Shown here in pieces: positions 1-64,000 of a stretch of 64,000 nt of DNA. Source of the DNA: Galdieria sulphuraria (lineage: Eukaryota > Rhodophyta > Bangiophyceae > Galdieriales > Galdieriaceae); assembly GCF_000341285.1 (NCBI RefSeq), contig NW_005178457.1:118501-182500 (forward strand), in the 5' to 3' direction. The position numbers and the translations under genes were made by a program. Every line of letters begins with the position of its first letter. Within the stretch, counting starts at the first letter, position 1. The notes under the pieces were generated by a model. It worked only from the letters and a program-made list of their open reading frames with translations, searched no databases and was not told the origin of the DNA.

Positions 1-423
1 TTGGTTACCTTGTTTTGTTGGAAAGATAGTCCACTTGGTATAGTTGCCTTGATGCAGCTTTGCCTTGGAGATGGATTTGCAGAAGTGGTCGGTCGTCGTT
101 GGGGAAAGTCACTTACGTGGCCTTTTTGTCGGGACAAGAGTGTAATAGGAACTTTGGCTTTTTCTATCGCTGGATTTCTTGCCTCCTACTGTGCCGTTGT
201 ATATTTTAATATTGTAGGTATGAAGTTTTACGGAACTGAGGAGCTTTCTACTTTTTCTCTCCTCATCATTACTTTGGCTTGTTCCGCTGTCGAGTTGGTA
301 GGTTACCCTTATAGAATATGGCTAGTCTTATCTGTTGTTGTTTAGGTAAATTTCTGGGATGACAACTTTTCAGTTCCTCTCATGGCTATATTAATTGGCG
401 CGCTTTTAACACGACATTCTTAA
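1..423 (+). CDS. Phytol/dolichol kinase-like protein (3' part)
   Basis: Model: exons 1-297 and 346-423, joined over a 48-base GT-AG intron; the gene starts before the window, and 124 residues are visible. The family is membrane-bound CTP-dependent lipid kinases; phytol kinase returns chlorophyll-derived phytol to tocopherol synthesis in the plastid. Seen: GDGFAEVVGRRWGK followed by KSVIGTLAF, which is the conserved nucleotide-binding stretch of VTE5/SEC59-type kinases, then hydrophobic helices, and after the intron a WDDNFSVPL segment resembling the usual ELDDNLTVPL block. The splice is chosen because it restores that block and ends at a stop. Phytol versus farnesol or dolichol as substrate cannot be told from this fragment. 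Confidence 0.75.
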
Positions 424-562
424 CCTTCCAAAGGCATATTCTTCGACACACGAGTAACAAATGAATGGCTTTGGTAAATTCGAAGCTTCGATGGGCATTT
501 TAAAAGCAGCTGATGTGACAGTAAATAATGAATATTAGTTTTCTATTTGGGCTTTGTGAGAA

Positions 563-1004
563 ATGGTAGCATTTATCACTGGTAGTTATTTAGTACAGTC
601 TCCTTCGATATTCCGCCGGAGCACAACTACAAGACTAGCCTTTCGCCATTCTATTCCTCAGGCTAGGAGCATGAAGAATTCCAAATATATCAGTATGAAG
701 ACGGAAACAACTGAACAGAAAGAGTCTCCTTATAAAAAGTTGGAAGAGAATGTGCAAGCAAAGAAGAATGCCGAGTATCGAGGTCCTCAAGGGTTTACTC
801 CTTATGCTGAAACTGTCAATGGGTAAGTATATTCTCAATCGACAGAAATAGAAACTCATATCTACTAGGCGTCTCGCTATGATAGGATTCTTTTCTATGA
901 TCGTCGCCGAACTTTTTAATCCTTCTCATCCATCCTTGTTGAAACAAATGGAAATCATCTTTCCATTTGATAAACTTCCTTTTATTGGAAATATTTTGGG
1001 TTGA
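563..1004 (+). CDS. High-light-inducible (HLIP/one-helix) chlorophyll-binding protein
   Basis: Exons 563-822 and 869-1004 give 131 residues. The second exon carries RLAMIGFFSMIVAEL, preceded across the splice by ETVNG. Together they form the single chlorophyll-binding helix (E..NGR.AM) typical of HLIP, OHP and ELIP proteins. Such proteins bind chlorophyll and carotenoid in thylakoids during photosystem assembly or light stress. The N-terminal about 60 residues are Ser/Thr/Arg-rich and have no match to the mature family, so they probably include a plastid transit peptide. Only one membrane helix is present, so it is not a three-helix ELIP or LHC. The splice is supported because neither exon alone contains the full motif. 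Confidence 0.8.
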
Positions 1005-1106
1005 GAAAGGAATCATTTGGTAAACCTGTACATGTTGTATATGCTATTGGGAGAGAAGGGATTGATCGAACAATGTAAATAAAGTCTCATACATTCTTTC
1101 ATATTC

Positions 1107-2216
1107 CTATGTAAATGACAAGTCACTATTTTCATGCAACCATTTGAACAAATGAAAGATAAATGGTAACATATTATGCCGTCTCCTGTTCGACTCTCTT
1201 CGAATACTTCTCCTCTTCTCATCTTCCATGCGAGTTTGTATCTCCTTCATTTGCATGGAAATACTCATCCGTTCCACTTCCAGAGAACAACTTTCCAAGG
1301 CAGTTTGATAAGATAGCAATTCCTGTCTTATTTCAGAATCTCAAAGGTGCCTTTGCAGTATGCTTACTTGTTGCCATATCTTTAAAGGATCCCTCACAAC
1401 TGCCAACAAATTGAAACGTATTTCTCCTTCACCATATCGTTCAATACGTTTCTCTATCTCTGAGATAGCTACATCTGTCCAATGTCTTTCCGCAGTATAT
1501 GAACCTAAAATTCCCTTCAGTTAACAGGACTCATTAACTCAACCATTTCATACCTCTACAGATGGGGCCTTTCTTCAAACCATCTAATTCGTAAATCCTT
1601 CCTTGAAATGGAACGTAACTTATAAAGTGAAAAGAATCGCTTTTCTCTTTCTCATCAAACTATGTTTTTGTACAAATAGACTTTTGAGTTCACTCGTGCT
1701 CTATCAAAGAGTCTAAAACCAACCTCAAAAGAGAAATGCTGCAATCCTGATAGACTATTATGTGCAGAACGAATCGTTTCCGAGTTACTCAGAGCCAAAC
1801 CACGGGTTTGTGGATCAAAGTCTTTGGTGAATTCCTTAAACTCGGCAAGTTCAGAGCCTAGTTCCAAGTCCTTTGCATTGAAAACAACAGAGAGTAGTGC
1901 TTGAGTGCCACAAGCATTTTGGATTACTTGATTGGCAAAGAATAAATCGACATCTTGAGAAAAGGACAATTCTTGTTCGCTTCCTTGATCTGGCAACCAC
2001 TTGAATAGAAATATGAGACCGTGAACTGGCCTAATGACGATTGGTTACTATGAAAGCAGAAAGTTTTCCCAAAATAACCCACTCTAAACTACGTAAGAAA
2101 GCTGCATCTAACTGTAGAACTTCTTCTACTTTGACATCTTTGACACCAAGATCCTCCAAGAGTTGAGTAAAGACTGCTGGATCAGATTCAATAGTATTCC
2201 AACCGCCATCCTCCAT
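1107..2216 (-). CDS. Ubiquitin C-terminal hydrolase, UCH37/UCHL5 type
   Basis: Five exons: 2216-2083, 2030-1724, 1659-1554, 1504-1368 and 1322-1107; total 299 residues. This thiol protease removes ubiquitin and in animals and fungi binds the proteasome or INO80. Seen in order: [19 protein letters not shown] at the N-terminus, [11 protein letters not shown], the oxyanion Gln and catalytic Cys in [12 protein letters not shown], the catalytic His in SDSFHFI, the Asp in YELDGL, then the C-terminal [16 protein letters not shown] block and a helical tail, as in UCH37 rather than the shorter UCHL1/3. I chose the Met at 2216 because the ORF further upstream would overlap the start of the divergent GDPD gene. 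Confidence 0.85.
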
Positions 2217-2256
2217 TGGGAAAAGAATAAGCAATCGTTGGCATATTTTATACCGA

Positions 2257-3248
2257 ATGATGTCCAAAGTTATTATTCCTAAGATAGTGGGACATAGAGG
2301 AGTTGGAAAGGAAGGACTTGCACCAGAAAATACTTTAAGAAGTTTTGTTCTCTGTATGGAGAGAAATATACCAGTATGCTATTCACTCGATGCAATGATC
2401 GTTGATTCACTTTCCAATAGTATATTGAAACTGATTTACGCGTTTGTAAAACTGGAGAAATTGTTCTTTTTCACGGTACACCGGTTGGCTTCTTATGTAC
2501 TTGAGAGATGGCGTACAATATTCATTCTTTTTGGAATAGGAAGGAACTATCCCTTTTTACAAGGATGGAACAAGTCGAATTGGTGACCTTTCACTGGAAG
2601 AACTAAAGAGATTGGATGTCGGTGGAGGACACACAATTCCTTCATTGGAAGAATTATTTGTTGCTATTGAAGAACAAAAGTTTAACTTGAAGTTGAATTT
2701 GGAATTGAAAGGTGAGATGGGTTTACAGAAGTTGTGGATTGTTGTTAGATATAAAGTCATATATAGGTGAAGAGTGGAAGAGAAAAGAGTCAGGTGACCA
2801 TCAGAGATTGTTGTTACTTGTAGAAAAGTATCATATGCAAGAAAGAGTAGACTATTGCTCTTTCCACCATGAAGCTTTAGCCCATCTGAAAGCATTATGT
2901 CCCGATGTAAAGATTACTTACTTATTCAATTATATGGGACAGCCAACTCCTTTGGATTTTGTAGAACAAGTAAGTTTGTTTTTTCTATTCATTATTTGTT
3001 TTATATGGACATAGACACAAAAGGCTTGTTATGGTGATGCTAATGGTGTTTCGATGCTCTTTCATTACTTAACTAAAGAACAAGTTTGTACAGCTCATGA
3101 GAAAGGTTTATCAGTTACAGTTTGGATGCCTTGGATATTCGATGATTCCGAAGAAGACTGGAAGAAGTGTTTAGAACTTCAAGTTGACTTGATCTGTTCC
3201 AATTATCCTTTTGGTTTAATGAATTTTTTAAGTAACATTTCGGAGTAA
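2257..3248 (+). CDS. Glycerophosphodiester phosphodiesterase (GDPD)
   Basis: Five exons: 2257-2373, 2421-2475, 2544-2711, 2749-2969 and 3015-3248; 264 residues. The enzyme hydrolyses glycerophosphodiesters to glycerol 3-phosphate and an alcohol. Seen: the catalytic HRG and metal-binding PENT in HRGVGKEGLAPENTLRSF, then ETDLRVCKTGEIVLFH (the metal site E.D and the general acid His), DGTSRIGDLSLEEL, IPSLEELF, the NLELK strand, and near the end TVWMPW, matching the usual V.vWTVN block. Length is typical of the family. The start is about 40 bases from the divergent UCH gene, so the two probably share a promoter. No signal peptide is evident, so it is likely intracellular. Confidence 0.85.
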
Positions 3249-3307
3249 ACATGCAAGTGAAATCATATTTCCCAGTTCCCATTTGTATCGAACAAATATT
3301 ACGAATA

Positions 3308-3984
3308 TCATACGAATCCGAAGCAATCAGGACAAACCATTAGAGCACTGCCTCCACATTTCGTACATACTTGTCTCAAATTCTTTCCTTTGTATATAAA
3401 TTTTAGTTTTGAAAAGTTAGCCAGTTCAAAAGTGGATGCTACTGCTTGCTCATCACACACTTGTATGCTTCTGCTGTCGTGGCAACTACATAAAGAACAA
3501 GGAATTACTCCAGACCCTTTACATCGGGGACACAAAGTCTTTCTAACCCTATTTATATCACTCATATTATTACAGGTACGAGAATTGTGTCCCAATTCCC
3601 CACAGAAACTACACCTTCTTGCAATCTTGGTTTTTCTATCCAAAAAGTCTCTTGAAGGAGTTGAGATAACTTTTCGTGAAATTGGTGCAACCACTTTACA
3701 AAGATAACCAGATGAATATCCTTGGAGATCATTTCTCAGTTGAGATCTATTGCAGCATCGGAAACCTTTGCATTAACAATTGAATACTTGACAAAAAGAA
3801 TGGAGTCCATCTTACTTGCATAGCGCAACAAACTCTTCCTCACTGAATATTCTTGTCTATAGATTATCCTTGTAGAGGAGCAAAGAGTATATTTATTTAC
3901 AAACAAACTGCAAAATAGGAAACATTTCACGGATAACTTGTGTGTTTTCATATGCAACGATTGAGAAATGGATTCAACATACAA
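3308..3984 (-). CDS. Zinc-knuckle plus DnaJ-type zinc-finger protein
   Basis: Exons 3984-3816 and 3765-3308 give 208 residues; the 50-base intron has a GTAAGA donor. Two zinc modules are visible. The first is a CCHC-like knuckle, CSFCGELGHNSRTC. The second is a pair of CxxC..CxxC units (CPRCKGSGVIPCSLC and CTKCGGSALMVCPDC) that look like one half of a DnaJ cysteine-rich domain, as in plastid BSD2-type proteins. The first about 60 residues are hydrophobic or basic and low in similarity, consistent with an organelle targeting peptide. The start could be either the Met at 3984 or the one at 3951. The combination suggests a chaperone-like or RNA-binding organelle protein, but the function is not established. 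Confidence 0.65.
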
Positions 3985-4394
3985 AAGCCTTTGAACATTT
4001 TCTTAATCTTTGCGAGATTACAATTCACATTGTGGGAGGCGGTTTTGATAAGAAGCATTTCGATTTACAAAACTATACAACAATAAAAGAAAGAGAGAAT
4101 TCTAGTTCAAGAGAGAACTCAATAGGAAAGCTGTGCGATTATAGGAAAAGTCTTGAAAGATAATTCAATCCCCATTATTCTTTAAAATACTCGACAAATA
4201 ACCGCTTAACGAAAATAATCTTTCTTCAGAACTTAACTTTGGTATACCATATGAAGACTAGATATGAAAAGACAATGGAAATAATTTCAACAAGTTAGTA
4301 AAAGGAAATAAATGTCCAATTTCTTTGAAATACAAAGTCTCTTCAAAATGATTCATCGCTTCTTTCTACTGAAAATGAAAAATTCTGTTGGGTA
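3985..4394. other. Intergenic stretch, no supported gene
   Basis: About 410 AT-rich bases between the divergent zinc-finger and uL23m genes. A 73-codon open frame at 3942-4163 overlaps the zinc-finger start, has no recognisable motif and no convincing splice partners. Probably two promoter regions back to back. Confidence 0.5.
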
Positions 4395-4894
4395 ATGTCA
4401 TTTCCAAAAGTATTTTTTCCCGACTTTTCTTTAAGGTTGCGTTTTCGCTTACCCAAACATGTAGTGGAAAGCTCTGGACCAGAAAATGTACAAGTTGAAA
4501 GAGTAAGAAATCCTGTTCATACTTTGGTTACAAGTTTAGCTAAAGATTGTCTTTTGAGGATCACACTTGGACTCGCGTCTTGGCTTTTCGAACCGAAACG
4601 ACAATGACCAAGCCAGAAATTCGTCAAATCCTTGAAAAACTTTATGGATTTGAAGTTGAAAAAGTACATACGAGTATTCGTCGAGGCAAAACTTACTATC
4701 TTCGTTATGGTCGTATGGGACAGTTGATGGCAACTCCCAAGAAGTTGAAGACTTCCCCTTTCAAAGTAGCATATGTTCGTTTAACTGAACACATTCGATT
4801 ACCCAAATCACCCTTATTAGCTCTACAAGAAATGGGAGAGAAAGCTCCGGCATCCTTACTTCCCGTGAATACAGATTCTTCTGCTGCTTCTTGA
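4395..4894 (+). CDS. Mitochondrial large-subunit ribosomal protein uL23m
   Basis: Exons 4395-4502 and 4559-4894, 147 residues. uL23 sits at the peptide exit tunnel of the large ribosomal subunit. Seen: an N-terminal FFPDFSLRLR segment, TETTMTKPEIRQILEKLYGF and VEKVHTSIRRGKTYYLR. The MTKPEI..L...YG motif is characteristic of the mitochondrial family. In red algae the plastid copy (rpl23) is normally plastid-encoded, which supports a mitochondrial assignment. The splice acceptor at 4558 was chosen because other nearby AG sites break the frame. The C-terminal tail (GEKAPASLLPVNTDSSAAS) is lineage-specific. Confidence 0.8.
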
Positions 4895-5158
4895 AGAACG
4901 TGGTTTTATTTGAAACTCTTAACGGATGGGATCGTATTTGTTGGTTTATAACTGAGAAGTGGAAATAACCTTGCTGTACCAAGTAGATATGTTTGGTATG
5001 CAACTCGAGAGAAGGTGATTCCTTGTTCCAGTACGTTGTATGTTACAAGGTTATAGAGTATATAAAAAGAACATTCTTCTTTTATTATATTTTGTTTTCA
5101 CAAGTCACATTTGGCAATCAAATAGTATCCGAATAGACTTCCACAACAATTTGTCTTT

Positions 5159-8100
5159 ATGTTTCGTTGGAAACTTTTTCGATTCTTTTCTATTGAACAA
5201 GTTGCCGGTCCTCTTGAAGAAACAAACGCACTTATAGTAGAACAAACCGACAAGAATAGAAACGATGGTATTGACAAAACGTTGCTTCCTTTCTATAGAC
5301 TGTTGTCCTCTCGAGCTTTCCGGCAATCAGCTCTTTCTTGTTTTAAGAGACCTCTGACAACCCAAAGAAGAATATTATTTATGCGACAACCTAATATTAT
5401 GGAAACTTTTCACTTCAATTTCTCACATAGTTCCTCTTTACTTCAAGAACCCATGTTTGGGCACGGTATTATAGAAGTACCCAATAGCACTTTGTGCGAT
5501 GCTGCAGTTCCTTCGATAATGGATGACTTTGTTGCATTCGTTGGATTTGAACTTATCCGTAGTAGCTTTTCCAGTTTAGATAGAGAAAGAAATGTGCTCA
5601 AATTGTATTATTTGTATTCCAGTTTTGAACAAACGAGTTCCCTTTTGGAGACTGGAGCCATATTTTATCCCGAAGTTGCAAAATTGGTCACAACGATGCA
5701 CTTGAGTTATGAAAGTAGACCAACCGCTGTTGCTGTAGATAGTCATTGTAACAACGCTGCTGTGGGTTTTGCAGATGGAACAGTTTTGCTTCTTATGGGA
5801 GACATAAAAGTGGACAAAACAAATAAGCTTCGAATTCTTCCTGGTGCTGGAGAAACAACGGGACCTTATGGAGTTCACTTTCTTTCTTTTGAGACAAGTT
5901 GTTCATCATGGACACCGAATAGCTCAGAAATGAGAATATTTCTGACCACATCTTCTTCAGTTGCAGTTATCAAGGTCTATTCTCTTGCTTCCTATCACAG
6001 AGAAGTATTAGATAGAAAAGGAGGTGAACAAATGCGTTGTTCTATTATGTTTTCTGTTGAAAGTAATTCGGATGAAATGTTTGTTGCTCGAGATGAGGCT
6101 ATCTATTTTTTTCATGCGGATGGTCGTGGTCCTTGCATTGCATTTCCTTGTCTACACTCTCAAGTTTGTTCCAAAAATAATTATATTTTGGTAATTAGTA
6201 TCTTCCTTGTTATGAATAACTCCAAGTTGTTGAGAAATATTTAGGTATGTAATGAAATGGAAGATGGAGAGTGGATGATTTATGATATGAAACACAAGTT
6301 AATTGCCTTTCGAGAAAAGGCTCCCTGCACAAGATTGGCTTGTTTATGTGCTATTTCCTCTCCAAGAGAAATATTTCGTAGGATGGAGAAAGCTGATCTT
6401 GTTGAGACAAGAGAAATATATTTTTTGTTCATAGCTACAGATGGCTCATGTTTTGTGCTGAGAGAAAGATCGGTTCGAGAGAGAGTTCATTTACTCATGC
6501 AAAAGAGGTTCTATGAAGCAGCTGTTGCTTTGGCTAGAAATTGTGCATCACAGTTTCCTTCAGAGTCTTCTCGCCAACTGATGTATCAAGTTCTTTTGGA
6601 GTTTGGAATTCATCTCTTAGGAAGAGGCGACTTTGAATCTGCTGCTAATCAGTTTGTAGAAGGGATACATTATGGTATTCCCGCATCTAAAGCAATCAAG
6701 CTATTGTGTGATCAACCTTGTACAAAAAAGGCTCTCATTCGATATTTAGAAGCTTTGCACTTGCACGGTGATGCAAGTCTGCCATATACTCGAGTATTGC
6801 TAACTTGCTATAAATATGAAAAGTTAGAAAATGGAAATAGTTTATCTAATGATGCTCCATCGGTAGAAGAGAAACTTCGGAATGATATCGTACAATATTC
6901 ATTATCGAAACGAGATGCGAGAGAACTATGTGAGTTGTGTATCGATGCAGGATTGACAACATTGGCACAAGAATTTGCTTGGTCTTTCGAGATATACGAT
7001 ATCTTTTTTGAACAGAGTCTTCAAAAGAATCAATCCAATATTATCGACGTGTTTGAACAATTTTCTAGTTTAGAACCTTACAAGGTATTGGAGGCATTGG
7101 AATCTTATGCAAGAAGATTCTTTGATTGTTCTTCTATCCATTTTATGAAATGGTTGAGTAACTGGACTTGCCGTTTGTTTGCGGATTCATCTTCAAGTCA
7201 ACAACATTGGGAGAAGTTTATTCAAACGATATGTCATTTGTATATAGACAATCCAAGAGGTTTGATAAAATTTTTTGAAAGTATATTCAATTCCGAAGTA
7301 GATAGCGCTCTTGTTCTTTGGGATGTGAAAACATTACGTCGAATGTGGTTTGAGTCTCTTTTATTCACAGACTCGATGAATTTTTTGGAAACTGAAGAAA
7401 AGATCCCTTTTGAACAAACAAACATGAAAGTAGCTGAGCCACATTTTCTTTCAACGCTATATGAAAGTACAATGCTTATAGGAAGACCTGCAGTTTCTAC
7501 TCGGAACAAGAAGAGCAACAAGGCACTCAATCTATTGCAAAGTTCTCGAGTCGGTATCGAAGATTTTGAAGCCTTATCTCTTGCGGAGTTGTATGGACAT
7601 GCTCCTTGTATGGAATATTTGTATGAAAGAACCAAAAAATATTCAGATGTTGGTCAGATGCTTTTGTTGAAGGAAGATGCAGCATCTTTGTTGAGAGTTT
7701 GTCGTCGTCATGGCATTCGTGAACCTAACTTATGGATACAATTATTGCAATTCTATGCTTCTTTGTATAAGGATAACGTGAATCGTGAAAGACAACGATT
7801 TCCAGCTATTCTTCAAGAAGCTATCGATGCATTGGATCGTTCTGGTATTATGACTCCTTTGGGTATTGTAGAAAGCCTTATGAATTGTTCAGATGGAAAA
7901 ATACCTCTTCCTATCATTCAGAGTTACATGGATAGAACATTGAGTGCATTAAGATATCAACTGGAAGAAGAGGAAGCTACTCTGAATACTTTAGAGAGTC
8001 AAATGCGTAGTTTAAAAGAAGAAAGAAGCAAGTTGAATGATTCAGTTATGATCATTCAGAATGATCGTTGTAGCAAATGCGGTGTTGAACTCACTGTGCC

Positions 8101-8407
8101 ATTGATCCACTTTTTATGTGGTCATTCTTACCATATAGACTGTCTGGTAGATATGCAATCGAGCACAAGATCTGTCTCAACAGCCTTAGGTAATAGTACT
8201 TACAGTGGTCAAACTTCAGAGTTGAGAGTGGACACAAGTACTTTGAGTTGTTCACTTTGTGAGCGCGAGTTTGAAGGAATCGTATCTATGAAGGCAGCTT
8301 TTGAAGATAGAAAAAGGGAACCAGAAGACTTTTTTCGCTTTATTTCAAATAGCAAGGACGGTTTCAATACCGTAGTTGAGTTTTTAGGACGTTGCGTATT
8401 TTCCTGA
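5159..8407 (+). CDS. VPS11: VPS11, HOPS/CORVET core subunit
   Basis: Exons 5159-6190 and 6245-8407, 1064 residues, close to the usual length of about 900-1000. VPS11 is a core subunit of the HOPS and CORVET tethers that drive endosome-vacuole fusion. Seen: the N-terminal signature WKLFRFFSIEQV, a beta-propeller-like first half with AVGFADGTVLLLMGDI, a long alpha-solenoid, a coiled coil near residues 915-945 (LEEEEATLNTLESQMRSLKE), and a C-terminal RING-H2 domain CSKCGVELTVPLIHFLCGHSYHIDCL, then a second CSLC pair. The single intron has the donor GTAATT and keeps phase 0. About 264 bases separate it from uL23m. Confidence 0.93.
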
Positions 8408-8701
8408 GTGGCAATTCAAAGTCTTTTGTGCGCACAGAATCATCCATTACTTCCTTTTCGTTCAGTAAAGGTCAGTAATGTACGCGAATATAGTCTAGCC
8501 TTCCTGGTTAAGAACAAACAACCAAACGATGATGAGCCACTGTAGGCGGGTTGCCGCTCGACCGTTAAGAAGGCATAATAATTTGTGTATCATAAAAGCA
8601 GAATAGATTAGGAAAAAACAATGAGTCTATTTATTAAAGTTAGTTGTTTTCTGAACAAGAACGCGTTCGAGCAACAAGTTGACCATAGCCCAACAAAAAT
8701 T
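8408..8701. other. Intergenic, locally GC-rich segment with inverted repeats
   Basis: A patch near 8495-8575 is richer in GC than its surroundings. It holds GCCTTC at about 8499 and its complement GAAGGC near 8568, the short hairpin GCGG-GTTG-CCGC, and the sequence GGTTAAGAA twice in related form. No tRNA, snRNA or snoRNA could be recognised with confidence. Confidence 0.3.
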
Positions 8702-9082
8702 CTACAATTTTACATCATAAGCGTTGTAACGACGACGTGAGATAATCACTTTCTTACCGATCCAATCAATAATACCACTGCTATACAAACTATCTACAGA
8801 AAGTTGAGCAAACAAATCTTCCAAGTCTCCTTCGCTAAACAGTGTAGATAACAATTCTTTCAGCTGTTGGATAGATATTTTGCCATCTTTATCTTGGTCG
8901 TACGAGAGGAAGAGGTTGAGAACGTTTTCTATTTCTTTCGTGGATATAGAAGGTGGTGTCGTTCGTTTCTCGCGTGTAAAGACACAATTCTTTTCCTTCC
9001 CGTCCAGGTTTTCCTTTTGTGACTCTTCTAACGCACTTAGGTCCAAAGAACATCGCGAGATATGTCGAGAGATATGTTTCAT
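8702..9082 (-). CDS. Small EF-hand protein
   Basis: Single exon, 126 residues. One clear calcium-binding loop, DQDKDGKISIQQL, lies at about residues 62-75 (Asp at loop positions 1, 3 and 5, Gly at 6, Ile at 8). A second region further on (LFAQLSVDSLYSSGIIDW) looks like an EF-hand whose loop has lost most ligands. The N-terminal 45 residues are Ser/Lys-rich and resemble no domain. It may be a calcium sensor of the calmodulin-like group, but with only one good loop it could equally be a structural EF-hand protein. It is transcribed away from DCC1 and shares a 460-base upstream region containing two CACGTG elements. Confidence 0.6.
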   Translation of the reverse strand: MKHISRHISRCSLDLSALEESQKENLDGKEKNCVFTREKRTTPPSISTKEIENVLNLFLSYDQDKDGKISIQQLKELLSTLFSEGDLEDLFAQLSVDSLYSSGIIDWIGKKVIISRRRYNAYDVKL

Positions 9083-9542
9083 TCGTTAGAAATGTCTCTT
9101 TCAACAAGCAATCCTTTCATTGTATAACTCTCATTCTGTTACGTCGATCTCGTCGAAACGTGTTTAGAGTATAAAAGTCACCATTAAGTTGCCACGTGGA
9201 ATTGAGAAATTGCTCTATCGATTTCCGTTCAACACGTGGCATGAGATCCACTGTCTAATAATGAAAGTCATTGCTTCCTTTCTTTTGAGATAAGAAGTTT
9301 ATATGTTGTTAGAGACTTGTTATTACTCAAAATAGTTTCTATCACTGTATCCATACAATGAATCTCTTGTCATGGAATAAGATTTTGATCTCTGTCTTCG
9401 AAAATAATATCACAAGTTATGGCAAAAATATGTTATTTTTCTATACCAAGTCACTTATTCTTCCTCTTTCTTATACTGAATAAAATGCACTTTAGAGTCC
9501 TTTTTGTATTTTCTATTGGAGGGTCCAAAAATTTCAAATTTC
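9083..9542. promoter_or_regulatory. Divergent upstream region with paired G-box elements
   Basis: This stretch separates the EF-hand and DCC1 genes. It contains GCCACGTGGA near 9190 and ACACGTGGCAT near 9230. Both carry the CACGTG core bound by bZIP and bHLH factors in plants and algae, about 40 bases apart and in opposite orientation. AT-rich sequence follows up to the DCC1 start. No ORF with recognisable content. Confidence 0.4.
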
Positions 9543-10661
9543 ATGGAAACACAACATACACTGATATTCTCGCAAGACTTTTCTAAAGATAACATTTTTC
9601 TAGTAGAGTTGGAAGAAAGTCTTCTTGAATTAGTCGAAAATAACGAAAGAGCTCCGTATTTTGTGGGTTGTCCCAACAGAAACGAGGAAAACTTGTCTTG
9701 TGCCGGAGCGAACGAAGCGTACTTTTGCACAGAAAGAAAGACCTTCAAGGTGTTCTTTCGAGAAAGCTCCAACTGTATAATTCCAGTTCAAGCAAGTCAA
9801 TCGAATAACTGTTCTAAAGTTTCTCTCCTTCAAGATTGTGTAGTTCCTGTCGTTACACTACTCCATGGACACTTGGAGTTATTGACCACTGGCCCCCGAA
9901 TCGACGTTTTGAGATATTTGATTGGCAACCATAGATCATCTAACAATCTAGTCACTCTTAATATTCAACAAATCTTGGACAATGTTCAAATAAGTAGACT
10001 ACAGCTTATCGATGAGTTGCGAAGAATGCACATTGTCCCTGTTGAGGACGGCTTGAAGATTTTGACTGACACTGAGATTGACCGCGCTTTAGATGACATT
10101 ATCTCTACAGGAACTCTGCAAAACTGGGAAATGCCTCTTCGTTTGCCTCCTGCTAAAGAGATTCTGAAGTATTGCGGAGATCAGTATTCGGTCGCAGTGC
10201 GACATTGTCTTGATTTCTTTTGTATTCCTAGATCTGATAACTATCTGACTTTAGATGAATATTCTGTATGTCGCTTCAAGGCCATGGGACTTCTTCAAAG
10301 TTTCAACGAAGATGGTCTTTCTGTAGAATGGAGCACTTTTGAGACAAAATGGCAAAATAGGGTCCCTGACTTTTTTCAGCCTCGTATGGAAATGCTTTCT
10401 GGACTTGCCATATTTGAAGAAGCTGGTCCTAAAATGTTGATTCACGCATTGTTTGAGTCACATTTGCCAGAAGATATCGATAATCGTGTAAAACTGCTCT
10501 TTCAGAAGAAAAGTAATTGGACTCTTGAAGAAATTGAACCTTATTTATTACCCGTTGTTTCCGATGTTATGAAGATTGAACACATTTTGAGAAAGCATTG
10601 TCGTATTTTAAAGACCATTCATAGTTTAGGAGGTGGTATGAAATTTTCAGTTCGTCAATGA
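9543..10661 (+). CDS. DSCC1: Sister chromatid cohesion protein DCC1
   Basis: Single exon, 372 residues. DCC1 joins CTF8 and CTF18 in the alternative RFC clamp loader that supports sister chromatid cohesion and replication. Seen: an N-terminal LVELEESLLELVENN block, an early ATK-like segment AYFCTERKTFKV, winged-helix-like repeats (DVLRYLIGNH, SRLQLIDELRRMHIVPVEDG), FKAMGLLQSF, and the C-terminal WTLEEIEPYL. These follow DCC1 order and length. The start is the first in-frame ATG; an open frame upstream begins only with a TTG. Its last codon overlaps the start of the Kdo-8-phosphate synthase gene. Confidence 0.8.
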   Translation: METQHTLIFSQDFSKDNIFLVELEESLLELVENNERAPYFVGCPNRNEENLSCAGANEAYFCTERKTFKVFFRESSNCIIPVQASQSNNCSKVSLLQDCVVPVVTLLHGHLELLTTGPRIDVLRYLIGNHRSSNNLVTLNIQQILDNVQISRLQLIDELRRMHIVPVEDGLKILTDTEIDRALDDIISTGTLQNWEMPLRLPPAKEILKYCGDQYSVAVRHCLDFFCIPRSDNYLTLDEYSVCRFKAMGLLQSFNEDGLSVEWSTFETKWQNRVPDFFQPRMEMLSGLAIFEEAGPKMLIHALFESHLPEDIDNRVKLLFQKKSNWTLEEIEPYLLPVVSDVMKIEHILRKHCRILKTIHSLGGGMKFSVRQ

Positions 10662-11624
10662 GTCGTTCCGCATTACGCCATCGACATGATAGCAAAGTGC
10701 TTTGGAACCGTCTTGTTGGAAGTTTTGCAGAGACCAAAAGCCCTCCATTTTTCGTCATATGTGGAAATAACGTCATTGAACACCGAGATAAAACGTTAAA
10801 GACGGCGAGGAAGATAAAAGAGATAGTAGAACAGCTCCAAATACCGTGTATTTTCAAAAGCAGCTTTGATAAGGCCAACAGAACGAGTCACTTGTCCTTT
10901 CGTGGCGTTGGATTGGATGCTGGTCTTGAGATTCTAAAAGCTGTGAAAGAAGATACTGACCTGCCTGTTTTGACAGATGTTCACGAGACTGTAGGTAGGA
11001 TTTTCGTTGACCACTAGTCTTCAGTGTTCACTAGTTTTCTAGTGGCAGTGTAATTTAGTCTCCGAGGTTGTCGATGTATTGCAAATACCATCTTTCCTTT
11101 GTCGACAAACTGATTTATGTCAAGCAGCTGCAGAAACTGGTAGAATAGTGCACTTGAAGAAGGGAGAGTTTGCTTCACCCACTGTGATGGTTGCTGCTGT
11201 TGAGAAAGTTCGAGCTACTGGCAATGATTATGCTATGATTTGTGAGAGAGGGTTTTGTTTTGGATATTGTGACCTTGTAGTGGATCCTCGTAGTTTGGTT
11301 CGTTTACGAGCGGCTCAATGTCCTGTAGTTATGGATATTACACATGCACTGCAGCAGCCAAGTAGTTGTACTATGAAAGATGGTGCTGTCGTAAGTGCTG
11401 GCGAACGATATTTGATTCCAACTATTGGTAGAATGGCAGCGGCAGTTGGAGTTGACGGTATTTTCATCGAAGTCGATGAAGAGCCGGATAAGGCTCCAGT
11501 AGACTCTCATACACAATGGCCACTTTCTCTTTTAAGGCCACTGTTGGAAGAACTTTTGAACATAGCTAGAGTGAGTCGAGGAAAACGATACTCTTATAAG
11601 GACTCAAATCAGGAAGCATTGTAG
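10658..11624 (+). CDS. kdsA: 3-deoxy-D-manno-octulosonate 8-phosphate synthase
   Basis: Exons 10658-10994 and 11059-11624, 300 residues. It condenses phosphoenolpyruvate with arabinose 5-phosphate to Kdo-8-phosphate, the precursor of Kdo used in plant and algal cell-wall polysaccharides and bacterial LPS. Seen: FKSSFDKANRTSHLSFRG, LTDVHETV, QIPSFLCRQTDL, VHLKKGEFASP, CERGFCFGY, VMDITHALQQ and GIFIEVDEEP, in family order. The N-terminal CGNNVIEHRD has Asn where metal-dependent enzymes have Cys, matching the metal-independent class. The intron (64 bases) contains a CCACTAG...CTAGTGG inverted repeat. Met1 lies inside the DCC1 stop (ATGA). Confidence 0.88.
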
Positions 11625-11714
11625 CCATATGAATTTTCGTTATTCAAAATAGAACAGTTTGTATGACAAGTATTTACTTTTAGGAATGTATTTATCCAAA
11701 AATGATAAACTATT

Positions 11715-12732
11715 TTATTCCGATAATTGCACTTCCATATCGTTTCCTAACAACAGAAAAATCAAAAAGCTGGTTGCTGCAGCTATAATGAAATTCCTAT
11801 TTCTTGCTTTACGTGCCTCCTCGATAGGAGAAGTTTCTTTTTTGGACGAGAATATGTGTCTGCTTCTATGCAATGCTGCTTCATATGCAGTCCTGATAGG
11901 ACTGGTATGATTGGAATGATAGTCTTTTTCAAAATGTTGCAGTTCATCCATACCATTGAAAAAATAGGTCTGTCTAATATTTTCTACAAACTTCAAAAGA
12001 TTGGGATACTCAAGAATCAATTGCCGTAACCTTCCATGTGGAACAGGAGCATACAACTGCGCAACAATTTCACCAAAAACCAAGGCATCCAATAAACGGG
12101 GAACATCTCCATAGAAATATTTGCGTCTTTCACCTAATCGAGTAGAAAGTACTTCCAAACACTCCTTTGCAACTTGATACATTTGTCCACGTTGAATCCA
12201 CGGCTAAAAGAGACCACAGATGCTTAGCAAAGAATCCAACCCAAATGTAGTTACTTACCGTCACATTCAATCTTTTTCGGATTTCGTGTCTCTCCAATCG
12301 AGTCAAAACACATCTAACGGGAAAACTTGCACTTTGATATCGCACTTTGCTTATACAACGACTAAAGTTATTATCCTCCAAGTACCACTCATATTGCCTC
12401 ACTAAATCCAAACGATCCAAAATCAAACAATTAAAGGCTTTGGTTTCTGCTATTTGTGCTGGAGTTAGACCTCCATAAGCGTCATAACCAACCGAACTTA
12501 GTGCTTCCACACAACTTTCCAAACCAGGAACAACCACATCTTCCTTATCACTAACAACTCTTAAAACAGGTAACTCATTTTGTTCGGTCATAGAAGGACT
12601 GGAATCACCAGGAGAAACAGCATAACTGACATCGGCAAATCTTAACAAAGTTTGCAACGCCGTACACTTTGGACAAGTACTTGGAATACCCCAGGCTCCT
12701 GAATCCTGATAAAGAATAATTTGTGCAGACAT
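11715..12732 (-). CDS. Metaxin-like mitochondrial outer-membrane protein
   Basis: Exons 12732-12259 and 12203-11715, 320 residues. Metaxins and the SAM35/37 proteins form the sorting and assembly machinery for beta-barrel proteins in the mitochondrial outer membrane. Seen: an N-terminal thioredoxin/GST-N-like domain with SGAWGIPSTCPKCTALQTLLRF, then FNCLILDRLDLVRQYEWYLEDNNF, a GST-C-like helical region with DVPRLLDALVFGEIVAQLYAP and PNLLKFVENIRQTYF, and a single C-terminal transmembrane segment (FIIAAATSFLIFLLLG), which fits tail anchoring. The 55-base intron has a GTAAGT donor. It converges on kdsA with only 90 bases between stops. Confidence 0.82.
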
Positions 12733-13136
12733 GTTTTAAACAGCTGTTTTAAAGTGCACGTTCCTTCTTTGGTATTTGACCAACTGCAACTGCATGGGAC
12801 CCTAAGCTAGTCGAAAATTTTCAAACCCAAAATACAAATAGGATAATTATGCATTTCAATAAATGACAACTTGTGTATTGGAAAACAACTTGAAAATCAG
12901 AAAAGAGAATAACAATCTTTCTATCAAAAATATCTCGAAAGGATGAGTCATGAGATATCGCATTTTCGTTAAGTTCCTATCGCTATTAAAACAGAAAAGC
13001 AAATCTTTGAACGAAATTTTGCCATCGAAGATTGATTGATTGTGAACCGACGACCCATAAATAAACAGCAGCAAGTATGCTTTGGTTTGCAGTTTGGAAG
13101 GACACTTGAGGGTTTTGTATAGTTTGTCCTCACTAA
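12733..13136. other. Intergenic region between metaxin and SAPS genes
   Basis: About 400 AT-rich bases between divergent genes. Frames here are short, lack motifs and are antisense or out of frame with the neighbouring models. Likely holds both promoters; no specific element recognised. Confidence 0.5.
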
Positions 13137-15960
13137 ATGGGGCTAATAGAGATATTGTCGGCGTGTTTTACTGAAAAGAGGTATGTCAACTCTTTGTCTA
13201 CTTACTGTTAGTATGATATACTTCGAATTAGACAAGTGGAGTCCCGAAAACAACCCTATGGAAATGGCACCGAAGGAAGAATAACCGATAGAGAAGAGAG
13301 TTATATTCTTAGTCACCCTCAAAACGATTATGTAGACCAAGTTGCCTCGAAACGCCTCAGTACAGTCTCCTCAGTTGGGTTATCGGTTGGACAAAAGACA
13401 ACACCACAGAATGGTACTTTAGAACAAAACGAATATCCTTCTTCAGAGGAAACAGTTTTTGGAGATGAGTTGGCTACAGGTGATGATGTATTGAAGAAAC
13501 GGGATAGACCTATTGAGAATTGTGAATTAGAGTCCGAAAAGAAAGTAGAAAGCGATCAACAAATGGGTTCTTTGAGTTCCGAGGGAAGTATCATCCACCA
13601 TTCTCAGTCTTTAGATTCTATTGCAGTGGAAAGGAAGCCAAAGCAAGACACAAGTGCTATTAAAAAGTCAGAGTCGTTGGATCATTTAGCTTTACAAAAA
13701 CGAAATGAAACGAAAGCTACGAGCAAGACAAAATTTCCTCCTCCGAAGCATCCGAATTCCATATCAGGCTTATTGGGTATCCGTGGAGCTCCAAAAAATT
13801 CTTCGTCCAAGATGACAAGATCAGCTAGTGCCGAGCCTTTATCTTCCAAATCAAATAAGACAACTTCTCGTCGAAGGTCGAGTTCAGGTTCTCGAAACAC
13901 GTTTTTAGAAGCTTTACGTAGTAGAACCTCCAGTAGTTCGAGTGGAGATCTACCCTGTACTGCTCTTTTGTCGATTATAGACGAAGCGAAATACGGACAG
14001 CGAACATTAGAAGAAGTAATGGATGCTATGTATGACTTAACAGAAGAGCTTCCAGAACATGCTGTGCGTGTTGTATATGACTATCTTTCTCGTAAGGATA
14101 TTGTGAAACAACTTGTGCATTTTGTGATTATGGACGAAGAACGGACTGCAGCTGAAGGTGACTGTTTTACTCAATTAAGTGGACGAGACGATTCAGAAAT
14201 GGATGCAAGGCGCAAGTCACGCTATCCATATGTTGCTTCCGAAATTCTTGCTTATGGACCAAAGAAACCTCGTCGCGTATTAGTTGAAGATCATGAAGCA
14301 TTAGATAAATTGTTTAGCTATCTTGAGTCTCCAGCTCCATTAAATCTTATTACCGCTGGTAGATTTGCAAAAGTGATTGCTGCTATGATCCAAGATAAGC
14401 CGGTAAGTTTTGATATTTAAAGGTTTATTTGAATTTCTCATAAAAAGTTAGAGTTCTATTGTGCGTTATTTGGAGAAGAAGCCACATAAGAGGTCATGGC
14501 ACTCAAAAGCCAGGTCGGGACAGAGCTCGATCCGCGGAACTTTTAGTTCGACTTGTAGCTGAAGTCAATGATGGAGACTCGAAGCAACTTTATTTTGAAT
14601 TTATCAATCATGAAGCAGCACGTTTGTTGGCCAAAGTCAATCTTTTCAAACTTCTTGCGGATGCTTTTCATGAGTCTTGTCAGTCAGGCAAAACAATGTC
14701 TCCTTATGACGAAGAAGTTGTAGCTAACATATGTATGACAATTTTGGGAATAACTATTCGAGTTATGATGACTACTACACCTTCTATTTTCTCTACTGAT
14801 CGAACTTTGAATCAAAGCATAAAATATGCGAATGCCGTTAATATTTTTAACGAACCAGAAGTCATTGGTATTATACTCGATGATAGTATTAATGCTGTTT
14901 ATAATGGCGATAATTTGGGTATTGCACTTTGCTCTTCTTTGCGTTTGGTGAGAGATTTGTATCGCGCATTGATGAGAGGAAAGGATTCGCCTATTGAAGA
15001 AGTTCGACTTCCTATCCATTCCTTAAACACAACTCGTTTTGAGACCATGTTGAGAAAGAGATTTCCAGTGTTACGTAGCATCTTGCTGAGGCTACCCAAC
15101 GAGAATTATGGTCAGTCTTTTTGTTCTCAAAGCTCGTTTCCAAGACTTGGCCGTCTGAGACTTCGTATTGCAGAATTTTTTGTCGATATCTTGTGTGGTT
15201 CTCGACCTGTAAGTATTCAAATTGTACAAGTGTTTTTAGTTTTTAAAGCTTTCTATAGGAAACTGTACGAGCTATCATTGTAAACAACATTCACCGTACA
15301 ATAGGAGAGATGTTTATATCCTTTGAGCACAATAGTTTATTACATAGTCTTGTCGCAGATGGTGCTGAAGTTTTCTTATTGCAACGCAATGATGCGGAAT
15401 CGGAAAGGGTATTGTTTGCAGATTTTTTGATGCAACTCGTTTTGGATTGTTGGAAGAAACTAGACAAGGTATATTTGAATATATGTTTATATTCCATATT
15501 TATGGATGGTACTCATGACTGAACCTTGTTCTTATTGTTAGGATCCAAAAGATGTTCCACAGACGCTTCATTTGGGATATTTAGGAGCAGCCTTGAAAAT
15601 TGCTCAAGTATTGGATACTTTTCATCGCAAGATTGCTGTCGAGACAGAAAATGCAGAAGCATTTGAGAAACTTTACAAAGACAGTATTTTAGAAATGGTC
15701 AAGGCACAGCAAGGAGTAAGTTGATCACGACTGATTCCTATAGTGAATGATAACTTTTTGAAAAGGTATTAGGAGGAGTTGAACCACCAAGACATTCTTC
15801 TACATGGGTGCAAGACCGGTTCTCTTCAAGAGTATTGGAAGCAGCTCCTCATGAGTCGATTGGTGAAGCTCTTCGTGTTCGTCTTGGTTTGGAGCGACGT
15901 CGAAAGAGTGGAGGCCAAGCAGAACAAGGCTTCTTTAATGTTGCACGTATTCCTTTTTAA
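13137..15960 (+). CDS. PP6 regulatory subunit, SAPS domain (SIT4-associated)
   Basis: Seven exons: 13137-13180, 13232-14402, 14452-14492, 14524-15208, 15259-15468, 15542-15715 and 15766-15960; 839 residues with all phases consistent. SAPS proteins guide the PP6/SIT4 phosphatase. The first 240 residues are Ser/Lys-rich and disordered. The SAPS domain follows: TALLSIIDEAKYGQRTLEEVMDAM, KDIVKQLVHFVI, RYPYVASEILAYGPKKPRRVLVED as family-style blocks, GRFAKVIAAMIQDKP, AELLVRLVAEV, PRLGRLRLRIAEFFVDIL and LDCWKKLDKDPKDVPQT. The initial ATG is inferred from a short first exon. The junction between exons 3 and 4 needs either a 31-base intron or a frameshift and is the weakest part. Confidence 0.8.
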
Positions 15961-15999
15961 ACTTATGTTCTTTAAGATGGACACCATTCCTTCTCTTTT

Positions 16000-18863
16000 T
16001 CATAAGGAGAGATGCTGATGACGTTCTCTTGTAATTTGACTTGCCATATTCATGTTGCTGGAGTAGTATCCATTAAAGTTAAGTCGGAATAAAAGTGCTC
16101 GAGTTTCGTCCTTTTCGATAGTTTGCAAATCTAAAAGAAATTCATCAAATATCGTATCATATTGGGTTTCAATCTGTACAAGTTTCGACAATAAGCTTTC
16201 ATCTCTCTATAATTATAAAAATATATATATAATTTCAAATATCGATGTCAACATCCCATTACATACCTTCTCCTTCTCTGTCGAAAAGTCCAAGTCTTTG
16301 ATGCTTTTATGCATTGCCCAGGTTCTCTTTGAAAAACACTTTAGTCTTTACAATCCACTTGATAGCAACTTTAGATACTCACCATAAAAGAATGATATCG
16401 CACAGTCAAGTCCAATAGCTGTCGAATTCGTTCATACTGACTTCGAAATTTCTCCTTTAGCATAAGTTTCTCAAGTATTTTACTGATAAATAATCGTTGA
16501 GCTTGAATCAACTCATCCATATCTTGAGCTTTTTGTAGTTTATTTAACAACTCGTTCCAAGAAATCTCTAAAACTTCAAACCTAATCCATGACATTAGTA
16601 GACTGTCTACAAGAGATAAAATTGCTATTACATGACATAATACTGAAAATTTTCAACAAAATGCATCATCTTCATTCGTACAAAATGAATCTTATTATAA
16701 AGCGTTCTTGCATTTGGTTTCATTTGAAGTTTTGTATTTCTACGCTCTTCAGAAGACGAAAGGAAATGCATATTCCAAGTAGTACAAAGCAAATAGTTCG
16801 AACGTTTCAGATACCATAAAAAACGAGATATTTTTCTATACATTTCCATTACATCTTTCGTAAAAATACTTGTCAGTGGTACATCGAATCTGTAGTCGAG
16901 ACTAAATATATCCCATCCTTGTGCACCAGAAGAGGGATGTAAAAGTCTCACATCCATTCTATCCAATACTTCATTTGTGAAATTGTCAATCGTGGAGTCT
17001 AAGAATATCCAGTAAAATGTTAAAACAATAAGCATAAATACTTTACAAACCTTCTGCATTGAGAGCATTTGCAATCGTAACTGCAGCAGAAGAGCTTCTC
17101 AAAGACGCATCAAGAGTACCCAACAGGTTGTTGCGATATAAATCAGAAGATGGCTCATTCAAATCAGCAGCCAAACTATCTAAAAGATTCTGCACAAAGT
17201 CTCCTTGTCCCAACAAAATGAGGTTTCTAAGAGCCATGCAGTGGCCTTTCAAAAGAAATTTTTCAAATAGTAAAAATTTCAAACGATTCGAAGAAGCTTC
17301 GCAGACAGTCTGAACAAAAGCACGAAGGGAATCGACTTGATTGTATCCAAGTGATTTTTCTCTAAAAGATGGCTCTCGAAATTTATCACTTAACCATGAC
17401 CCATCAGAACAGCATTTCCTAAGGAAAACCATAGTTTTTCCACATGACAAAATGGAAGAAATAAGATAAGGCTCTATGGCTAAAAAGGAAGGCACCATGG
17501 ATTGACGAATATAGAATTTCTTTTCCCATATGTCTTCTGCAGTAATGCCTTGACGAGAAGCTATAAAGAATTCTTCATAAGGATCATCCAATTCTCCATC
17601 CAAAACCCATTTACGAATGGAGTCAAATAGAGGTACTGATGCCTTTCGCAAAACAGAACAAACTAAACTTCGCGTGTTTTTGTCACCATGTAAGGTAAAT
17701 TCATGAAGAATAGATAGCAGTTCACCGCCCTTTTTGTTATATGCAGCTTCAGTCAAAACGCTGAGCCATTTCAGTTTCTCCAAAGGCTGTTGACACCAAA
17801 CAAACAACTTTCTCAAAGTCAATTCGTTGCGTCCTTTTGCAGCAAGTAAACCAGCGTTTTCAATATTTTCAAAATTAGTCATTCCAGCCTATGTATGTAC
17901 GCATATGTTATAGATAGAATCTTTCGTGGAACAAAACATCCTTACCTGAGCTTCTATTTCTGCAAGCATTTCGTAATATTCATCCAATTCATTTTCAACG
18001 GCACCACAAAAACTTCGGCTTACTGCACCATAAGAAGGATTGCTTTGCAACTGCTGCAGTTGTTGTTTCAGGTACTTATACAACCATCCCATTTTACAAA
18101 TTCTTCGAACCAGTTCTCTAACAGGCTGTGGAACTCCTATATGGGGAGCCACTGCGTACTCTTCATTCTGCTCTTGATATTTCACATATTTGCCTTCTAT
18201 TCCTTGAACAGCATAAATGGCTTCTCTCACAAGAATAGCCTCGGAAATTTCGTAGGCTTCGTTTTCTTTTACAATGTATTCTTGAAATGCATCTTCTCTT
18301 ACTGTATTGTTCGACTTCGAGTCTTCACAAGAATTGTCTTCATTGCTTCCATTTTCTAGTTTTTCTACTTGATTGTATTCTCCAATTCCGCTATCTAGTA
18401 GTGGGATACTAGTTTTGGAAGAATTCTTCGAGTTGGAAAAGTTCGAATCGAGAGAAAATTCTGAAAGTCGATTGGCAAACATCTGTTGCTTACTGAGAGA
18501 CAATTCCTGTTCATGGTAAGAAAGTTCTTCCAAGAAATAAAGAATATCTTTCAACTGATGACTGTCACACAATTGTTTAAGGGAGTTTACCAACTCCAAA
18601 AGTCGCACTGCGTCTCGAACTCTGTTTGCTTTTGCAAGGGAGCGTTTAAGTCTTTCTATAGTAACTTGTTCGTCAGCATAAGATTGCTTTCTAGATGATA
18701 TGCGAGAGGAAAGTATTTTGAGAGCTAAACGCACTTGTTTGGCTTGAGAATTGGGTATGCCTTCTTCGTTTGTGTTCCCATTTATTGCCAAGACAAGTTT
18801 CCTAACAAGAGCTACTATGTGAGTTGCTTCTTCAGGAGTCTTTGCAATATTTGATTTTTGCAT
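16000..18863 (-). CDS. Gamma-tubulin complex component 3 (GCP3/Spc98)
   Basis: Six exons: 18863-17946, 17888-17051, 16998-16632, 16581-16383, 16326-16267 and 16206-16000; about 862 residues. It nucleates microtubules with gamma-tubulin at poles. Seen: AILVREAIYAVQGIEGKY, RSFCGAVENELDEYY, LTLRKLFVWCQQPLEKLKWL, KKGGELLSILHEF, DGELDDPYEEFFIA, LLGQGDFVQNLLDSLAADL, GWDIFSLDYRFDVPLTSIFT, MMHFVENFQYYV, FEVLEISWNELLNKLQKA, and the final RLNFNGYYSS, all as in GCP3. The start is uncertain: the frame stays open upstream to a splice-like AG near 18928, so a further 5' exon may exist. Met at 18863 is the first in-frame ATG. Confidence 0.88.
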
Positions 18864-19251
18864 TAAAAGGTCATTATTTAGTTGAGAATCTCTCAAGAGG
18901 TTTAAAAATAAAGAAGTATCAAAGACCCTGCAATTTTAAATATGAACAATGGCTTAGACAGCAATGATAGCCCGCCCTAACTAATTTATGAAAATATTGG
19001 ACAATTGCACTTAACAACTTCTCTTTAGAAACTCTAACAAAATTTTGGAAACTGAAAAGGTTCCATTTCAAGCTCTCTTTGTAAAAATGAATAATTCTGA
19101 GATTTCATAATATAAAGATCCTATTTTAAGTTTTCGGAATTTTCCATTTTCATGTAGAGTAGTTACTCGTCATACTATATTTGCAATCATATCAGTTCAG
19201 CAAAATTGTTCATTCATATCCATGGAAAGAAAAGAAACTTGATGCAATGAG
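18864..19251. other. Intergenic region between divergent GCP3 and WD40 genes
   Basis: About 390 AT-rich bases. It may contain a missing 5' exon of the GCP3 gene, since that frame is open up to about 18928. Nothing else recognised. Confidence 0.4.
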
Positions 19252-21600
19252 ATGAACATTTTGGCAAGTGCACCTCCAAACAAGGATTGGACTAGTGCAG
19301 ACTGTTCTCGTGACGGTATATTGGCTGTGTCCTGTGGAAACATCGTCCTTTTGATAAGTGTACAGCAACGCACGATACTAGGAGTTCGTTGATTGCTGGA
19401 ATAGAAAACTTGGTTCTAAAGGAATACTCTAGGAACTTCGTAGTCATCGAAAGAGAGTCCACTGTGTCCGTTTCCAAAAAGCCCTTGCTATTGAACATCT
19501 TTTAATTACAGTAGGTTACCAAGACCAGCTTATTCCTATCTGATACAATATTTGTCCTAACAGGCTTCCGTGGATGGAACCGTAAAGGTATGGGACACAG
19601 ATCTTAAGCGAGAAATACGTTCCATTCAGCTCAATGAAGCAATCATTTCCTGTTTCTTTTCAAGTATTTATCCTCATATTTTATTAATCTTACGTGAAGA
19701 TAGTGCTCTATATGGATGGGATCTTACATTAGATAAGCGTGACAGTTTACAACTATTACACGATGGGGATAGCTCTATTCAGGGAAACATCACTACTGTC
19801 GAAATGACTGCCTCTGATTTATTATTATTAGGACTATCGAGTGGTCTTATATTGGGCTGGAATGTTTTTGACTCACCTTCTGTACAGAAGAGGTTTCAGC
19901 AACATACCTATCCAGTTCATAGTATTACGAGTTGCTCTGTGAGGTATGATAAGAAAGTCGGACAAAGTGAATATTTCTATTCCATATCTGAAGATGGCCT
20001 TGTCTGTTGTTGGAATGTTATCGATAGCAGCACTCCCTGTTTTCTGGTCTCGATCAAAAAGAAAATCTCGTCGTTTTTCAACTGCTCCAAAGCACATATT
20101 CAAAGATATGTCTTGAAATATGTGTCTCAATCTAGAATGACAGTTAGTATCGGTTGTTTGGGTAAACCGTTTTTGTTAGAAATTCAAAGCAACAATTCAG
20201 CTCATATTATCCCATTCAATGAGACATCAGCTTTGCATTGTAATTCCATCACGACTTTACTTGTTTTAGAGTACCATAGTCGGCTATGTATCATCAGTAT
20301 TGCAATGAATGGGTGTATAGCTCTTTGGGATGCCGATTCTGCAACTTTTCATCATTGGATCTTGAAAGGTTCAAATGGTTTTCCGTTGAGTTTTTCTATA
20401 GCAAACGATTTTCAATATCCCTTGGTTATTAGTTATTCCAATGGTAGTATTGGGTTCGTAGATAGTCGAGAATGTCTGAATATTCGAAAACAGCCAGATA
20501 TACAAACAACAAAGCGACTGAGTTTCCTTAGTCGAGAAGAGTTTATATGTGATATTTGTTATGTGCCTTATTTGGCAAATTTCAATCCGAATTTTTTGGC
20601 GATGATAACCAATCGAGGTCAGCTTGTCCTTGGAAGAGTTCAGTTTGGTACACCTAATGATAATGAAGACGAGAATCCTTTACAGGAGAGCTTCTGTTTG
20701 CAGAGAATATGTTCCACTTATCTAAGTTCCAAGACTAGAAAGAGCAAAAGTATATCAAACAAATTTCAATTAAGCTGGATCACTGCATATGAAAGGGAAG
20801 ATAAGAAAATTTGTTATGAAGAGAATATATTGCATCATTTGATGACCAACGAGTTGATTGTCATTGAGGGCGGTCATTTGGGACAATGCTTGGAAGCTTC
20901 ATTGTGGTATTTAAAGATGAACTCTGCAAAGGAATTGACATGGCAGTTTCGTGCTTGTTTATCACAAGAGTTGAAGCGAGGAAAATATTTATCCAATCCT
21001 ATGAATATTTCCAGTATCTGTTGTAGTGCCGATAGAAGTTATATTGCACTTGCATGTAACTTTCAACATTGCTTGATATTGGATGTGAACACTTTCAACT
21101 TGATTTTTTATATGGAAATTGCCAAGTTGCATTTGCTTTCACGATGCATCTCACAAGCTGCAGATAGTTCTTTAACAGATAAGATTCCAATCGCTTTTTC
21201 TTGTACAGATGGTCGAGTAGGTTTGTTGTACTTTGACAGGAATACTTTTTCCAAAGAGATAGATAATACTGAAAGTTATCCTGAGGATATTATTTGGTGT
21301 CAAGTTTCATTTCAGAAGCCAATTGTTTCCTTGTGCTCAATTCAAGACTCCACTATTCAAGTTGCTATTGCATTATCAGATGGAAGTATTCAGGTAAGCA
21401 ATGAAACTAAATTTTGCAATTTTAGACTTGATTTTTTCAAGATATGGTTGCCAATGAAGGAAAAGATACCTTCCAAGAACTTGCCTGGACAAAGAGAACT
21501 CATTTCGAAACTCGAATGGAATTTTCTTTTCCCTTCATTTATTGTTTCAATCGGAAGTGACAAAATTCTTCGTCTATGGGATATAACTCGATGGAGCTGA
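19252..21600 (+). CDS. WD40-repeat protein, Gemin5-like
   Basis: Exons 19252-19383, 19433-19510, 19564-21393 and 21442-21600; 732 residues. The first residues, DWTSADCSRDGILAVSCGNIVLL, followed by LGELRSHRKRVHCVRFQ and ITASVDGTVKVWD, form complete WD40 blades and resemble the opening of Gemin5, the snRNA-recognising subunit of the SMN complex. Further blades include YSISEDGLVCCWN, MNGCIALWDAD, YSNGSIGFVDS, CTDGRVGLLYF and, at the very end, IGSDKILRLWDI. Length fits two propellers without Gemin5's C-terminal helical part. The last intron (48 bases) keeps the frame open, so retention cannot be excluded. The Gemin5 link is tentative; WD40 is certain. Confidence 0.75.
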
Positions 21601-21642
21601 CCCAAATATATTCTTTTTATGATCATCAATAAAGATAAATAC

Positions 21643-22899
21643 TCAAGGAAACAAGGCAACATCTTGCAACGCCGTTTCTTCTGGAAAGCCACATAAAAGA
21701 TTCATATTTTGAACAGCTTGACCGGAAGCTCCTTTCACTAAATTGTCGATGGCAGAAAATAAAATAATTCGATTTGATATTCGATCTTGAAAAACATTCA
21801 AGAGACAATGGTTGGTTCCTTTGACAAAACGGGTTTGTGGAACTATTCCTTCACTAAGAAGAGTAACAAAATGTTCATTAGCATAAGTTTCTTCTAAACA
21901 CTTTCTCACTTCCGTTATTCCTACTCCTGAAGACAACTTGACATAAATACTTTCTAAAATACCACGAGACATAGGAATCAAGTGCGGAGTAAAGTTAACA
22001 ACGACAGAGTGACCACAAGCCTCACTAAGTCCTTGTTCAATTTCAGGAATATGACGATGCGAACCAACTCCATATGCGTGAATACCTTCGTGAACCTCAC
22101 AAAACAGGGAAGTTTCTCTTAAGGCTCGACCTGCTCCAGAAACTCCCGATTTGGCATCAATAACTATATCATTCGGATCTATCAAGCGATGTTTCAATAA
22201 AGGAATCAGAGCTAGTTGAGCTGCTGTTGGATAACAACCTGGATTGGCAACTAGACGAGCATTTCGGATGGAAGCACGATTAACCTCGACAAGTCCATAT
22301 ACAGCTTCTTTCTGCAAGTCTACAGCTTTATGTTCTTTTCCATACCACTTCTGATAACTTGTGGGTTCTTGAAGCCGAAAATCTGCCGACAAGTCAACAA
22401 TTCGAATGCTCGAAGGAATTTGTGAGATATAGGCTTGACTAGTTCCGTGTGGAAGACAACAAAAAATGACTTGTAAACTGTTCAAAAGTTTGGAGTTTTC
22501 TAATAAACTAGAAACATCTATCAAAGTTTCGGGTAACGAGTTGTGACCGTTCTTATATTGGAATTGTCCAAAAACTTCTCCATAAGACTTTCCAGCTGAC
22601 CTCTCAGCAGTAACGACTTTAACTTGAACATGTGGATGCTTTGAAAGTATTCGAAGTAGCTCCGCTCCAGTATATCCTGAAGCACCTAAAATGCCAACTT
22701 GTACAGTTGTCGATGCAACGGAAGCGATAAACTTGTTTCGAATATTGCGCTCGACTGGTCTTGACCGACAAAAGCCAGCCCTTGAATTCACTTCACGACA
22801 TCTTTTACTCCAATAAGATACAGTGAAAAGCTTTGTTTCCTTTGCGTTACATTGTAAAGTGTGATACAAAGAAATAAAGCCAAGGTCTATCGTATGCAT
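21643..22899 (-). CDS. argC: N-acetyl-gamma-glutamyl-phosphate reductase
   Basis: Single exon, 418 residues from the Met at 22899. It catalyses the NADPH-dependent third step of arginine synthesis. Seen: an N-terminal Ser/Arg-rich targeting segment of about 60 residues, the Rossmann motif VGILGASGYTGAELLRIL, FCCLPHGTS, VDLSADFRL, the catalytic Cys in NPGCYPTAAQLALIPLL, SGVSGAGR, the His of GSHRHIPEIEQ and FTPHLIPMSRGI. The leader suggests plastid targeting. I prefer 22899 over an in-frame start at 22938 because the latter overlaps the first exon of the facing NDUFAF3-like gene. The stop is 43 bases from that of the convergent WD40 gene. Confidence 0.92.
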   Translation of the reverse strand: MHTIDLGFISLYHTLQCNAKETKLFTVSYWSKRCREVNSRAGFCRSRPVERNIRNKFIASVASTTVQVGILGASGYTGAELLRILSKHPHVQVKVVTAERSAGKSYGEVFGQFQYKNGHNSLPETLIDVSSLLENSKLLNSLQVIFCCLPHGTSQAYISQIPSSIRIVDLSADFRLQEPTSYQKWYGKEHKAVDLQKEAVYGLVEVNRASIRNARLVANPGCYPTAAQLALIPLLKHRLIDPNDIVIDAKSGVSGAGRALRETSLFCEVHEGIHAYGVGSHRHIPEIEQGLSEACGHSVVVNFTPHLIPMSRGILESIYVKLSSGVGITEVRKCLEETYANEHFVTLLSEGIVPQTRFVKGTNHCLLNVFQDRISNRIILFSAIDNLVKGASGQAVQNMNLLCGFPEETALQDVALFP

Positions 22900-22919
22900 T
22901 TTGCGGCAGGAATGAGATA

Positions 22920-23636
22920 ATGATTCCTTATCGTACAAGTGATCGTCTTTGGCAATGTTTGTCTCATCGCAAGTTGAGCTCTTTCAAGTCTTTGATAGGA
23001 GAAACAAATGGAAATAGAATGAAACTTGATGGTAACGTGATATTCCAGTAAAATATAGAACTATGATGACTTTAGATAGGATATTCGGGAGCGTATTTCG
23101 TTGTAAATAATGTGGAAGTGAGAAGTTCAGTAAGTATGCAGCAACTAACGAGAGAACTGAGAGTTTCAACTCGGGGCATAAATAAAGATACTGCTATTGC
23201 CTCATACAGGTTATTTATGGAGACCACAAACTTTTGCAGAGGTCACTCCCAACTCCTTTACTTTGTTTCGCTTGTTAGTCCCTAAACTTGGTAAGATTAG
23301 AGTCATCTGGTCATTCATGTTTTTGTTATTGTTTTATAGATATATTGATTGTGGGCGGAGGGAGTGTTACACCTGTAAGAGTTGCGTTAAGTTTTGTTGC
23401 TTGAATCGGTTATTGAATATTTTCCAATTGGATAGCATCTTTCAGAGGAAAACTATCGACAAGTATCTTCTGTTTGTCAAGCTTTCGAATTGTTAAAGAC
23501 AGTAAGAGAATCAACTCTATGTGCTTCTGAATATCTTTGAATCTTGCGCTAATAGGAAGATGCGTGTTCTTTGTTTAATCTTATGAATGAAGAAGGTCGG
23601 CATGTAGGAGCTGCATTAATAAGAGCAGGATTTTAA
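22920..23636 (+). CDS. NDUFAF3-like complex I assembly factor (Mth938/DUF498 domain)
   Basis: Six short exons: 22920-23031, 23080-23129, 23188-23290, 23340-23395, 23436-23501 and 23556-23636; 155 residues. NDUFAF3 helps assemble mitochondrial complex I. Seen after splicing: GYSGAYFVVNNVEVRSS, ILLLPHTGYLWRP, TPNSFTLFRLLVPKLDILIVG, GGGSV, and the family's last block DACSLFNLMNEEGRHVGAALI. Each splice was accepted because it restores a conserved block and phase. The N-terminal 35 residues are basic and could target mitochondria. Exon 4 to 5 uses a 40-base intron, the shortest in this gene. The start codon lies 20 bases from the argC start on the other strand. Confidence 0.8.
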
Positions 23637-23707
23637 ATAGAAATCTTTGGATATGGTTTGGAACATTTTGTGAGACCACATTTCTTCATACAGGTTAGGA
23701 TAAGTTT

Positions 23708-24583
23708 TCAAAAACTGCTACATGCCTGGTAATGAGATTCGTCAATCGTCGTATAGATATGCCCTTCTTCCATAAGAAAGTGAATGGCTTCATGAATATC
23801 CTTTGGAGCAAACTTTTGTTTCAGACTGGCTATAATTTCCTCAGTGCTTGTACCTCTATAATCTTTAGATATTTGACGGATCGTCAACAATACACTTTGT
23901 TGAATCGGGCTAAAGCTAGAATCGTTCATATTATCTGTGAAATGGTCAAAATGTTCTGATTGTATTCCACTTCCAATGGAACTATTCATAGTTTGCTTGC
24001 TTTTGCTAGTTGGGCCGTGCGTTTGTTGAAGATATACTTGAATAACTTGTAAGCGATGGAATAAAATTTCGTTCATATCTTCGATTGGTTGTATATGGTG
24101 TGCTTTTACAGACCTCTCCCCGTTAAACTCTCTCAAGCTGCCAAAAACGCGCACCCACACACCGGGTTGAAGTGCTTCTCTTCTATGTGCTTGATATTCG
24201 GAATCATTATCTAGCATATAGAGACGAACTTCCATGGTCGCAGTTCCGTCTTCTATTTGGTAACACAAGTTTGTAGAAAGCTCGTCCAACTTGACTATGT
24301 AGCCAACGAAGGTAACGTTTCTAAGTGGTGTGTTGTTTACCTGAAAGGCATCATCTGGATGTTCTTGAGTTGCATGCACTAGCTGGTTCAGTGAAACAGG
24401 TTGTAGTGCTTGGTTCCTATCCACTGTAGTCTGCAACGCAGGTGCGTATTTAGAGGGACTGGTAAAAGGGTCAGAAGCAAAGGATTGACCTGTTTGAGGA
24501 AAAGGCTGAAATGTTCCACCTAGGTTAAAATTAGCCCCAAATAAAGAGTTGTTCATATTATGTCTGTTCAAGTCGGTTGTCAT
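23708..24583 (-). CDS. RPA2: Replication protein A 32 kDa subunit (RPA2)
   Basis: Single exon, 291 residues. RPA2 is the middle subunit of the heterotrimer that coats single-stranded DNA. Seen: an N-terminal Gly/Ser/Pro/Gln-rich tail of about 60 residues (phosphorylation region in other species), QPVSLNQLVHATQEHPDDAFQV, the OB fold NVTFVGYIVKLDELSTNLCYQIEDGT, VWVRVFGSLREFNGERSVKAHHI and IEDMNEILFHRLQVIQVYL, then a linker and a C-terminal winged helix (QSVLLTIRQIS through EGHIYTTIDESHY). Size and domain order match the family. It ends 72 bases from the convergent NDUFAF3-like gene. Confidence 0.92.
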   Translation of the reverse strand: MTTDLNRHNMNNSLFGANFNLGGTFQPFPQTGQSFASDPFTSPSKYAPALQTTVDRNQALQPVSLNQLVHATQEHPDDAFQVNNTPLRNVTFVGYIVKLDELSTNLCYQIEDGTATMEVRLYMLDNDSEYQAHRREALQPGVWVRVFGSLREFNGERSVKAHHIQPIEDMNEILFHRLQVIQVYLQQTHGPTSKSKQTMNSSIGSGIQSEHFDHFTDNMNDSSFSPIQQSVLLTIRQISKDYRGTSTEEIIASLKQKFAPKDIHEAIHFLMEEGHIYTTIDESHYQACSSF

Positions 24584-24906
24584 AAGTTTTTACAAAGGTT
24601 CAAGTATGGCTCTCTACTGAAAACAGGAAATAGTTGAGCGCCAAAATGAAGAGTTCGGCCCAAATTCAAAAATATGGCCAAGAGAATTGAAATAGAGGAG
24701 TGATTCAGCTTAATTCTATCTTATCTCCGTAGTTTTGAGGTATTATCTAAATTATACTTTTGACCTTTTATAATTCACTAGCATCTCATCTTACAATAGA
24801 CTATCAACTCTTCACGAGTTGCCCGAATGATATATACATTTACTGCCTTTTCTACGAACCACGTTGCTCCTGGCAAGTTTAGAAATCCTTGGACTCTCTC
24901 TCCTAT

Positions 24907-24952
<46 letters not shown>

Positions 24953-25279
24953 TGATCCCAAGGTTGGGCAACTGCTTTATAGAAAAAACTTAATTGGACG
25001 ATTCCTTCATAACGATCACTTTCTGTTCTTAGTCGAGCCATAGAATATGAGACTCGACTTCCAAGGAAAGATGAAACAATTAAAATATCTCAACAATGAA
25101 AACTGCTGAATTAAAAGTCAGTCTCTATTGCATTTTAAGAGCATTTATTTCATAGCTTCCTTATTCAATGTGTGACAATTGTCATAGCTCGAGTGGACTT
25201 TCCTCATAGAACAGCATGTCCAAAGGACGTTATGCCTGCCATACAAAGAAAGCATTTCATCCTTCTTTAGTTTTTGACA
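24584..25279. other. Intergenic region with a TA microsatellite
   Basis: Between the divergent RPA2 and GST genes. It holds the dinucleotide repeat at 24908-24945. An 87-codon frame on the minus strand (24778-25041) runs through the repeat, giving an alternating Tyr-Ile stretch; it starts with an ATG (MARLRTESDRYEGIVQL) but shows no recognisable domain. It could be a small fast-changing gene with an intron carrying the repeat, or chance. Confidence 0.4.
24908..24945. repeat. (TA)n microsatellite
   Basis: About 19 TA units in a row with no interruption, in the spacer between RPA2 and GST. Likely length-polymorphic. Confidence 0.9.
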
Positions 25280-25981
25280 ATGGAACTTTCGTTTCTGTAT
25301 GCCCCAATATGTCCTTTTGCACAGAGAACTTGGATACTTTTGAAGAAACTAAAAGTTCACTTTAAAGAAGTAATCATTGAGCTTGGAAAGGATAACAGAG
25401 AACCTTGGTTTTTGGAACTGAACCCGTTGGGGAAGGTGCCAGTATTACGAGTACGTGAAGCCGTAGAAGAAAAAGAAGCCATCATTTATGAGTCCTTGGT
25501 TTGCAATGAATATCTGAACGAAGTTTATGCTGGAAACAAACTTCTTCCAGAACACGCTTCACAAAGAGCGTTTGCGAGGATCCTTTCTATCCGAGTAGAT
25601 GGCCTGATATCTGTTATGTTCAAACTACTTAAGACGAATCCAGAGGAAGATGGTCAAGGAGAGATCGAACTGTTGCAGCAAGTTTGCAAACAACTCCAAG
25701 TAATTGATGACCAAGTGAAGAACTCTGGAGGTCCTTATTTATTCGGAAAGAGTTGGACCCTTGCGGATATTGCTTACCTTCCTTTTGTAGAACGTGTTTC
25801 CTTGGTATTGAGCCAGTTCTTCAAAAAAGATATTCGTCAAATGGGTCTATCCTATTTCAACTTGTGGTTGAATACCTGGGACAAGGATCCCGACTACCTA
25901 GAAACCAAGCTTCCACTAGATCGTTTGTTACCGGTTTACAAAAAGTATGCTCATGAGGGTTTGTTGAAACGATTGGAATAA
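25280..25981 (+). CDS. Glutathione S-transferase, cysteine type
   Basis: Single exon, 233 residues from the ATG at 25280. The N-terminal thioredoxin fold carries the active-site Cys in APICPFAQRTWILLKKL, the cis-Pro of GKVPVLRV and the glutathione-binding Glu-Ser of YESLVCNEYLNE. The C-terminal helical domain has GPYLFGKSWTLADIAYLPFVER, the conserved GST-C folding motif. A Cys instead of Ser or Tyr at the active site groups it with the omega, lambda and dehydroascorbate-reductase types, so it is more likely a thiol transferase or ascorbate recycler than a conjugating enzyme. No targeting peptide, so probably cytosolic. Confidence 0.88.
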   Translation: MELSFLYAPICPFAQRTWILLKKLKVHFKEVIIELGKDNREPWFLELNPLGKVPVLRVREAVEEKEAIIYESLVCNEYLNEVYAGNKLLPEHASQRAFARILSIRVDGLISVMFKLLKTNPEEDGQGEIELLQQVCKQLQVIDDQVKNSGGPYLFGKSWTLADIAYLPFVERVSLVLSQFFKKDIRQMGLSYFNLWLNTWDKDPDYLETKLPLDRLLPVYKKYAHEGLLKRLE

Positions 25982-26122
25982 ATAAACTATATACATAAGT
26001 TTTTGGAACCTGCTTTGTATTTATTCTTTCTTTCTTCTAACTTTGACCACTTCATTCCATTTATCGGCGTCGTCCATTCCTTTCTCTCTTTGGGATTGTG
26101 GATAGTGTTAGTGTTTGTCAAC

Positions 26123-26928
26123 ATGACTGAAACAGCAAGGCAAGTAATGGTTCATTATTTATTTAAAGTGTTTTATATTTCTTGTATGATAGTTCTGCCA
26201 AGGTCCCAGAAACAATCTTGAAACGAAAGGCTCTTCATGAAAAGATCAGGACAAAGAGAGAAGAGCAAGCTGCCAAGTTGAAAAAACAACGACAAGAACG
26301 TAGAAAAGAAATCTTCAAAAGGGCTGAAAAGTATGTGAAAGAGTATAGAGAAAAGGAACGTGCCGAAATCGAAGCTCGTAGACGTGCAAAAGCCGAAAAG
26401 AAATTTTATGTACCTGCTGGAGCAAAAGTGGCCTTTGTTGTACGCATTCGAGGAATCAACGGTGTCGATCCCCGAACGCGGAAAATATTACAACTTTTAC
26501 GTTTGCGACAGATTCACAACGGTGTCTTTGTGAAAGTGAACGAGGCAACTATGCAAATGTTACACCGAGTTGAGCCTTATATTGCATATGGCTATCCAAG
26601 TCTGAAAAGTGTCCGTGATCTTATATATAAGAGGGGCTTTGTTAAAATAGGAAAGAGACGGGCATGGTCGCGAATTCCTTTAACGGACAATCGTCTTATT
26701 GAAGATGTTCTGGGAAAGTATGGCATAATTTGTGTGGAAGATATGATTCACGAAATCTATACTTGTGGGCGACGTTTCAAGAAAGTGAACAATTTTTTGT
26801 GGCCTTTTAAGTTGAACTCTCCAAGAGGTGGTTTCTCACGTCATGGAAAGCGTAGACATTTCATTGAAGGTGGTGAATTTGGTAATCGTGAGCATTTAAT
26901 CGATAGACTCATTAAGAAAATGATTTGA
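26123..26928 (+). CDS. RPL7: Cytosolic ribosomal protein uL30 (L7)
   Basis: Exons 26123-26139 and 26193-26928, about 250 residues. Seen: [18 protein letters not shown], a long basic helix of Arg/Lys/Glu, then the uL30 domain with [56 protein letters not shown], and [18 protein letters not shown] at the end. All are signature blocks of eukaryotic L7. The five-codon first exon is typical of ribosomal-protein genes. The splice that keeps the frame uses a GC donor (AG|GCAAGT) rather than GT; no GT site nearby gives the right phase. The 3' end converges on the next gene with 22 bases between stops. Confidence 0.93.
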
Positions 26929-26950
26929 ACGGAATATAAAGACATCATTT

Positions 26951-27846
26951 TCATTTCATACATATGTATGCTTCATTATTATCGTTTATTGGTTGTTCAT
27001 TTCCGTATTGAAGTATTCGACGAGGCATGTCTTCTTTGGCATGCCATACTGTTTCTGGTATTGGTCTTGAGATTTGTAAAGGCTTGTATGGTATAGTCGA
27101 ATCATATTTGGTTCGTAGCTTTGTTGGTAAAAAAGGAAATCTCTTCATAAGGGAAGGGTTGGTCGTGATATCTCTCTCCATTTTGTCTTCAACATTTTGC
27201 TTTCTTCCAAGTGTCCACTTTGTCGATGAAAGCGAGTTGGTTCCCCAAGTATTTGCAGATAATGCAAACATATGAATAGTACAGTATATCAAAATCAGTT
27301 CCAACCTTGTTTCTACAAAGAATTCGTATTCGGAATTGATACAAAAGCCAGGCTTTGAATGAGAAGAGTCCATGCAATGAACTCTGATTTCCTTCATATC
27401 AAAGTAAAAATTGCCATCCGTATGAGTTTTCATATCATAGCCTATAGAAAGATATTCCTTTTCTATCACCATCGTGAGGACTTCTCCTTGATGATTGAGC
27501 AATCCTGTGAATATAGCGCTTCCCATAAGTTCAAAGGACATTAATAGTTTTTCTACATAAGAACAGAGACGAATTTTTCCCAAATGGAAACTTTGCACTA
27601 CGATATCATTTTCAAGCTTTCGAGTCCATTCCACTTGTAGATTTTGATTTACGTCGTTTGGATTGGGAATATAAAAACATTCTGTAGAGACTAGCCTACA
27701 ATTATACTCATCTGAAACAAACCATTTCCATTTCATATCTTCCAAGAAACATTGTGAATCGAGTACGACTCGAGGAAGTAAAATCTTCCCCACTTGAGGT
27801 TGACAGAATTATTGAAAGTCTTTGAAAGTATACTTTTAGCTATCAT
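26951..27846 (-). CDS. Protein of unknown function
   Basis: Best model: a 13-base first exon 27846-27834 and a main exon 27792-26951 joined over a 41-base intron, 284 residues. The main exon by itself starts only with GTG, which is why a tiny first exon is proposed. Beta-strand-like alternation through the first 170 residues (IVVQSFHLGKIRLCSYV, AIFTGLLNHQGEVLTMVIEKEY) hints at an all-beta or clamp-like fold. The last 90 residues are rich in Pro, Arg and Asn and probably disordered. A stretch near residues 160-185 could be a retained intron. I do not recognise the family. Its start may overlap the stop of the small upstream gene. Confidence 0.5.
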
Positions 27847-28305
27847 CCATAAGTGAGAGAAACATTCTGACCTATAAAGATAATATCACTATAAGCCAAA
27901 ATAGAAAGAAGCTTTGGAGACAAATTGCAGGTCTAACAAAAGTTCATGATGAATCAAATTCACGTAAAACGCTTTCTTACAATATGCTTCGTTGACAAGG
28001 CAGACACACTGGAAGAACCTTTGCTTTCTTTCTTCCGTTCAAGGGCTTTTGCTAGTTGCTTTGCATCTTGTATGGCCTAAATCATCATGTTTTATTTAGC
28101 CGTAGACAAAAATGATTGGAACAGTACTATTCTGTCTACTTTGACTTACTTGGTCCCTTTCTTGATAAAGTTTTTCGATTATTTTTCCTAGTCGAATGCT
28201 TTCATTTCTGTCTTGAATATATTCATCATCAGAAATATTTTGAATGTTCATTGAGCATCCCAAAATGCTTTTCAAAATTTCATTTTGAAGGGAATTTCTA
28301 ATCAT
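27843..28305 (-). CDS. Small coiled-coil protein, unknown
   Basis: Model: exons 28305-28150, 28077-27981 and 27871-27843; about 93 residues. The first intron (GTAAGT donor, 72 bases) is convincing and joins LGKIIEKLYQERDQ to AIQDAKQLAKALERKKESK, giving one continuous heptad-like helix. The end is uncertain: without the second splice the frame runs on to a stop at 27889. The length and single helix suggest a subunit of a larger complex. No family recognised. If the three-exon model holds, its stop overlaps the next gene's ATG in the pattern ATGA. Confidence 0.4.
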
Positions 28306-28391
28306 TTAGCATTTTTCTTTCAATCGCTCTTTTGGTGAATTTAAAACATTTCGAAGGTATCTTTGAAAAGTTCTCAAACGAAAAGGCAGTT

Positions 28392-29430
28392 TTAAGAAGA
28401 ATTTGTTGATGGACATATTTGATTCTTCAACAACTGGATATGTAAAGGTGTTGTACGACAACAACCACCAACTACATCTGCATCACAGTCAAGCATATAA
28501 TCAACCCAACTTTGTATACTGTTCTTCATTTCCTGATTCCAATCTTTCTTTAAAGGATTGTAGACTTCTCCAGAATTAGGATACGCAATAATAAAAGTAG
28601 ATAAAGATAATCTCAACAATTGGTTACGGATGATGCTTATCAAAGAAGATATATATTGAGGAGGCACACAATTCACACCAATAGCAAAACAATTGGTCGT
28701 ACTACACAAGAATGGTACAATAGTCTCTATAGATGTGCCACAAGCCATTTCCGTCTCATTGCGACATTGTATACTTATCCAAAAAGGAATATAAAAATAC
28801 TTTCTAGTCATCAACTCAATAATCGCTTGTGCTTCTTCTATATCAGGAATTGTTTCAAAAGCAATAAAATCTGGGTCTTGTGCCACAAGAACCTCAAGGC
28901 GACTTGAATGAAATGATAAAAGTCGCTCTACAAGTGAATCAATGACTTGAATTATTTCACAAGTGAGAATAAAATACTTGCCTTTAGATACACCATAACA
29001 ACCTCTATATTCTGAACCATCAGCAAGATAAGCACCATAAGGACCACAGGAAGCTGCAACATAGCAATCTGTGGCAGACGGACTAAAGTTTTGAAAGGTT
29101 GAACGTGCTCGTTTACATAACTGAACACTACGAATCATCAACTCTTTTGCTTCAGATAAACTGTAACCTTCTTCCAAAAAGCCATCGAAAGAAGCCTATT
29201 ACGTAATTCAAAACACTTAAAAATAATTGACGAGGTAAAATAACGACCTGATAACTGGAACTGGTTATTATGTTTGCTCCTGCTTCCAAATAGGAAAGAT
29301 GTACTTGTTCGATAAGTTCAGGACACTCATCCAATAGTCTTGCAGACCATAGTTTTCCAATACTCAAGTCAAAACCTTTCCTTTCAAGTTCTGTTGCCAA
29401 ACCTCCATCCAGAAGCAGTTTCGGAGCCAT
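28392..29430 (-). CDS. Homocysteine S-methyltransferase
   Basis: Exons 29430-29248, 29195-28982 and 28945-28392; 316 residues. It moves a methyl group from S-methylmethionine (or AdoMet) to homocysteine, making methionine. Seen: LLLDGGLATELERKGFDL, HLSYLEAGANIITSSSYQ, ASCGPYGAYLADGSEYRGCYG, DFIAFETIPDIEEAQAI, FAIGVNCVPPQYI, IAYPNSGEVYN, and the zinc site GGCCRTTP near the C-terminus with the upstream Cys of GVNC. The second intron would be only 36 bases with a GC donor; because 36 is a multiple of three the frame stays open either way, and the spliced form matches the family spacing better. Single-domain enzyme, no targeting signal, head to head with a dehydrogenase gene. Confidence 0.88.
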
Positions 29431-29493
29431 CCGTAGAAATGGCAATACTCATATATCTTTTCTTTGGTTTTTGTGGTGGGAATATCGATTCAC

Positions 29494-30712
29494 ATGTGGC
29501 AATTGTTATCTCGTCTAGTCAACAACAAGTTACTGTTGACACAGTTAGGAAAGCAATGTAAAAGAGGATTGAGTTCTTCTACCGAAAAGAAACTGAATGT
29601 TGCGGTGATCGGTGGTGGTCGTATTGGCCAAGTACATATGGAAACCTTGTCTTTTCATACTCCCTTAGCTAAGCCCGTCATGATAGTAGATTTTATAGAA
29701 AAGGTTGCCAAATCAACAGCTGAAAAGTTTGGAGTTGCAAAATATTCCACTGATTTCAAAGATGTATTAAAGGATCCTAACATTGAGGCTGTTTGGATAT
29801 GTTCTCCCTCTTCCCAACACTCAGAGCAAATCAAGGCACTTGCTGCAGCTGGAAAACATATTTTCTGTGAAAAGCCGTTGGCGATAACTTTAAAAGAAGC
29901 TGAAGAGGTTATTGCAGCTGTCGAGAAAGCAAAAGTGAAGATGATGTTGGCCTTCCAACGTCGCTTTGATCCTAACTTTGCTAGAGCAAAGCAGTGCGTC
30001 CAATCAGGAGCAGTGGGAGATGTCTATGCAGTTCATCTTATCAGTCGAGATCCTGCTCCACCACCGATAGAATATATCCAAAGTTCTGGAGGTATTCATA
30101 ATGATATGGCTATTCATGACTTTGATATAGCTCGTTTTATGACTGGAAGTGAATGTGAAGAGATAATTGCTTATGGAGCTTGTCGTGTAGATCCAAAAAT
30201 CGCTTCAGAGGGAAAAGACATTGATACTGCAATAACTTTGCTCAAGGTACGTTTGTGTTCGATGGATACACTTTTAGACTAACTCGAAGAAGTTCAAAAA
30301 TGGTGCTTTTTGTACGATCGACAACTGTCGTCAATCTCCTTCAGGATATGATCAGCGAGTGGAAGTTTTTGGCTCCAAAGGACTTGTGCGTTTTGGTAAT
30401 AATTTTCCTAATAATGTTTTTATCGAAGATGGCCAGTCCATTCGAAGAAGTGATCTTCCCTTTAACTTCTTTATGGATCGGTAAGTATTTTTGCTACTAC
30501 ATTTTACTGAAATGCCTTTTGCACTCTAACATTATTCTAGTTATACGGATGCCTATCGTAATGAAACGAAAGAGTTTGTAAAATGCATATTGGAAAACAA
30601 AGAACCTCCTACAAGTGGTCGAGATGGAACTGCTGCAATGGCAATGGCTATCGCAGCTAAGAAAAGTCTTTTGGAGAAAAGGCCCGTAAAACTCTCCGAA
30701 ATAACTGCTTAA
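29494..30712 (+). CDS. Gfo/Idh/MocA dehydrogenase, myo-inositol 2-dehydrogenase-like
   Basis: Exons 29494-30246, 30293-30480 and 30541-30712; 370 residues. Seen: an N-terminal basic/Ser-rich presequence of about 35 residues, the NAD-binding motif VAVIGGGRIGQVH, WICSPSSQHSEQI, the catalytic Lys in HIFCEKPLA, FQRRFDPNFARAK, GGIHNDMAIHDFDIARFM with the conserved Asp and His, and the C-terminal AAMAMAIAAKKS. This pattern is closest to IolG-type inositol dehydrogenases, but substrates in this superfamily vary widely. The leader suggests an organelle, probably mitochondrial. Start set at the first ATG; an upstream TTG-initiated extension would enter the spacer shared with the facing methyltransferase gene. 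Confidence 0.85.
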
Positions 30713-30733
30713 GTTTCGTTTCATAAACTTTCT

Positions 30734-31287
30734 CTATTCTGTTTTGTCCAATATGTCTACTTCTTTTTCATTTCGAAACTCCATCAATAAGAAATCAATA
30801 TCTTCAATCACTTGAGAAAGAGTAAGATATTGTCTACTTAATATGGCTTGCTGTTCTGCAAGTTCCAAACCGTCTAACCTATCCTTGAAAAGTTTCATAT
30901 CTTTGCGAATCTTTTGGACGGAAACTGTAGTCTCCAATTTATACTTTTCTAATTGCTCCAACTGTTCTATCCACTCATAAATAGAGTGCTCATAAGAAAC
31001 ACTCGACTTTAGGTTGGCAAGTCTCTCATCCAAGGATTCTAGATGATTCTACCCATAAAAAGAATAACAACTAAAAATATGAAACTCACAAAACGTTCTT
31101 CTTCCAAACTTACCTTTACTTGTTGACATACTCTCATATACTGTTCCGCTGAAGAAAGAGTGGCTTCGTTTCTTACAAACTCTTGAAAGGCTTGTTCCAG
31201 AGCATTATAACAAACTGCTCTCTCTTCTTGCAACTCCAAAATGGTTTGACAAACCTCCATCCTGTACTTTTCACTTGCTACTTCCAT
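30734..31287 (-). CDS. REX1-B domain protein (DNA repair)
   Basis: Exons 31287-31114 and 31048-30734; 162 residues, nearly all helical. Seen: TILELQEERAVCYNALEQAFQ, YMRVCQQV, LDERL, and WIEQLEQLEKYKLETTVSVQ, which follow the order LQ.ER...Y...E.AF and LQ..EK.KLELTA of the REX1-B (required for excision 1) family. The family is named from a Chlamydomonas gene needed for repair of UV damage; its biochemical role is not well known. The first 17 bases of this CDS overlap the end of the RNase-H-fold gene upstream on the same strand, in a different frame. Confidence 0.7.
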
Positions 31288-32314
31288 TACAAAGAACAAA
31301 ACAGTTGAGGCGTTGTCCAAGTTCAGAAATGCTTCTCTGAATCCTATCTTCCTCTAGTCTCAATAGTTGAGCTTCAATATTTTTGTCAAGTGATTTGTTT
31401 CTTTCAGCTGCTTTGCTACGTTTTCTAGTTGAATTATTTGATATTATCAAGTCAGGATACTCTTCTAAAAGTTGTCTTTCTTCTTCCAATCGAATGGCAT
31501 ATCGAGCAGCTACATATGCATCGCTAATATCAAAATTGGTCGAACAAAAAGCTTTAGAACGTGGACGATATCGTGTTTCGAAACCTAAAAGAAAAGGATA
31601 GGCATGATCAAATACAATTTGCTTAATATCTTTGCTTGTGTTTTGTTTCTTTGACGATAAACCTAACCAACTTCTTGCTTTAGAGGCATGAAACTTGAAT
31701 GGCCTCCTTTGAAAGATCCAACGACACTCATAGGAAACTAGTGTATTCAATTCTGCAAGACCAAACAAGGAAACTGCTCTTGACTGACCAATGAGAAAAC
31801 GAAATAGATAAGCCTCCACACCAACTACCCAAGAGATATTCTTATTCACTCCAATAAACTCTTTGTAAAAGTGCTCTGTATCTGCTTTCAGGTGTACCAA
31901 CTCTTCCCTGACATAGTCCACTTTATCAAAAGCATCCGCTCCTTCCATATGTTGTAGATCAATCATACCGTGACGTATTGCTTGGCCTGTCCAACCTGAT
32001 ACTATCGCAAATCCTATTGACTTGGTATGAATATCAAGTCCTAAACTCAATAAAGTTTCGGAAGACAGTGTTGGTGTATCTTCTTTACTACTCTTGCTTT
32101 CAAAATAGGTCAAGGCTTTTGTTGGTTGTCTTTCTTTCTTCTGTGAATATTTGGATTTACAATAACTTGAACCAACCAAAACTCTAAAAGAAATACGATG
32201 GGAAGGAAGAACTGTTCTTTGAAACCAAGGCAATGAAACGAAAGTAACAATCAACATGAAAAGGATCAATTCAAAAAAATAACTTTTCACTGAAATGAAT
32301 TTGTTACATTCCAT
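31271..32314 (-). CDS. RNase-H-fold (RuvC/resolvase-like) protein with N-terminal leader
   Basis: Single exon, 347 residues. An N-terminal hydrophobic segment (about residues 12-30) is followed by a basic Ser/Lys-rich stretch, which may be a bipartite targeting leader. The core begins LGLDIHTKSIGFAIVSG, a first-strand Asp typical of RNase-H-like nucleases, then VVGVEAYLF with a Glu, and ends with FDISDAYVAARYAI, where Asp residues again sit in the expected catalytic position. That order (D...E...D.xD) fits Holliday-junction-resolvase-like enzymes of plastids or mitochondria. A C-terminal coiled coil of about 60 residues follows. The specific family is not certain; fold assignment is inference. 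Confidence 0.5.
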   Translation of the reverse strand: MECNKFISVKSYFFELILFMLIVTFVSLPWFQRTVLPSHRISFRVLVGSSYCKSKYSQKKERQPTKALTYFESKSSKEDTPTLSSETLLSLGLDIHTKSIGFAIVSGWTGQAIRHGMIDLQHMEGADAFDKVDYVREELVHLKADTEHFYKEFIGVNKNISWVVGVEAYLFRFLIGQSRAVSLFGLAELNTLVSYECRWIFQRRPFKFHASKARSWLGLSSKKQNTSKDIKQIVFDHAYPFLLGFETRYRPRSKAFCSTNFDISDAYVAARYAIRLEEERQLLEEYPDLIISNNSTRKRSKAAERNKSLDKNIEAQLLRLEEDRIQRSISELGQRLNCFVLCNGSSK

Positions 32315-32384
32315 TTATTCCTCAGGTAGAATAGAATCATACAATTGGCTGCAGTACCCACACTTTGCATATAACAGACTATCA

Positions 32385-32455
32385 AGACAATATCAAATCC
32401 GCAATGTTCCTCTCCTCTTTACAACGGAGTTGGAGAACATTCCTTCATAAGGGTC
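32385..32455 (-). promoter_or_regulatory. Candidate SECIS element in selD 3' UTR
   Basis: On the minus strand, starting about 30 bases after the selD stop, lie ATGA (32448-32445), a helix AATGTTC pairing with GAACATT, an AA 13 bases after ATGA in the apical loop, and on the return strand a GA within GGAT (32400-32397). This is the eukaryotic SECIS core layout: non-Watson-Crick quartet, helix, unpaired AA. Folding was judged by eye only. Confidence 0.6.
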
Positions 32456-32476
32456 TTGACCATAAAAATGATCTCT

Positions 32477-33674
32477 TCACTCCACATCGATTATCTCTAT
32501 CGGCTCTTTCACATACGCGTCTCGGTTTCCATCCACAACTCGACCAACAACAAAAGACCTCCAACCTTCTTCTAAATATATCTCATTCAAGAAACCTTCA
32601 ACATTATCAACAGGAAATGCAATTAATAAGCCACCACTCGTCTCTGCAGAAAGCCCTCGACGTAACTGAAACCTATCCCCTTGTCTAACCCAACCATCTA
32701 CCTTTGCCATGCCTTTTATGCAAGGAAGACATTCTAGTACAAAAGTTACATGTCTCCTAATACAACATGAGAGAATGAGATCAAGTTTCTCTAGCAAAAT
32801 ACCTTTGTTGTCGTGCAAGATTCTTTGCGTGGCCTAATATTCCAAATCCTGTCACATCAGTAGCTGCATGTGCGTTGTATTTCTTCATCAAAATAGCTGC
32901 AGTTCGGTTCAGTCTTTGCATACTTTCTGTTGCCACATCATAGGCCCAAAGAACTTCACCTTCATCAGTAACTCCTTCGACTTGTTTCCACAAATCTGGT
33001 TTAGATACCAACCACTGATGTAAATTGACAGCAACCTGTGTACCAAGAGGCTTCGTTAAAACCAAAATATCGCCAACTTGTGACTCGGATAACTGAACAA
33101 GTTCACCTTTGGGTACAACAGACATTGCAGTACCTCCAATCATGGGCCAAGGATTAAATATGGTTTGACCACCTGTTACTTTACTGCCAGCCTTTTCTAC
33201 TTGATCAGAAAAACCCTTTATCATCAATTCCAATACTATTCTTCGTTCCTCAAGAGGCATATCTGAGCTGCCAGCTAATATCATCAAGACATTAGTACAA
33301 CTGGTTATTCCTGCTGCATACAAATCTGACAATACGTTAGTTGCTCCAATCTTGCCCATAACATAAGGGTCCTCCACAAGAGGATAGAAAAAGTCGGTTG
33401 TAGAGGCTAAAAACACATCCGGGACTCCACTCGGTTGTAGAGAACAATCAGAACCGATTCCCTGACAAAACGATGGGGGAGGATCACTTTCCTGACAAGA
33501 ATGGTCTGTAAGACAACGTTCCAACAGACCCTCTAGCTCTACCTGAGGAATCTTACATCCTCAGCCTTTTAAACGAGAAAAAGAAGTCAATAAAAAGTCT
33601 TTTGGCAGACCGACACTTTGTGGTTCAAACTGCGAAGTTTTGGGTTCCTTCAACGGTGGAATACAGTCTTTCAT
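32477..33674 (-). CDS. selD: Selenophosphate synthetase, a selenoprotein (in-frame TGA)
   Basis: Exons 33674-32803 and 32756-32477; 383 residues counting selenocysteine. It makes selenophosphate from selenide and ATP, the selenium donor for Sec-tRNA. Read continuously, the active-site loop is SRLKG-U-GCKIPQ: the TGA at 33561-33563 sits exactly where SelD enzymes have Cys or Sec. Translation on both sides is unmistakable SelD: FEPQSVGLPKDFLLTSFS before it; VGDILVLTKPLGTQVAV, ATDVTGFGILGHAKNLA and ETSGGLLIAFP after it. Two open frames flank the TGA with no splice sites that would remove it. A SECIS-like fold follows the stop codon. So Sec insertion, not a broken gene, is the best reading. Confidence 0.9.
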
Positions 33675-33802
33675 TCTTAAAGAACCCAGAAGCACTCGAT
33701 CTTCCTTCTTGGAATGATTCCCAAAGGTTATGAAAAGAGGTCTTCTGGAAGCTCGTTTGCAATTGAAAGCTCTGCTTCTCTTTTCCAAACTTTTCTTGTA
33801 AA

Positions 33803-34540
33803 ATGAAGTTTCACATCGAAGTACCTTTACAAGTTTCAAAGGAAGAATTTTGGAAGTTTCGTAGTCACCCAGACTTTCTAAGGCTTCAAGTAAAAAAAGG
33901 CCATCTGGATAGGTTGGAAACAGTGGACGAAGGTACTTTAGAAGATGGTACTTGCTTTCGAAAGATGCACATATTTCCCAAATTGGAAGTTTTCGAAGGT
34001 TTCAAGTCGTTGAAACACTATGTGGAGGAACACTTTACTGGATTGGAAGACTACCAGTGGTGGAAGGAAGACGGTAGTTGTACTCAGTTTTTCTGCACGA
34101 AACCGTTAGGGCTACTTGCAGACAAAGTCACCACAGAAGGAAGAATGGACTTGATAGAGACAGGCACTGAAAAGTGTACATATGTATTACAAGGCAGTGT
34201 ACAAGTGCACTTGGTGGGTATCGGTCACTTGGCAGAACCCATTATTATACGTAATATGAAACACTTCTATCAAGGCAAATTTTGTGAGCTAGCAAACGAG
34301 TTTTTCACAAAAAGGAATGCTGTATCAGTTCATCAACAACAGTTACAGTTGTTTATGACCAAAGGGCCTTCGAAGTCACGTCTGGGTAATATTTTTCGAC
34401 GCAAGTCCACTTCAAGTACCAAAATGGATAGTGATCTTTTACCGAATACAACAGCCTTAAGCGATAAGGAAGAAGAAGAAGAAGAAATAGGGGAAGAAGG
34501 CAGACATTCTCAAGAAGATGAAATAAAAGTTTTTGCTTAA
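33803..34540 (+). CDS. START-like (SRPBCC-fold) protein
   Basis: Single exon, 245 residues. The first 165 residues begin FHIEVPLQVSKEEFWKFRSHPDF and alternate strands with a long C-terminal helix, as in helix-grip lipid-binding proteins (DUF2505 and VASt-like groups): FCTKPLGLLADKVTTEGRM, YVLQGSVQVHLVGIG and LAEPIIIRNM. The last 70 residues are low-complexity, basic then acidic (a run of Glu), and end EIKVFA. A lipid-binding or transfer role is possible but not shown. Divergent from selD with 128 bases between start codons. Confidence 0.5.
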   Translation: MKFHIEVPLQVSKEEFWKFRSHPDFLRLQVKKGHLDRLETVDEGTLEDGTCFRKMHIFPKLEVFEGFKSLKHYVEEHFTGLEDYQWWKEDGSCTQFFCTKPLGLLADKVTTEGRMDLIETGTEKCTYVLQGSVQVHLVGIGHLAEPIIIRNMKHFYQGKFCELANEFFTKRNAVSVHQQQLQLFMTKGPSKSRLGNIFRRKSTSSTKMDSDLLPNTTALSDKEEEEEEIGEEGRHSQEDEIKVFA

Positions 34541-34657
34541 ACTTTGGATATCGTTTTTGGTAGAAAATGTTGCGTCCATCGGACAAAAGAAATTTTAGTC
34601 TCTTTTGGTACTTTTGATTGATTCGCTTTGGATTTTGCTAAAGGATAACGTGGTAGA

Positions 34658-35527
34658 ATGGAGAAAGCAGTCGCTAATAAGCGTTTCAAGGACCGAGTTA
34701 TTATCATCACTGGTGCAGCGGGTAGCTTTGGAAGTAACTGTGCCAATCGATTTGCGTCAGAGGGTGCCAAGGTAGTGATCACTGATGTTGTAGAAGAAAC
34801 AAAGCTTCGGGAACAAGCAACAACCATTGAAAAGGAGTTCAACACAAAGGCAGTTGCGATACGTTGTGACGTTACTAATTATTCTCATGTAGAGCACGTA
34901 GTCAAAGCAGCACACGACGCTTTTGGTAGAATAGATTATTTGTTCAACAACGCAGGTTATCAAGGTCTTTTTGTCAAGGCCTTTGATTATCCAGTCGATG
35001 ACTTTGAAAAAGTGCTTAAAATCAATACACAAGGAATATTCCACTTTTTGAAGGCAGTCTCCACATATATGGTGAAGCAAGGCCACGGGGCAATCGTGAA
35101 CACTGCTAGTCAGGCTGGAGTAGATGGTGCTCCCAATATGGTGGCTTATGCTACTTCCAAAGCTGCCGTAATTGGGATGACTAAGACATCTTCAAGAGAT
35201 CTAGCTCCTTACAATATTAGAGTGAATGCGATATCACCAGCATTTATCGACTCTGGGTAGGACAGATATTGTTTTTGTACCTGATTGTATTGTGATTTAC
35301 TTGTAATTAGGTTTATGTGGTTTAGACAGTGTGAATTGCAAGCTCAGACGAATAGTATATACTATGACAAAGATCCCAAAGTTGTTTCTCAGCAAATGCT
35401 GAATAGTGTTCCTATGCGTCGTGCTGGAACAGTGGATGAAGTCATTGGTACTGTAGCCTTTCTATTAAGCGACGATGCTGGTTATATTACTGGGATGAAT
35501 ATTCAAATAACCGGAGGTATTCTTTGA
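34658..35527 (+). CDS. Short-chain dehydrogenase/reductase (SDR)
   Basis: Exons 34658-35256 and 35311-35527; 271 residues. Classical SDR: cofactor motif TGAAGSFGSN, CDVTNYSHVEHVV, NNAGYQG, the Ser of IVNTASQAG, the catalytic YATSK, VNAISPAFI, and the C-terminal GTVDEVIGTVAFLLSDDAGYITGMNIQITGG. The acidic end of the second strand (TDVVEE) favours NAD over NADP. The closest general resemblance is to bacterial-type 3-ketoacyl/cyclohexanol or xylitol dehydrogenase-like SDRs, but substrate cannot be read from sequence. The splice adds a Gly that completes the DSG-FMWFRQ join in frame. Confidence 0.82.
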
Positions 35528-35657
35528 AGGACAATGACAACACTTTTCTGAGTTTGTTGTGTGGCCAATAAACAAAGAATGCAATGATCCAGTGAAATAT
35601 ATAACAAAGTTGCTATTTTTTATAATCACCAAAAGTATCACTAAAATGCCCACTTTT

Positions 35658-37453
35658 CTAAGGAGACGGACCGGGTCCCATCATAGGAGGAGATGGGCTT
35701 ACTGGAGAAGGAGGTTCACAATAGTGAGAAAAATACTTGTGAACATCTTCACGAGACCAAACAGCAGTAACAAAGGCATCGTAGCTCCAGGTTAAGTTGA
35801 TAGCTCCTTGTTCAAAACCTGTATATCTATCAATTTCCTCTGTAAACATACCACTTGGAATTGTATGTCTTCGAATAGCATTCAACACTCGGTCGCCTTC
35901 TTCCAAAAGAGCAGAAACATAGCTACAAATAGCTTTTCCAGTAATAGTTGTAGTCGATTCTGGAGTAGGAGGTCCAGGTGGCATAACTTTCAAATGCTTG
36001 AAAAAGTCTTTACTCCATTTTCCTATGACAATCTTCTCATGTTTCAACCATTCCGCAGCCAACTCATAATAATATTGTGCCATTCCTAAAGTACATAGAA
36101 TCCATGGATTGCCTGGAACGTCACTAGTATAGCCATCGTAAATATCTATACATTATGTGAATGACCTATTTCTATAAAGAATAACAACTTACCGTCTGGA
36201 AATCTTCCAAACAGAGTTCCTTCACTTTGTTCCTTGCGCATATTCACTGGATAAATATCTTGAAACACCAAACGCAACATATTAGCAGTTCCAATGACAT
36301 ATTCATTAGTAGGTGCAAACACATCATCATGATTATAACCATGAATAATTGCCAAAATAGTGGAAGTATCCAGAAATGTTTCATGATTGGTATCGTGAGT
36401 AGTATTTACGGATTCCAAAACAATGCCAAAGTCCTTTGCAATATAGGATGGCAAAACTTGAGTTATATCGTCGGCTGACTTTTGATAGTGTTTTGCAATA
36501 TCATCGTATCCAAGTTTCTTAGCCAATTTGACACCTAAAGAATATTATTTTCAGTAGCTTCCTGAAAACTATTCCTCAAACACTAACCTCTAAGAAGTGC
36601 AGTCCTCTGTAAGTATTGATCAAAGAAATGAATTCCATAAAGTTCTTCCCAGGGTCCACAGTTTTCGTTGGGCCATACACGTGCGATATAATCTAAATCT
36701 GCTCGAGTAAGAGTATTATTCGTTGGACCAAATACGTGGTCACGAATATAGGAAATATTGCCTCCTTTTTGTAAATACGCATAAGTAAACTTGATAACTG
36801 CAAGAGCACGAAGGGCAGGACCATCATTTTCTGTACACCATCCTCCAGGATCTTTCAAAACAACCATTTAATAAACTATGGATATAACTATCAAATAGTC
36901 AACTTACAAGCAGAGCCATTGACCAGAAAATGAGCAGCACCTAAACCACCTGTATAAAAGTTGCCATTGTAGTTTGGAGTATGCTGCAGTTTATGATTAA
37001 AGGCAATGTACTCTTTGATAATAGTTTCCAATCTAGAACGATATATTTAAGTACTTGGATATCTTATTTATCAGGCTATCTATATATACCTGTCTATTTC
37101 CTTGGGATCCGTTGCTCTCTCATACATTGTGACAACTACTTGCATGGTGATTGCTGCATCTCGAATCCTATATATAGATAAAGATTATGATTACCATGAG
37201 AAATTTGAAGACTGCTATCCTACCAGTTGTAATAATAATCGGGTTGCTTCTTCGAGTCTGCTGCTACGATACAACCCTTTGCAGTACCTGGTCGGTTGAT
37301 ATTGTCAAAAATACCTTCCACAGAACGGTTGTACTGTTTTGGGATCCACTCTTCTAGCTCCTTTTGCCACTCTGTAGGAGAAGGCAAAGGTTGAGCTTGA
37401 ACTATATAGCTTACAAGTACCCATAGAAAAAGAGTATAAAAAATCAACTTCAT
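35658..37453 (-). CDS. Secreted glucoamylase, GH15 (copy A)
   Basis: Six exons: 37453-37224, 37167-37090, 37032-36908, 36851-36588, 36534-36193 and 36145-35658; 508 residues. It cleaves glucose from the non-reducing ends of starch-like glucans. Seen: a 20-residue signal peptide (FYTLFLWVLVSYIVQAQ), KGCIVAADSKKQPDYYYNW and IRDAAITMQVVV (the GH15 W..R-D block), WCTENDGPALRALA, ADLDYIARVWP, the general acid region CGPWEELYGIHFFDQ, and the base region TEEIDRYTGFEQGAINLTWSYDAF. The C-terminus is short and Pro-rich with no starch-binding domain. The signal peptide points to secretion, which suits an alga feeding on external sugars. Confidence 0.9.
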
Positions 37454-37707
37454 CTAGACTGTCACTTGTTGAACCAGCAAACAACGAGAAAACAACGATT
37501 GAAGACGACCAACTGTATTTGAATGTTTTATCCATTGGACATAATAAGGGAATACGTTTACCCAACGTGGTGGAAACAGCAGAACGTGTTCCATTTCTGC
37601 TTTTGTCTAAGCGAATAGTCACTTTCCTAAAGGGAGATTATCTGTTCGAATGAAGTGGAATTTCAAAAAGGAACTTTTGCATTTCTGCTCTGTTGTTTGT
37701 CCATTCT
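37454..37707. promoter_or_regulatory. Shared upstream region of the two glucoamylase genes
   Basis: The two GH15 starts face away from each other across about 254 bases. Both promoters must lie here. No recognisable operator; the minus-strand frame crossing part of it (37305-37622) is out of frame with both genes. Confidence 0.45.
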
Positions 37708-39496
37708 ATGTCCAACTTACTCCTTTCAAGTCAAACCAAGCTCGTTGCTTGTATAACTGTACTTTGGTTACTACTCTTCCATTCTTCTAATGCCAAACAT
37801 TGGAAAGACTCATTAGAAAGATGGATACCAAAAGAAATAGAGAGATCATTCCAAGGGATATTTTACAATATTGATCCACCTGGAGGTATTCCTGGTTCAG
37901 TTACAGCGGCAGATTCTCATTACCAACCTGATTATTATTACAACTGGTAACTACAAAGGCATTTTGAAAGAGCCACATTGTAAAGATATAAATAGGATTA
38001 GAGATGCTGCTATAACAATGGATGTCGTAGTTACTCTCTATGAAACAGCAACTGAACCTTCACAAGTAAAAAAGTAAGTATATCATGATAGTTCTTACAA
38101 TTCATCTTCCTATTCATTTGGTTAGATTGGAAGATATCCTTAAAAGTTATGTGCATTACAACTATATCATTCAAAGGACTCCTAATCCAACTGGAAATTT
38201 AACAACTGGTGGTTTAGGTGCTGCACATTATCTTCTCAATGGTTCCGCTTGTATGTATTGCACTTCTTAAGTATTTTGCTCTCAACTTTCTCTTCCTAGT
38301 CACTGGATCATGGTGTAGTGTAGAGAACGATGGACCGGCATTACGTGCTGTTGCAGTTATGCGATTTGCCAATGAATACTTACGTAGACATGGTGACTTG
38401 TCCTATGTCAAGAAATGGATCTTCAATAATGAAACGCATCCTCCAACTACAGTTACTCGTGCAGATTTAGACTATATTGCCAGAGTATGGCCCGATCCAT
38501 GCTGTGGCCCTTGGGAAACCTTCTTTGTTGTTCATTTTTGGGATCAGTTGTTGATTCGCAAAGCTCTATTACAAGGTTGTGAACAAGAATTTGTTATTTT
38601 ATTCTTAATCTCAATTGATTTCAGGAGCAAAATTCGCAAAAATGCTTGGCTATATGGATGCTTCGTCCTATTATTCAAAACAAGCAAAGGAGTTGACAAG
38701 TAATATGAGCAAATTCATTTCTCAAGTTCATGGCGTTGTTCTTGAGTCTATAGACGCTCCTCGAGATACCATTCATGAGACTTTTATCGATACTTCGACT
38801 ATACTTGCAGTACTTTATGGATACAACGATGATGGTTTCTATGCTCCTGATGATCCATATGTGATGAATACAGCCAATTTGTTAAGACTCATTTACAAAG
38901 ATTTGTTTCCGGTCAATCGTCGTAGATCACAAGATGAAGGTGTCCTATTTGGAAGATTTCCAAACGGTAAGAAGAAAATCCAAAGCAATGGAATATACTT
39001 GGCTAATATTCTGTTAGACAACTATGATGGTATTGCCACTGGAGATGGAGTCAAAGGCAATCCTTGGTTCCTATGTACGTTAGGAATGGCAAGATACTAT
39101 TTTGAGCTAGCAAAACGCTTCTCAGAATATACAACATTGACGATTCACTCCCGATGGATGCTGCCTCTATTGGCTCACCTGAGTTCCTACTCTTCCAATC
39201 CTACACCAACAATCCTCGGAGAAGCACCACCAGAAAAACACTTCCAAGTTGGAGAAACTCTTCAAAAAGCACAGCTCTGTCAGATTGCTCAAGCTTTGCT
39301 CACCGAAGCCGATAAAATTGTTTATGCTGTTTACCGTCACGTTCCTGAGACAGGTATGCTCACCGAAGAAATCAACCGTTTTACTGGCTTTGAACAAGGA
39401 GCCAAAAACCTCACTTGGAGTTATGACTCTTTTGTTACTGCGATTTGGAGCAGAAATCATTCCTTACAAACTTTCCATAGCAATTGTGCCTTTTAA
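37708..39496 (+). CDS. Secreted glucoamylase, GH15 (copy B)
   Basis: Six exons: 37708-37946, 37996-38073, 38126-38250, 38300-38575, 38625-38966 and 39018-39496; 512 residues. Paralogue of copy A: exons 2, 3 and 5 have exactly the same lengths (78, 125, 342 bases) and identical phases. Signal peptide LVACITVLWLLLFHSSNA; then VTAADSHYQPDYYYNW, IRDAAITMDVVV, FTGSWCSVENDGPALRAVAVM, ADLDYIARVWP, CGPWETFFVVHFWDQ, and TEEINRFTGFEQGAKNLTWSYDSF. The general acid Glu is kept, but the residue after it is Thr where copy A and fungal enzymes have Glu, so specificity or rate may differ. Arose by local inverted duplication. Confidence 0.9.
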
Positions 39497-39530
39497 GTAT
39501 TTTGTGTTTTCGAAAGAATAAAAATCGGAA

Positions 39531-41092
39531 ATGGAAATGGCTTCACACGAAGCAGTTTCTAAGCAGATGGAAACAACTTCTGAAACAGTAGATAATAGAC
39601 ACTTATCATTGCTAAAGAAGAAGGTCGAGAAAACAAAACATGGTAAGCATATAGAACAAAATCAAAGCTTGAAAACTTAGTTTTTGTGATAGCACCGCCT
39701 TCACGTCGAATACAATATGATGATCCGAGTGCAGTTGCCAAGTTGAAAAAGACGCAAATTGTTCGAAAGAAAACTGCAGAACGTGCTGTTCCACTCTTTT
39801 CTCACTTGCCTCAATATGAACAAGAAAGTATATTTTCTAGAGGTAACTGTGAGCCTTTTACTTTTTGAGATCATTGCTACCGATAGTAAAAAGGGTTTCA
39901 AAGAGATGCAAGTGAACTTCATCCAGCAGTGATAAAGTTAGGACTTCAGTATGCTTCCGGTAGGATTGATTTGCTAGTTTTTTAGATTAGTATTTGATAC
40001 TGAATATGTACTTGGACACTTTAGACGTGATATCTGGTGCCTCTTCTCGTTGTTTATCGTTATTGGATACTCTTGCACTGGTTATTGAAAGTTTTTCATT
40101 ATCGGTAAGTTTGTTATCCTTTATGGTATTTTTGTATGTATTATGTTTGTAGGAAATTTTAGAAACACGTGACTATCGCCGGGAATTAGATAAATATATA
40201 AGACGTAATATTCAGTTTCTTACTGATTGTCGACCTTTATCTATTTCAATGGGTAATTGTATAAGATATATCAAGTCACGTATCTCTCATTTATCTCCAA
40301 GTATTCCTGAAATAGAAGTAAGTTTCAAATGGTTTGGCAAATGTTTTTGAAGTTGATAGTTTCCAGAATAAATCGAGTCTTTTGAAAACAATTCGCAGTT
40401 TTCGCGAAGAGAAGTTTGAGCGTACCGAAGAGATGATTGCAGAGTTGGGTGCAAAGCGTATCAGAGACGGAGACACTATTCTTACTTTGGGTCGAAGTTC
40501 TTGCGTTGAAGAAATATTTGTAAAAGCGAAAGAATGTGGAAAAGACTTTCATGTGATTGTCTTAGAGGCTAGACCGAGACAAGAAGGACTGGAACTTTGC
40601 AAGAATCTAATTCGAGTTGGAGTCAAGACTGATTATTCTTCATTATTTGCAGCAAGTTATTATATGCGGGATGTCAATCTTGTTTTATGTGGTGCAGAAG
40701 GTCTAATGTCTACTGGTGCGGTTATTTCAGGATTGGGAACGGCATGTGTAGCTCTGGTAGCCAAAGAGTATCATGTTCCTGTCATGATTGCCAGTCAGAC
40801 TATCAAGTTTTCAGAAAGAGGACATTTGGATGCAATTTGCTTCAATGAAATTGGTAATCCAGAGGAGTTGGTTGATCATGATGGAAGTGAATGGTTCATG
40901 AAGAATAGTAATAAGAACAAGTTTGATAATATTTTGAAGGAGAATTGGAAAGAGATGAAAAACCTCAAGGTTTTAAATTTGTACTATGACTTGACTCCTG
41001 TAGAATTTATTGATGCAGTGATTACTGAAGTTGGTATAATACCACCTTCTTCAGTGCCTGTAGTATTACGTGAATATATGTCGCTTGCCTAA
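39531..41092 (+). CDS. eIF2B subunit delta
   Basis: Six exons: 39531-39642, 39693-39842, 39906-39959, 40025-40104, 40153-40317 and 40367-41092; 428 residues. A regulatory subunit of the guanine-nucleotide exchange factor for eIF2. Seen: a basic Lys-rich N-terminus, VPLFSHLPQYEQ, ELHPAVIKLGLQYAS, VISGASSRCLSLLDTL, LTDCRPLSISMGNCIRYIK, RDGDTILTLGRSSCVEEIF, VIVLEARPRQEGL, GAEGLMSTGAVISGLGT, and NLYYDLTPVEFIDAVITEVG at the end. These define the eIF2B alpha/beta/delta family, with the delta-type N-terminal extension. The first five exons are short and none shows up as a long open frame, so the model rests on splice phase and motif continuity. Confidence 0.92.
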
Positions 41093-41164
41093 TAAGAATG
41101 ATTGATGGATCGTCGAGGCCGATAGTGGATTTTGATTGTTGTGAACGAGAGTGAGAGAAGAAGA

Positions 41165-41482
41165 ATGGGTAAGTAATCTTAAAGAGAGAGGATCAACCTG
41201 AAGATAGAGTAACTTACCATTCTTTTGTAATAAATAGGAAAGGTTCACGGTTCTCTTGCACGTGCCGGTAAGGTACGAGGTCAGACACAGAAGGTTCCCA
41301 AACAAGAGAAGAAGAAACGTCCAAAGGGTAGAGCCTGGCAAAGACTCAAGTATAATAGGTAACTTTTGACTGTGGCTATTCTTTATTTCCGCGTTAACTG
41401 GAACGTTATTTTGCACTATAGGCGTTTTGTAAGTGTTGTTGTTGGGTTTGGTAAAAGAAGGGGCCCCAATGCCAACTCGTGA
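41165..41482 (+). CDS. Ribosomal protein eS30
   Basis: Exons 41165-41168, 41238-41358 and 41422-41482; 61 residues. The mature small-subunit protein is complete: [39 protein letters not shown] and [17 protein letters not shown]. The first exon is just ATG plus one G, ending at a GTAAGT donor. In animals eS30 is made as a fusion to a ubiquitin-like domain (FUBI); here no such domain precedes it, as in plants and yeast. The intron positions keep Gly2 and the R-R join in frame. Converges on the Mediator gene with about 100 bases between stops. Confidence 0.9.
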
Positions 41483-41581
41483 TTCTTTCAAGTGGGCTTT
41501 TAAATAGCCAACATAATAAAGACGCTACTTGAAATAGTTATCTTTGTTCTAGAGAGTCTGCTTCTCTTTTATCGTGAACTT

Positions 41582-42107
41582 TTATTCTGTATAGTATTGC
41601 CACTGAAGACCCTAAAAGAAGAAACAGAATGATAGTTGGCTATTTTCCGTTACATGTTATTTCACTACACACCTGTTGTTGATACACCATCAGTGCAAAT
41701 TCTTGTCTGAATAACAAGTTACAACATAGACTAGATAAAAAGTATGCAGTAGAACCAACCTTTTCATGGCTTGACGAAAAGACTCTACTTGTAAAAGTTT
41801 TAAAAAAGCCAGAGCGTGAGGAAATTCTACATAATATACATAAGGCTTTCTTTGCCAATATTGAAGATAGTGCAGATAACGTTGGAAAGCTGGATCGTCC
41901 AGTAGACCACTTTGTGCCAAATCTGCAACAAGGTCAATATTCTTCAGCAACTTGTACTACAACCTTACAATGTATATACATAGGATTCGCAAAGGACTCT
42001 AACAATTCCAATTCCAACTCAAAGCGCTCCTTTTCTAAGGAAAAAGGTTTGATTCAGTATGGAAAGAACTTGAGAGCAACAATACCCGTAATAGGTGAGT
42101 GCTCCAT
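41582..42107 (-). CDS. MED31: Mediator subunit 31 (SOH1)
   Basis: Five exons: 42107-42086, 42034-41969, 41922-41760, 41706-41673 and 41611-41582; 104 residues. MED31 is a small conserved subunit of the Mediator middle module that bridges regulators and RNA polymerase II. Seen: RFELELELLESFANPMYIHYLA, LLDDPAFQRYLHYLQYWQ, RKPYVYYVEFPHALAFLKLL and FRQAMKRQEFAL, matching SOH1 block for block. The last two tiny exons (34 and 30 bases) add QEFALMVYQQQ and GLQWQYYTE, closing the usual Q...W.Y tail. Only exon 3 is long enough to stand out as an open frame. Confidence 0.88.
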
Positions 42108-42838
42108 TTTCACTCAAGGAGAAAATTCCAAAAACTACATTTTGACGAGATTTTGATTCATTCAACTCAATTCTGAAATATTCGTAAGGACTGAACATGT
42201 TTTGAGCACGATTGAATGACAGTTACTTGATATCCTATCATCTATTCTCTGTTGGATTTTAGTATATGAAACAACATGCCATTTCATCTTGTCCTCCAAA
42301 GGTCGACCTGAGAGGGGAACCATTCGGTAAAAAAACTGATAAACATCCTTTTTGGAATATTTAGATATTTTTTACTATGCAATTCGAAAAAGTTTAAAAG
42401 ACTGAAACATGTCTTCCTGATAACAGACTGATGCTAGTCTTTCTTAAATATTACCCAAACTAGACATAGTCTCGAGAAAGGGAATCTTATTGGAATGAGT
42501 TGGTAGTAGAACGTTGTTTTCGTTACAAGTCAAAGTAATAGAATGAAAAAATGGAAGCTTTATAATATGCTTATTAACAAATATGGAGAAAGTTTGAATC
42601 CACATGATGTTGCCAAGTTGAAAGCCAATCTATCTATCTGGGAAATACATGAATATGTTTCATGTATTGTTGTTGCAACTAATCCAACCATACATGATTC
42701 ATCGACAATTTGCCTTGCATATTCCTTGATACATTTTACTCTTTTCCTTTTGGATTTTTGTTATTCTATATGTTCATTTCCAGTTCAAAGGCATTGTAAG
42801 TCTCAGAGTTATTTTAGCTGTTGATGATGATTTGGCCG
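42108..42838 (+). other. Region of uncertain coding content
   Basis: Between MED31 and the RUS gene. An ATG at 42543 opens a 38-codon stretch (KWKLYNMLINKYGESL... to IWEIHEY) that ends at a possible donor GTTTCA, with a possible acceptor at about 42782 leading to FKGIVSLRVILAVDDD. It reads like coding sequence but no family is recognised, and the second part overlaps the RUS start in another frame. It may be a small gene or an alternative RUS first exon. Confidence 0.3.
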
Positions 42839-44574
42839 ATGGCATTTTGTACGACATGTGGTTGTGGCATCACTTGCTTTCATGGACGCTCAGCAAAGAA
42901 AAGACCTTTTCTAGAAAAGCATAGCTTATTTCTTATTTCTATACCTTATACAAGACTTGGTAGTCGTTGCCGTTTTCAAGCATTAGACAGAAGTTTAGGA
43001 TGTTTTTGTAAGCTCGCAAACTGGTTTCCTCTCAATAAGTACCAGAAAGATATACCTACTGCTTTCAAACTTTTGTTTGCTGTTTCTAAAATAGACAAAG
43101 CCAACTTAGCTTTAGCGTTCGTCTTGTTAGGTGCCCTTTATCGTGCTTCTTCCCATTCTTGGTAAGTAGGCAACTTTGTCACAGTGCATTCAGGTTTAGC
43201 TGACAAGTTGAAACTAGCCTCCTCAAGCGACAAATCTCGTCAAACAAGCAATATTTATTGTATGAAACTTGTACTCATCAGAGAATTGATTATTTCTTGA
43301 ACCCGTCAAACGGTGACTTGTTGATAGCTCCAAGTATCGATTCACGTACTGTGTGGAGAAAGATTCTAGACCTCTTGAATAGTTCTTTTCTTCCAGAGAA
43401 TTGCAAGAAAACAGTATCTAAGGATTATTTTTGGTTTACAACTTTTAATTTTTTGCAGAATGTTGTGAATTGTTGCATTGGTGTTATATCCACTCAACAG
43501 CTTTTGCGAGCTGTTGGACTCTCTGCTAGTCAAGGAATTGGAAAGTCTGCCTCGCTTAACTGGGTTTTAAAGGATGGAATTGGAAGGTTGGGTGCCATTG
43601 TCTTTGGAAGTTTTATTGGCAATCGGTTCGATGCAGATCCAAAACGTTGGAGACTTTGGGGCGATATTTTGTATGCGTTTGGAATTGGAACGGAAATCAT
43701 ATCGCCGTTACTGCCTCGATATTTCTTATTAGTCGCATCATTGGCCAATATGGTAAAAGCAACTTCTTACATGCTTCGATTACCTACAACTGCAGCTATT
43801 AGACGGTCTTTTGCAAAGCGAGAAAATTTTGGAGATATTTCAGCCAAGGCTAATTCTCAAGAAGTGCTTTCAAACTTATTTGGCACTTTTTTGGGAATCG
43901 GTTTCAGCATTATACTTGGCCATAGTTGGTGGCAACTGAGTGTTGCATATTTTGTATACTTTATTATGTTCTTTTTACTCAATTATTTGGGAGTGAAAGG
44001 TCTTCATCTTCGAACTCTGAATTTGCAACGATCCTTGTTATTAGGCTGGAGTTACTGGAAGTCTTCCCAGGTTTCAACTGTTGAAGAGGTCAATTATCGA
44101 GAGAATGTGATTTTGCCGTCCATAATGAGTTTTGGACGTTATATCCGGTTTGGCGTATCGTTACGAGATATTCATTTGACTGGTTCGGAACTTGCAGCAC
44201 TATTAGACAAGTATCGACAAGCCAAATATTTATTGACTGTTCGACATGGTCAAGTGTATATTGTTTTTCATATGGAAGCTCGAGTGAAGGATGAGTTACA
44301 AGCCATTTTGCAAGCGACCTTTTTAGCACAAGAAAATGGCTGTATTTGTACGGATAGACTTGAGCAAAGTTATACCGTTGCTAAGGAACATTTGGAACAT
44401 TTTATATTAGAGTTAAAATCCAAAGGTTGGAAAACCGAAGAATTTTTACATTCTGGTGCGCAACGTTATCGAGCGTTTTGGAATGTAACAAGTTGGAAAT
44501 TATCCAACTCCAGCTACATTTCTGAATTGGCATTTAGAGAAGCCAAAGGTAATACTAACTGTGAACTTTCATAG
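42839..44574 (+). CDS. RUS/DUF647 family protein
   Basis: Exons 42839-43161 and 43218-44574; 559 residues. Root-UVB-sensitive proteins are conserved plastid or membrane proteins linked in plants to light sensing, vitamin B6 and auxin; biochemical role unclear. Seen: VVNCCIGVISTQQLLRAVGL, KSASLNWVLKDGIGRLGAIVF, GNRFDADPKRWRLWGDIL, the hydrophobic RYFLLVASLANMVKATSYML, NFGDISAKANSQEVLSNLFG, GWSYWKSSQVSTVEEVNYRE-type C-terminal domain and GWKTEEF near the end. The first exon begins MAFCTTCGCG and is rich in Arg, Ser and Cys; a Phe near the N-terminus is typical of red-algal plastid transit peptides. ATG at 42824 or 42827 is also possible. Confidence 0.82.
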
Positions 44575-44597
44575 ATAATTCAGTTGTGTATTATGAG

Positions 44598-45147
44598 TCA
44601 GAATTGATGAAAATAAAGTTCTCTGAGTTGATCTAGGCGTTTTATCACTACGGATAGAAACAATCATCAATCACCTCAGTACTCCTCTCCCTGGAAAAAA
44701 CATGTTCCACACTTACCGACAGGAGTTACTAAATGCTGACCTACTAAACGAAAGACTCTGGGTAATGCACTCGATACGCTGGACTCCACTTGTTTCTCCA
44801 GTTGTTCAGTTTCCTCTTGTTCCTTCCTCTTCATCCTCCTTTGGAAGTCTTCCTTTAAAGTATCGAGGGAATTTGGACCATCTACTCCTAAAAGTTGTAA
44901 AATTCAGTATTAACGGGCACCTCACAATCCACGCAAACAAACCCCTTTCAAATACTGTTTCTCGAAGGTTACAACCTTGTTTACTCTCCACAAAGCTCGT
45001 CTTGTTTCCTTCTCTAGATGGTAAGACACTGTCGTTCTCTTGGTAGAGCAATCTATCTAATATCATAACTACTGTAGAAGAACCACAAGCTACTAAGAGA
45101 GTACATGACAATGTAAACAATGCTCTTTCAGTGTCCATCTCAAGCAC
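44598..45147 (-). CDS. Small membrane/coiled-coil protein, unknown
   Basis: Exons 45147-44943, 44887-44717 and 44647-44598; 141 residues. The splices have standard sites (donor GTAAGT at the second) and keep frame through all three. Residues 8-30 (ALFTLSCTLLVACGSSTVVMI) form one hydrophobic segment, either a signal anchor or a membrane helix. The middle is polar; from about residue 75 a charged helix (LKEDFQRRMKRKEQEETEQL) is followed by SALPRVFRLVGQHLVTPV and a short tail. I do not recognise a family. Without the splices the frame would end after the first membrane segment, so the coding call depends on the splice model. Confidence 0.5.
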
Positions 45148-45360
45148 TCAATCATAAGAATAATCTCAATTCATTTGAAAGAGGAACAACATAACTTTTA
45201 TTCCAACAACGTTTCATGTGACTTTTAGAAATACTTTTTATCTCCATTTGCATTATCTTCCAAAACAACAACATTCTGGTTCCATAAAAGTACTCCACCA
45301 AAACTGCAATCCAAGAATTCAAAATATGTAAAAACTTGTGGCTCTATATGTCTCATAATG

Positions 45361-46516
45361 TCATGTTGGTAAATACAATCGCAGCTTTAAACGACGGGTT
45401 GTTTTCTTCTTGACAGCTCTTGTGGGCTTCAAAGAATTGTTATCTTTGCCCTGGTAGCGCAAAGTTGGCAAATCTTCAGAAATATCAAATGCAAATTGTC
45501 CAGCAATATTTTTGCTATACATATATTGTAACCTTGCCATCATTCTTTCTCGAGAGTAGCAAGGTTTCGATAAATTTTCCGATTTTGCATCCAAAGACTC
45601 CATATACTCTGGTTTGGAAACTTGCCAGTCATGTAACTTGTGGATTGGTCGACTAGCAGGCTTGACTCGTTGCTTCATAGTCTCAAGCAATAAAAAATTA
45701 TCTAAAAGCTCATCCACACCTTTTGGTGGCGTCATAACGGCAACTTGTTCGACTCCAAAACTATTCTTTAACTGATTACTCCTCTTTCGTCTCTTTGGAT
45801 GACTTGACGCAACAACGCCATCATTCGTTTGCACTTGTGAAGAATGTCCTTTTCTCGGTCTGTTCTTGCGTATAGTATGACTATATGAACAAACGCTTTC
45901 CACGTCTTCAGAAAACAACGGTGAATCGCAGGTGAAACTGGTCTGCTCATATTCCCAGTTCTCATATTTTTCAAGTTGGTTAGAACCCGTTCTCGATATA
46001 TTGGTCGAGGTTTCAGTCAATTCCCCCTTTGTGTAATCTTGTTGCTGTTTCTTCAACTTTTCTTCAACTTCTACGTACTTTACTTCCTCATCAAAAAACT
46101 GCTCGGTTGACACTTGGCTCACAGATTGTTCGCTTATCTTTCTACTTCTTCTCTTTGGCTTGGTTACGGAATAAACTTCTCTATGAAAAGATTCAAACTC
46201 TTGTTCTAAAACAGCCTCATCTCTACTCAAAACAACTTGTTCTTTCTCTGTTCTTGTTTGATTCGGAGCCTGTATGAGAGTTGCCAATCTGGCAGCCAAC
46301 TTTCCAATTCTACTACCATTGATACCTAGAAGAGATTGTTGTGTCTGTAAACACAAAGCTGTTTTTGAAGGCCAGTCCTTCACTTGTGTGGGACTATTTT
46401 CTGTCTTGGTAGTCGTGTCTTGCTCCAGAATAAACCAAAAATCTCAATAAAATTACTATGCCACGCATTTTGTTTGTCCTGTGCTCAACATAGTCGTTCT
46501 TTATTATTGAGTCCAT
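45361..46516 (-). CDS. Protein of unknown function, basic C-terminus
   Basis: Model: exons 46516-46490 and 46422-45361; 362 residues. The long exon has no early ATG, so a nine-codon first exon across a 70-base intron is proposed; it joins in phase but is not otherwise supported. The protein is polar and probably largely disordered, with two Lys/Arg clusters (SVTKPKRRSRK and SHPKRRKRSNQ) that look like nuclear localisation signals, and a more conserved-looking C-terminal part (YSRERMMARLQYMYSKNIAGQF, then KKKTTRRLKLRLYLP). Possibly a nuclear or chromatin-associated protein; nothing identifies its function. Confidence 0.5.
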
Positions 46517-46555
46517 CTTAGTATTTGTTGCAAATACAATACAATATCTAATAAA

Positions 46556-47986
46556 CTAAGAAATACCGAAATCAAAAAACCCTTTCTTCTTCTTTACTCC
46601 AGTTCCATCATCACCGTCGGAGTCTTCCATCGTTCTCAACTTTTCGATCAATTGACGCTGTTCAGCTTGAAGTTTCGTAGGAAGCACAACTTTTACAGTA
46701 ACATAATGATCCCCTCTCACATACTTGTTTCCTAATTTCGGAACTCCCTTACCAGCTATTTTTAGCACTGCACCTGGTTGAGTTCCTGGCGGAATATCGA
46801 CTTGTACATTTCCATCAACAGTTGCAACTACGACACGTGTGCCTAAAATAGCATCTAAATAAGAAACTTCTAGAGTGGAATATATATCCATTCCTTCGCG
46901 ACGAAATGTTTTATGGTTAGCAACCTTTAAAAATACATACAAGTCTCCACTAGGACCACCACGTAGACCTGCATCTCCTTCATTACGAACGCGAAGACGA
47001 GAACCATTATCCACTCCAGGTGGAATATTAATAACCAGTTGCTTCGTTGTTTGTCGACGTCCCTGACCACTGCAAGAAGGACAGTAATCCTCAACTACTT
47101 GACCTGCACCATTGCAACTTGGGCAAGTTGAAGTTTGTTGAAAAGTTCCTAATGGGGTACGAGCGACTTGCATCACCATGCCTTGGCCTCCACAGGTTGA
47201 ACAAACCTTCTCTTTGGAACCTGGCTTGATACCAGAGCCTGAGCAAGTAGTACAAGTCTCCAAATGTGATATCTTTATCTTCTGTTGACCTCCGAATACT
47301 GCCTTTTCAAAGTCAATTTCTAAATCCAAACGAAGGTCTTCACCTTGTTGAGGACCACTCCTCCTTCGACGAGAACTGCTACGAGAGCTTGTTGCACCAC
47401 CACCAAAGAAAGTTTCAAAAATATCACTAAAAGCTCCAAAATCTCCAAAGTCTCCAAAGTCAGCAAAACCCGAAGCAGCACCTGCACCTGCACCAGCCTT
47501 TACACCAGCCATCCCAAACTGATCATACCTACTTCTCATCTGAGGATCTGAGAGCACTTCATACGCTTCGGAAATTTTCTGAAACTTTTGTTTCGCGTCA
47601 GGTTCTTTATTTACGTCAGGGTGATAACGTCTAGCCAGTTTTCTAAAGGCCTTCTTGATATCCTCTGTGCTGGCGTTGCGGCTAACACCAAGAACATTAT
47701 AATAGTCTTCTTCCTCACAGCGAATGCTTTCCAAAAAGTCTGTATACTGGTTATTATCTATATGTGTTGAAGAAAATCGGAATGAAGCCGGTCGACAGAA
47801 AGACTTGGTTCCATAAAAATGGGAATAGAAGCCATTAAAGCGCTTGTCAACTTCAGGTACAGTATGAGAGTTTCTATTACCGTATTTATAATAAGAATTG
47901 CAACGCGAACACGTGGAATAGTTTGCTTGAACTGCAAAAGGCGTGCCAACCACAAAAGCACAAGTTGGCGGCATGATTAGCATCAT
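46556..47986 (-). CDS. dnaJ: DnaJ (Hsp40 type I), plastid or mitochondrial
   Basis: Single exon, 476 residues. A co-chaperone that stimulates Hsp70. Seen: an N-terminal leader of about 90 residues rich in Ser, Tyr and Arg; the J domain ([21 protein letters not shown] with the HPD of RRYHPDVN); a Gly/Ala/Phe-rich linker; four zinc-binding repeats [24 protein letters not shown] and CPSCSGQG; and the C-terminal substrate domains ([53 protein letters not shown]). The type I layout and bacterial-like repeats with a leader point to an organelle. The N-terminal Met is unsure (47986 is the first). Confidence 0.92.
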
Positions 47987-48184
47987 CTTCCGACCTTACG
48001 AAATGAAATCCTTTAATATTGTTGTCTTCCATTTGTATAAAGACGATCATTTCAGCAAACTACACAAACGATAAAAGTTCCCTTTATTTATTTTCCCTCA
48101 TAAAAACCCTATAGCACTGAACACAAAAGTCCACTTCTATAAGAACGACAAAAGAGTCGTATAAAGTTCCACGTCAATATCTCC

Positions 48185-48735
48185 TCAATTGTCATATACT
48201 CTGCACTCTTCTGCTTCTGGGGACTCATCACAAAACGTTTCCAAAGGGTCCGTCTTCTGCCTCACTCTCTGGTGAGAAGCTTCTGCGTCCAACTCTTCTA
48301 CCGCATCCCTAACCACAGCAAGTAGTTTGTAAGAACCGAATATATTCGTTTATCGCTCTTACCAGGCAGCCGCTGCTTCTTTAGAGTCTCTTCCAAATTT
48401 TTTCGTGGCTTCTTCCGCTTTCTTAATGCTTTCCTATACCTCGTTACTCCACTCCTAGCGACAAAAAACAAGTTCAAAACCTACTTGTATCTGCTGCTTC
48501 CAACCATCAGAAGAGTCTGAGCTGGACATCGTCAACAGGTCTACCCTTTGAATGGGCTGTTGACAAAAACGTGATTGACGAGGTTTCCACTCCTACAGTT
48601 TATATGGTTACTAAAAGTTCAAAGGACTATTCTATGCTTTATCATTACCCTATGCTTTACTGTATTGGAACAAAAACTTATGTCTCGTTTGCATCGGGTA
48701 ACTCTTATTGGGAAAGTTTGTACAAAACCCAACAT
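48185..48735 (-). CDS. cp12: CP12, Calvin-cycle regulator
   Basis: Four short exons: 48735-48661, 48592-48485, 48433-48363 and 48308-48185; 125 residues. CP12 binds phosphoribulokinase and GAPDH in the plastid and switches them off in the dark through a disulfide. Seen: a leader beginning MLGFVQTFPIRVTR (Phe near the start, as in red-algal plastid peptides), the core AAAWDAVEELDAEASHQ, and the C-terminal CDESPEAEECRVYDN, with the cysteine pair and the YD(D/N) end that enters the GAPDH active site. The usual N-terminal Cys pair before AWD is missing: the aligned stretch EEATKKFGRDSKEAAAAW has no Cys. No exon is longer than 124 bases. Confidence 0.9.
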
Positions 48736-48813
48736 AACTATAAAAATCACAATAGTATTTTCCCCTCACAAATAAGAAATTGAAAAGGCTTCTCTTTGCT
48801 GCTTATTCATTCA

Positions 48814-50389
48814 TTAATGACTCTGTCGATCTAACCAACTTAACATATCATCCAAAAACTGTCGACGAACTGGAAGTGTTTCATGTGACAAATAATGCCG
48901 CGCCTTTTCATAAACAAAAACTTGTATTTGCCTACCACTTTCAATCAGAGATAAGTTTGAAGGTGACGAAAGAATGTCATCTCCTCCATGAAAGAATCCA
49001 AAAGAAATATTTGGACACAAACGACACAACATTCCCTTCTTCAACAGTTTCTCTAGTTGATGACTAAGTTCCCACAATGTTAATACATGTTGAAAAGCGA
49101 TATCGCGTAGCCTAAACAAATCTCCTCTTAAAGCATCAATGACACGTAAATCTCTACACAGGTCTTATTTAGTATTTCTTAAAAAATAATACTAGTGCAA
49201 TCTACCTGGATAATAATGAAAGATCAAGAGGCACCAAACCCCACTGAGTGGGATCCACTCGCATCTTGTATACTGTACTTGGTAATATTTGACCAAGTAA
49301 CCACAAAAACTTTTGAAATAACAAAACATTTTCAAATATTTTCTGCTTTCTGGAAAGTTGTTTCCATATTCTACTGGCAGATTCATTATTATTATATCTA
49401 CTGGGGATCTGTCTAAACATAACCCCACATGCAATAACGCCTTTCACCTGCCAAGGTAGTTTGTTGTGTTGTGAGTATCTTATCACATAATCTAAAACAA
49501 TAGATGCACCAAAACCTTCTCCATATAAAAACAATGAATTGACTTTCCTTTCCGGAGTTTCAAACTTTCCCAGGACATGTAAAATCACTTCATGAAGATC
49601 ACTGGACCATGTTTCACAACCAGAAAGATATTGCAGATTCGACTCTTCTATTTCATTTTCTGTAGAACGTCCGTGACCGCGCAAATCAAAAGTTACCAAG
49701 TCATAGCCAGAATTGACAAGAGTTGGAATCAGTCTCAAACAAGCAAAGGAACCATAAGAAATCACATCATGAACAACCAAAACCAGCTTTGTATTGTTCT
49801 CAAGCGATTTCCACCGTTGTAGGAACAAACGACTTGAATCCTTCATTGAAAGATATTCATAGGAATATAGAAGAGGTGAACGGATGGCTTCCATAGAAGG
49901 ACTTGACAAGAGTGGAGCCTTTCGACAATTCGAGGGTGAAAGATCCAGTGAAGGACGCTTATATGCAACAAATATAGTTCGAAATGGCAAAAGAATCGCA
50001 CCTGACAGAGTAGTATTGGGAGGGCTTCTACTAGTTTCTCGTTGTAGGCAACTCTTGACACACTCTTCGGAATCCCCTTCCGAGTCAAAACAGCAAAAAG
50101 CAAAACTGTCCTGTGTATCTAACATAAAACCTTCAAAGCAACTATTTTCCTTTCGAATCATATACCCATACTGAGCTACTTGTTCTAAAGCTTGTGTATT
50201 TGGGTCCTCCATAGTCATGGTATCTATTACACCATAATCTCTTCGTTCTTCTTCCTCAGTCAACTTTTCACTCAAAAGATTGCATGTTTCAACTCTTTTC
50301 AAATACAATTTCTTTGGCATACATTCTTGAAGATCCTTCCCTTTGGTAAAGTACGACAAGTGTGCCAAACAGCCAAACGTGGTAAGCAT
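48814..50389 (-). CDS. Alpha/beta-hydrolase, serine nucleophile apparently absent
   Basis: Exons 50389-49206 and 49153-48814; 507 residues. The first 180 residues are polar and without known domain. The hydrolase core starts about residue 200: LVLVVHDVISYGSF (oxyanion strand), TFDLRGHGRS, LFLYGEGFGASIVLDYVIRY and, near the end, GGDDILSSPSNL and YEKARHYLSHE, giving plausible Asp and His. At the nucleophile elbow the motif is G-E-G-F-G rather than G-x-S-x-G, so the Ser is replaced by Gly. This resembles monoacylglycerol-lipase-like proteins, but it may be inactive or use another residue. No signal peptide. Confidence 0.72.
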
Positions 50390-50412
50390 TGAAATTCACA
50401 TCCATTTCTCGT

Positions 50413-52055
50413 CTAATCCTTGGCTTCCATTTCCTTTGGACCACTCAATTGTGTGGCTGTCGAAGGATGGCTGCCTAGAGTTTCCACATATATCATTTTG
50501 TCGTTTTGAATTATAGAATCCTCATTTAGTACCGAAACTGGTTTTCCACAACTATATATTTACATATATCTATTAATATGAAAAGTCATAGCATATGCTT
50601 AAAACTTACCTATCTACTAAAACCTCACAAAGTCTTATAAGCCATTGCAGCTCTTCTTTAGTTGGCCTATCTAGAACAGTCTCTCCATTGTCGATCTTGA
50701 GAAAATAATCACCCATAAACAAGGAAGAAATAAAATACTATAAAGCATACCATGACAAATGCTACAGGAAAATTATCTTCATTTGGATAGAGTGGACAGC
50801 AATACTGGGATTGTAAGTCCAAGTCATCAAAAGGTACCGCTGTTTCAGCACAATAAATTAAAGTCATTTCTTTTCTTTTCAAATATGGCCTCACAATATC
50901 ATTTTCACGCTCTCTCATTGTGCTACTTTGACATTCTTGTTTATGCACAGGCCAATCGTTCTTTTGACACTTTTCACTGATATATTCCTTAGATAACATT
51001 GCAAACCAAATCATGCAGTCACTTACTTGCAATAATGAGCAATTTTACATTGTGAACATCGATAGGTATACAATAATTGTTGTGCTCCACAAAATGTACA
51101 AAAGACCTCGGAAGACGAGGAAGATAACCAATTCATACCCATGGCCTGACAATACTTTTTCCGAAAATGACTCAACGAGCTGCTAACTGCAATACCAAAA
51201 ACATTTTCACTGCTTCCTATGCACATCCATTATCTCATTCAAACTAAAGCCAAGCCAAGTTACCTAGTATGACAACAAAACGAAAGCGATCAAGAAGTCT
51301 AATACCATAAACTTGACTTTCTGAAAACTCATACCAAGGACCTTTCTGTCTCAACTGAAATGCTACTGTAAAGAATGACTGGACCAAAGACAAGTCAACT
51401 CCTTGCTTGGATAACAATCCAGGTCTTTCACTTGCATTAGTTCTAGTCGCGAGTTCTCTCTTGATCAGAGACTCTGAAACTGCTTTCACTAGATTCTACA
51501 GCACAAAGATAGAAGTAGTAGTGGTCCATTGGAAACTTTGCAACTTTATCTGAACTAACCTCCAATCCTTCAGCAGGCTGCAACACTTGCGTTCGAATAC
51601 CATAGCTAAACAGCTCGTTGGCAAGCTGTGTTTCCAACTCTTGATCGGTAAAACTAATAGTTCCAGGTCTATGAGCTTCTTCTCCATTTGGTGGTTGGAG
51701 CAAGATGCGACACAGAAAATCCAAGACCTTTCTTCGTTAAGACCTTGGCACGACTTTGAAAAATTCCTACTTACCTGCTTCCCACTTGGCTTCTCATTTG
51801 GAGTTTTACACAACTCGTAGCCTATTACTTGGCCACTTGGATATAGACATACTGCAAAATGGTAATATGGTCTTATGGCCTGCAACAGTTGAAGCTCAAA
51901 CAACTGAGCGCTTTAGCAAAGCGTACCTTGTGTTGTTCAGTTTGAACCCATACACGAAGTCGTCTTGAGACATATTGTATCACTTCAGAATCTTTCTTTT
52001 GCAACTTTCGCAAAGCTGTAACAGTGTCTTTATCAGTTATTATTCTTTCCATCAT
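50413..52055 (-). CDS. MYND-type zinc-finger protein with N-terminal DUF6930-like domain
   Basis: Eight exons: 52055-51927, 51879-51775, 51727-51560, 51471-51264, 51216-51027, 50976-50751, 50695-50610 and 50551-50413; 416 residues with consistent phase. The N-terminal half reads YYHFAVCLYPSGQVIGYELC, FLCRILLQPPNGEE and LANELFSYGIRTQVL, resembling the DUF6930 fold of plant and algal proteins. The MYND finger follows: CTFCGAQQ, YRCSQCKIAHYCNEKCQKNDWPVHKQEC, with all eight ligands. MYND domains bind proline-rich peptides in transcription or protein-complex assembly. The C-terminal part (TKEELQWLIRLCEVLVD) is helical. The final exon is Ser/Thr-rich. Confidence 0.75.
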
Positions 52056-52248
52056 CAACAAAACAATTCAACAAGGACACACAATGAACCTACATATAAA
52101 AATACAAATGCTCATTGGATTGAAAATGAAAATGTTTAAAGTTGGAAACAAAAAGTTTTGTAAAAGAAAAAGTATCGCCCCTTTTACAAGTTTCTAATTA
52201 TGCTTTTCATGAATAAACTATACCTCCTGGTTTCAATAATGTCTCGAC

Positions 52249-53660
52249 TTACTTGCAGGTTGATATAGACATGGGATTTTCTTGATTAGTAGAATAATTG
52301 CTATAGCCCCTTTCTATTGACCATACAATTTCCTGATGTTTGAAGAATGTAAACTTTTCATTATATTCTATTTTAGAAAGCTTCGAAATTAGAGAAATTG
52401 TCGACTCGCTCCATTCCTTTCCATCTTCCACTTTTTTGAACAACTTGTTTGATATGACGACTCTAAAACGAATGAATAAAATTGACAAAACTTTGATAAT
52501 CTGTTTTATAACATGCTCTGTTGGCATTGAAAATATGGAGTTGGAATAAATTTGATTCTGCTTTTGGAAAGAACAGTGAAATCAGTTTCATGTGGTTGAG
52601 CTGAAATCTCTGGCAATGTTGATTTGAAGATATCAAGCATCACTTCGTGAGAAAACTTGGTATAAACTTGAAGAAAATTTATATTCACTTGTCAACTCCC
52701 TAAATTGCAGTAAATTGGATGCTTGTTAAAAAGAAAAATAGCTTTTTCATAACATAAGAAAAGGATCGGGAATGATTTGAGATAGGATCATCTATCAGAC
52801 AAATTTATTACAAGTGTAGCACGAAACTGTTTTAGAGTGAAATGTTATTGCAACCAAACTTCATGGTTCCATATTTGTAAAGGAGGAATCGATGAATTTT
52901 TATAAGTACCTTTGCAACAAAGCAGAAAATACCTTGTGTAACTTTCTATTTTCGAGAACAAGACGGAGTGTTGAATAGATCACAAACTATGTTTGTTACA
53001 AACAGTAACATTCTCCTTTGTGGAATACCATTTAAAATAATTCTTCTGATATCCTCAAGTAAAGTCAACAAAGCGATGTTCTTTTTTTTAAAACTATTGT
53101 GCAATCTTCAAGTTTGAAGCATAAAATGGCTTGTTCTAATGGACTTTCTTGACCATAATGAGTAAGAATAAACTGTGACCTATATTATCAAAAAATTTCA
53201 TGTTCGCTCTTCCTATCAATACTTCAAAAGTGGTTTGCTCTTAAGAAGTTTATTTCATTGCACCTTTTGGAGTCGTCATTCAAAACAACGGAAAAATATA
53301 ACATATTATAGAGACCATCACATTTGGTATTCTGAAAAGCCAACCTTGTTCTCTTTATGAATAGCCAACTTGCCACAATGTTAGCTGTTTTACTAAACTC
53401 ATTGCCTCTTTCTTCAACTGTTGACTCATTTCAAAATTCAGAAAACAATTGAAAGCGATGGATACAAATGGACTTTGATTCTTCAACTCAGTGCCAACTG
53501 GTTTGAGAAATGTGCCTTGTTTCTCTGCAAAAGTCACAAGGGTGCCTTTATACAAAGCTCCTAGGAAGACTCGGCACTTTATAAAATAGCCAGATAATCC
53601 AAAGAGAGATAAAAGTTGATAAAAAATTTTCAATCTTAGATGCAAGAAAACACAAGGCAA
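52249..53660 (-). CDS. Unidentified multi-exon gene (structure incomplete)
   Basis: This AT-rich stretch contains a chain of coding-like segments on the minus strand that can be spliced in phase: about 53660-53378 (TLVTFAEKQGTFLKPVG, SIAFNCFLNFEMSQQLKKEA, VKQLTLWQ), then NTKCDGLYNMLYFSVVLNDDSK, SQFILTHYGQESPLEQAILC FKLEDCTI in two parts, KNYFKWYSTKENVTVC, and further down YTKFSHEVMLDIFKSTLPEI and SNKLFKKVEDGKEWSESTIS. GT donors and AG acceptors sit at plausible places, but the start codon and several joins are not settled. The family is not recognised. Limits given are those of the outermost convincing segments. Confidence 0.4.
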
Positions 53661-53710
53661 GGACAGTAATTTGTTGTAATTGATTTTTCTTAGCGATTCT
53701 ATCTATTTTT

Positions 53711-54064
53711 ATGGGCAGAATAGCCAAACGTAAAGGCAACTTCAAACAAAATAGGAGAAAGATATTCTTACAAAGACACGTTGATCAAATTAAGGAAGAA
53801 ATAGAAAGGAAAGGGGTTTTTCAAGCAATAACGGAACATACAGCTGTTGATCTGGAGCTCCCAGGCCTGGGTCAGTATTATTGTTTGCCTTGCGACCGTT
53901 ACTTTGTGTCCAATGACGCTTTAAACAGTCACTATAAAACGAAAGCCCATAAGAGACGTTTAAAGGACCTACAGGAGACTCCATATTCACTTCGAGAAGC
54001 AGAGGCTGCTGGTGGTTTATCGGCTCCAGATAACGGAAGACCTCTAAGAACCAACCACGTTTGA
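53711..54064 (+). CDS. BUD20/ZNF593-like C2H2 zinc-finger protein
   Basis: Single exon, 117 residues. These shuttling factors accompany pre-60S ribosomal particles out of the nucleus. Seen: a basic N-terminus (MGRIAKRKGNFKQNRRK), LPGLGQYYCLPCDRYFVSNDALNSHYKTKAHKRR split over two stretches forming one long C2H2 finger (C-x2-C...H-x5-H), then the family signature YSLREAEAAGGLSAPDNG. The size is that of yeast Bud20 without its C-terminal tail. It diverges from the unidentified gene on the other strand. Confidence 0.88.
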   Translation: MGRIAKRKGNFKQNRRKIFLQRHVDQIKEEIERKGVFQAITEHTAVDLELPGLGQYYCLPCDRYFVSNDALNSHYKTKAHKRRLKDLQETPYSLREAEAAGGLSAPDNGRPLRTNHV

Positions 54065-55385
54065 TTCTCTTGAAAGAAGCCTGAAAAAATGAACTTTATC
54101 AAAATTTTTCTCAAGGACGCTTTTCATACAGAGGTTTAACAGTTTTGTTATAAAACACTCTTCATAGCTGTGTAGGTAGTTTTGTCAACTTGTTTCTTTT
54201 GGCGATCTCCTATCAACTTGAAAGGATTCTGTAAAATATTTTACACTTTCTAGCCAAGTTTAAAACATTTCCTTTGGCCATAAAAAATATCTATTTAGTA
54301 TTTTTAACGAACACTTATCCGATGACAGAAAGTGCTCAACGCAGAATACTCTAAAAATGAACCAAGTCAATCGACTCATTGTCTTTGTCCTCTTATAAAC
54401 TCAAATGATATCTACATATTCCTTTATCGTCACTAACGTGTTCGTTGCTAAATAAAGATCTTTACTTTTGCTGTGTAAACAAGAGTTCCTCGTCAAGAGA
54501 GCGTGATGAAATGAGGTTTCCTGTACAGAAATAAAGTTGAATGAGAACCAATTCTTTGAAGAACAAAGTAAGTAAACATTAATTTTGCCGCAAGCATCTC
54601 ATACGATCTACCACTTCATGCTTCCTTGGGTTGTTTTTCGTCTTCATATGTAACTGGAAATGATTGAAGTGCTTTGAAATGCTCTTTGTGATATGCAAGC
54701 AGCAAACTAGTGGACTAACGTTCCAGAAACTGGTAGCATAAAGAGACTAAAACTCTCTGTATCTGCCTGTGTGACTATGTTTGTTTGTGGAGCCTGAATG
54801 TATTCAACTGCACCAAAGATCGATTATCTTCTTACACTAGCAAACAAATAAGAAGATAAGAACAAAATTATCACTGAACATGCGGCATTTAAAAATAAAT
54901 GGTGAAAAAAGTGGAAGCTTATTTAAAGAGATTGTTAGTATCTATCTTTGAAGATGCATTGAAGTGCAATTATACAATGTTGTCTTGCTTCCTTAGAGTA
55001 TTTGTAAGATATCTCTCAAGTTTCTAACCTCATCATGACATTTCAGCAGAATAAAAGCAATATATTTGCTAATTCACAATAGTAGCAGCTCAACATTTCC
55101 AACATGGATACTCCTTTTTCACTCAAAAACCAAAGCTAAACGTCTTCACTGTGGGTAATGTTTCTATAAGTTTCTATTTTCTATAGGAATCATTGGTGTG
55201 TTGGTGACAGCTCATGGAGTGGTAATGTTATTCACTTCCCAAGTCACATATTACTAATTTATTCATACGATAAAATAATCAATAAAAGCTACTTTGCTAA
55301 GAACTCTCGTATTCCTAACACAATTCGCAATCTTTGTGAAGGACTATCGATACCACAATCGAAAAGAAAATCTGCCGTAACGCCA
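54065..55385. other. Gene-poor AT-rich spacer
   Basis: About 1.3 kb with only short frames. One pair at roughly 55085-55253 (+) reads PKLNVFTV, a GTAATG donor, an AG acceptor 35 bases on, and then GIIGVLVTAHGVVMLFTSQ ending at a stop. This could be the tail of a small membrane protein, but no start exon was found. Otherwise nothing recognised. Confidence 0.35.
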
Positions 55386-57790
55386 TCAAAATCTCTTACT
55401 CCTATGAAGGACAAGTTGGGCAAACAATAAAGCAACATCCTCTTCAGAAAAACCACAACGTTCTCTTAGGAAAGTATTCCAATCCAATGATGAAGACAAA
55501 GAACTGAATGCTGCAACCCTTTGTTCGCCTCGTGTATCTCCTTCTTCCACTTGCATAGCACTTAAAAAACCTTCCATTTGCATCCTATTCTCCTTGCTTG
55601 TTCTCCATCTTATATTTCGAGCCACTCTAACAGTAACATTTGATTGCTCAGCTTCCAAAGATGAAACATATTCATTAGACATCGACTCAAAGATAGTTTT
55701 ACACCATACTGAAAAGTTTTTAGAAAACTCTCCTCGGTTTGCTTCCCCAATTTTCCTCAAAATTCCGACATTATCTCTTCCCAAAAATCGTTCAAGGTTC
55801 CTTTGGGAAACAATTACCAATTGCAGACATGATCGACTACTGTCATTCAAAGTTGACCTCGAAGAATGTTCAGTAACAAAACAACTTGCATCTTCAACAA
55901 TATTATCTTCTTCAACAGAGAAAAATACAGATCGATCATAGCTAGTACAAACTACCACCACAAACTGAAAACAAAGTTGAACAGATGAAAGAGATTCGTC
56001 ATTCAAAACGGAAACAACTCCCTGAAAAAATTGTTCGGCTTCCTCCTCAATATTTATTTTCGAAAATTCAGTTTTGTGATAAAATTTGAATGAAAATCCA
56101 ACAACATAACGTGTTTGTCCATTATGGAAAACAACATATGCATCAGGACCACTAGAATTGCCATCTTTCGGAACAAAAATACCACAATGTTGTAAATATT
56201 TTCCATAATAGTCAGAAAATGAACCAGAGACATCTCTCAAGATGGGTATATCATAACATATTGTTGATTCCATAGAATAAGAAACATTGTCCTGTTCAAT
56301 AAAAGAACCCTGGAAAATTCCTGGAATAGCAGAATGTACAATAGGCGAGGAACTAGAATGAAGAAAAGTTAATAAGCGAAAACGAAAAATCTTCATAAAT
56401 ACAAATTCAAAGAAGACTCCCTTTGCTGTTGAAGTGTCGGAAATATAACTAAACGGAGATAAAGGAAAGAGTTCAGTAGCCTCACGGAAAAAGTTATAGT
56501 TGCTATGAGCTCTCAATATAAATTCACAACAACCAATCTTGAACTCGGTCCCCATATCAATCCCGTCAGTTCCACAACTTTCAGAATAAAACCCAAAAGT
56601 TGCAACCAAGTCCATCAAATAAGTTTTCGTTCCACATATAGTAACCACAAAGTTAATTGGAAAAACCGTTCCGAGCTGATAATTCAAAAGGACAAATTGA
56701 TATCGAAGAAGGGTTGCGGAATCTAGTATCTCCGGAATAATAAAGGTTCCCGACTCATTTAGTATATCTTCAAAGACACCATCTAATAAAAGTTCCATAT
56801 TGTCATCGTTGATAGAAGGTTGAGATAAGTTTGCAACTTTCTCTACTAGGGCCAGTAAAGTATTCCTTACAATCAACGGAATACCCCCTGTCTTCTTCTT
56901 CAACAATTCTACGAATCGATATCGTAAATCATCAGAGGGCAATAAACAGTCCTTCAAGGACTTTCCATGATAAGTTACCAGCTCAAGATATTCGTTAATA
57001 TCATGGAGGTTAAAGGGATTCAACCGCAACATACGGAGACTCACTCTACTGGAGCGAGCATCAGACAAGCGGGCGAAGATTTCAGCGGTTCGACCTGCCA
57101 AATAGACAGTTACCTTCCCTGTAATAAAAAACTACGTAAAATACGGAAGAAATTCCGGAAAGAAACATATTTTGGGTCAGACTCGACAAAATTTTTCTCG
57201 CCGAGTTCACTATAGTATGCGGTGAGGTCACTCAGGTGGCTAAGTTCGTCTATCATCAAAAATATATATTGTTTCTGAAAATGTTCGAGAAGATACTGGA
57301 CAAATAAAAAAACACTTGGTTGCTTCATCGCTGCGTCCGTGAATTCTACAATTTCTCGGGCACTCATACCGTTACACTGGGCTGTAGCCATAGCCATGTT
57401 ATACACCAAAGCCTCTAGAAACCTTGGAAAAGGAGCACGAGAAAAGCTCTCTTCTAATTGAAAGCAAACTGACAAAGTGTTTTCCGCAAAGTGTTTCCAA
57501 GAAAAAATCTTCAAATCAACTTTTCCCGAAGAGCTCTTGTTGAAAACCTCCGTCTTCGTCTGCTCTTCTTCTTCTTCGGCGAATTTTTTTAAAAACTCTA
57601 AAAAATTTTCACCAAGAAAACTCTTCCCAGCTCCAAAGACATGAGGAGAAAAGCAAGCTGCAGGACGTAGAATACCTAATTGTCCCCCAGCTGAAGAAAA
57701 CTGGTGGAAATAAGTTCGAAGAATAGAATAAACATCTTCTTTTCTATCTATCAACGGTTCACTCAAACTCATTTTACAAGCCACCGCCAA
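55386..57790 (-). pseudogene. P-loop ATPase of unknown role, frameshifted
   Basis: Two frames form one protein of about 800 residues. Residues from 57790 to about 57116 carry a Walker A (FGAGKSFLGENF) and a Walker B (KQYIFLMIDELSHL). The second frame, 57101-55386, continues with VYLAGRTAEIF, GGIPLIVRNTLLALVEK, and a long C-terminal region of unknown type. The reading frame changes at about 57110-57120, where the first frame reaches a stop right after LLQGR while the second gives GKVTVYLAGR, the block expected next. A one-base loss in a G run, an assembly error, or an unusually short (26-base) intron would all explain it. Overall layout recalls the AAA/STAND-type ATPases reported as expanded in Galdieria; that link is inference. 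Confidence 0.55.
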
Positions 57791-60500
57791 TCCGAAAACA
57801 ATTCACAACTAATGATTAAATCAATGACCGAGAAACTTTCAAAGGAACTAAGCGTTGGTTAAAGTATTTGTACCGCAAAGGTTGCTTGGTTTTTCAAATA
57901 TTATTGATCTCTTACAATTTGGACGATTCAATAGACTACAATCCATGTACAAGGAACTAGAAAGAATATCAAAAAAGTCGTTGGCAAAAGTTTCATAGAG
58001 GTACAAAAACGACTCGAAAGTTATAAGCAAACAACCTATCTAGTCCAATTCCACCTCATCCTGAGAGCAAACGCAATTATAGTGAACTTGATACTATTGT
58101 TTCTTTTACAAGATGATGAACTTGAGCAAAAACGGCAGCAGCTTGATCTATTGAAGAAGAGTGTTTTGATACACAATGACACTTTGAAATGATCAATACA
58201 AGCAAAGAAATTTTATAGCAGACAAAAGGTTGTACTCGAAATATTAATAGAACAGAAAAAAAGGATTCACAAGTCATTGATCAACTCGCGAGTTTGTAGT
58301 ACCACATTATCCACATACACTAGTAGTAGTTTAGACAATTCTAAAAACAGGCCTGGATATAAAGCCGTGAACAAGAAAAGCATATCTACAAAACTGCGAC
58401 CACAAAAAACCACGAGGAAAGATGATCTTGCTATTTCCTTTGAACAACGTTTTCTTCTATTGAGAAAGACCAGTTGAGTTTTGTCTGTGAATTGTTCGAC
58501 TTTGACTTGAGAATCTTTCCAGTCTGTTTGAAAACCCTTGTCTAATATCAAGTCAGTGTTTCTAATCACTCTCATTGACTCAACAGACGTATGTATTGTC
58601 TCCTAGAAACTTGAAAACCTCTCCAACTTGTGAGTTTTGTTCCACAAACTTGAAGAAAAGAGTGGATTCTGTTACCCTTTGAAGGATTTTCAACGCAATG
58701 GCTAACAGGAAGAATTGTAAAAAGAATCTAGAACGTAGAAACTGCACAACTATTGGTTCCAAGCCTTGACTTGTTGGGTAGTTGACTGCAAAATACTTGA
58801 ATTGTATTTTCTAGTGTTGGCAATTTCATCTTGTCTGAAATTGTCATATTCCTTTCCTAGAGCGATAAAGAAAGTCAAGATACATAGAACTGCCACATAT
58901 GTAAAGTAGGGAATAAAAAGTTTTAAAGTGTCAAACAGACACAACTAGCAAGTTGACAAGCAGAAAATCCAATGCTATAATTAATAGTCAAAACACACAA
59001 GACATTTTCTCTGAATGGTGGGATGTCATTTATAGTCTATCTATATGAACTTTTTTTTTATATGGGAAAACATTTCTCATATTGTAGTTTAACATTACAA
59101 ATGTCATTCAAATACTGATGGCATTCCTTTTTGATTGTGTTGCTAAAAGAAAAAACCTGAAAGTGACTAAGAAAGCTTTTTGGACGAGTTGTTTCAGTTG
59201 TTGTCCAGTCTGTAACAGAGTCTTGGTTTTTGTGACACAAGTACCAGACTTTTATTTAAGTGGTTGAAAGTGACACCATCTAAAAGGGAGAAACTTTCCA
59301 TCTTGTACCAAAGTTTAAGCACTTGGAGATCAAAGTGAAAAAGAAAACCGCTCTTCCAATTCTACCTTTTATTGCAAAAGCAATACGATCTTTCAAGTTT
59401 GCTCTTTCAACTATTTTTGTAAAAAGACTTGAGAATTTTTATAACAAGTTGGTTTGATTGATTGGTTACTCGCAGTAGTTGGAATTCCGATGGGAAGTGT
59501 AACAAGACAATTCTCACGTTCTGTGTATACCTATCTATCCTGGTCATAACTAGGAAAGAAATGGGAACGCTTTTTGTGGAAACACGATGAATTTCTAAAG
59601 AGACAAAGATGTATCCACACGAAGTATTCTATTCCACGAACCAAGTTGATATGTCTTTATAGAGTTGTTTGTACATGGTGAGGTAACTAGTTGAGTATTC
59701 TTTTTACTCGAAAGAAATAAAAGGGTGTAACTACTTTTGTATAGTCAACTGCAAACTGTTCTTAACGATAATTCTGTCAATTTCAAACTTGAGACTATAT
59801 TTTGGAAAACGCTCAATCATTACAAATAATACCCAACTATGATTGCTGCTTCCAACTCACTAGAGTCTTTCTTTTCTGGAGTTGTTTCAAAATAAAGTAG
59901 TGTATGCTTACACAGCGACTCTTTATTTTCCCATACAACTTGAGAAAGTTTGATGGTTGTAACTTTTTCAGCAACGTACAAAAGCAACCATGTTGGGACC
60001 AAGGTTCAAAGAATAATCATCCAATCATTTGAAATGTTGAGGACACCATGTAGAGTTTGAAATTTTTGTTGTACTTTTGTGTCAAAGGACAAGTTATTCA
60101 AGTAGCAACTCAACTTTTAGGTTACATTTTTTGGGGGTTTTTTGTTCTATTTTTTCACAAATAGTCTTGCCTTGTCAAGTAGAAGAGAGAGAGGAGGGGT
60201 GTGAGGGTTTATCCTCTTTTTTTTATTGTATAGAGGTATGAACTCTTCTACTTTATTGTGTGTGTGTGTATACAATAGGGAGCATTGCAAATGTTCTCTC
60301 CTTTTGAAACTTGACCTTTGAAGGAGAGTTTCAACCTCACTATAAAAGTTTGAAGAGTTTTGACCTTTTGAGTTGTTTTTATTGAGTGTATCCCCTCACA
60401 CAAGAGTGACAATTAGGAAGATGGGTTTATTTTCTAGACAATCGTATATCTATATATATATATATATATATATATTTGTAGTGGAAAACAAGAGAGAGAT
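57791..60500. other. AT-rich region with degenerate ORFs
   Basis: Only short frames, mostly minus strand: 58944-58750 (a membrane segment with YFTYVAVLCILTFFIAL), 58762-58580, 58575-58267, 59240-59058 and 60002-59820. Neighbouring ones sit in different frames but read on from one another, as in a decayed membrane-protein gene. No splice model joins them cleanly, and no known family is recognised. Confidence 0.35.
60444..60476. repeat. (TA)n microsatellite near the rDNA
   Basis: An uninterrupted TA run about 1.2 kb upstream of the 18S gene. Close by lie short TG, T and G homopolymer stretches, typical of a spacer. Confidence 0.85.
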
Positions 60501-61671
60501 GGTTTTTTTTGAGAGGGGCTTAAAAGCTAGGTTTTTATTGTTAGTATAATAAAAAAAGAGTGTTGGTTTGTTTTCCTTTTGTTGAGTTTCAAACTGTTTT
60601 GTTGCCACGTGTCATCATTTGATTCATCTCAAAAGCCCGCGCAACGAACCGTCACTTTTGGCTTTTCAAATAGCATTTTTTTCCAGAAAAACGAAGCCAG
60701 ACAGACAAGAAGAAAACCACTTTTACTAGTGTTCAAAGACGAGTAAAGTGGAGTGATATGCAAAAGTTGAATGGCTGCATGTATGGATGAAGATGATGAT
60801 TGAATTTGGGAGTGGGGGAATCCCTGAATGGGGGTAATCCCCTTCCAAAGATACATGATCAGTAATCCATCTTTGCCATTGATTTCAAAACTGAGTAATC
60901 AGAATGGTTTCAAAAAGAGAAAGAAAGAAGAAGGATGTTGAAGATGTGCTTGGGCGTACTACATAGATGGTATGTATTTGCGTATCTTTATGTCTCTCTC
61001 TTTCTTTGTCTCTTTTGGAACTTTTCCTGTATACTGCATGTTGTAATGTACAGAGTACAATTAGGAGTTGATGTATTAAACTACCGATGATTTGGTAATG
61101 TTATTTTGATTCAAAAGTATGAATATAGTTTCCATCTTGATGAGTTAGAGATTATTTGGCTTGAATTTTCATTCGCCGCTCATCTTTATAGAATGGACTA
61201 TATGTTTTTTGTCTTTTTGAAGGAAACCTCTGCTACTCTATTTTCCTTTATGTATTGTCATGATTACATTTTTGTGTGAATCACAGTACTAAATGTAAAA
61301 TAATAGTAGTATTCAGAAGAGATGTATTTTCTTCCAACAAGACAAAGGAATGAAACAAAGGATGGTTTTTTCAATGATGAATGTTATAAACGGATCCCAT
61401 CTGTTGTGTTTTGGGATTTCATTGAGACATTTATTATTCGAAAGAAAAAAAGTAAAATTTCCATCTTTTCCAGTTTAGGAAAAGAGGAAGAGGAAGAAAA
61501 AAGGTGAAAATTCCACAAAAATTGTGTACGACACAAAGACACAATTTTTTGACACATAGGACGTACATTTTATGAGTGTATATTCATGCTGTCTCTATTG
61601 TGCTGTTTTTGTGTGTATATCAACAATTTTGTGGACATTTTCACTCTTTTCTTTGTCTTGTATATACATGA
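60501..61671 (+). other. Spacer / external transcribed region before 18S
   Basis: No convincing protein gene. Contains one further GCCACGTGTC (about 60603), T-rich and purine-rich tracts, and an AT-rich lead into the 18S. It probably includes the RNA polymerase I promoter and 5' external transcribed spacer, but no specific element is identifiable by eye. Confidence 0.45.
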
Positions 61672-62820
61672 TACCCCGTTGATCCTGCGGGTCGCGTATG
61701 CTTGTCTCAAGGATTAAGCCATGCAAATGCCAGTATAAGCCACATGGATGGCGAGACTGTGAATGGCTCATTAAAACAGTTATAATCTACACAATGTTAA
61801 TATGTTATATGGATAACCCTAGTAATGCTAGAGCTAATACATGCCCTATTTCCATTTTTGGAAATTGCACTTATTAGTGATCCTACTTTACACTTTTCCT
61901 GTCACAGGGTTTAGTGTTGAATGTTGAATCATGATAATTTTGTGGATTGATAGTATTTGTACTATTGACGCATTGTTTGAATATCTGCCCTATCAACTTT
62001 TGACGGTAGGATTGAGGCCTACCGTGGTGTTGACGGGTAACGGGGAATTAGGGTTCGATTCCGGAGAGGGAGCCTGAGAGATGGCTACCACATCCAAGGA
62101 TGGCAGCAGGCGCGCAAATTACCCAATCCTGACACAGGGAGGTAGCGACAAGAAATACTGATAGATAACACTAAGTGTTATTTTATTGGCATGACGTTTA
62201 TGTAAACGAGTAACGAAGTAACGATTGGAGGGCAAGTCTGGTGCCAGCAGCCGCGGTAATTCCAGCTCCAATAGCGTACACGAACGTTGTTGCAGTTAAA
62301 ACGCCCGTAGTCTGAACTGTGAGATGTTTTTCATTTTACTCTTTTTTTTGAAAGAGTACGAATGGACGACACTCATTTTGAAATGAATGTTTGGATTGAT
62401 CTTGATTGATTGATTTTTGACATTGATTTTGATTTACTGTGAAAAAATTAGAGTGTTTCAAGCGCTTCTTGTGAAAGTATAGCTTAGCATGGTATAATAG
62501 TATTAATATATTGATAAGACTTTAGTAGGAAGTTTTATTGATTGAAAATGCATCAATAGGGGTAGTTGGGGCCATTTGTATTCCCTAGTCAGAGGTGAAA
62601 TTCTTGGATTTTTGGAAGACGAACAGTTGCGAAAGCGTTTGGCAAGGATATTCCCATTGATCAAGGACGAAAGTTAGGGGATCGAAGACGATTAGATACC
62701 GTCGTAGTCTTAACCATAAACGTTGCCATCTTAAAGATGGTGTATTGACAAGTCAATCGTACATCCTTTTTATTCGGGAAACCAAAGAATTTGGGTTCTG
62801 GGGGGAGTATGGTCGCAAGT

Positions 62821-62868
<48 letters not shown>

Positions 62869-63314
62869 GCGGCTTAATTTGACTCAACACGGGGCAACTT
62901 ACCAGGTCCGGACATGATCATGATTGACAGATTGATAGCTCTTTCTTGATTTTATGGGTGGTGGTGCATGGCCGTTCTTAGTTGGTGGAGTGATTTGTCT
63001 GGTTAATTCCGTTAACGAACGAGACCTTTTCCTGCTAACTAGTTATATTGTATGTGAAGATATACGATATATACTTCTTAGAGGTACTATTCGTTTTTCA
63101 CGGATGGAAGTTTTAGGCAATAACAGGTCTGTGATGCCCTTTGATGTCCTGGGCTGCACGCGGGCTACACTGATGCGATCAAATAGTTGTAAGAGACCAT
63201 TTCTGAGAAGAGTATGGCAAACTCTGAAATTGCATCGTGCTTGGGATTGAATACTGTAACTGTATTTATGAACGAGGAATTCCTTGTAAACGCGAGTCAT
63301 CAACTTGCGTTGAA

Positions 63315-63362
<48 letters not shown>

Positions 63363-63438
63363 CGATCCGGTGAAGCGTACGGCTTGTTTTATTTTTTGAA
63401 TTGAAAGGATAAGATGAAAAGTACGTTGAACCTTATTG

Positions 63439-63497
<59 letters not shown>
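61672..63497 (+). rRNA. 18S ribosomal RNA
   Basis: Full length, about 1,826 bases. Start: GTTGATCCTGCGGGTCG then ATGCTTGTCTCAAGGATTAA; interior universal blocks include GGTGCCAGCAGCCGCGGTAA (62240 region), AAACTTAAAGGAATTGACGG (62825), GTACACACCGCCCGTC (about 63333) and the 3' end CGTAGGTGAACCTGCGGAAG then GATCATT. No group I intron or large insertion was seen. The first helix differs from the common sequence but in a paired way (CCCG with CGGG instead of CTGG with CCAG), so the fold is kept. Confidence 0.97.
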
Positions 63498-63974
63498 CAC
63501 AGTTGGAAGGTATATGGATAGGTTGATATGAGAGAGGTATATAATGGATGGAGAAAGGGAAGAGTGAGGAAAGTATGCGAGTATTTTCTAAACTTTCTTT
63601 ATCCATGTATATCTATTTCTCTATCTATCTATCCATATATATATTATATACACCCTGTGCACTGCACGAAAGAAAGAAAGAAAGAGAGAAGCAAGAGAGA
63701 GAAAAAGCAGAGAAAAAGAAGAGAAACGAGGGAATAAAAAAAGAAAAAGAATGAAAGAGAAAAGAGAGAGAAAAATAACCTTTCTCTATTTCTCATTGTT
63801 TCTCATCATTTCTCATTGTTTCTCTATTTCTCTATTTTCTCTATTTTCTCTATTTCTCATTATCTTTCTCTTTTTCTCTCTTTTTATTTTCCTCTCTATT
63901 ATCCATTTTCTCCCTTTTTGAGAATACGTTACCAAAAATAGAAATAATCTAAAAATAGCAACTAGAAAAAGAAT
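63498..63974 (+). other. Internal transcribed spacer 1
   Basis: About 477 bases between 18S and 5.8S. The middle (about 63667-63770) is almost pure purine (GAAA and GAGA units); the part after it (63780-63910) is almost pure pyrimidine (TTTCTC and CTCATT units). The two could pair into one long helix. Short TATC/TATA repeats lie before them. Confidence 0.85.
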
Positions 63975-64000
63975 AAAGCTCTCAACGGTGGATATCTCGG
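63975..64000 (+). rRNA. 5.8S ribosomal RNA (5' end only)
   Basis: The final 26 bases, AAGCTCTCAACGGTGGATAT followed by CTCGG, match the conserved start of eukaryotic 5.8S rRNA. The rest of the gene, ITS2 and 28S lie beyond the window. Confidence 0.92.

Follow-up and report, generated by a model that had tools for sequence, protein, structure and literature searches.

Sequence comparison identifies the minus-strand gene running from 33674 to 32477 of the window (the whole stretch of 64,000 nucleotides analysed here) as a eukaryotic-type selenophosphate synthetase, SPS2/SelD, and this enzyme, which activates selenium for the synthesis of selenocysteine (Sec), the 21st amino acid, very probably carries a Sec at its own active site by way of a recoded stop codon. 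We give a probability of about 0.95 to the reading in which this is a eukaryotic SPS2, itself a selenoprotein, whose UGA codon 38 is decoded as Sec by the SECIS, SBP2 and eEFSec, and which feeds its own decoding. From the reading frame, the position of the codon, the predicted SECIS fold and the machinery genes found in the genome, we infer that Sec is inserted at UGA 38. The gene has two exons and one intron, with the following features.

32803..33674, minus strand: exon 1 of selenophosphate synthetase (SPS2/SelD), start codon 33674-33672, aligning with solved SPS proteins; the one SelD match of the genome

33561..33563, minus strand: in-frame TGA, predicted Sec codon (Sec38) in LKG-U-GCK, from the alignment with SPS proteins and bacterial SelD codons

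32757..32802, minus strand: 46-nt GT-AG intron, predicted from sequence, whose removal joins the exons as LARQQ-RRHVTFVLECLP, matching the register of the solved SPS chains

32477..32756, minus strand: exon 2, terminal stop TGA at 32477-32479

The spliced coding sequence (33674-32803 joined to 32756-32477) has 383 residues and one internal stop, the TGA at 33561-33563, around which the frame reads MKDCIPPL...LTSFSRLKG-U-GCKIPQ. Translated with Cys in place of the TGA, the gene product hits three PDB chains: 3fd5 (SPS1, 332 bits), 5l16 (SPS, 311 bits) and, at a far lower score, 2yye (SelD, 94 bits); we take these three to be from human, Leishmania and Aquifex, respectively. The best comparison to a PDB SPS chain has an E-value of 4e-98 and aligns residues 14 to 382 of the 383. 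Exon 1 alone scores 208 bits against TIGR00476, above the cut-off of 125 for SelD family membership, and in the 12.05-Mb assembly TIGR00476 has one match, which is this SPS2 gene with one TGA inside. A recent bacterial origin of the gene is rejected, as the protein is 28-36% identical to bacterial SelD (80 loci kept of at least 587) versus 50% identical to the 5l16 segment.

The catalytic loop is U38-G-C40-K41, that is, the Cys/Sec position followed by G/A, C/A and K that defines the family. In the column of the TGA, 5l16 and 2yye have Cys and 3fd5 has Thr. In the 80 bacterial SelD loci (again kept of at least 587), the homologous codon is Cys in 46 (38 TGC and 8 TGT), TGA in 24 and uncalled in 10, a count in which the script tallied only Cys and TGA codons so that other residues could not appear. 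An earlier note on this DNA had placed an in-frame TGA at the Cys/Sec position of SelD, with strong SelD coding on both sides of it; frame and alignment confirm the codon, and the flanking residues align with the solved SPS proteins, so that an intron across the TGA would delete conserved residues. The 46-nt intron farther along the gene is absent from that note.

Past the end of the coding sequence lies the element on which the decoding would depend.

32383..32458, minus strand: predicted form-2 SECIS, with basal helix, ATGA/GGAT quartet, helix II, unpaired AA and mini-helix III

A form-2 SECIS is characterised by an ATGA/NGAN quartet, a helix II, an apical unpaired AA and a mini-helix III, and all of them are present here. 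The element starts 18 nt past the SPS2 stop with a basal helix of 6 bp (CAAGAC/GTCTTG) followed by an internal loop; the ATGA (32448-32445) is 28 nt past the stop, and 13 nt lead from it to the unpaired AA. Helix II includes a perfect 7-bp AATGTTC/GAACATT, the mini-helix has 4 bp, and the return strand has GGAT at 32400-32397. Every part of the layout described in the earlier note (an ATGA about 30 bases past the stop, a 7-base helix, an AA at +13 and a return-strand GA) is thus recovered. The element shares with the form-2 SECIS of RF00031 helix I, the AUGA/GGAU quartet, helix II, the unpaired AA and helix III, and it differs in scoring under the Rfam cut-off: the in-register alignment of SECIS_1 (RF00031) scores 18.1 bits against a gathering cut-off of 35. 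What supports the SECIS claim is the fold, the position and the genomic context; membership in the Rfam family plays no part. A whole-genome RF00031 search does not have the SPS2 element among its matches, and its one match (17.5 bits, E 8.4) is at locus L009 (G000:C76:8920-8982); since it misses the window's own element, the genome-wide SECIS_1 search is unusable as a screen.

Using a SECIS descriptor that was composed after the SPS2 element had been seen, we find 31 hits on both strands of the 64-kb window, with the SPS2 site, at -13.3 kcal/mol, lowest in energy. Hits as good as the SPS2 SECIS have a mean of 0.79 per 64 kb (both strands) in 24 dinucleotide shuffles, which amounts to about 0.0006 expected in the 100 nt past the SPS2 stop. 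When the descriptor is run on 41 of 62 loci from the same genome (282 kb on both strands, partly overlapping), three distinct places, none of them a known selenoprotein, beat the element of the GPx gene described below, so that the descriptor is evidence only jointly with position. The lowest descriptor energy among those loci, -17.3, is found about 700 nt downstream of the tRNA-Sec (locus L001, 2295, plus strand) with only 7 helix-II pairs; this match is probably due to chance. The wider 126-nt region around the SPS2 SECIS does not fold with unusual stability (z = -0.48, with 61 of 200 shuffles folding at least as well).

Elsewhere the genome has the set of genes expected of a Sec-utilising eukaryote: tRNA-Sec, SBP2, eEFSec, SepSecS and, probably, PSTK. 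The tRNA-Sec, with a UCA anticodon, scores 67.9 bits against an Rfam cut-off of 47; the other 8 matches in the genome are below the cut-off, and all 14 control genomes matched, 5 above the cut-off. The RNA-binding region of SBP2 matches 7zjw_B (E 1.1e-32), its sole PDB match at E of 0.001 or less. For eEFSec, the match to PDB 7zjw_E/5izk has an E-value of 1.2e-116, with 394 bits, while the protein ranked second, a SelB, has 146; the NCBIfam selB family has 18 matches, none at the cut-off of 242.25 (the best has 181.6 and the eEFSec locus 170.4), so the identity of eEFSec rests on the PDB comparison. SepSecS is found in several exons on contig C1 (E 1.5e-54). The PSTK candidate, the weakest member of the set, matches a PDB chain at E 1.8e-8 over residues 153-344 and TIGR03574 at 8.5e-17, with scores far under the NCBIfam cut-offs (61.4 versus 290.5 and 48.8 versus 382.35). 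The earlier note had proposed a working selenocysteine system in this red alga, predicting tRNA-Sec and SECISBP2 elsewhere in the genome and naming a search for eEFSec as a check. All three genes are there. Its further prediction of other selenoproteins is borne out by a TGA-containing GPx.

We find one GPx gene, with two exons on contig C61 (locus L058 1884-2400; G000:C61:19383-19899). A TGA stands at its catalytic position (NVASL-U-ALRNKNY), and the terminal stop is also TGA. An AUGA-led, SECIS-like hairpin with basal helix, quartet, AA and mini-helix lies 21 nt past that stop. Judged by these features GPx is likely a second selenoprotein, and SPS2 is therefore probably not the sole client of the Sec system. 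The GPx hairpin and the SPS2 SECIS follow the same plan in different sequences, having little primary sequence in common and a MAFFT alignment that is out of register. Rfam SECIS_1 has no match to the GPx element at E-values up to 10. A covariance model made from the SPS2 SECIS alone matched, in the window plus the GPx locus, only the SPS2 SECIS; with filters off, its four matches in the GPx 3' region have at most 3.5 bits and do not include the GPx element. Genome searches for Rdx (SelT/W/H) and for Sep15/SelM each give 0 matches, and MsrA is the Cys form, GCFWG. The one pattern used for a thioredoxin-reductase-type GCUG-stop has 2 matches versus 5 in the backwards control, neither of the two in an open frame. 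As the selenoprotein search covered SelD, GPx, Rdx, Sep15/SelM, MsrA and the GCUG-stop pattern, the selenoproteome of SPS2 and GPx is a lower bound.

The coding sequence of SPS2 may carry signals of its own, of the kind called the Sec redefinition element (SRE). In a scan with 30-nt windows, its two strongest distinct local hairpins are found at or just past the Sec codon.

33543..33564, minus strand: SRE-like hairpin CTGAGGA-8 nt-TCCTCAG, pairing the Sec codon itself (-12.0 kcal/mol, second strongest in the coding sequence)

33503..33530, minus strand: SRE-like hairpin GGTCTGT-14 nt-ACAGACC, starting 33 nt past the first base of the Sec codon (-13.5 kcal/mol, strongest in the coding sequence)

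Under 4000 synonymous-codon permutations within the gene, the UGA-pairing hairpin has a P-value of 0.00425, the downstream hairpin 0.01375 (for equal strength in windows starting 15-63 nt downstream), and both jointly 0.00025, with 1 of the 4000 permutations matching both; taken as one fold, the full 84 nt at the Sec codon have P = 0.002 by codon permutation. As the hairpins were noticed before testing, these values are optimistic. Sampling by codon usage for six window sizes gives 0.002, 0.004, 0.010, 0.059, 0.004 and 0.0865, two of the six above 0.05, which shows a dependence of the signal on window size. SPS2 thus has what marks an SRE, a stable hairpin at or just past the UGA beyond the constraint of the protein sequence, and the two hairpins probably favour recoding over termination in an SRE-like manner. 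A 33-nt window at the GPx UGA shows no local hairpin (0.0 kcal/mol), and wider windows fold at raw energies of -9.3 and -14.8.

None of the 24 bacterial TGA loci (within the 80 kept of at least 587) reaches the -11.7 that SPS2 has from -3 to +24 around the UGA, the best being -11.1, and all three UGA bases are paired in this interval in 6 of the 24. In all 24 the energy from +9 to +48 is lower than around the UGA, while SPS2 has the reverse (-9.2 versus -11.7). Descent of the SPS2 hairpins from a bacterial SECIS is not supported by this comparison; since no bacterial TGA locus folds as strongly at the UGA, we do not claim homology, and the result favours a separate arrangement.

In its treatment of SPS genes, PMC4561486 (Genome Res. 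2015) describes stable stem-loops at the UGA in all UGA-containing eukaryotic SPS genes examined, the HRE overlapping the UGA. The hairpins reported here resemble those SRE and HRE elements in that there is a stem-loop at the UGA, one overlapping it, and they differ in form: in this one gene a pair of simple hairpins is present, of which the first has the UGA within a stem of 7 bp. Tentatively, and with more doubt than confidence, we suggest a dual signal far from animals, in which the 3' SECIS acts along with a UGA hairpin pair whose first member locks the UGA in its 7-bp stem. If this dual signal is functional and the host is a red alga, the SPS2 coding-region elements would predate the split of the animal and plant lineages, and the hairpins could act as a selenium-sensitive switch on the selenium-donor enzyme.

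Other accounts of the TGA have to be weighed against Sec. An error of sequencing or assembly would make the codon TGC or TGT and the gene an ordinary Cys SelD; one base suffices, and Cys is the residue at 46 of the 80 bacterial loci (kept of at least 587). But a SECIS lies shortly past the stop, the genome retains tRNA-Sec, SBP2, eEFSec and SepSecS, a second gene, GPx, has a TGA at its own catalytic position, and the UGA pairs within a hairpin whose strength exceeds the expectation from codon permutation, all of which makes an error very improbable. To the same small degree we credit readthrough of the kind seen in hymenopteran SPS1-UGA genes, where a different amino acid is inserted and the function is that of SPS1 and not SPS2. 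A hairpin overlapping the UGA would agree with it, as this is the placement given for the HRE in the SPS sections of PMC4561486. The hymenopteran case is reported to be without SECIS and most of the Sec machinery, whereas both are present in this genome; and because this gene is the only SelD match, such readthrough would leave a Sec pathway without a known selenophosphate source. Least credible is a pseudogene or truncated protein with the TGA as a true stop, for although TGA also serves as the terminal stop of both the SPS2 and GPx genes, the frame is otherwise open in both exons and aligns with solved SPS up to residue 382 of 383, the single stop sits exactly on the Sec column, and no second SelD match accompanies the Sec machinery.

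In the preferred reading, a Sec-containing SPS2, UGA codon 38 would be read by Sec-tRNA(Sec), delivered by eEFSec and guided by SBP2, which would sit on the SECIS of the short 3' region. SPS2 would produce the selenophosphate that SepSecS would use, with phosphoseryl-tRNA(Sec), to make Sec-tRNA(Sec), and SPS2 would in this way feed the decoding both of itself and of a Sec-containing GPx. The steps of the pathway are established knowledge, restated in the background given in PMC6627142. Both the SPS2 and GPx genes end in UGA shortly before a SECIS. For Dio1, the relevant portions of PMC3316567 and PMC3737529 give a minimum UGA-SECIS spacing of 51-111 nt; the terminal UGA of SPS2, 28 nt before the SECIS core, is inside this minimum and should still terminate. 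Spacing may then let one SECIS recode the Sec UGA, far outside the zone, and spare the terminal one.

In the sections on red algae, Liang et al. 2019 (PMC6627142) report a complete Sec machinery in some red algae and credit G. sulphuraria with only a few selenoproteins, so the SPS2 finding overturns nothing; these sections name neither the Sec carriers of Galdieria nor the status of its SPS. The same sections place three rhodophyte SPS in clade III with archaea, protists and fungi, with AIRS and AIRS_C domains only. The 2020 work on algal selenoproteomes (PMC7539508) describes, in its part on red algae, very small selenoproteomes. Galdieria is absent from the main texts of PMC4561486 and PMC5330540, and literature searches for Galdieria with selenoprotein, GPx or selenocysteine, and for Cyanidiophyceae with selenocysteine, gave no title or abstract opening on this SPS2 gene. 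With this work, a compact genome gains a selenoprotein gene together with its decoding system, and a gene model is flagged, as an annotation taking the TGA as a stop would shorten SPS2. With at least SPS2 and GPx in it, the small selenoproteome suits tests of SECIS spacing, of stop/Sec discrimination and of UGA-proximal hairpins.

The gene is like eukaryotic SPS2 (SEPHS2-type; 3fd5, 5l16) in its end-to-end alignment, its LKG-U-GCK loop and its UGA with a 3' SECIS, and it differs in having a 46-nt intron, 162 nt from the stop to the next ORF, and a SECIS that begins 18 nt past the stop. That next ORF, at 31271-32314 on the same minus strand, has no Pfam match; because it starts 162 nt after the SPS2 stop, the SECIS takes up roughly half of the very short gap between the genes. 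The ORF contains the text LGLDIHTKSIGFAIV, which resembles what we take to be a RuvX/YqgF start. Farther away, on the plus strand, 43204-44574 encodes a Root UVB sensitive (RUS) family protein, a family typical of plants and algae.
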